From Tubiluchus corallicola (taxonomy: Eukaryota; Priapulida; Priapulimorpha; Priapulimorphida; Tubiluchidae), in the NCBI GenBank assembly GCA_030141605.1, contig JAQGDQ010000497.1, positions 1 to 64,000 on the forward strand: 64,000 nucleotides of DNA. Reading direction: 5' to 3'. The translations under genes and the position numbers were made by a program. The notes beneath the pieces were generated by a model that ran no database searches, had not been told where the DNA came from, and saw nothing but the letters and a program-made list of their open reading frames with translations. Every line of letters begins with the position of its first letter. Positions within the stretch are counted from its first letter, which is position 1. Shown in pieces: positions 1 through 64,000 of this stretch.

Positions 1-699
<699 letters not shown>

Positions 700-700
<1 letters not shown>

Positions 701-1860
701 AGGTGAAGAACGAACTGGTACAGCAGTATTTTCGGTTGTTGCACTTACCAGTGACGATATGAACTGTGGTCTGAAGGTACGTTGTTGCTTGACGATGGAA
801 TAAATATCCACTATGTGTTCCACCTTAATCTTATCTATGACGCTCCTCAGCACAGTAAATAGACCGCTCCTCTGAGCTCCTTCACTAAAATATCAGCAAA
901 AAAGTAACATCAGATAATGACTGATAGTTTACGGTTGGGTGTTAAACAAAGAACCCACAGACGTAGATAACAAATTAATGTAAATACATTTTGCGTATTC
1001 AGGTTTTTTTATACACGACAGAAATTAAATGTATAGTAAAATAATTCGTTGTGTTGTTGGTGTATAGCTGATTATTGGTTTTTTAGGGATGGCAAAACTT
1101 AAGAAGAGTCAGTTTATAAAACTACACCTTTATTGAACATCAAACACAATAAATACTGTAACAGATAGTAATACCAAGCCCCCTGATCTAGTCTGCTCTC
1201 CTTCAGCTCCAGACTCAATCTCTTGAGCTGGGCGCATCACAAGGCTTATCTATCGTGCGCCGAGCTTCGACGCATCGACGCCTACACTTTGGTTCTGAAT
1301 TACTTGATCACGTGACACTACACCTTAACTGGGCTTCATGCCAGCATTCACCAGCATAATTATCTATCATAATCTAACGCTTTTAATATAGTTTAACAGG
1401 TCCTCTTTCACTCCTATCCCAGCTTCACAATTCTGTTTACTATTCCTTGAATGCCAAAATACAGCCGTTGCTGCTTTTGAAGTTTTATTCATTTCTAAGT
1501 TTTTTTTGGAAATTTGCCGAGGAGTCGAAAGGGTTGTGGGTGAGTGTGAGAGATCAGTTTCTGTTATTCTAAGGTGCATCTGTCAGTTCTAACTCCAAAA
1601 TTTTTTGCCTGCTTGATGGTGAAATCGTTCGACTTTTGACATATTTTCGTATTTTATTCATTTCATTTTGATTTTTTATTATTGATATTGTCTATATGAA
1701 TCACTGACTATATCGCTGTTACGTTACACGTACTTGTAACTGCATGTGGTGATAGAATTTGAACTTGCTACATGCAACTTTGTATGTCTATGTAGTTTTA
1801 CACCATTAAAAAAGTTAGAAATTAAAGTAAAGAAAGAAATTATAATATGGAAAATAACAA
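700..1860. other. Spacer without recognised features
   Basis: The spacer between the inverted (CAGA)n arms is AT-rich. No conserved coding sequence, RNA gene or transposon end was recognised. Confidence 0.5.
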
Positions 1861-1882
1861 ATTTAATAAATGAGTGAACAAA

Positions 1883-2017
1883 CGGTAGTAAGATATTGAA
1901 AAGAAAACAAGCAATATAAGAGTAAAGAAACAGTAGTAAGATATTGAAAAGAAAACAAGCAATATAAGAGTAAGGAAACAGTAGTAAGATATTGAAAAGA
2001 AAACAAGCAATATAAGC
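1883..2017. repeat. 48-bp minisatellite, about 2.8 copies
   Basis: The block starting GTAGTAAGATATTGAAAAGA recurs at 1885, 1933 and 1981, exactly 48 bp apart, with one or two substitutions. Confidence 0.9.
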
Positions 2018-2103
2018 GTATTATCATTATTTAACTCCTTGGGGAGTCCTTCACTTCCTGGCTTGCCCAGGATCACATTTATTTTAAATTAATGTCTCTT
2101 TAG

Positions 2104-3005
<902 letters not shown>

Positions 3006-3084
3006 TGTTTCATGATTTATTGTATTATTTGTATTAATTTGTGATGTGTATATGAACTTTGTGAAGTTTCAAATAAAAATATCA

Positions 3085-3090
<6 letters not shown>

Positions 3091-3180
<90 letters not shown>

Positions 3181-3265
3181 TTTCTCTCTCTCTCTCTCTC
3201 TCCCTCCCTCCCTCCCTCTCTCTCTCTCTACCTCCCTCCCTCCCTCTCTCCTTCTCTCTCTCTCT
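3091..3265. repeat. (CT)n microsatellite with CCCT interruptions
   Basis: About 175 bp of CT dinucleotides with TCCC-rich variants. A retroelement-like tail (AAATAAAGAATGAAATCAAA) follows at 3339. Confidence 0.95.
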
Positions 3266-3584
3266 GTGATTTGTTTATATTGTTTTTTATGATGTTGTAT
3301 GTTGTATATATGTGAATTATAATATGAACTTATGTTTGAAATAAAGAATGAAATCAAAAATCAAAAATCTGTTTTGCTTACTTTCTTATGCTTAAAATAA
3401 ATAATTATCAAATTCGATTTATGTAGATCTCCCTTGTAAATCAAGTTAATAGATTTAAATGCTTCATTTGTTGTATTGATTAATAACGATGAAGTGCCCT
3501 GGAACTCTGGAACTCTGGAAATAATTATCTATACATTTGTACATGTTGTACGTAATACTGTTTCAAAGACTGTACATTACACGT

Positions 3585-4050
3585 TAAAGCAAAACCGGAC
3601 CCAGTCTTAAACTGTAAATTAAAACCATCTATTCTTTAAAATATTCAAAGGGAACGTACTATTTTTTTTCAAAACTGACTTACGTGAAAGAATTATTACC
3701 ACACAAACAAAATTTCACGTTCGCGCCACTATTTCTTCGCTGTTACATGCATTTTGCCATTCGTTAGTTAGACGGGCACTAGCACCTGCATTTCGGAAAC
3801 GCAATCCACAAAAAACAGGTGCTGTACCTCTCAGTTCATATGTGTTACTTTGTAACGAAACTACACACGTTCAACAGCTCATGCGTAAGCTCAGCGGTAA
3901 ATTCAAAATTTGAAATTTTATCTTAAAACTTACATGGTTTTAGTATAACACACTGAATATCTTACACTAGCACTGTACTTTAATTTTCGCTTTCGCAAAC
4001 ACGTGCAATACGCTCGTGGAATATTTTTGCTGTTGAAAATTATGTTTGTT
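3585..4050. repeat. Dispersed repeat family A, copy 1
   Basis: This segment is clearly similar to 35876-36315 (for example GCTGTTACAT, GATGCTGTACCTCTC / GGTGCTGTACCTCTC, ATTTTGCTGTTGAAAAT). It is non-coding and of unknown type. Confidence 0.75.
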
Positions 4051-4724
4051 TGTGATATTATCAATAGTTGGGCTCGCCCGCCATTAATTAAGTTTGTAAT
4101 CTATTATATAATTATCAGAAACGCTTTTGCAGTATTAAGTCGTTAAAATGTATACTTTTTACCCTACTTCAAAATAAGTTAGTATGTGAAAAATCATCCT
4201 GCCTTTTTTTAAAGCCGAGTATCAGCAAAATCGGTAAAAGTAATAGACGAAATGCAACTGGTTACCTACCCAGTTACGTTCAGATTTTCCTGCGTAGGCC
4301 TTAAAATAAGTAGCTAACACCGAATGTTGACTGTACAATATCATACTGAAAATCATTTCACAACTATAAATATTATGCCTGTTATGTAAAATTATCAGAT
4401 TCATCACATGGTTCAATGTTGACTGTTAGTACCATGACTGCTGCAACCCAATAGGCCTATAAGTGCAATTACATTTCATTTTTATCAATTTTAGGAGCAG
4501 TACAAGTTTTGCTACCACGTGACCTCAGAATTCTTGGAGTCTTTTAACAACTACGCAAACTTTCGAAAAATTCCAGCCAATAAATAAGAAAAAATACTCT
4601 CAATTATCGGTTTGCTTTAATAAAGACTAAGTAGGCAGTCAGGACTAAATGTTTAATTGCGTTTTATATATAATGATGAGATGAATAAAACGTTGACTGT
4701 TCCTTTAATAAGTCACAAGAAATT

Positions 4725-5125
4725 ATTTATTTATTTATTTCATGAATTTTCGTCCTTATGGGCCTCACCAGCCGAATAGACTAGGCTGATAACCTGACAA
4801 TGTTGTCCATAAACGTAATAGATTTTAGATTTTTTTAAATTTAATATTTTATTTCAAACTTCACAAAGTTCATATACACATCACAAATTAATACAAATAA
4901 TACAATAAATCATGAAACACAACAATAACACAAATAACAATTAACGATATAACAAACTACGCCAATGACATCTAATTACAGAAGTAAAGTTTGCATCACT
5001 GTTTAAAATGTTCTTGCATATAAAATATAAATATAATAGAACTGTAAGGCTAGGCAGCACAGTCTACTCAGCTGATGAGGCCCATTAGGACGAAAGTTCT
5101 TGAATGAAAGAAAGAAATAATCCAT
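4725..5125. mobile_element. Two LINE-like 3' ends in opposite orientation
   Basis: GAATTTTCGTCCTTATGGGC followed by CTCACCAGCCGAATAGACTAGG (4739-4782) sits next to an (ATTT)n tail. Its reverse complement, with some substitutions, is at 5056-5122 next to GAAAGAAAGAAATAAT. Such tails are typical of non-LTR element ends. The element 4843-4966 lies between them. Confidence 0.6.
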
Positions 5126-5309
5126 TGTGTGACTATAAAGGACATTCAACGTTTTATTCATGTTAAAGATGGCAAGTTTCAGGAGGAGCTTCTTCATATG
5201 CACGAAGAGAGTTGTCGCTCCTCTTACCTATCAAAACTTCACAGCAGTTTCTGCGTCTTTTTTCTGTTAAAGAATTTTCTGTTAGACCTTTTGCATGGAA
5301 AGATTTTAA

Positions 5310-5960
5310 GGACAAGAAAAGGACAGGGGTACCTGAAGTAGGTATCAGTAAAATCGCCTTAGAAAATTACATTACTTTATAGCAATTTTATGCGTATATC
5401 GTACTGATATTGAAACGAATTTTTGTTTGTTTTCATTTTAAATCTCCCGCAATACTGTTCCGAACTCGCCATTATATGGAAGAAAAGGCCAATGTCAAAC
5501 TATGTGTCCTATGCAAAATTATATTACTTAGCATTTCGCTTACCTGCGTGAAAGACTTAGGTACTAGGAAAGATAATCATTAATTATTTAAAATGTTTTC
5601 ACCAATTGGTAAACTGTCGCTGATTCACCCCTCCAGGGTGCACCACTCACTAACTTAAAAAGTTATTTTTAATCTTATTGACAAGATACAGTAATTTAAA
5701 ATTTTACTTAGTTAATGACGTGTGTGCTACGAATGCTCTGATTATTTTTCCAAACTTCACTCAGTGCTATCAAAACTTGTTTCAAATGACTGTAAAAATG
5801 GCTGCATCTAAACGGTCATCGCGGGAGTTTAAATTTACATATTTTATACAGCATTACTGTCGATTTGCAAATCCTGTACGTAAAAAGGCAGTACGTAAGT
5901 GATACAAAATTTCAAGACGAATTTTTCAGGGTTTATGTAAGTGGAGGGTTAGTTTGTGTT
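5310..5960. repeat. Dispersed repeat family B, copy 1
   Basis: Similar over about 600 bp to 25090-25745, with blocks such as TTAGCATTTCGCTTACCTGC, GACAAGATACAGT and AAAATTTCAAGACGAATTTT. Shorter relatives occur at about 13250-13430 and 13995-14190. The small ORFs inside are not conserved between copies. Confidence 0.75.
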
Positions 5961-6450
5961 TTATCAGAGGCTATTGAACTATTGACTATTGAACAGGAAG
6001 TGCGCTGAATCAATAAAACATTGTAAATGATATATAGAATGTATTCGTATGTGTTGTCTTTTATGGTATGGTTTTAGTTGTTTTTGAATCTATACAAATA
6101 TAATATATGTTTGATCTGTGATATATGATAATGATCTAGTTTAAGCCAGACTTTTTATAATTTTGCTTTGTTTAATCCTAATTTATCGCAGAAATTAGAA
6201 ATATTCAAACATGTGACAGCTTTTTTAATTGGAAGTTTTACTTGCAATCGCTTATATAATTCATAACTATAATTATTATATGCATCTATATTTGTAGCTA
6301 TCATAAGCTTATTAAGAATTTATCATAAATTTTGATCATTAAGTTTTTACGTATGAAATAAAACCACAACGAGTTTTCTGTTGCTATACAAACAAATTCT
6401 ATTTGAAAAAATTATAGTAGCTGATGGGTGAGACAAGATTTCTAGACTCG

Positions 6451-6690
6451 CGCTCAGAAATGATTCATTTCACACTACAGTAGTCGCCGCTTAATAGACT
6501 CACGCTTAATAAACTCAATCGCTTAATTGACTCGAAAACGCCTTTGCAGTACATAGTAAGATGACGACTCATAGTTCTATAGCCAGTAATACTACACCCA
6601 TCGGTTAATAGGTTCAGTCGGTTAATTGGGTCAAAACACTCCGGTCCCAAAGTGAGTCTACTGTAGTGTGAAATTAATCATTTCTGAGCG
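6451..6690. mobile_element. MITE with nested inverted repeats
   Basis: The inner element 6478-6663 (186 bp) starts CAGTAGTC and ends GTCTACTG and is flanked by TA on both sides. Outside it CGCTCAGAAATGATTCATTT is mirrored as AAATTAATCATTTCTGAGCG. It is compatible with a short Tc1/mariner-superfamily (pogo/Tigger-like) element. Confidence 0.75.
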
Positions 6691-6699
6691 GTCAATTGC

Positions 6700-7280
6700 A
6701 TCAAGTTTTGTTGTTTCGCAATTGTGTTTGCAAATCAATATAAAATTATATAAAATAATAATAATTGCATTCATGTTGAGTTATTGATTTTATTGTTTAT
6801 AGTTTTTACGTTGAATGTAATTAAGAAGCTCAATATTCCATTGAGTGACAAACGCGTTATTTGCTCACAGGCACCTGACACCACCCACCCCACACCCACC
6901 CCCATTCCGACACTACTTGAGTGAAATGAGGAGCGTGCAATAAGAAAAATCCCGCATTTTTAAACAGTTTAGCATTCAGCAAGTCAGAATCCAGTAGTTA
7001 ACAGCAGTGTCTACTATTAAAGATTAGCGATTGTGGCAGAACCAGAATCCAGCATATCACCAAAAGTATATATAACAAAACACACACAAAACCACAAACC
7101 ATAACAACATTCGTCAAAAAATAACTGAAGAATTATTTACAACTTCTCACTACACACTTATTCCTAACAGTCATTACTTAAAACGCTAAAAGTTATTTAC
7201 AAATTCACAATATGACATTGGGTTTCCATTGAAAAATTCATGCAAATCGTTGAAGCTCAGTTCAGTGTTATCTTCACGAA
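6700..7280. other. No recognised features
   Basis: AT-rich sequence with a C-rich patch near 6870-6910. No gene, RNA or repeat boundary was recognised. Confidence 0.4.
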
Positions 7281-7285
7281 GGTGA

Positions 7286-7520
7286 TTAGTAAGTGGACAA
7301 AAACAGATAACATGCTCTTCTGTTTGAATGTTTAAGCCAGACAGGAGCATAGCCTGTCTCTCTTTTTATCCTTGCCCATCTTCCAGTCTCAATAGCTAGG
7401 TTAAGTGGGGAGAGGCATAACCGAGATGTTTTAATCCTATAGAGCTCATTTACTTTAACCCTATACATTGCACTGCAGATAGTTCGGGATTCAGATAGAG
7501 ATAGGTGCACAGTTTAGTTC
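7286..7520 (-). pseudogene. LINE ORF2 C-terminal remnant
   Basis: The minus strand reads LNLAIETGRWARIKRE, the motif just upstream of the C-terminal Cys/His region of many LINE polymerases, followed by frame damage. A clearer relative is at 13686-13958. Confidence 0.6.
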
Positions 7521-7719
7521 TTCGGAATCCCTGATATGTTGTTTTGTGTTCCGAGGTCGTCAGAGATAATATCGTTTTACGAAGGATAGCTTTCACATAA
7601 CACACCCCACACAAACCAACAAAAACATACAGTGAAACACTGAACCAGCACAAGTAACTCAGCCTTCTACCAACAGAAAAAATACTATAGCACATGAAAA
7701 TACCCACAAGCAGTTTACC

Positions 7720-8660
7720 TGGAAATTAACCAACCATTTGTTAACCAAACCCGACGCTGCGTGACCTTTGCAGCCCGGAGCACAGTGGTCACTCCTGTGG
7801 CTGTTCGATGTGTGCCTTAACTTGTGTTTTCTAACTATATAACTGATTGATTTCCCCTGGATAGACCAATACCACAGCTTTAAATTAAATCACTGTCTTT
7901 TTGGAAAAATACCTTGTAACAAGCGTAAAGACGGAAAAGGTTCGGAATAGCTGAGTGGTGAGGCGATCATGTTTGCTTGAACGGCTTATCACCAACTGAT
8001 CTGACTCCTCTGGCAAGAATTGCTCCATTCAGACGATTTAATAAAGAAATTTTTGCCCTCCGCTTGAAAATTACAATGATTTTAAAATGGAACGTAAATC
8101 TACGCTTTTTTCACGTAACTAGTCCGCTATTTTTGGAATGCCAGCTGTTTGCCTTCTTGTTTGTGTGTATGTCAAATGAAGCCAGCTGAAGGTAAACAAC
8201 TTGAACAGTTCCACTTCAAACCAGCAGCTCCATTCACAAATTCTTGTTTTGAGGTAAAACCTTGTTTTGTTAAATTTTCAGAAGTATAATATATTGCGTG
8301 TGAAATGTGCTAACGCAACTCTATATGCTTACAAAAACAATATTACATATGCAAAACCAGATCCAACATTAATTTGATTTTGTGGTAAAGTTAAGTGGGT
8401 TTATATCACGCAGTAATTCTGTGAGACATGATGAAGCAACAGCTGGAATAATGGAATAAAGTTTTTATGTATTGAACATTAGACGCATCGTGTGGTATAC
8501 GACCAGTAAGTATGTTTACATCATAAAGGCAATTCAACGATTAATCACTAAACTACGTTTTCATGAATAGTTTACTATTTATGCTTACACGATTATTCCA
8601 GTATTTAACAATTAAGATTCTCCTAGATCTAGATGTAATTTATGTGCAAATATGTATGTG
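7720..8660. other. No recognised features
   Basis: Small open frames (for example 7977-8189) show no motif or conservation that I recognise. Confidence 0.4.
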
Positions 8661-8907
8661 TAATATATATATATATATATATATATCAGGTCACAATATT
8701 TTCATTTCCACTGCATTTTTTCGATGTATTCATTTTCAGTTTACAAAGGATATACACGTCAATAATGAACAAAAGTAGTGTCTAAATTAGCATCTGAAAT
8801 TTAGTGTTAAAGTGAAATTTAGTGAAATTCCGCAATATAGTGTTGCCATGCAGTTGAGAAGTATAAATTTTGATGCATTTTACCAACCTCCAGGTAATAT
8901 GCATACT

Positions 8908-9078
<171 letters not shown>

Positions 9079-9377
9079 CGAGTTGAAATTTCGCGCTATT
9101 TTCCATTCTTAAATATTAAAAAAACAAATAGGCGCAAATCATAAGCTTAGACACTGATTGGTGATAAGCAAATAAGCAACACAAATTCTTAAAATAAAAT
9201 CACCCACTTAAGCAAAGACATGGTTTTTATTCAGATACAACATCTGCAACGTTTCGACACAGTTAAGGTCATGTATCACTCAATATGTAAATTTACAATT
9301 TAGTATTTTGTTTTGTTTGCTTGTTGTAATGTTGATTTTTTCACTGTATTTTTATTTAGTTGGATTGTTGCGTAAAC

Positions 9378-9435
9378 ATGGCCTTAAACAATGTTGAAAC
9401 GTTGCGAGTGTTGTGTCTGACATGTCTGTTCTTAA
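9378..9435 (+). CDS. Tentative first exon (signal peptide) of the FN3 gene
   Basis: ATG at 9378 opens a short stretch with an N-region ending in Arg followed by the hydrophobic run VLCLTCLFL. A GTATGT donor follows at 9436 and leaves phase 1, which is what the first FN3 exon at 14556 requires. An in-frame ATG at 9360 would add six residues. The open frame continues to 9848, but the distal part runs into a TA microsatellite and looks non-coding. Frame agreement has a one-in-three chance of being accidental, so this is a proposal only. Other exons may exist between 9.4 and 14.5 kb. Confidence 0.3.
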
Positions 9436-12400
9436 GTATGTGCTCGCTGTTATTTCTACTTAAAGTTACGTGGGAATTACAATTAGCAGATCAACTATTA
9501 AATTTTCTGAAGCAGCACCCCACTAATTTTAGCTACGAGCCGCGACTGGCTTATTTCGTACACAAAATATTTACAGCAAATAAGAGACTATGTAATGAGT
9601 TAAGTTTATACATAAAGTCATTTAAGTTTATACAAATATGTCGCAAGACTTTTTATTTACATCATAGTGGTACGTATCTGTGTAGATTCAATGCTTTTAA
9701 CCCTTTTGCCAAGTTCGTGCCATTAACCGGTTCCGACTTGCATATTTTCGTCATCACCACGTTGTTAATCGTCTATAAATTATGTTTTGGTACATGTGAT
9801 TATATATATATATATATATATATATATCCTATATATTATAAGATATAGTCCATTTAGTAACGTAAAAAATTCAAATACGCTCAGTCTTGATTCCTGTCAC
9901 AGGCCTAGGTAATCCATTCTCTCTTCAAGTAGATGACATCAGTTGCTGGATGATTGTTGACTTACATAACTGGTATCTACCCAAAACCATAAAGTTACTA
10001 TAGAGGTTAAAAACACGAGGCGGGCCTCAGAGAGCTTAGTTCTTGCCTTATAATTCATTATTATGATCTGAATATCAAGATTATCATTAATGATACAATA
10101 CAAACAGACAATTAATTAAATTTTGATACCAAACGGTGATATAGCTGGGTTGAATCAGGCACCATTAGGTCTCCGGTGGTCAAGGCAATCCAAAGTTCAG
10201 CTCTTACAACTAGCCAGTTCCCAATTTTTTGACATTTCCTGTATTTCAAGCTAATACCAAAAGCATGTCAAAATACCAAACACATTAATTATCTGTTAGT
10301 TTATACCATCATAGATAACCTTCTAAAGTTATCAGCCAACACCGTATCTTAAAGAGATCAAATAAATTAGCCATAATTCAAGGCTGGATCGAAATCTATC
10401 CTATAGACTGCAGCCTGGTGCCCTCAACCTTGGGGCTCTAGGACTTGAGGAGACTGCCCTGCTAACAAATTTTCAGATACACGCCTGTATTCTTTTGAAC
10501 AACTCATTCAACTTAACATAAATTTTCAACTTTAAAAAGGTAGGCGGCCAAGCATTTTGTTTGAGAAAAGAACCCTTGTGTTTGACATAAGCCCCCCTCC
10601 TGTTTAACGGGTTCAAGTGAGTTTAAAGATGGCTGCGTCTGCATCCAAGAGGTCGAATAAGGTCATAATCCGGCCTGCCATGATTACAAATTGCGTCGCA
10701 AATATTTAATTGAAACATTTTGGTTGAGTCGCCACTAACTAGCTACGAAACGAGATTAACAATAAAGTTCTACGAAAACTAGTTTACGAGAAAATAAATC
10801 TTTAACATAACAGACTCGTGAATTTTCGATCAAACCGTTTTCTTTTCATCTTCATTAATTAACTTAATTAGATGAAATAATTGTGAAAACGTTACAAGGT
10901 TCTGCATGAGCTGGTGCTGGACACTGCTACAAACACAACAACTCTTAGGCCTACTTTGGGATGAACATAACACTATTACAGTTTAAATCTCTTTATACCC
11001 CCCTACTTTCAGACTGCAGAAAAGTTTGGCACTCAAAAGAGGGGCATTATAAGAAATGTCTACGGCCATATCACGTTGAAAACACTGGTTCTCGTCTGAT
11101 CACCGAAGTTAAGCAACGTAGAGCTTGGATGGGTGACCGCCCAGGAATACCAGGTGCTGTAGGCTTGCGGGATGCCCACTCGGCACTAAGCGGAGGAGCT
11201 GCACAAGCAGCCAACGGCTAGAGGGCGGAAGAGGTCAAGTGACCCAACAGCCATGTGTAGAGGAGTAAACCTTCCAAATCAGGAGTGGAGCCTCGAAGGT
11301 GGACCAGTGCAGCATGCTCACTGACTCCGGCAGCTCCTGCAGCCAACCTGGTGCCAAACGTGTTGCTCCGCTTTCCTTTGGACTACACCAGGGAGGGGGG
11401 TTCCTGTTGTCTGGGCAACTCAGGATCTCCATACACCTTGCCCAGGCGTGCGCCCTAGAGAGGCCACTCCACACTCCAGTGGTTGAAGGATCGGACTGCT
11501 CAGCCACAGTCGACGCTGCAGCTCCATCAACGTGATCAATAACTGACTCACTTGGAGCACACTCCATTGTCTTCCGAGACAGAAGGATGCCAACAACAAT
11601 AAGAAAGCTGAATGTATTACGAAAGAGACGGTTATGTTGGTACAGGGCGTTTACACAAATTTTACAACTTCGCCAATCCAAAAATTACGAAAATTTTATC
11701 AACCGGACATCCGGACCAAGTTAAATTTTTATTATGGTAATTCCCGGCTTACTAGCATAAGAATTAAAATAGCTCCGTAAACATCTAAAAAGTTATAAAA
11801 CCTTCGCACCAGCGCATGTTAACAATATCGATACGTGAACGCAGTTTCTCTCTTATCAAAGTCCAAAGTAACTGCTTCGATGGTTGTTTGACACCATGCA
11901 CAGGCCTATATAATCGCTAGTCATTGACAAAAATACATGTACATGCCTGTTTATTATATTTACTGTTGTGACAGCTATTCGGAAAATGACACTCGTGCTT
12001 GGATGTCAAAGAAAAGGAAAAGCAAGAAGCACCACACGGTTTGGGCTACAATGTGCATTTTGTCGTAAGTATTATTTTGATTTATGTAAAGATGCTGACT
12101 TCCTGGTTATTAAGAAAGCTATGTACAGTAAGCTAGTATGTAGAAAATGGTGAAAATTTACACAAAAGAATGCGAAACAAAAGAATACGTTTCTAATATT
12201 GAATTCTATATAATAGCCATACGCCAGCTGTGGCTAATATTGAGGGTGATCTAGCTTAGTTAGTAAATTTCTTGAGTCTGAAAAACCGAAGTTTTTCCCA
12301 GGTGTAATTACTAGTGCAGCGGCTCGGAATGGAAGAGATTTTGGTTCGAATCCCAGCCCGGTTTAAACACGTTTTTCTAATTTATTTTAGCTATATAAAT

Positions 12401-14924
12401 TAATAATTTTATATATACCATGCACTGTTTTGGTGGTTGTATGAAAAATGTTTATCTGCCTAAGAATCGTAATGCCAGCATTGCTTACGTTAATGCTTAT
12501 GCTTGTGTTCGTGCTGAAATGTGTTTATATTTACGTTTGTGTTTATGAGCATGTTTGGTCAAACGACGAAAGGCCAAAAATGTCATGATAAATTCTGCTA
12601 CTGCAACTAGCACTGCGAAATTCATGTCGGTTCTCAATTAAGCTACAGTTACACTTTAATTCAATTCAGTTCAATGCACATTTTTATTTTAGACTTAAAA
12701 TTCATAAATAATTAATATATATTAATTAGTTTTTATGTGTACTTTAATTTTTTATGAATTTTAAGTCTAAAATAAAAATGTGCATTGAACTGAATTGAAT
12801 TAAAGTGTAACTGTAGCTTAACTGAGAACCGACATGCATTTCACAGTGCTAGTTGCAGTACTATAATTATAAGATATTACGGCTACACATCAAAACTTAT
12901 CGTTAAACTTAAACTCAGGTAATACACATTCGATCTTCACGGAAACGAAACGCACGTGCGGTGTTGCGGCAGATGCGGTAGATCCGGCAATGAGGGTCTG
13001 TAATGAAAGCTAAGCTCTATCTAACATGCTATAAGAACATGATTTTCTTTTTTCAGTTCTTCTTTTATATCTCCACGGAGTTGACGGCAAAAACTGCTCA
13101 GGTAATAATAACCTACGGTATCTTAGGTTTTCTTTCAAGCAACATTATTTCAAATCCGTACAGGCTTAAATTCTGAATAGTGACGTGTTTTGGTACATTT
13201 TTAGATAAATCCGAGTGCTTGTTTATTTAGACTATATTTTTTTATCGCATCATAAGGAAATTCGTATAATAGCAAGTGAATACACATGCAAAATGACGAA
13301 AACAATAACTTTCAGACACTTAAAAGGAAAAAACGGAATTCTATTAAAGTATATCCCGAAGAACTTTCCATACAAAGTTATCTACGCTTACCCGTCTGAA
13401 AGGCTTATGTAATTGTAAAAGAAAATAATTTAAAATATTCGCACTAGTAAAACTGCACTGTGTTGCCATCCCAGTATACAACGGTGATTTGCCAAAATTC
13501 ACCTTTTTGATGTTGTATATATGCATGTATGTAGTTTATTGACTAAAACAAGTTACATGTATACACGAGGAACGAGGTAAATGCCACAATCGAGACATCA
13601 GCGATTTTAGTCCAGATTGTCACTTTATGTACATTTCCTACTCAAAGTTATAGCATTAAAAACAGTGTTATGCATACAAGGTACATCAGCATAAAAGTTG
13701 CAAAATTTCATAACATATTATATAAGAAGAAGTAGGGTGCTCAAAGAAGTGAGTTAAATCAGCAAAGTTTACATTGTCGTAGCGGCTTCTAATATCAGAT
13801 GTTAGGGGGCGTGTCTGTATAACGTGTTTCTCAGTTTGAATGTCCCCACAAGGACATAACCTATTTTCCCTTGGCTGTCTCGCCCATCTACCCGTTTCTA
13901 TCCGCAGCCTATGTGACTGAAGACGCATTCTTGTGATGCTTCTCCCATGATTATACATAATATAAAATAATTAAAATTTTGCATACTTTACGAAGAGTAC
14001 TACGTTTATTTTTTCAAACTTTGCTCAATGCTATCTAAACTTATTTCAAGCGTCAAAATGGTTGCGCCTAACGAGATGGTCGTGGGAGTTTTTAATCTAC
14101 AAGTTTTGTGTAGCGTTACTGGTAACGCAAACACTGTATACAATAAAACTGCATGTGCGCGATATAAAATTTAAGGACAAATTTTAGGCTTTATTTACGA
14201 AGAGTGTTTACTTGTCCATTAAAATAAAAATCGCAAATTTGGTTTTGCCTGTTTAGTGGTTGTCTTAAGTACCTTAATGCATACATACTTATTTGCTTGG
14301 TTGACTAATGCAACAGCTGTATGTACATATATTACAATCTATTTCTAAACAATAACTTTTGCTTACGTAGCCGTGTTTATATAGGTCTATTTTTTATACG
14401 TTTATAGGTTTATAACAGCTAGAGCATATTAGACTTGTTTCTAAATAAGAGAACATTTATTAAACTTCAGCTTGCGTTTATACTAGTATTCGAATCTCAT
14501 ACAAGCTGCATTGTATATCAGAATTGTATGTAACTAATAATGAATTTTTTGAAAGCCACGGACTTAGATCCTGTTGGAAAGCCAGAACTGACGTCAAGTC
14601 TGGAACATCCTTCCGACTATCCCAATAATACAGTCACCCTCAACGTACAATGGCAGGTAGTGTGACTATTGCATTACGTAAAATATAAATTACAAAAAAA
14701 TTTGGTAATAATACATACCCTGACATTCTTATATTCTTATATTAACTTATTTTAGTTTTTGGTTTTTTTAATCCGTCTATTCATGCACTAAAAAATTAAG
14801 TTGCATGTACATGTCTGATGTAAATACGTATGTTCGAGAAAATGATGATGATGACGATGACGACGATAACGGTAACGGTAACGATAACGATAACGATAAC
14901 GATAACGATAACGATAACGATAAC

Positions 14925-14956
<32 letters not shown>

Positions 14957-17900
14957 TAGTTAAAATTATCAAAAACTGACTATCACTAGTCAGATCACAG
15001 AGCCAAAACACGACACGATGGAACAACTCGAGTAATCACGACGTGTGCTTAGCGACTGCAGTTAAGCAACACTAAGACTGGCCAGCAAATGGACTGGTGA
15101 TCGTCCAGGTTCGACACTCGTTTTGCCTGTTTAATTGCCCAAGAGCACATAAATGTTGAGGGAGATTGACACAAGCGGGGTTGACACCCATCTCACGGTT
15201 CGTGTTTCATCTTGCAAGATTATCTATCATAACGAACGAGGTTCCAGTTCCGCCACAACGACATTATTAAAGCTTCTGATATTAAGTAAAAATTATGTAG
15301 GGCTATAATTATCAGAAAAATCATCTTAGTACTTTTTTGTATAATTTGTTTTCACATTTGCAACTTTTCCGTCAAATTATTTTCTGCAGACCCAATCAAA
15401 CTTATATATGTGTATGTATATATATAATAATCTTTATTTGCTAATAATAAAATCGATATTCATAAGCGTAAAAGCATATAAGAACATCGTAGCATGAGAA
15501 TAAAAATTCACACAACTGTTAAAGGCAAATGTTAACCCTTTCAGTCCCAAATTAGTTTTTTAATAAGAATTTTTTTTTGGCTTGGTACTTTTGTTCAGTA
15601 TTTCCATCTTGTTTACACATAATAATTATTTTTTTCTACCTGTGCCCGCGTGCTAAATATAGCCTGTATCATACATTAGGATTCAGTGGAAGCATAAAAT
15701 GTGCTTCATTTTGCAACTGCTGATAATTTTTTAAAGTATTTAAGACATTTAGTATTCACGCTATGCTGATCTGTACAAAGTCATCTCTAAAGTACTGTAC
15801 CTTGCGCAGTTTTTTATGCTATGTAGATTTTCTAGTTTGCCATTTTATCACCATTTTTAGTCTATTGTTATTGGATTAAATCAAAATAACTATTAACAGA
15901 TCAAATAACTGTCAGTTTTAAAATTTTATTAATTTTAAAGGCAGAAAATATTCTCATATCCCACTGGATACAACGGGTATGAAAGGGTTAATAGTGCAAA
16001 CTAAAAACTACTGTGCCGGAAATTTAAAACAAAATCATTACAGAAATAGTAATTTAAATAAAACTGCGTTGTTCCAATTTTCAGTATCCAGCGTGTGAAA
16101 ATCCGACAGTAGATGAATTTCATGTGTCTTATCGCACGGACGTATCGGAAGAACCCCTGTCAATTGTTACAAATGAAAACTTCACTGATATTCCAGGACT
16201 TCCGCCGTACACGGAATACTACGTGCGAATCGGCTATAAGATCGGGGATTTACAAAGTGATTTTAGCGAAGAAGCCAGTCACGTGACTCACGAAGCAGGT
16301 GAGAATCTGAGGTCAGACAATCCCGAAGCTGGAGAAACTGTTACATAGGGTAGAAGAAACAAGTCTGTGACTAAATTCTTATAGTAAAAAGAATCAATGT
16401 TAAAAGAAGTAAATCTTGATCATTAGTGCACAGCAAGAGACTTGAAAAGGTTCGAAGCCAGGACGCACACGAAATGTAATTTCTCTTTCAAATTTGGCTG
16501 TAGACTAAACAAAACATACGATTGCGAGTTAACGTGGACTCTTTACTTTTAACTTTAGGTCTTCGGAATTGAAGCAAGCTCAATCCCGGACCTCACGAGT
16601 GTTTTTATTAAAATTCGTAATTCTACTGGGAAACTTTTTCATTTTAAACCTGAACGTAATAAAGGTTTTACATGTCAAATGTAGACTTGCGTTAACTCAA
16701 ATGTAGATTTAGGTAATTCAAATGTGTCTTGGTAGCTCAAATGTAGACTTAGGTAGTTCAAATGTGTTAACAATGGTTTACAAGAAATCTTAAGCGTTTT
16801 TGGTAAGTCAAATGTAGACACATGTCAAGTCAATTGTCCTATGTCTACATTTGACTTACCTAAGTCACATTTGAGTTACCAAAACACATTCGAAATTCCT
16901 ATGTCTACATTTAACTTACCTAAGTCACATTTGAGTTACCAAAACACATTCGAAATTCCTATGTCTACATTTGACTTACCTAAGTCACATTTGAATTTTC
17001 CTGTGTCTACATTTGACGTGTAAAACCTATACAAGCAAATTTAACTTGATATGGACAAATCATAAAACATTTTCATTGAACTTAATATAGAAAAACGGCT
17101 TGAGTTTGGGGCCTGGCACAAATTGCTAAGCAATCATACATAGAATATTAGTGAAATTAATGAATAGATCTTTAATCAATGAATCTCTAATGAATAGATA
17201 CTATCAAGAAAGAAACAGACTTCTTCGACTTAAAATCAAATGCTGGTGTTCACATTGAATTATCTTCCTTACATCATGACCTACATTTATGACCTCTTAC
17301 GCGAAGTAATTGCAAATAGAAGCCAGTGATGTTGTCAGACAAAACTTCTGCAAAAGTTACACATTTCTATTTGTAATTATTCCAGCTCCTGGGCCTGTGG
17401 AGAACCTTCATTCCAGTTCAACGCTAGACACCATTAGGTTAACTTGGGACAAACCCATACAGACTCATGGGATAATACAGCAGTATGGGATTGAATTCAG
17501 GTTAGTAGTTTGCAATCACTTTTTCAAATCCCGACAATTTAAAGGAAAACCGGATGATTGTGTAAACGTTACTTCAGAATAAAGAATGCTCTAAAATACT
17601 GAAAACTACAATAGCTTTTTTTAAATCAAATACGATTAAATAATAATTAGCTCGGATACTCAAATTTCGTCAAACTTTCAAAGCTACGCGCGACTCAGTG
17701 AATCTACTAAGATTGGCAGCGGCACCTTTTTGTCACATTCGCGTGGCCGACTAATAGAAGACGGTACCGTGATAACCTTGATCATGAACTGCAGTGTTAG
17801 GTTCTTATATCATATGATGTAGAGCCCATTTTTCGTGACATCATGAGTTTAAACTGTGCTATAACACTTATGAAAATGTGCTTGATGCGCAACGGAAGAC

Positions 17901-20900
17901 GCTTGCCATTGCACAAACTGTGGTTAGTTTCTGGCGTAAGCAATACCTGTGTTCGGTTGTCGTTAATTAACTTTTTGAGGTAATTATTTAAATATAAGAA
18001 ACAATTGTTGAATTTTATAGGCAAGAAAATGTATATTTTGGACAGTAAATTAAAAATAAGATTGAGTCTAAACAATCGTCCGGTTTTCTTTTAAACCGAA
18101 TATTTACACTGAATTTGCAACTGTCACTGCAGTATAAAGCCTTAAGAAACACAAGTGGTGTTGGTAGCAGTGATGGTGGTGGCGGTGACGAATTCAGTAA
18201 AATCAAAATTTTGACATTGAAAGAAAAGGGTGGTAATTTCAAGGGCAAATTAAAAAAAGAGACAGTCATTTCATTGAAATAAAGAGTAATTTTTAGCTAA
18301 TCAGGCGTTATGATTCAATAGAAGCAGTAATGACCTTTAGACAAACATTTGATGTAATTTCAAGGTCAAATTATGGAGTGGCAGCTTTCATCAATAATTC
18401 TTTGTTACATCATTTGTCTATTAATACAAATGTGAAAGTCATGTTTCAGGTTGTAGATGAATCACTTTGTAGAAAAAGAATAAACAACTATACTACATAT
18501 TTGCACAAAACTGAAAAGCGTTTATTAGACTACATACACATATGTAGAATGACTGCTACACTGAACACTGAGAACACGAGTGTCCTGCACTGATCACTGA
18601 GAGTTAGATAGTAAGTAACATGAGTATCACGACTTCTGCACTGCACCGAGAGTGAGAGTTAGACAGTAACATGATTAGCACGACTGCTGCACTGCACTAA
18701 GAGTGAGACAGACAGTGACTAGAAGTAAATCCAGTCAGTATATATAGGTATAGGTAATTATGTAAGCATGGCTTCACAAAAACCATTACTGTAAAATAGG
18801 GAGAGATCCAGTGAATATGCATACTCACTGGACCGTACATTATACTAGGGGTGAGTTTAGCTAGTAAAATGTAAAAGGATTAGTTAATAGATGGCAGCAC
18901 CTAAAAATATACAGTTACAATTTCCACAACAAAAACATTAACTAGCCATTATTGATTCTAATTCCAGGCGATTAACAATTAATAACTGTTCAGCTAATCC
19001 AGAACAGGATGAATACGATACCGGTTTAGTAGATGGCTCTAAAACTCACTTCGATATAAACATTCCATCCGAATATGCAAGTACGGAATACGAATATCGT
19101 GTGTGGGGAGCTACCAGCGGGGGTGAAGGAACGCAGTCAAAACAACAAGGAACACAGTGGTCTCTTTCAAAAGGTATTATTGGACCAAAGTAAAAACTTC
19201 TAGCTGCAAAACTCGTTCAATTTCACTTCAGATTTTAAAAAAACTTAATGTGAAAGCAGCTGTAATAAGGAGAATGTTTACTTTTTGACTTTTCAAAGTA
19301 AAAATTGTACATGCGTAGTTTATTGGAAACGACAGTAAGAAAGGGTTAAGGAACAAATCACATGATAGGTATTTGTTTTACTTTGATGGAATCGGATATG
19401 CACACACTTGAGTTTGACTTGACTTGATTTAAACTGCATTTATTAGTACACAGAGAATTGAAACAAAACATACGTGAACAGGTGAACTCATGAAGTGGAT
19501 GATCAATGATACTCACGAAGTGGATGATCAATGATACTCATGAAGTGGACGATCAATGATACTCATGAAGTAGATGATCAATGATATTCACGAAGTGCAT
19601 GATCAATGATACTCATGAAGTGGATGATCAATGATACTCATGAAGTAGATGATCAATGATACTCACGAAGTGGATGATCAATGATACTCATGAAGTGGAT
19701 GATCAATGATACTCATGAAGTGGATGATCAATGATATTCACGAAGTGGATGATCAATGATACTCGTGAAGTGGATGATCAATGATACTCACGAAGTGGAT
19801 GATCAATGATACTCACGAAGTGGAAGATCAATGATACTCGTGAAGTGGATGATCAATGATACTCACGAAGTGGATGATCAATTATTCTCACGAAGTGGAT
19901 GATCAATGATACTCACGAAGTGGATGATCAATGCTACTCACGAAGTGGATGATCAATGATTCTCATGAAGTGGATGATCAATGATACTCACGAAGTGGAT
20001 GATCAATGATACTCACGAAGTGGACGATCAATGATACTCACGAAGTGGACGATCAATGATACTCACGAAGTGGACGATCAATGATACTCATGAAGTGGAT
20101 GATCAATGATACTCACGAAGTGGATGATCAATGATACTCATGAAGTGGATGATTAATGATACTCATGAAGTGGATGATCAATGATACTCATGAAGTGGAT
20201 GATCAATGATACTCATGAAGTGGATGATCAATGATACTCATGAAGTGGATGATCAATGATACTCATGAAGTGGATGATCAATGATACTCATGAAGTGGAT
20301 GATCAATGATACTCATGAAGTGGATGATCAATGATACTCATGAAGTGGATGATCAATGATACTCACGAAGTGGATGATCAATGATACTCACGAAGTGGAT
20401 GATCAATGACACTCACGAAGTGGATGATCAATGATACTCACGAAGTGGACGATCAATGATACTCATGAAGTGCATGATCAATGATACTCATGAAGTGGAT
20501 GATCAATGATACTCACGAAGTGGATGATCAATGATACTCATGAAGTGGACGATCAATGATACTCATGAAGTAGATGATCAATGATATTCACGAAGTGCAT
20601 GATCAATGATACTCATGAAGTGGATGATCAATGATACTCATGAAGTAGATGATCAATGATACTCACGAAGTGGATGATCAATGATACTCACGAAGTGGAC
20701 GATCAATGATACTCATGAAGTGCATGATCAATGATACTCATGAAGTGGATGATCAATGATACTCACGAAGTGGATGATCAATGATACTCATGAAGTGGAC
20801 GATCAATGATACTCATGAAGTAGATGATCAATGATATCACGAAGTGCATGATCAATGATACTCATGAAGTGGATGATCAATGATACTCATGAAGTGGATG

Positions 20901-23900
20901 ATCAATGATACTCATGAAGTGGATGATCAATGATACTCATGAAGTGGATGATCAATGATACTCATGAAGTGGATGATCAATGATACTCACGAAGTGGATG
21001 ATCAATGATACTCATGAAGTGGATGATCAATGATATTCACGAAGTGGATGATCAATGATACTCGTGAAGTGGATGATCAATGATACTCATGAAGTGGATG
21101 ATCAATGATACTCACGAAGTGGATGATCAATGATACTCATGAAGTGGATGATCAATGATACTCATGAAGTGGATGATCAATGATACTCACGAAGTGGATG
21201 ATCAATGATACTCATGAAGTGGATGATCAATGATACTCATGAAGTGGATGATCAATGATACTCATGAAGTGGATGATCAATGATACTCATGAAGTGGATG
21301 ATCAATGATACTCACGAAGTGGATGATCAATGATACTCATGAAGTGGATGATCAATGATACTCATGAAGTGGATGATCAATGATACTCACGAAGTGGATG
21401 ATCAATGATACTCACGAAGTGAGATCAATGATACTCGAAGTGGATGATCAATGATACTCAAATGGATGACAATATACTCATGAAGTGGATGATCAATGAT
21501 ACTCATGAAGTGGATGATCAATGATACTCACGAAGTGGATGATCAATGATACTCATGAAGTGGATGATCAATGATACTCACGAAGTGGATGATCAATGAT
21601 ACTCACGAAGTGGACGATCAATGATACTCACGAAGTGGACGATCAATGATACTCATGAAGTGGATGATCAATGATACTCATGAAGTGGATGATCAATGAT
21701 ACTCATGAAGTGGATGATTAATGATACTCATGAAGTGGATGATCAATGATACTCATGAAGTGGATGATCAATGATACTCATGAAGTGGATGATCAATGAT
21801 ACTCATGAAGTGGATGATCAATGATACTCATGAAGTGGATGATCAATGATACTCATGAAGTGGATGATCAATGATACTCATGAAGTGGATGATCAATGAT
21901 ACTCATGAAGTGGATGATCAATGATACTCATGAAGTGGATGATCAATGATACTCATGAAGTGGATGATCAATGATACTCACGAAGTGGATGATCAATGAT
22001 ACTCACGAAGTGGATGATCAATGACACTCACGAAGTGGATGATCAATGATACTCACGAAGTGGATGATCAATGATACTCACGAAGTGGACGATCAATGAT
22101 ACTCATGAAGTGCATGATCAATGATACTCATGAAGTGGATGATCAATGATACTCATGAAGTGGATGATCAATGATACTCATGAAGTGGATGATCAATGAT
22201 ACTCATGAAGTGGACGATCAATGATACTCACGAAGTAGATGATCAATGATACTCATGAAGTGGATGATTAATGATAGCCAGATACCGGGATACAAGATAA
22301 GGGTCTACGGATTTATTAAGATTGAATAGTGTTTTATGGTGCACTAAATGCTCTTAGCTGAAAACTTGGTTAATTGATGCCACCAGTTTATGCACCGGTA
22401 TTACGAATGGATCTCGAAATGAAAGATTGGGAAAAAAATAGATAATCATAAAAAAATAAAAAACTACTATTTACGACTACACTGATTACTACTATTCTAC
22501 TGTTACAGCATTCTAGTATGAACAACTATCTAGTATTGACAATTGACATCTTTTCTTGTCTGTTTAATATTATTTACGTGTCTTGTAATTGTAATTTATT
22601 GTATTATATTATGTTGTTATGTTATATTATGTTACGTTACGTTATATATTATATTATGTTATGTTATTTTATGTTACGTTACGTTACATTACATTACATT
22701 ATATTATATTATTCTATTGTATTGTATTACTTGCGTTTCAGTAATTGTATAATTGTTATTATGGTTGTGTGTTATTGTCACCCATCACCCCCCCCCCGCA
22801 TTGTGTTATGTTGTTTTCCATATGCACGTTGTATTCGTTTACTAATATGTATTGGGCCACTCGAGTATGCAATAAATAGTAAATTATTACCAAAATAGTT
22901 CTGCAGGTTACAAATACTACTTTCTCCATCATGTATCTCGCAAACAGATTAAATTTTCTACACAATCTAAAACATGTAATAGTAATACATGAGCAGATAT
23001 GAAAGAATATTAATGTTTAATAATTATTTAATATAAGCAAAAACTAAATACGGATTTTAACTCTGTTAACAGTTCCATCGGGAAATGTAAGAAACTTTCA
23101 AGTCGAGATAAATACAGTAGAAGACGACAAGTACGAAATAAAGTTCTCCTGGGAGCCACCCGAATGCTTGGATCAACGGGGAAAGTTCAGGTATCAGTAC
23201 ATTTATGCTAAACGAAACTAAGATGTTTGCATAAGATTTTAACATATACAAGAAACAAAGAATGTATGTAATGCATGTAACAAGGCTTATGACAGGTCGT
23301 GTGCACGTGTCCGTCTTGTACAGTATAGAAGTTGCTGACGATGTCATAACGAAATTTAGTAAAACCATATCTCTATTCCCCTCATAATAATCTTATTATG
23401 AGGTACCCAGCAATAGTTATATACTGTCACATACCACATAATTATGTTTCTGGTCTTGTGAGTCAAACGCCAAAGGTGCACTATAATGTTACGACGACGA
23501 CATATTTTCACCCCCACCCTCACATTCAGGGGTGGTTCGATCCACTACGAAGCCACTGCATAGCAGCTATAAGCAGCTGGTATGAAATGGCTTCTCGGTT
23601 CAACTGACTAACGGACAGGTGAGTTTAACATCTCAGCACCTGTTCCGTAGAACTAGCACGGAACACACAGGACTCTGGCATGTTTATTCTGTAATAGTAA
23701 TGTGTTTCTTTCGCTCTTCTGACATTGGTTTATGGCATGAAATGAGCTATCGAATCAGTCACCAAGCTAGTTGTAGATGAACACCTTACAGTCACTTCTG
23801 CCTAACATGAGTGAGGAACGGAAAGACCAAAATGTACGTTAACTTAATATTACTAGCAGTGAGTTTGAGCTGATCTTATTGCTATTTACACTGGCTTTAT

Positions 23901-26900
23901 GGTAAACTGGACGGGACCTCAAGGCAGGCGGCATGACACCAGCAAATTACGAGGCGCTTGCGGCAGATCGAAGCAACTGGAAATCTGCTGTTAGGACAGC
24001 CATTAACAGAGCGGAGAAAACGAGGGAGGAAAAACAAGAGGATAAAAGGACTCGCAGGCACCAGAAAGATGCCCTACCTCATCCGGATGAAACAGCCTTC
24101 CAATGTGTAACCTGCAGCCGGAACTGCCGCTCAAGGATCGGACTGCTCAGTCACAGTCGACGCTGCAGCTCCATCAATTTTATTAATAACTGACTCTCTT
24201 GGCGCACAATCCATTGTCTTTCGAGACAGAAGGATGCCAACAACAACAACAACAATATCCGTGACGTATTTTGGAAGGATACGCGCGCTTGCATAGCAAA
24301 ATCCATAGCATCTGCAATAGCATAGTAACGTAGCTATGTTAGGACGCATTGTTATGTAACAATAGTAGACGCGCTCTGGAAGTTCGTGGCATTATTAAAG
24401 GGGTAGGGGACAGTTTAAGAAAACGATCGTAACAAAGACGCGCTCTGGAAGTTCGTGGCATTATTAAAGGGGTAGGGGACAGTTTAAGAAAGGGATCATA
24501 ACAAAGACGCGCTCTGGAAGTTCGTGGCATTATTAAAGGGATAGGGGACAGTTTAAGAAAAGGATCATAACAAAAAAACGAGAATAAGGTCTAACGTCTT
24601 TTATTAAAAAGAAAGCCAACATTTTCAATCACATAAGAAAATGATCGCCATCGCTAGTGTCACGTTTCTGTCCTGCCTCAACACCTTTTGCACACGCGCA
24701 AATGCAAAACCTGTAATCCTGTAGCTGTTAGACTAGGTATTGGGTTTCCTGCCAAGGGAGAAGTCGCATGCCTCACAGAAAGTATGATGATCAGGCATCA
24801 CGTCAATCTTTTCTACATGTCTTACTGCTTCACTAAACTTGGTAAAGTCGTCTGTATACAATCAAACATCTTTATTCCGCCTAGTTTTGGGTAGCAAAAC
24901 TTGAGGTTATGGCGAGTTTAGCATTATAACGAGGTGTATTAGTACATTCATGTCCGTGCAAATACACGCATTTTGTTTTGCAAAAAATATGGGCGGTTGT
25001 TGGTTGACGATATAACGGAGGGCGTTATATAACAATTTTATTACAGTAACTTTCGGTAACCTTTTCTGTGGTTCAAAGATTAAATATTAAACAACAGTAG
25101 GACAAGAAAATGGGTACCTGGAGTACTTTTCAGAAAAATCGCCTTGAAAAATAATATTACAGTACTTTACAACATTTTTATGCACATACGTACTTGCGTT
25201 GAAAGGAATTTTTGTTTGCTTTTATTTTAAATCTCCAGCAATACTGTTCCGACGTCGCCATTACGCAAACGTAAATCGAGAAGAAAATGCAATGTTAAAT
25301 TATGTCACAAAAAACTTTCCATGCAAATCTATGTTACTTAGCATTTCGCTTACCTGCTGGAAAGATTTTTGTAGCCAGAAATGATAATTTAAAACGTTTG
25401 TACAAATTGGTAAAATGCCACTGACTCACCCTTCAGGGTGCGCCACTGACTATCCAAAAACGTTTTTTAATCTTCTTGACAAGATACAGTCATTTAAAAT
25501 TTTACTTAATTAGCAACATGTATGCTACGAATGTTCTGACTATTTTTTCAACTTTACTTAATGTTATCCAAACTTGTTTCAAATTACTTATCATCAAAAT
25601 GGCTGCGTGTGACGATCGTCGGGGCAGTTTAAATTTACACGTTTTATACAGCGTTACGGTCGACACAAACCGTGTATGCAAACGGGCAGTATAAAATTTC
25701 AAGACGAATTTTTTAAGCTTTATGTAAATGGAGGGTTTTCTTGTTCTTTGACACCTTAAACTTACAGGCACAAGATTCCCATTTTACACCGTTATTTTAG
25801 GCATTACGAGTACGAATTCATAAACTACAATGAGAACGAACATCTTGAGGAAGCAGTCACATCAACTGAAGTTACATTTACATATTCGCACGGCGTCCGT
25901 CCTTCGTCAACGTATTCCCTCAAAGTTGCGTTTGTGAATGACGCCGGTAGAGGACCTTTCACGGATCCACTGCGCGCCACAACACCAGATTACGGAGCAG
26001 ATGTTGGAATCATCATGGCGTGCATTCTGGGCTCTTTGATAGGAATTGTACTCATTTCTAGTCTTGTATTTTTCTGCTGGAAGTAAGTCCGATTTTATTC
26101 AAGTTATTCGCTGCAATGACATGCACTATTCAGTAAATGAATCATGTATGAATGCATGCAAATAATGTATTTTTACTTAACTCTTACTGCAGAAATACTT
26201 ATTACTCACTTTTTACTTACCTTATATTCAGAATCTCCAGGCTATCAATTAATGCTGCAATGAATCCATAATTATTAAATTATAAAGCACAGATTCAACA
26301 AAAATTAATTAATGAAATATGAAAAAAATGTAAGCCAATAACTTTCAAATTAAATTTGAACCTATGTCCTTTTCTTACTCGAGTATAATCAAAGTTTGCA
26401 AATCAAAAATCAAAGACCATTAAATTAGTTTGAAAAATTAATCTACTAGATTATTATTCTGGTGGTGCTAATCTATTTAGTTGCAGAACTGAGCTATTAT
26501 TTTGAACTAAAGGACTGCCTTGCAGCCTTTGTAACACAAAGACAAGGACAATATTTGTTCACTGTCGCTCTGACAGCATTAGTACTGACTGCTATTTAGC
26601 GATTTACACTTTAAAAAACGGTAAAGCTGCAACACACAAATAAAAAATAACATGTGAGGCATATTCCTGGCATTGACAGTCTTTAGCCTTGAGCTCCAGA
26701 CTGTGTGGTAAGCCGAATTCTAGATTATTCGGCCACCCAAAACAGGGCAGATGTAATTAGGGAGTTGGGTGGGCTAAAGTGGTTGACTTCTAATCTAAAG
26801 CTATTTGTTTTAAATCCAGACATTTCTTTCTTTTCCATCGAATTTGTTTCGAAATTTATATATTTTTGGTGAATTCATAGCAATAGAAAGCCACATCTTA

Positions 26901-27504
26901 ATCGATATTTGGTGTGGCATAAAAGGTAATCAAAATTAACCAAATTTGGGTTGAGAATGTTAGCTGTAACAGTTATGCCTGTTTGAAACAATTTTATAAA
27001 CTGTCTATTAATCATTGGTGGACAGAAGAAAATCATTTTAATTACTCTAAATTTAAATTTATGTTGTATTGTCATCATACTTTATTGAGTTTTGGATAGT
27101 GCTGCCACCTTCAGGTGTTCTTGTTAAAATTGTTAAATCTTTCTCTTTACTGTTTAAATTTTCATTGGCTTCTACAGTCTTTATGAATGCATAATCTCTA
27201 AACCTGTTTTCATACCTAAATGATTTCACCTGTAGTTTTGATCACTTGTTTTTCTGCTTTTCAACATGACACTACTTCGCTAATTATGCAAACAATTCAG
27301 AATAAAATCTTAAAACTAAATTTCAAGTTTTTTGGTTTCTTCAAGCCAAATGGTCTTCAGTAAATTTAATGCTGCAATGCAGTAAATGTAAGTAAAGAAA
27401 AAAGTGCTTTTTGATAAAACAAAACTAATGAGTAATGACTTACGATTTGACTTTTCAGGTACAAACACTATGAAAACAAACCACCAAGAGAGCTGATAAT
27501 ATAA
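9378..27504 (+). CDS. Single-pass membrane protein with three FN3 domains (multi-exon)
   Basis: I do not recognise a named orthologue. Coding exons: 9378-9435 (tentative), 14556-14656, 16085-16298, 17386-17500, 18968-19173, 23073-23190, 25801-26082, 27459-27504. With the tentative first exon they sum to 1140 nt (379 codons plus stop) with matching phases. Each of three FN3 domains of about 100 residues is split over two exons. Domain-boundary introns are phase 1 and internal ones are phases 0, 2 and 2. The B-strand Trp is visible in each domain (LNVQWQ, IRLTWDKP, KFSWEPP). Potential N-glycosylation sites are NNT, NFT and NCS. After FN3-3 comes a hydrophobic helix (GIIMACILGSLIGIVLISSL...FFCW), then a basic stop-transfer and a 15-residue tail ending PPRELII. 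A cell-surface or adhesion role is inferred from domains only. There is no cytoplasmic signalling domain, so it may work with a co-receptor or as a shed ectodomain. Confidence 0.85.
9850..11050. other. Intron or upstream region, no clear feature
   Basis: No conserved exon or transposon end was recognised. A short block near 10620-10660 (GTTTAAAGATGGCTGCGTCT) resembles dispersed family B. Confidence 0.4.
11058..11600 (+). mobile_element. 5S-rRNA-derived SINE with LINE-type 3' tail
   Basis: The head (11058-11165) is a 5S rRNA copy: GTCTACGGCCATATCACGTT, CTCGTCTGATCACCGAAGTT, AAGCAACG and TTGGATGGGTGACCGCC are all present, but about 12 nt before TTGGATGGG are deleted. The body (11166-11486) is GC-rich and unrecognised. 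The tail (11487-11600) is about 90% identical to the 3' end of the LINE at 24136-24256 and ends in (CAA)n. The internal Pol III promoter of 5S would drive transcription and the tail would recruit the LINE machinery, as in SINE3-type elements. Confidence 0.85.
12343..12353 (+). other. Isolated Pol III B-box-like sequence
   Basis: GGTTCGAATCC matches the tRNA B box, but no matching A box or cloverleaf could be folded around it. It may be a worn tRNA-type SINE. Confidence 0.25.
12599..12860. mobile_element. Hairpin MITE: near-perfect palindrome with 110-bp arms
   Basis: The arms 12599-12708 and 12751-12860 are reverse complements with 3 mismatches in 110 and a 42-bp AT-rich loop. The ends read TACTGCAACTAGCACTG and CAGTGCTAGTTGCAGTA, compatible with a TA target duplication. 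There is no coding content. Confidence 0.9.
13686..13958 (-). pseudogene. LINE ORF2 C-terminal fragment
   Basis: The minus strand reads SHRLRIETGRWARQPRENRL then CPCGDIQTEKHVIQTRPL, the CxC...QTExH zinc-binding region at the end of LINE polymerases. The frame is open for 90 residues. The 5' part of the element is missing. Confidence 0.75.
14556..14656 (+). CDS. FN3 gene exon: FN3-1, first half
   Basis: The exon starts in phase 1 after TTTTTTGAAAG and ends in phase 0 at CAG|GTAGTG. It encodes the A and B strands of the first FN3 domain, with the GKPELTSSLEHP start, an NNT glycosylation sequon and the core Trp of LNVQWQ. A second acceptor-like site, GACTTAG at about 14567, keeps the same phase and would shorten the exon slightly. 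Confidence 0.8.
14841..14957. repeat. (GAT)n / (GATAAC)n / (AAT)n compound microsatellite
   Basis: GATGATGATGACGATGACGA grades into GGTAAC and GATAAC hexamers and ends in AATAAT repeats. It lies within the FN3-gene intron. Confidence 0.93.
15045..15125 (+). mobile_element. Degenerate 5S-derived SINE head
   Basis: CAGTTAAGCAACACTAAGAC then CTGGCCAGCAAATGGACTGG and TGATCGTCCAGG align with the 5S stretch AAGTTAAGCAACG...CTTGGATGGGTGACCGCC at lower identity. It appears older than, or from a different subfamily than, the element at 11058. Confidence 0.5.
15536..15987. mobile_element. piggyBac-type MITE
   Basis: It is flanked by TTAA on both sides (15532-15535 and 15988-15991). The termini are CCCTTTCAGTCCC and its mirror GGGTATGAAAGGG. 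The TTAA duplication with a CCCTTT terminus is the piggyBac hallmark. The interior (452 bp) has no transposase, so it is non-autonomous. Confidence 0.78.
16085..16298 (+). CDS. FN3 gene exon: FN3-1, second half
   Basis: The exon is open throughout, from TTTTCAG|TATCC to GCAG|GTGAGA (phase 0 in, phase 1 out). It encodes the C to G strands of FN3-1, including the FHVSYRTD C strand, an NFT sequon, and the typical LPPYTEYYVRIGY E/F-strand signature. Confidence 0.88.
16676..17020. repeat. 60-bp minisatellite with inverted upstream copies
   Basis: Units beginning CCTATGTCTACATTT start at 16838, 16898 and 16958 (60 bp apart). Degenerate reverse-complement versions (CAAATGTAGACTTAGGTAGT) lie at 16676-16820. 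Confidence 0.85.
17386..17500 (+). CDS. FN3 gene exon: FN3-2, first half
   Basis: The acceptor ATTCCAG precedes APGPVENLHS, a classic FN3 start. The exon contains the core Trp in IRLTWDKP and ends in IEF plus AG|GTTAGT. Phases are 1 in and 2 out. Confidence 0.88.
18430..18940 (-). mobile_element. Solo-LTR-like element, copy 1
   Basis: On the minus strand: a start near TGTTGTGGAAATTGTAA, a TATA box (CCTATATATACTGACTG), a poly(A) signal (TAATAAACGCTTTTCAG) and an end near CATCTACAACCTGAAAC. A second copy is at 38487-38965. No pol or gag was seen, so it would be a solo LTR or LTR-like element. It is antisense to the FN3 gene. Confidence 0.6.
18968..19173 (+). CDS. FN3 gene exon: FN3-2, second half
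   Basis: The acceptor ATTCCAG leads to an exon in phase 2, which ends in phase 1 at AAAAG|GTATTA. It carries an NCS sequon and STEYEYRVWGATSGGEG, the F-strand region of an FN3 fold. The minisatellite starts about 310 bp downstream in the following intron. Confidence 0.85.
19484..22275. repeat. 25-bp minisatellite, about 112 copies (2.8 kb)
   Basis: The unit is GATACTCATGAAGTGGATGA followed by TCAAT (25 bp). The commonest variation is CACGAAG versus CATGAAG, a CpG/TpG difference. Other recurrent variants are GGACGATC, TAGATGATC, TGCATGATC and ATATTCAC. A distinctive variant combination recurs at about 19549, 20549 and 20799, showing higher-order duplications of 40 and 10 units. A 1-bp and a few larger deletions occur near 20835 and 21420-21475. 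There is no coding potential. Confidence 0.98.
22580..22735. repeat. Pentanucleotide-rich (GTTAC/ATTAC/GTTAT) tract
   Basis: Runs such as GTTACGTTACGTTACATTAC alternate with TATTATATTATG. The 126-residue open frame crossing it is an artefact of low complexity. Confidence 0.8.
23073..23190 (+). CDS. FN3 gene exon: FN3-3, first half
   Basis: The exon runs from CTGTTAACAG|TTCC to TTCAG|GTATCA, phase 1 in and 2 out. It encodes VPSGNVRNFQVE and the core Trp in IKFSWEPPECLD. Confidence 0.87.
23460..24256 (+). mobile_element. LINE 3' end: ORF C-terminus and (CAA)n tail
   Basis: The frame 23933-24193 encodes the C-terminus of a LINE polyprotein: YEALAADRSNWKSAVRTAIN, a charged helix, then FQCVTCSRNCRSRIGLLSHS and RRC, a zinc-finger-like end common to several LINE clades. 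The stop is followed by a short UTR and (CAA)n to 24256. The upstream part is degraded and 5' truncated. Its last 120 bp are shared with the 5S-derived SINE at 11487-11600. Confidence 0.8.
24368..24572. repeat. 69-bp minisatellite, 3 copies
   Basis: Units starting GACGCGCTCTGGAAGTTCGT lie at 24368, 24437 and 24506, with few changes. Confidence 0.92.
25090..25745. repeat. Dispersed repeat family B, copy 2
   Basis: The counterpart of 5310-5960 in the same orientation. It lies in the last large FN3-gene intron and ends about 55 bp before the exon at 25801. Confidence 0.75.
25801..26082 (+). CDS. FN3 gene exon: FN3-3 second half plus transmembrane helix
   Basis: The exon runs from TTATTTTAG|GCAT to TGGAA|GTAAGT, phase 2 in and 2 out. 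It completes FN3-3 (RPSSTYSLKVAFVNDAG), continues through a short stalk (TTPDYGADVG) and encodes a helix of about 23 hydrophobic residues ending FFCW. The helix sits between the extracellular domains and a Lys/Tyr-rich juxtamembrane segment, so the topology is type I. Confidence 0.9.
27459..27504 (+). CDS. FN3 gene last coding exon: short cytoplasmic tail
   Basis: After CTTTTCAG the exon completes the Lys codon and encodes YKHYENKPPRELII, then TAA at 27502-27504. The tail is only about 15 residues long. No tyrosine-kinase, ITIM or similar cassette fits in it. The terminal RELII could act as a PDZ-like or trafficking motif, but that is speculative. Confidence 0.88.
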
Positions 27505-29070
27505 GTGATGAAGACATTCAATGGACCCGGTTTATTATTTGACTTTCTAAGAAAAACTTGTCAAAATTTTGCTGCATATCTCTGCTTTATCACTTCTAAA
27601 AGTGTAAATATGAAATGAGGGAATGTCGCATCAAACATATCCGATCACTCACCATCCTCAGAAAACATTTACACGGATAAGATTATCATATGTGTGCTTG
27701 CATAGCAAATTCATCCATACATCGGCACTCAAGCTTTTCTTGTAATTCATATATCCTAAATCTCCATTTCATGAGGATTACTTTGATACCAAATTCATCA
27801 CTCTATGTTATTTCTAAGCTGAGATAATCCACGTTGAAGTTGAGGTGCAGGGTGCACAATGAAAAACATAACCTTGAGAAAATCATTGTTAAAGTCAGCC
27901 ATTGTTTTTTTGTCATGTTTCTGCAAAACACTTAGCAACCGCACAAATGTTGGTTGCTACGAACTTTGCAAGAACACGTTGAAATTACAATAAGATCCAA
28001 TAGATGATTCTTCCTGACGAAGACCTTCCTGGACTTGGAAACAGAAAAACCCGAAGCAAAGTGACTACTTCCACGAACTACTATTAGAGTTAGAAAACGC
28101 ACGTGTACTAGTTTCTAACCATAAAACTGGGTACGGGGTTTAAAAAATTAGATTTTTAGTATTGTTTTAACATTTTCTTGGTAATTGATGCTAGAATGTA
28201 AAAGTGCAATATATTTAGCATTCGGTTTTATAAAAACCAAAAAGTTGACACTTGACAAAATTTTTGATGTCTACTTTGAAGCATCATAACGTAGTTTTAA
28301 CTATGCAGACTTGTGGACGGTTTTGATTTGCAAGCACAAATATTATAATAATATAGACAAAGGTTTTAAAAGCGTCCCCTATTTCCAATTTACTAACCTG
28401 GTAACCCTATGCATCACGCATTATTCATTATTCATTATTCACACATAGTGCATAATTCATAGGATTGCTCCCACCCAAAACGGCCAGTTTCTATACTCAC
28501 TGCACTTCTGTTTATCTTTTTGAGAACAAATTTGAAGAAAATTTAACTTTCAGCACGGAATATGACAGATCTCAAAAAACCATCAGGGGAATATCAAGAG
28601 CCATTTCAAGCTGCCTACATTTCCTACATAAATTATATTTAACTTTAGAAAAAAAACGCATGTTTCTAGCAGCTAAAAATGAGCACTTCCCCTAGACCGG
28701 AACGTACATCGGTTAATCAAAATCATAACAATGTTATTTTCAGTCACATCACGATCACCATTACTTCAGCTTGTCATATTCTCACATATGTCGCTAAACT
28801 CGTCATTTGATCATCTATTTATATTAACGCCATCGTCTAACATCATTTGCTACAGTATCGTCACCCATTCTTGATGCTTCTGTTCTTCAGCATTGCTAAC
28901 TATTGTGAGCTTATGCTTCAAAATTTGTGATTTAATCAACCAAAGAAAGATTCGTATCATATCAGTCTGTGATATTATAGTGTTATTTGTTATAGTGTCT
29001 GTGCTGAGATTCGCAATTTGATTCTTGTAAATGCTTGCTAATAAATTTGCTTGCATTTATGTATGCTTGT
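27505..29070 (+). other. Probable 3' UTR of the FN3 gene with poly(A) signal
   Basis: No further coding sequence was found after the stop codon. The first AATAAA on this strand is at 29040-29045 and is followed by a GT-rich run (TGTGTGTGTATG, about 29073-29087), the usual arrangement of a cleavage site. Another AATAAA lies at 29231. The UTR would be about 1.55 kb long. Confidence 0.45.
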
Positions 29071-29250
29071 AAATGTGTGTGTATGCTTGTAAATATTTGA
29101 ACTGTATAATGTGTAAAATAATCAAGTATTTACCAATATTTAGGCTTAATGAGTGTTCATGTCGAAAGAACATTAATCGGTACATCATAAATGTTTTGAG
29201 ATCATAAATCGTAAATCTGATGTTTTTCGAAATAAATATTTATAAATTTA

Positions 29251-29525
29251 TTTACTTTACAAAATAACATCGTTTGTTCTCCATTATTCTGCAATAAAAG
29301 CACTGAGCATTATTAGGCAGCATGTAAAGCATGAAAATTTAGAAAAAAGTACTAAGCGACAGGATATACATAGACATGTCTCCTTATTGACTTTACAAAA
29401 TAACATTGTTTGTTCTCCATTATTCTGCAATAAAAAGTACTGAGCATTATTAGGCAGCATGTAAAGCAGGAAAATTTTGAAAAAAAGTACCAAGCAACAG
29501 GATATATATATATAGACATGTCTCC
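29251..29525. repeat. 137-bp direct duplication
   Basis: The block ACTTTACAAAATAACATCGT through GACATGTCTCC occurs twice, about 137 bp apart (29253 and 29390). The second copy carries a TA expansion. Confidence 0.85.
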
Positions 29526-29662
29526 GCAAAGAGTAATGCCTGCCATTATTGTAAACATTAACAAAAAACTGATCATCTGAAACATGAGAAGACAAATAAG
29601 CAAGTCTGTTAAGAAACTTCAAATGCCAAATTATATGCATTATCATATGAGCCGCATGAATA

Positions 29663-30101
29663 CAGTCACCTCGGGTATAAGGTACTGGCTTATAAGGGAC
29701 CACTAACACCGGTCCCGATTTTCGTAACGTTTTTCATATGTAAAAATCTTCGTATATAAAGTACTCGAATATAAGGGACTTTCGTTTATAAGGGACGATA
29801 TCTTCAGGTCCCGCGTAATAGAAACCCAGGTAAATTACCTCGCATATAAGGACTCTATGATCAAAGCAAAATTGATCAATTTTTCGCAAACGCTGCCTTC
29901 GAACAGCTCGGTCTCTGCGGTCACATACGTCTCGAATCACTGAAGGAGCTTCCTACATACCGTTTGCACTGAATGTGTAGCAATAATCCATAAAAACGTG
30001 TAAAAGTACAGGTCTAGATACACCCTCGGTCTGATTTAACTTCGGCTAATATGGACAAATTTTTCCGGTCCGGAGGTGTCCCTTATATCCGAGGTTGACT
30101 G
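29663..30101. mobile_element. TA-flanked MITE (CAGTCACCTCGG termini)
   Basis: Termini CAGTCACCTCGGGTATAAGG and CCTTATATCCGAGGTTGACTG, with TA duplicated at both edges. It is 439 bp with no transposase. The internal repeats of TATAAGGGAC are typical of the family. Structure and target site fit the pogo/Tigger group of Tc1/mariner. Confidence 0.8.
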
Positions 30102-30229
30102 TAAATTATTATTTCTGCACAGCTATTAAATACAATCGAAATTAGCTGCTTCGTTAAAATACCTTATAACTGTATTTGCTTTTTAACTAGTAATATTTAT
30201 AACTGAAATAAATTGTACTTGAATAGATG

Positions 30230-30452
30230 CAATTTATACAATGCTAAATGCAGATTAGAAGCAACTGAAAAAATTAGGAAAGCAGAAATAACATCGATCA
30301 CAAGAGAGAAATCTCTTCGATGCAACATGTTTTATCCATTAATTAACCAGTTAAGCAATCTCTGGAGCTATTATGCAAAAGAAATTGACCTATGCACCAC
30401 AACTTATCATATAACAAGAACGAAATTACAAAAACGTGAAAACGCAGAACAA
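30230..30452 (+). repeat. Inverted repeat arm flanking the ORC1 3' exons, left
   Basis: About 220 bp matching 31919-32128 in reverse complement. The shared frame reads CNMFYPLINQLSNLWSYYAK, which suggests both arms derive from a mobile element with a once-coding segment of unknown type. Confidence 0.8.
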
Positions 30453-30613
30453 AAGAGTTTCGAAAACTAAATACACTATGACTGCTTCCTGATTACAAGC
30501 ATATAAGTGATACTGAGAAAATTTAGTCCAATATTCCTTTTTAGCTTGCACATGATACTCTGATGCAACATTGGAAATTGCAGAATTAATCCTCCATCTC
30601 GTACGATGATGAT

Positions 30614-30619
30614 TTTATT
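30614..30619 (-). terminator. Candidate ORC1 poly(A) signal
   Basis: The minus strand reads AATAAA here, about 125 bp after the ORC1 stop codon. The spacing is reasonable, but no downstream GU-rich element is obvious. Confidence 0.35.
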
Positions 30620-30743
30620 ATTAACTAAAATAGTCCTTAGCAGTGATTGTGTAGCTCAACTTCAACATTCAAAATTAATGAGTCCAAAAGATAATTCACC
30701 AGTGAACGATTAATAAAACAACACGTAAACCACGGCACAGATG

Positions 30744-56149
<25,406 letters not shown>

Positions 56150-56199
56150 TTTTCCTCCGCGAGTTGATAAACCACTGGCACAGTCAGACTCAGATATTG

Positions 56200-56212
56200 T
56201 TTCGCGGGAAAA
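56200..56212 (-). promoter_or_regulatory. E2F-type site upstream of ORC1
   Basis: The minus strand reads TTTTCCCGCGAAA, which contains the E2F consensus TTTCCCGC and a second half-site on the other strand (TTTCGCGG). It lies about 50 bp upstream of the proposed ORC1 ATG at 56149. Human and fly ORC1 genes are known E2F targets, which makes the placement meaningful. Confidence 0.55.
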
Positions 56213-56479
56213 TTCGGGTTCGTCAAATTTTATAATTCGCGCATTTCAATAACAAGGGGTGGTGTAAACCATAGTGAATATCATAAAACCACAGATATTG
56301 TTCACATACTTTCCGTGGATGCCGTGGATACGTTCGATCTTCTTCACCAAAATCGGCCAGCAACAAAAGTATCCCTTTGCGAGATCAATTGCGCAAGTTT
56401 ACTTTACTTGTAAGTCACAGTGTATAGATTATTCACTTTGTAGGACTTCTTTACAGTTTCCTCGTCTCTGGTGCCAACT

Positions 56480-56723
56480 TTTGATGCCACACATTATTAA
56501 TTATTGATGTACATTCTAATTAATGTTTCCTAGTTTTTCTATGTTTTAGCTACTTATGTCCTTTGATGCCACACATTATTAATTATTGATGTACATTCTA
56601 ATTAATTTTTCCTACTTTTTCTATGTTTTAGCTACTTATGTCCTTTGATGCCACACATTATTAATTATTGATGTACATTCTAATTAATTTTCCTAGTTTT
56701 TCTATGTTTTGGCTACTTATGAC
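56480..56723. repeat. 82-bp minisatellite, 3 copies
   Basis: TTGATGCCACACATTATTAA starts units at 56481, 56563 and 56645. It lies in the region between the two gene starts. Confidence 0.93.
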
Positions 56724-57599
56724 CTGCACAGATAGGCCCCATTTATTGACAAATACACATTAACTGACATTCAAAAAAGTGTGCTGTACTGAGTATCCTT
56801 TTCTCTGTAACATAACTTATGTTACATACGTTTTATATAATTTTTTTTAAAATTTGTTTTAACATTAGCCATGTAAAGCCTTATAGTCACAATTTACTTG
56901 ATCTCATCTAATCAAAATTATTCAACATAGATTTGTCTTTGAAAACTAATATTTTTAGGAATCTTAATTTTGTCTCAATTTTCTTATTCACTTAGTGATT
57001 AATTTGATAGTACCAACCATATTTAAAGTGTTGTTTATTTGGGCCAGTGGGCCGTGTTTAGCTAATATTTCATTGGTGAAGTTCATTAGCACTTAGCAGG
57101 TAGTAATACACCTATTTTTTGTAATCTAACTTACATACCATAGGCCATGTTCTTCTTTCGTACAACATACACCAATGAGGCATACCACTTTTTGGCATAA
57201 AATTTTTGATAATGCTTCTTTCTGTATATGCTCCAATTCATCCAGTTCAGTTTTAATGAGATTGGTCCAAGTCTCACCATTGTTATTAATTACAGGTAGC
57301 ACTATAATTGAATAGTTTCATATAACATTGACTGCACAGCAGTAACATTAGTTACATACTCTTGCTACACTCTTTTTTCTTTTGCTTTTTGAACTTGAGA
57401 TGATAAATATTTTTACTACTGAACCAATCTCTTAGATATTCATGTTCAGTGGTTTTGTTTAATTTTATCGTTTTCTAGATTTAGTGTTAAGTCTTCAATT
57501 TCGTTAGCCATTTTAGTTATCATATACTTAGTCTTTTTTAAATTGAAAGACGTCATTTTTTCTTTTTCCATTTCTCTGAAATTCTCTGCAATGTTTGTT

Positions 57600-58380
57600 T
57601 GAAACATCTTTATTGAAATAAAATGAAAATAAGACCATCAAAATTTTAAAATGTATTAAATAACAAAAAAGGGAAATATTTACACAATTGGGTTAACTTA
57701 TTTTTCACTTTTCCTTTATTCTGCATTTTCCATGTTGGCACGTTAAACATTATCGTTAATTCAGAGATCACAGCTGAATTAGGTGATGTGAGATTATATC
57801 TGGTCTCCAAACCGATGACAACATGCTGCAAGGTATTGCCCAGGGCTACAGCTTCTGCATCCAGGAAGATTGATAAAGTATTGATATGATGAACTGCTCT
57901 TCTTCAAGTAATGCCAGATAGCATTTAGCACGCAATCATATCATCACGTGTACTTCATAAGGTTGATAGATGTTCTGCATTCATTGAGGATATGAGCTGT
58001 TGTGCATCTTCGTGCTTTACATTACTGTTTTTGCACTACCCATGCAAAACATACATACAATACATCATCGTCATCATAAAGGAAGATACCAATTATCTCT
58101 AAATCAGGTCCTATGTGTAATGTTATTCATCATTATGTAACATAGCAGTGGACTAATTGGTGTACCCTGTCTAATATTTTCGTTTATGTTGGTGCTATCT
58201 GTAATATCAATCAGTGTTTTGATTTTTGCATTTTGATTCAAAATTGAGTTTATAGTGGTATAATAATTGTTACACTGCAATAATACTGTATTATAATAAT
58301 TGTGACTTGATAGTGATGTAACATCGTGCACGCATGTGCTCGTTTTAGCACAAAATGGATAACGCATTTCCAACACATTA
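57600..58380 (-). pseudogene. Degraded reverse transcriptase remnant between ORC1 and PRPF38A
   Basis: The minus strand at about 58110-58170 reads IRQGTPISPLLCYIMMNNI, like the reverse-transcriptase RQGxPxSPxLF block, and just downstream in another frame LYDDDDVLY resembles the catalytic DD block. The frame is broken. A 3' end with AATAAA lies near 57613. It inserted between the divergent gene starts. Confidence 0.5.
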
Positions 58381-58526
58381 ACGTAGAATAAATATTAAAC
58401 ATACTGAACCTGAAGTACAGATGCTCGTCTGCAGTCTGCTTCAGCAGTAGGACACGCCAGTAGGGCATCGAATTGCATCCATGACACGGTGCGCAACGCT
58501 GACAAAATTTAAAGTGCAAACGGAAA

Positions 58527-58656
58527 ATGGCGAATCGCACTGTTAAAGATGCTGTAACTGTTAAAGGAACAAATCCGCAATATTTAATAGAAAAAATTAT
58601 CAGAACAAGAATCTATGATTCAAGATACTGGAAAGAAGAATGTTTTGCTTTATCAG
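58527..58656 (+). CDS. PRPF38A: PRPF38A exon 1 coding part
   Basis: The exon runs from ATG in AAAATGG to TATCAG|GTATGC and encodes 43 codons plus one base. It includes GTNPQYLIEKIIRTRIYDSR, an almost invariant stretch of the family. Confidence 0.97.
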
Positions 58657-61600
58657 GTATGCATCAGAGCATAATTAATGTATAATTAGTCATAATTGCA
58701 AGCGCTCAATGAGGTGTGAACCGCGAATAGCTGTACTATATATGTACTAGTAGTAATACTAATAGTAAAAAATTCTTAGACTATTAAATTAATATTGTCA
58801 TATAATAAAGTTGTCTTCTGCCTGCTTACCATGTGTCGCAGTGAATGTGTTGAAGTGTATTAGCCAAATTCCACAAAAGAAACAATTCGTATTCAGAAAA
58901 TCAATTTAGATTGAAAGCCAATCTGTAATGTAACACTCAAACTTAAGCGAGTAATAAGGGTTCAGAAAAGTTTATTGCGATAAGATATCATGAATATTTA
59001 CAAAGTGGCTTTTACAACATTTACTGTTAGTGGGGGAAGGGCATTGGTCAAATCAGAAAAGTTAAAACAATAGCTGTATAAGTGTTTAAATACTATTTAA
59101 AAATATCATTACGTCCACTTGTTGGTCATTGACTAAAAGAAAAAAATGGAAGGATCAATATTGAGTTTTGATTCCGACTCTAGAAAGAAAGAAATTAAGA
59201 AACTACTTTGTACAACGAGTTAAACAAAATGGCAAGAAATAAACTTAAGTTAGATTAAGAAGTTGTGATTATTAAAACTAAAGCATGTTGAAAAATTAAC
59301 ACCTAAAATCAAATTACCGAAACAGAACAAACGGCAATATTAAAATAAAAAATTAAGATTCTTAAAAGAGATAAGTTATGGAAATCTTAATCATCATGAA
59401 ACAGGGAAATAATGAAAGTAAATGATAATGATAAAGTAAATGAAAATGCTCAAAGGCAATTTAGTGTCCCCAAGTGCAACAGTAATGCCACTAGACAACA
59501 GCTCTTTAAAAGTGAGTTTAACCATAAGTAGAGCCTCCGATTTTCAGTTTCAAAATTGACCAACCTCCTCTTCAAAGAATCATCAATTCTATTTCAGTTT
59601 TGCTTCACAGAAATTAGAAGCTACATGGCTCTGTAGCTAATATTTATCATCAAGTTATATGATGTGCAATAGATTGTACCGTATTTTCCCGTGTATAAGA
59701 GACCCTTGTGTATAAGAGACCCCTTCAATTTTTAGGCAAAAATTCTGGAAAAAAGTTTTTTCAGACGGACATTTTTAGAGGGTAAAGTACAACTTTTTTC
59801 AACTCAGTGCGGTACTGAAAACAAAATAAAACCAGTTAATGTGTTGTAGAAAAAGAGTACTGGTATATATTAAAGTGCGTACCTGCAAACCTGTAACAGG
59901 AAAAGAGAAAACGAGGAGATAATGCCTGTGTCACGATGCTTGTATTGCTTACAACCGCTTCATAGTCGAACGCGACACGCAAAACAGTTGTAGAGCACTT
60001 ATTTCTTTAAAATCATTAGTGTCACAATTTATGCATCTTATTGAAAAGACTTACTCCCATGTATAAGAGACCCCCTATTTTTAAAGTGAAAATTCTGAGC
60101 AAAAAAGGGTCTCTTATACACGGGAAAATACGGTAATTAAAAAAATTTTTTATATGAATTAAGTCTAGCATGTAGTCTATCAGGTATAAAAAGTTACAGA
60201 ACAATATCCTATCATATTCGTGCAAATCATCGGGAAATTCTCTGGGTAGCTGTCACAGGCATAACATTGTGTTTGTGTGAACAGGGGAAACCTTTCTACA
60301 AATACACTGCTATTCGTTACGATCTCGCACTAAAGAATTTCTCATATTTCTCTTGACAACTGCAAAAACAAACTGAAAATAGGAACGCAAGTTGCATATA
60401 AAATAAAACTCGGAGAAGAACTTCTATCAAGGTTGCGAAAACTGCTTAGTTTTGCCGAAAAGTAACAAGTCAAGTCAAGTCTGTCTCTAGTACGCTGTAA
60501 ACTTGCAGAAAAGTTGGAAATTGGGCCAATTCCATTTTTCATAGTTATTTCCATTTTTGTGAATTTTGTACGTTTCCCCGCGATCGCAGAAAATTGGAGG
60601 CCCTACATAAGAGTTTAAATGATACAGATTTAAACCTGACAGACAGAGTAATGCTGCTATGTAACTTCTCTCTCATTGGGATGAAGTCATAACAGCAGGA
60701 ATTTAATTTAACAAAATTGATGTGGAGTAAGAATTGAGGGATGTAGAAATTATCGCAGTTTATGGCAACGTAGGTCAAAATTCGGGAGACGAAAAAAGAA
60801 TATGCAGCAAAGAACGTGTGTATATCATGACAAAAGCAAAGTTCACAATCCATTTTTCGACAGTAATTGTGTTGCTCATTTTAACCGATAAAATTTATTT
60901 ATTGAAAAATATTTATTTATAAAATATTGAAAATTGTTTTGTTTATTTTCAGCGGAACTGTTGGTGGACAAAGCCATGGAGTTGCGCTTTGTTGGTGGAG
61001 TTTACGGTGGAAACATTAAACCGGCACCTTTCTTATGTCTCATTCTGAAGATGTTACAAATACAGCCAGAAAAAGACATTGTGGTTGAGTTTATTAAAAA
61101 TGAGGATTTCAAGTAAGTTTTTGTGTATAATTCCATACTAAATGCATATGTGCACTCACTGCATTTTTCTTTAAATACAAAGCTGTTATGATCTCAAAAA
61201 TTTGAAGTTTTGTCTGAAAGTGTTTTGTTGAATGTGTTTAAAGTTTGATGTACACCAAATCCATTTTTTATGTCTTATATTCTTGCAGTTTTCATTCTTC
61301 AAAATGCATTTTGCCTATTTGATCCATTGTAGATATCTAAAGATGCCTTGCTTACATGCATCAACAGTATGTCAAATGTTAGCTAGAGCCTGTTTGCTTC
61401 ATTTAATGTTTGTCTTACATAAACACTATAGATTTTATCAATTTTTTTTCATAATAATGGAAAAATTGCTTCATCCAAATCATTGATTTGCTTTTTTAAC
61501 CAAACGGCCAAATTTTACTGTAATAAAAGCTAGAATCATTTCTCATAAGCTTTAATGTCTGAGAAGAAATGGCGTGAAGTGATAACACTTGCCATACTTT

Positions 61601-63295
61601 TTTCTACTTTTAACATTGTGTCATAGGTACGTAAGAGCACTGGGTGCATACTACATGCGACTGACGGGAAGCTCGATGGATTGCTTTAAGTATCTTGAGC
61701 CACTCTTGAATGATTACAGAAAATTACGGAGGCAAAACAGACAGGGTGGTAAGTATAAATGCCCCACATTGTGGGTTTGATATCCAAATTTTCATATTGA
61801 CATGCTTTGGTTGTGCACATACCGTATATATTCGCATATAAGCCGAATTTAGAACTATAAAATACAATACTGAAATCAGGGGGTCGACTTATATGCGCAT
61901 GAAACAAAATGAACACAAGGACAGACACTAATGCCAATTTTCCAGCCACACATTTTCATCGCTACCTGACTCTTTATTTGGTTGTGTGTCACCAGTGGTG
62001 TATTGGAGGGGGATCGTGGGGGATCGCCGTCCACCCACTTTTTTTTAGAAAAAATTCACATTTCAATAAATGTCTGCTTTTTGTATTCATAAAAGTAAGC
62101 ATTTTACATCTTTATAGTAAAAAATTTCTATGAACCAAAAATACCCAATTAACAAAATGTGACAAAAAGGGATCAATTTTGTTGACTGGGTATGGAGTAA
62201 AATTAGACAAGTTGATAGTCGGCTTATATACGGGTTTTTGCAAAAACTGGCCATTTTAAAGCAGTTTTAGGGGGTCGGCTTATATGCGATGTAGGCTTAT
62301 ATGCGAGTATATACGGTAGTTATTATTACTGTAAACAGGGAGAGCGCTTGGAAGTGTGGGGTCCAATTAAAACATTGTTAGCGCGGCCCTCTCTCACACA
62401 AATGCTGCTGAACAGTATGACACTTTGGACATATTTAACGAACTACGGGACTTTATATTTCAAACTTTATGCTATAGAATCTGATTAACAGCACTCTTTC
62501 TGTGTTGAGGGTTTGAATATCGTGCACAAATTAGTAAAATTAAAATGCAGTGATGCTATAACTAATGCATATAAGGCTTACCAATTGTACCGTTTTTAAA
62601 AAGGTACATGACAACAATAAACTGAAATTACATAACAAATAAACAAATGAGTGGCAAAAACACATTGAAACATGGGTATACAGTGACAGAATGAATAGAT
62701 TTCACTGCCTTCGTGCACGCTACACACTCATTAATTCATGATAGCATCCTCCGTCTGAGCATGTGCGCTGGGCCCCCTCTTGGCATGGGGCCTAATTTAA
62801 ACAAATCTGGCTAAAATTAACTTAAAACAGGCCCTGACTGTAAGTTATATTATTTTGGTATGTATTAGTAATTAAAAAAATAAATAATTTTTATAACACT
62901 TTCAAATATTTTATGTGATTTGTTTTAAACCAACAGTTTCAGGATATCATGCCTTTTTGTCATAACTGTAAAACTGAAAAAGGCAGATTTTCGAATATTT
63001 CTTTTGAAAGCTTGTTTCTTTCGGGACCATACAGTGGTGAAAATGACCATACAAATGTCACTAGCTATTACACCATAGTTAAGAGGCACAATTATAAAAT
63101 GCCTGCATATCCATTGCAGAAGACTGTATTTATGCATTATGCATTCTTTGTTTACAACTTCACACAAACGCCGTGCTAAATTCATGTCTTTGTTCTTTTT
63201 TATTTGCAGGATTTGAGATGGTTCACATGGATGAATATATAGATGAACTTCTACGAGAAGAAAGAATGTTAGATATTATTTTACCCAGGATTCAG
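58527..63295 (+). CDS. PRPF38A: Pre-mRNA-splicing factor 38A, 5' part (runs off window)
   Basis: PRPF38A joins the spliceosomal B complex before activation, where its folded N-terminal domain contacts MFAP1 and ZMAT2-type partners. Exons are 58527-58656, 60953-61112, 61627-61748 and 63210-63295, giving 166 codons with correct phases. MANRTVKDAVTVKGTNPQYL and the following EKIIRTRIYDSRYWKEECF are nearly identical to human. The visible part covers almost all of the PRP38 domain, ending LDIILPRIQ. The RS-rich C-terminal exons lie beyond 64000. The ATG is supported by the conserved N-terminus. The gene diverges from ORC1. Confidence 0.97.
59679..60133. mobile_element. TA-flanked MITE (CCRTATTTTCCC family), copy 2
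   Basis: CCGTATTTTCCCGTGTATAA to TTATACACGGGAAAATACGG, TA on each side, 455 bp, in PRPF38A intron 1. Nearly identical end blocks to the element at 41572-42006; the middle parts differ. Confidence 0.88.
60953..61112 (+). CDS. PRPF38A: PRPF38A exon 2
   Basis: After TTATTTTCAG the exon encodes AELLVDKAMELRFVGGVYGG, then NIKPAPFLCLILKMLQIQPE and VEFIKNEDF, ending AA|GTAAGT. It joins exon 1 in phase 1 and exon 3 in phase 2. It follows human residue for residue with few changes. Confidence 0.97.
61627..61748 (+). CDS. PRPF38A: PRPF38A exon 3
   Basis: The exon encodes YVRALGAYYMRLTGSSMDCF and YLEPLLNDYRKLRRQNRQG between TGTCATAG and GGTG|GTAAGT. Human reads YVRMLGALYMRLTGTAIDCY here. Confidence 0.97.
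61822..62316. mobile_element. TA-flanked MITE (CCGTATATATTCGC termini)
   Basis: CCGTATATATTCGCATATAA mirrors TTATATGCGAGTATATACGG, TA duplicated, 495 bp, in PRPF38A intron 3. The subterminal block GGGGTCGGCTTATATGCG is repeated. Confidence 0.83.
62330..63200. other. PRPF38A intron 3 remainder
   Basis: A GC-richer block (62330-62400 and 62740-62800, with GGGCCCCCTCTTGGCATGGG) looks transposon-derived but has no recognised ends. The rest is AT-rich with nothing identified. Confidence 0.35.
63210..63295 (+). CDS. PRPF38A: PRPF38A exon 4
   Basis: After TATTTGCAG the exon encodes GFEMVHMDEYIDELLREERM then LDIILPRIQ, ending CAG|GTGAGA in phase 0. No further exon was found before 64000. Confidence 0.95.
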
Positions 63296-63814
63296 GTGAG
63301 ATTGTCAAGGCCATTATATTATGATTTTGTGCAGCCTTGATGTTAACTGCTACAACCAGAAATTAATAACCATTGCGACTTATCCGGGTAATGACGAAAA
63401 ACCTTAATTTAAGCAGCGGAAATGCTAAATATTGTGATCCAAGTCGAAATTTGACCTAGCACCTCAGTGACACTTGCTGTGCCATTTGAGCAACCTAACT
63501 CAACTAGAGTGCAGGTCTCAACTTTCTTGATAAGCTATTTGTATTTAACTTCCAACTGTGATAATTAACAGTTAATTTCTGAATAATTAAGAAATCAGTC
63601 ATTTTTAAGCACGTTTCTGCTGTGTGACAGTAGAGCAAAAATTAATTGCATTTTTTTTCATTATTCAAGATTGCATTGGTACGTGTAACAAATAATAGTA
63701 AAACATTACATGTTTTCAAAAAGTGCTGTATTTTATTAAATTACATTTTTGTGCGATTACAGCTAGTTAACAAGGACTTACTATGAAAGATAAACTGGTA
63801 TTCTTGCATAGCAT

Positions 63815-64000
63815 AACACTGTTGTTGTTGTTGTTGTTGTTGTTCGTCCTTCATAGTCGAAGAGGACCATGACTTCATTCTGACATCATAGGATGGGTAC
63901 GGAGGTGGCTTATAAGCCCGATTCTTGCTGAGAACCTCCTCCTGCAATGAGGACATGAGAATGGTGTATCTTGATAGGCATTGCGTTGTCTGTCTTTTCT
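63815..64000 (-). mobile_element. Retroelement 3' end with (CAA)n tail
   Basis: The minus strand reads ATGGTCCTCTTCGACTATGA, then AGGACGAACAACAACAAC, a (CAA)n tail after a short conserved end. It continues beyond the window. It is a different family from the 24 kb LINE but has the same tail type. Confidence 0.55.

Follow-up and report, generated by a model that had tools for sequence, protein, structure and literature searches.

A putative 5S-headed SINE insertion with a 3′ tail matching the coding end and short 3′ UTR of a likely LINE

In the window analyzed here, a 64,000-nucleotide stretch of Tubiluchus corallicola DNA, ten open reading frames were compared with Pfam, and six had matches at E values up to 0.01. 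Two of the matched pieces belong to the PRP38 family, and others are ORC1/Cdc6-like AAA and lid pieces; a further two are of the fibronectin III type and fall below the Pfam curated cut-off. The gene content is eukaryotic and probably that of an animal. The ORC1-type pieces are located on the minus strand at 32195–39963, with the 39757–39963 segment matching ORC1 in PDB (E 5.6e-23) and a lid-domain match at 32195–32431; the PRP38-family pieces are located on the plus strand at 61586–63337. The human orthologues of the ORC1-type and PRP38-family pieces are likewise neighbours.

A composite element at 11 kb and a likely LINE at 24 kb (LINE A), whose 3′ ends are similar, were delineated as listed in Table 1.

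Table 1 Components of the 11 kb element and of LINE A
Feature	Position	Strand	Basis
Left copy of the putative target site duplication, ATAAGAAA	11049..11056	+	Exact 8-nt repeat, one base 5′ of the 5S head
Head derived from 5S rRNA, lacking 11 internal positions	11058..11165	+	Rfam RF00001
GC-rich body (59% GC) with no identified relative	11166..11485	+	Composition
LINE-derived 3′ tail: 19 sense codons, stop, ~44-nt 3′ UTR with stem-loop, short CAA run	11486..11598	+	Match to 24133–24252
Right copy of the putative target site duplication, ATAAGAAA	11599..11606	+	
LINE A: 3′ end of the ORF, 95 codons open, C-terminal zinc-finger-like motif, 5′ end uncertain	23906..24190	+	Translation
LINE A: stop (24191–24193), ~44-nt 3′ UTR with stem-loop, (CAA)6 from 24238	24191..24255	+	Sequence, folding

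The head of the element was matched by the Rfam 5S rRNA model RF00001 with 76.2 bits (cmscan, E 2.3e-14; gathering score 38). The alignment spans model positions 1–120, with a gap of 11 positions just 5′ of GGGUGACC and matched sequence on both flanks of the gap. A preceding sequence-only reading of this DNA had described a 5S head with a deletion of about 12 nt, and the full-span model match bears this description out. The head opens the element at its extreme 5′ end and reads in the sense direction, as is characteristic of SINE3 elements, and it is the sole match at the gathering threshold in the window. A permissive scan of the whole window (E up to 1) yielded 18 matches, none of which was a further 5S piece. 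The 11 deleted positions probably fall in the region of the intermediate promoter element (IE) of the polymerase III promoter, which comprises boxes A, IE, and C; a copy or a family carrying this deletion may therefore not be transcribed in the manner of 5S genes. The head appears lophotrochozoan-like.

The body differs in composition from its surroundings. The GC content is 59% in the body and 52% in both the head and the tail, compared to 37% in the 500 bases on either side. The best-fitting GC-rich segment of the 9000–13500 region is 11085–11592 (57% GC), which lies inside the ATAAGAAA brackets, and when the window was scanned in steps of 20, no 320-nt stretch was richer in GC than the one starting at 11161. 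The body had been described from the sequence as GC-rich and unrecognised, which agrees with these values, and neither the head nor the body has a second copy within the window. Blastn found no match to the body in plasmids and phages, and pattern scans of viral and genome contigs gave no relatives, both being misses that say little for collections of prokaryotic, viral, or plasmid sequences. Protein scans of viral and genome contigs returned 72 and 210 peptide-pattern stretches, respectively, of which tblastn confirmed none. With an observed/expected CpG ratio of 0.39, the body stands below the head (0.83), the tail (0.71), and the window as a whole (0.74).

The ORF of LINE A terminates in CVTCSRNCRSRIGLLSHSRRCSSINFINN, which is followed by TGA at 24191. 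The copy holds just the last 95 codons of the ORF; these matched no Pfam family above the cut-off and gave weak sub-threshold matches, one of them to a C2H2 finger (E 0.2). No reverse transcriptase was identified beside LINE A or beside the second end described next, with Pfam covering the 95-codon end of LINE A, and no target site duplication of at least 6 nt was found for LINE A in the stretches compared. A second LINE-like end, on the minus strand at 64000–63820, has a zinc-finger C-terminus (CPHCRRRFSARIGLISHLRTHPMMSE), a stop at 63877–63875, a UTR of ~30 nt, and (CAA)n. It differs from LINE A in sequence and shares its layout, with 10 of 21 finger residues alike when counted by eye; tblastn found no relatives of it in phages and plasmids, a miss that says little in such collections. 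We take the zinc-finger-like ends of both elements to resemble the C-termini of LINE ORF2 proteins. Given this resemblance, the (CAA)n tail, and the layout common to the two ends, LINE is the likely label for the 24 kb element. As described in an excerpt of PMC13295347, most of the reptilian Bov-B LINEs studied have (CAA)n tails, so that the tail of LINE A offers a hint of Bov-B likeness rather than a classification of its clade.

A third stretch, 45954–45987, aligns with the tail of LINE A over 34 nt at 94% identity, much of which is CAA repeat. The tail fragment within it, GAAGGATGCC(AAC)n at 45960–45984, is located directly 3′ of a long GA repeat and is perhaps a very short 5′-truncated insertion.

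The tail of the 11 kb element is closely similar to the end of LINE A. Positions 11486–11605 and 24133–24252 align without gaps and are identical at 109 of 120 positions (E 5.25e-36), in line with the ~90% identity over ~112 bp estimated earlier; the alignment extends to 11605, into the CAA repeats of both copies. Thus, the element has the 3′-end homology to a LINE that characterizes stringent SINE/LINE pairs, with a partner that is itself a likely LINE. The order of sense codons, stop, UTR, and CAA repeats is the same in the two tails, and the reading frame is intact in both. The shared coding end reads RIGLLSHSRRCSSINVINN followed by the stop (TGA, 11544–11546) in the element and RIGLLSHSRRCSSINFINN followed by the stop at 24134–24193 in LINE A. 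The sequence-only reading was thus right to place the last codons of the LINE in the shared part, which holds 19 codons and the stop, although the peptide it gave, CRSRIGLLSHSRRC, begins a little upstream of the match: of the codons for C, R, and S that precede RIGLL, only a single base lies within it. The overlap with the ORF presumably arises because the 3′ UTR is only ~44 nt long, whereas the tail is ~113 nt long.

Within the shared codons, the two copies differ by 5 nucleotides in 4 codons, with a single residue change (V for F). When 5 random changes were placed in 57 nt, at most one residue change resulted with a frequency of 0.0097 (50,000 trials); this test supposes that changes are uniform and independent, yet three of the four altered codons adjoin one another, and the comparison is small (n=5 differences, 4 of them clustered). 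The pattern is no more than suggestive, and it suggests that the two tails diverged mostly as coding sequence, between LINE lineages. Because the differences are mostly synonymous, the tail was probably donated by a sister lineage of LINE A; LINE A would then be related to the donor without being the donor itself. The proposal that the SINE captured coding sequence of its partner holds insofar as the tail reaches coding sequence, though LINE A is probably not the direct donor. The further statement that the pair gives a direct view of its own formation goes too far, since shared 3′ ends are normal in stringent SINE/LINE pairs and a short UTR forces overlap with the ORF.

TTTT commonly serves as a stop for polymerase III, and the TTTT in LINE A would accordingly have to be altered in a SINE. 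This TTTT (24178–24181) corresponds to CGTG in the element (11531–11534), and there is no TTTT in 11058–11605. Four of the 11 differences between the tails are located within 7 nt at the TTTT of LINE A (P 0.066), and the two sequences are compatible with either TTTT or CGTG as the older state. We considered depletion of TTTT as an adaptation to polymerase III and rejected it, keeping it as an idea only: 66% of shuffled sequences also lacked TTTT, so that composition suffices. Likewise, 83 of 1270 stretches of the element's length in the window contain no TTTT.

A stem of 5 or 6 bp (UUGUCU with AGACAG) is present in the minimum-energy folds of four tail slices, with the loop UUCG in LINE A and UCCG in the SINE. 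The fold z-scores are modest, at –2.09 and –1.92 in the two LINE slices and –1.21 and –1.82 in the two SINE slices. In a further pair of slices, the SINE folds differently (z –0.55) and the LINE retains the hairpin (z –1.58). A hairpin is likewise predicted for the second LINE end (z –1.62). In stringent LINEs of zebrafish, the ORF2 protein reads a 3′ stem-loop, as described in an excerpt of PMC4176376. The predicted stem-loop of the tail fits recognition of this kind, as a compatible feature rather than proof of the mechanism.

The head, body, and tail are together bracketed by an exact 8-bp repeat, ATAAGAAA. A repeat of at least 8 bp occurred in the same positions with a frequency of 0.0011 when the local flanks were shuffled (20,000 trials). 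A flanking target site duplication is a further SINE3 trait; the putative duplication found here is short and abuts, in its right copy, the A-rich end of the tail; the first base of that copy is also readable as the final A of the CAA run. The position of the repeat around the whole unit favours one retroposed unit over chance neighbours. We consider it highly probable that the element arose by a single insertion of a SINE3-type (5S-headed) SINE whose tail came from a LINE with a short 3′ UTR. Evidence for one unit does not establish a family, and the single copy would represent a candidate family.

Under this explanation, RNA polymerase III would transcribe the element from its 5S-derived internal promoter, and the resulting RNA would bear the 3′ end of the partner LINE, that is, its last 19 codons, the short UTR with the stem-loop, and the CAA repeats. 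The LINE ORF2 protein would recognize and bind this tail, and target-primed reverse transcription would then insert a copy, with the 8-bp duplication as its trace. The tail would extend into coding sequence on account of the short UTR of the LINE, and was probably borrowed to use the copying enzyme of the LINE. We infer the identity of the partner, the donor probably being the sister lineage of LINE A.

The main alternative to a single insertion is chance juxtaposition, in which a 5S pseudogene and a 5′-truncated LINE copy landed ~320 bp apart. Only a single copy is available, as this alternative would have it, and the similar tails at 24133–24255, at 64000–63820 on the minus strand, and, as a fragment, at 45960–45984 indicate that tails of this kind are not rare in the window. 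However, chance neighbours would not readily account for the 8-bp repeat around the whole unit, for the same orientation of the two parts with 5S at the 5′ end, or for a sequence between them that is richer in GC than the head and tail, which in turn are richer than the flanks, and that is unsurpassed by any other scanned stretch of 320 nt. The repeat and the GC step together favour a single insertion and lower the standing of chance juxtaposition, which we consider improbable.

Single insertion could also have produced a chimeric retropseudogene, made once when the enzyme left its LINE template for a further RNA and moved from there to 5S rRNA, and never amplified. Template switching is the origin proposed for HaSE3 (excerpt of PMC3272025), and such an event needs no family and accounts for both the target site duplication and the tail. 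The kept frame and the mostly synonymous differences do not discriminate here, as they fit a young one-off chimera and a young family member equally. Yet three templates would be required in one event, and we regard this origin as very improbable. The least probable of the alternatives, in our judgment, is an internally deleted, SIDE-like LINE, the head and body of which would be the 5′ region of a LINE with a 5S promoter. Some SINE 5′ parts do come from the 5′-ends of RTE or BovB (table in PMC3747384, in excerpt). A LINE-derived tail would also be expected from such an element, but scanning the window at E values up to 1 gave no further 5S match. To our knowledge, no LINE 5′ end bears a 5S head, which further counts against this alternative.

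The preferred reading, a SINE3-type insertion, can be compared with known systems as these are described in excerpts of the cited papers. 5S-headed SINEs with LINE tails include DeuSINEs, OS-SINE1, and Ped-1 (PMC3747384), and those with LINE-related 3′ ends in Lepidoptera include HaSE3 (PMC3272025) and PxSE5 (PMC8010984). HaSE3 of Helicoverpa armigera, with its partner HaRTE1.1, resembles the element in having a 5S head, a body, and a tail from a LINE with a short 3′ UTR, and two H. subflexa copies of the HaSE3 type have target site duplications of 19 and 8 bp. The shared tail of HaSE3 is 43 bp at 82% (measured on HaSE1, which has the same 3′ region), compared to 120 bp at 91% here; HaRTE1.1 ends in TGA repeats rather than CAA repeats; the tail here reaches coding sequence; and for HaSE3.1 itself a target site duplication was not found, in contrast to the putative 8-bp duplication here (PMC3272025). 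PxSE5 of Plutella xylostella, with PxLINE1.1, likewise combines a 5S head with a LINE-related 3′ end and a short LINE 3′ UTR, but has a 43-bp tail at 84% and ATGT repeats (PMC8010984). AmnSINE1/SINE3, OS-SINE1, and Ped-1 share the 5S promoter and LINE tail with the element, but have vertebrate hosts and the partners CR1, RSg-1, and BovB (PMC3747384). The non-autonomous LTR elements Ajax and Cassandra also contain a 5S-derived promoter in a mobile element; however, their 5S sequences are inside the LTRs, in contrast to the single 5S and LINE-like tail found here (PMC10886601). The tobacco TS SINE has ~100 bases in common with an RTE LINE, and under the protostome heading the table of the 2013 review gives at least one pair, with a tRNA head (PMC3747384); the lepidopteran 5S-headed SINEs were added by later papers (PMC3272025, PMC8010984).

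5S-SINE/LINE pairs being otherwise known, what is slightly unusual in the present element is the inclusion of the end of the LINE's gene in its copied tail. Such overlap is expected with a short-UTR LINE, and earlier pairs may have the same feature, unremarked. A partial literature search found no published statement on SINE tails containing LINE codons, which is not evidence of absence. If the element belongs to a family, it adds one 5S-headed SINE and, the UTR being short, would make it possible to test cleanly whether coding sequence forms part of the tail signal read by a LINE protein. A more far-reaching reading, which we regard as possible but doubtful, is that of a new SINE3 family with a required recognition tail that is partly coding in the LINE and that, in its SINE version, has lost the TTTT of LINE A, at which polymerase III would halt short of the tail. 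If true, selection would act on one stretch in two ways, on its zinc-finger codons in the LINE and on its role as recognition RNA in both elements.

Other repeats were also observed in the window. A 25-bp minisatellite begins at 19334, with 110 in-register placements at 25-nt spacing for a 300-nt reference. An inverted repeat at 206–636 and 2326–2756 has 431-nt arms that are 100% complementary and separated by 1689 nt; its right arm overlaps a simple-repeat tract, and the inverted repeat may be partly repeat-driven.
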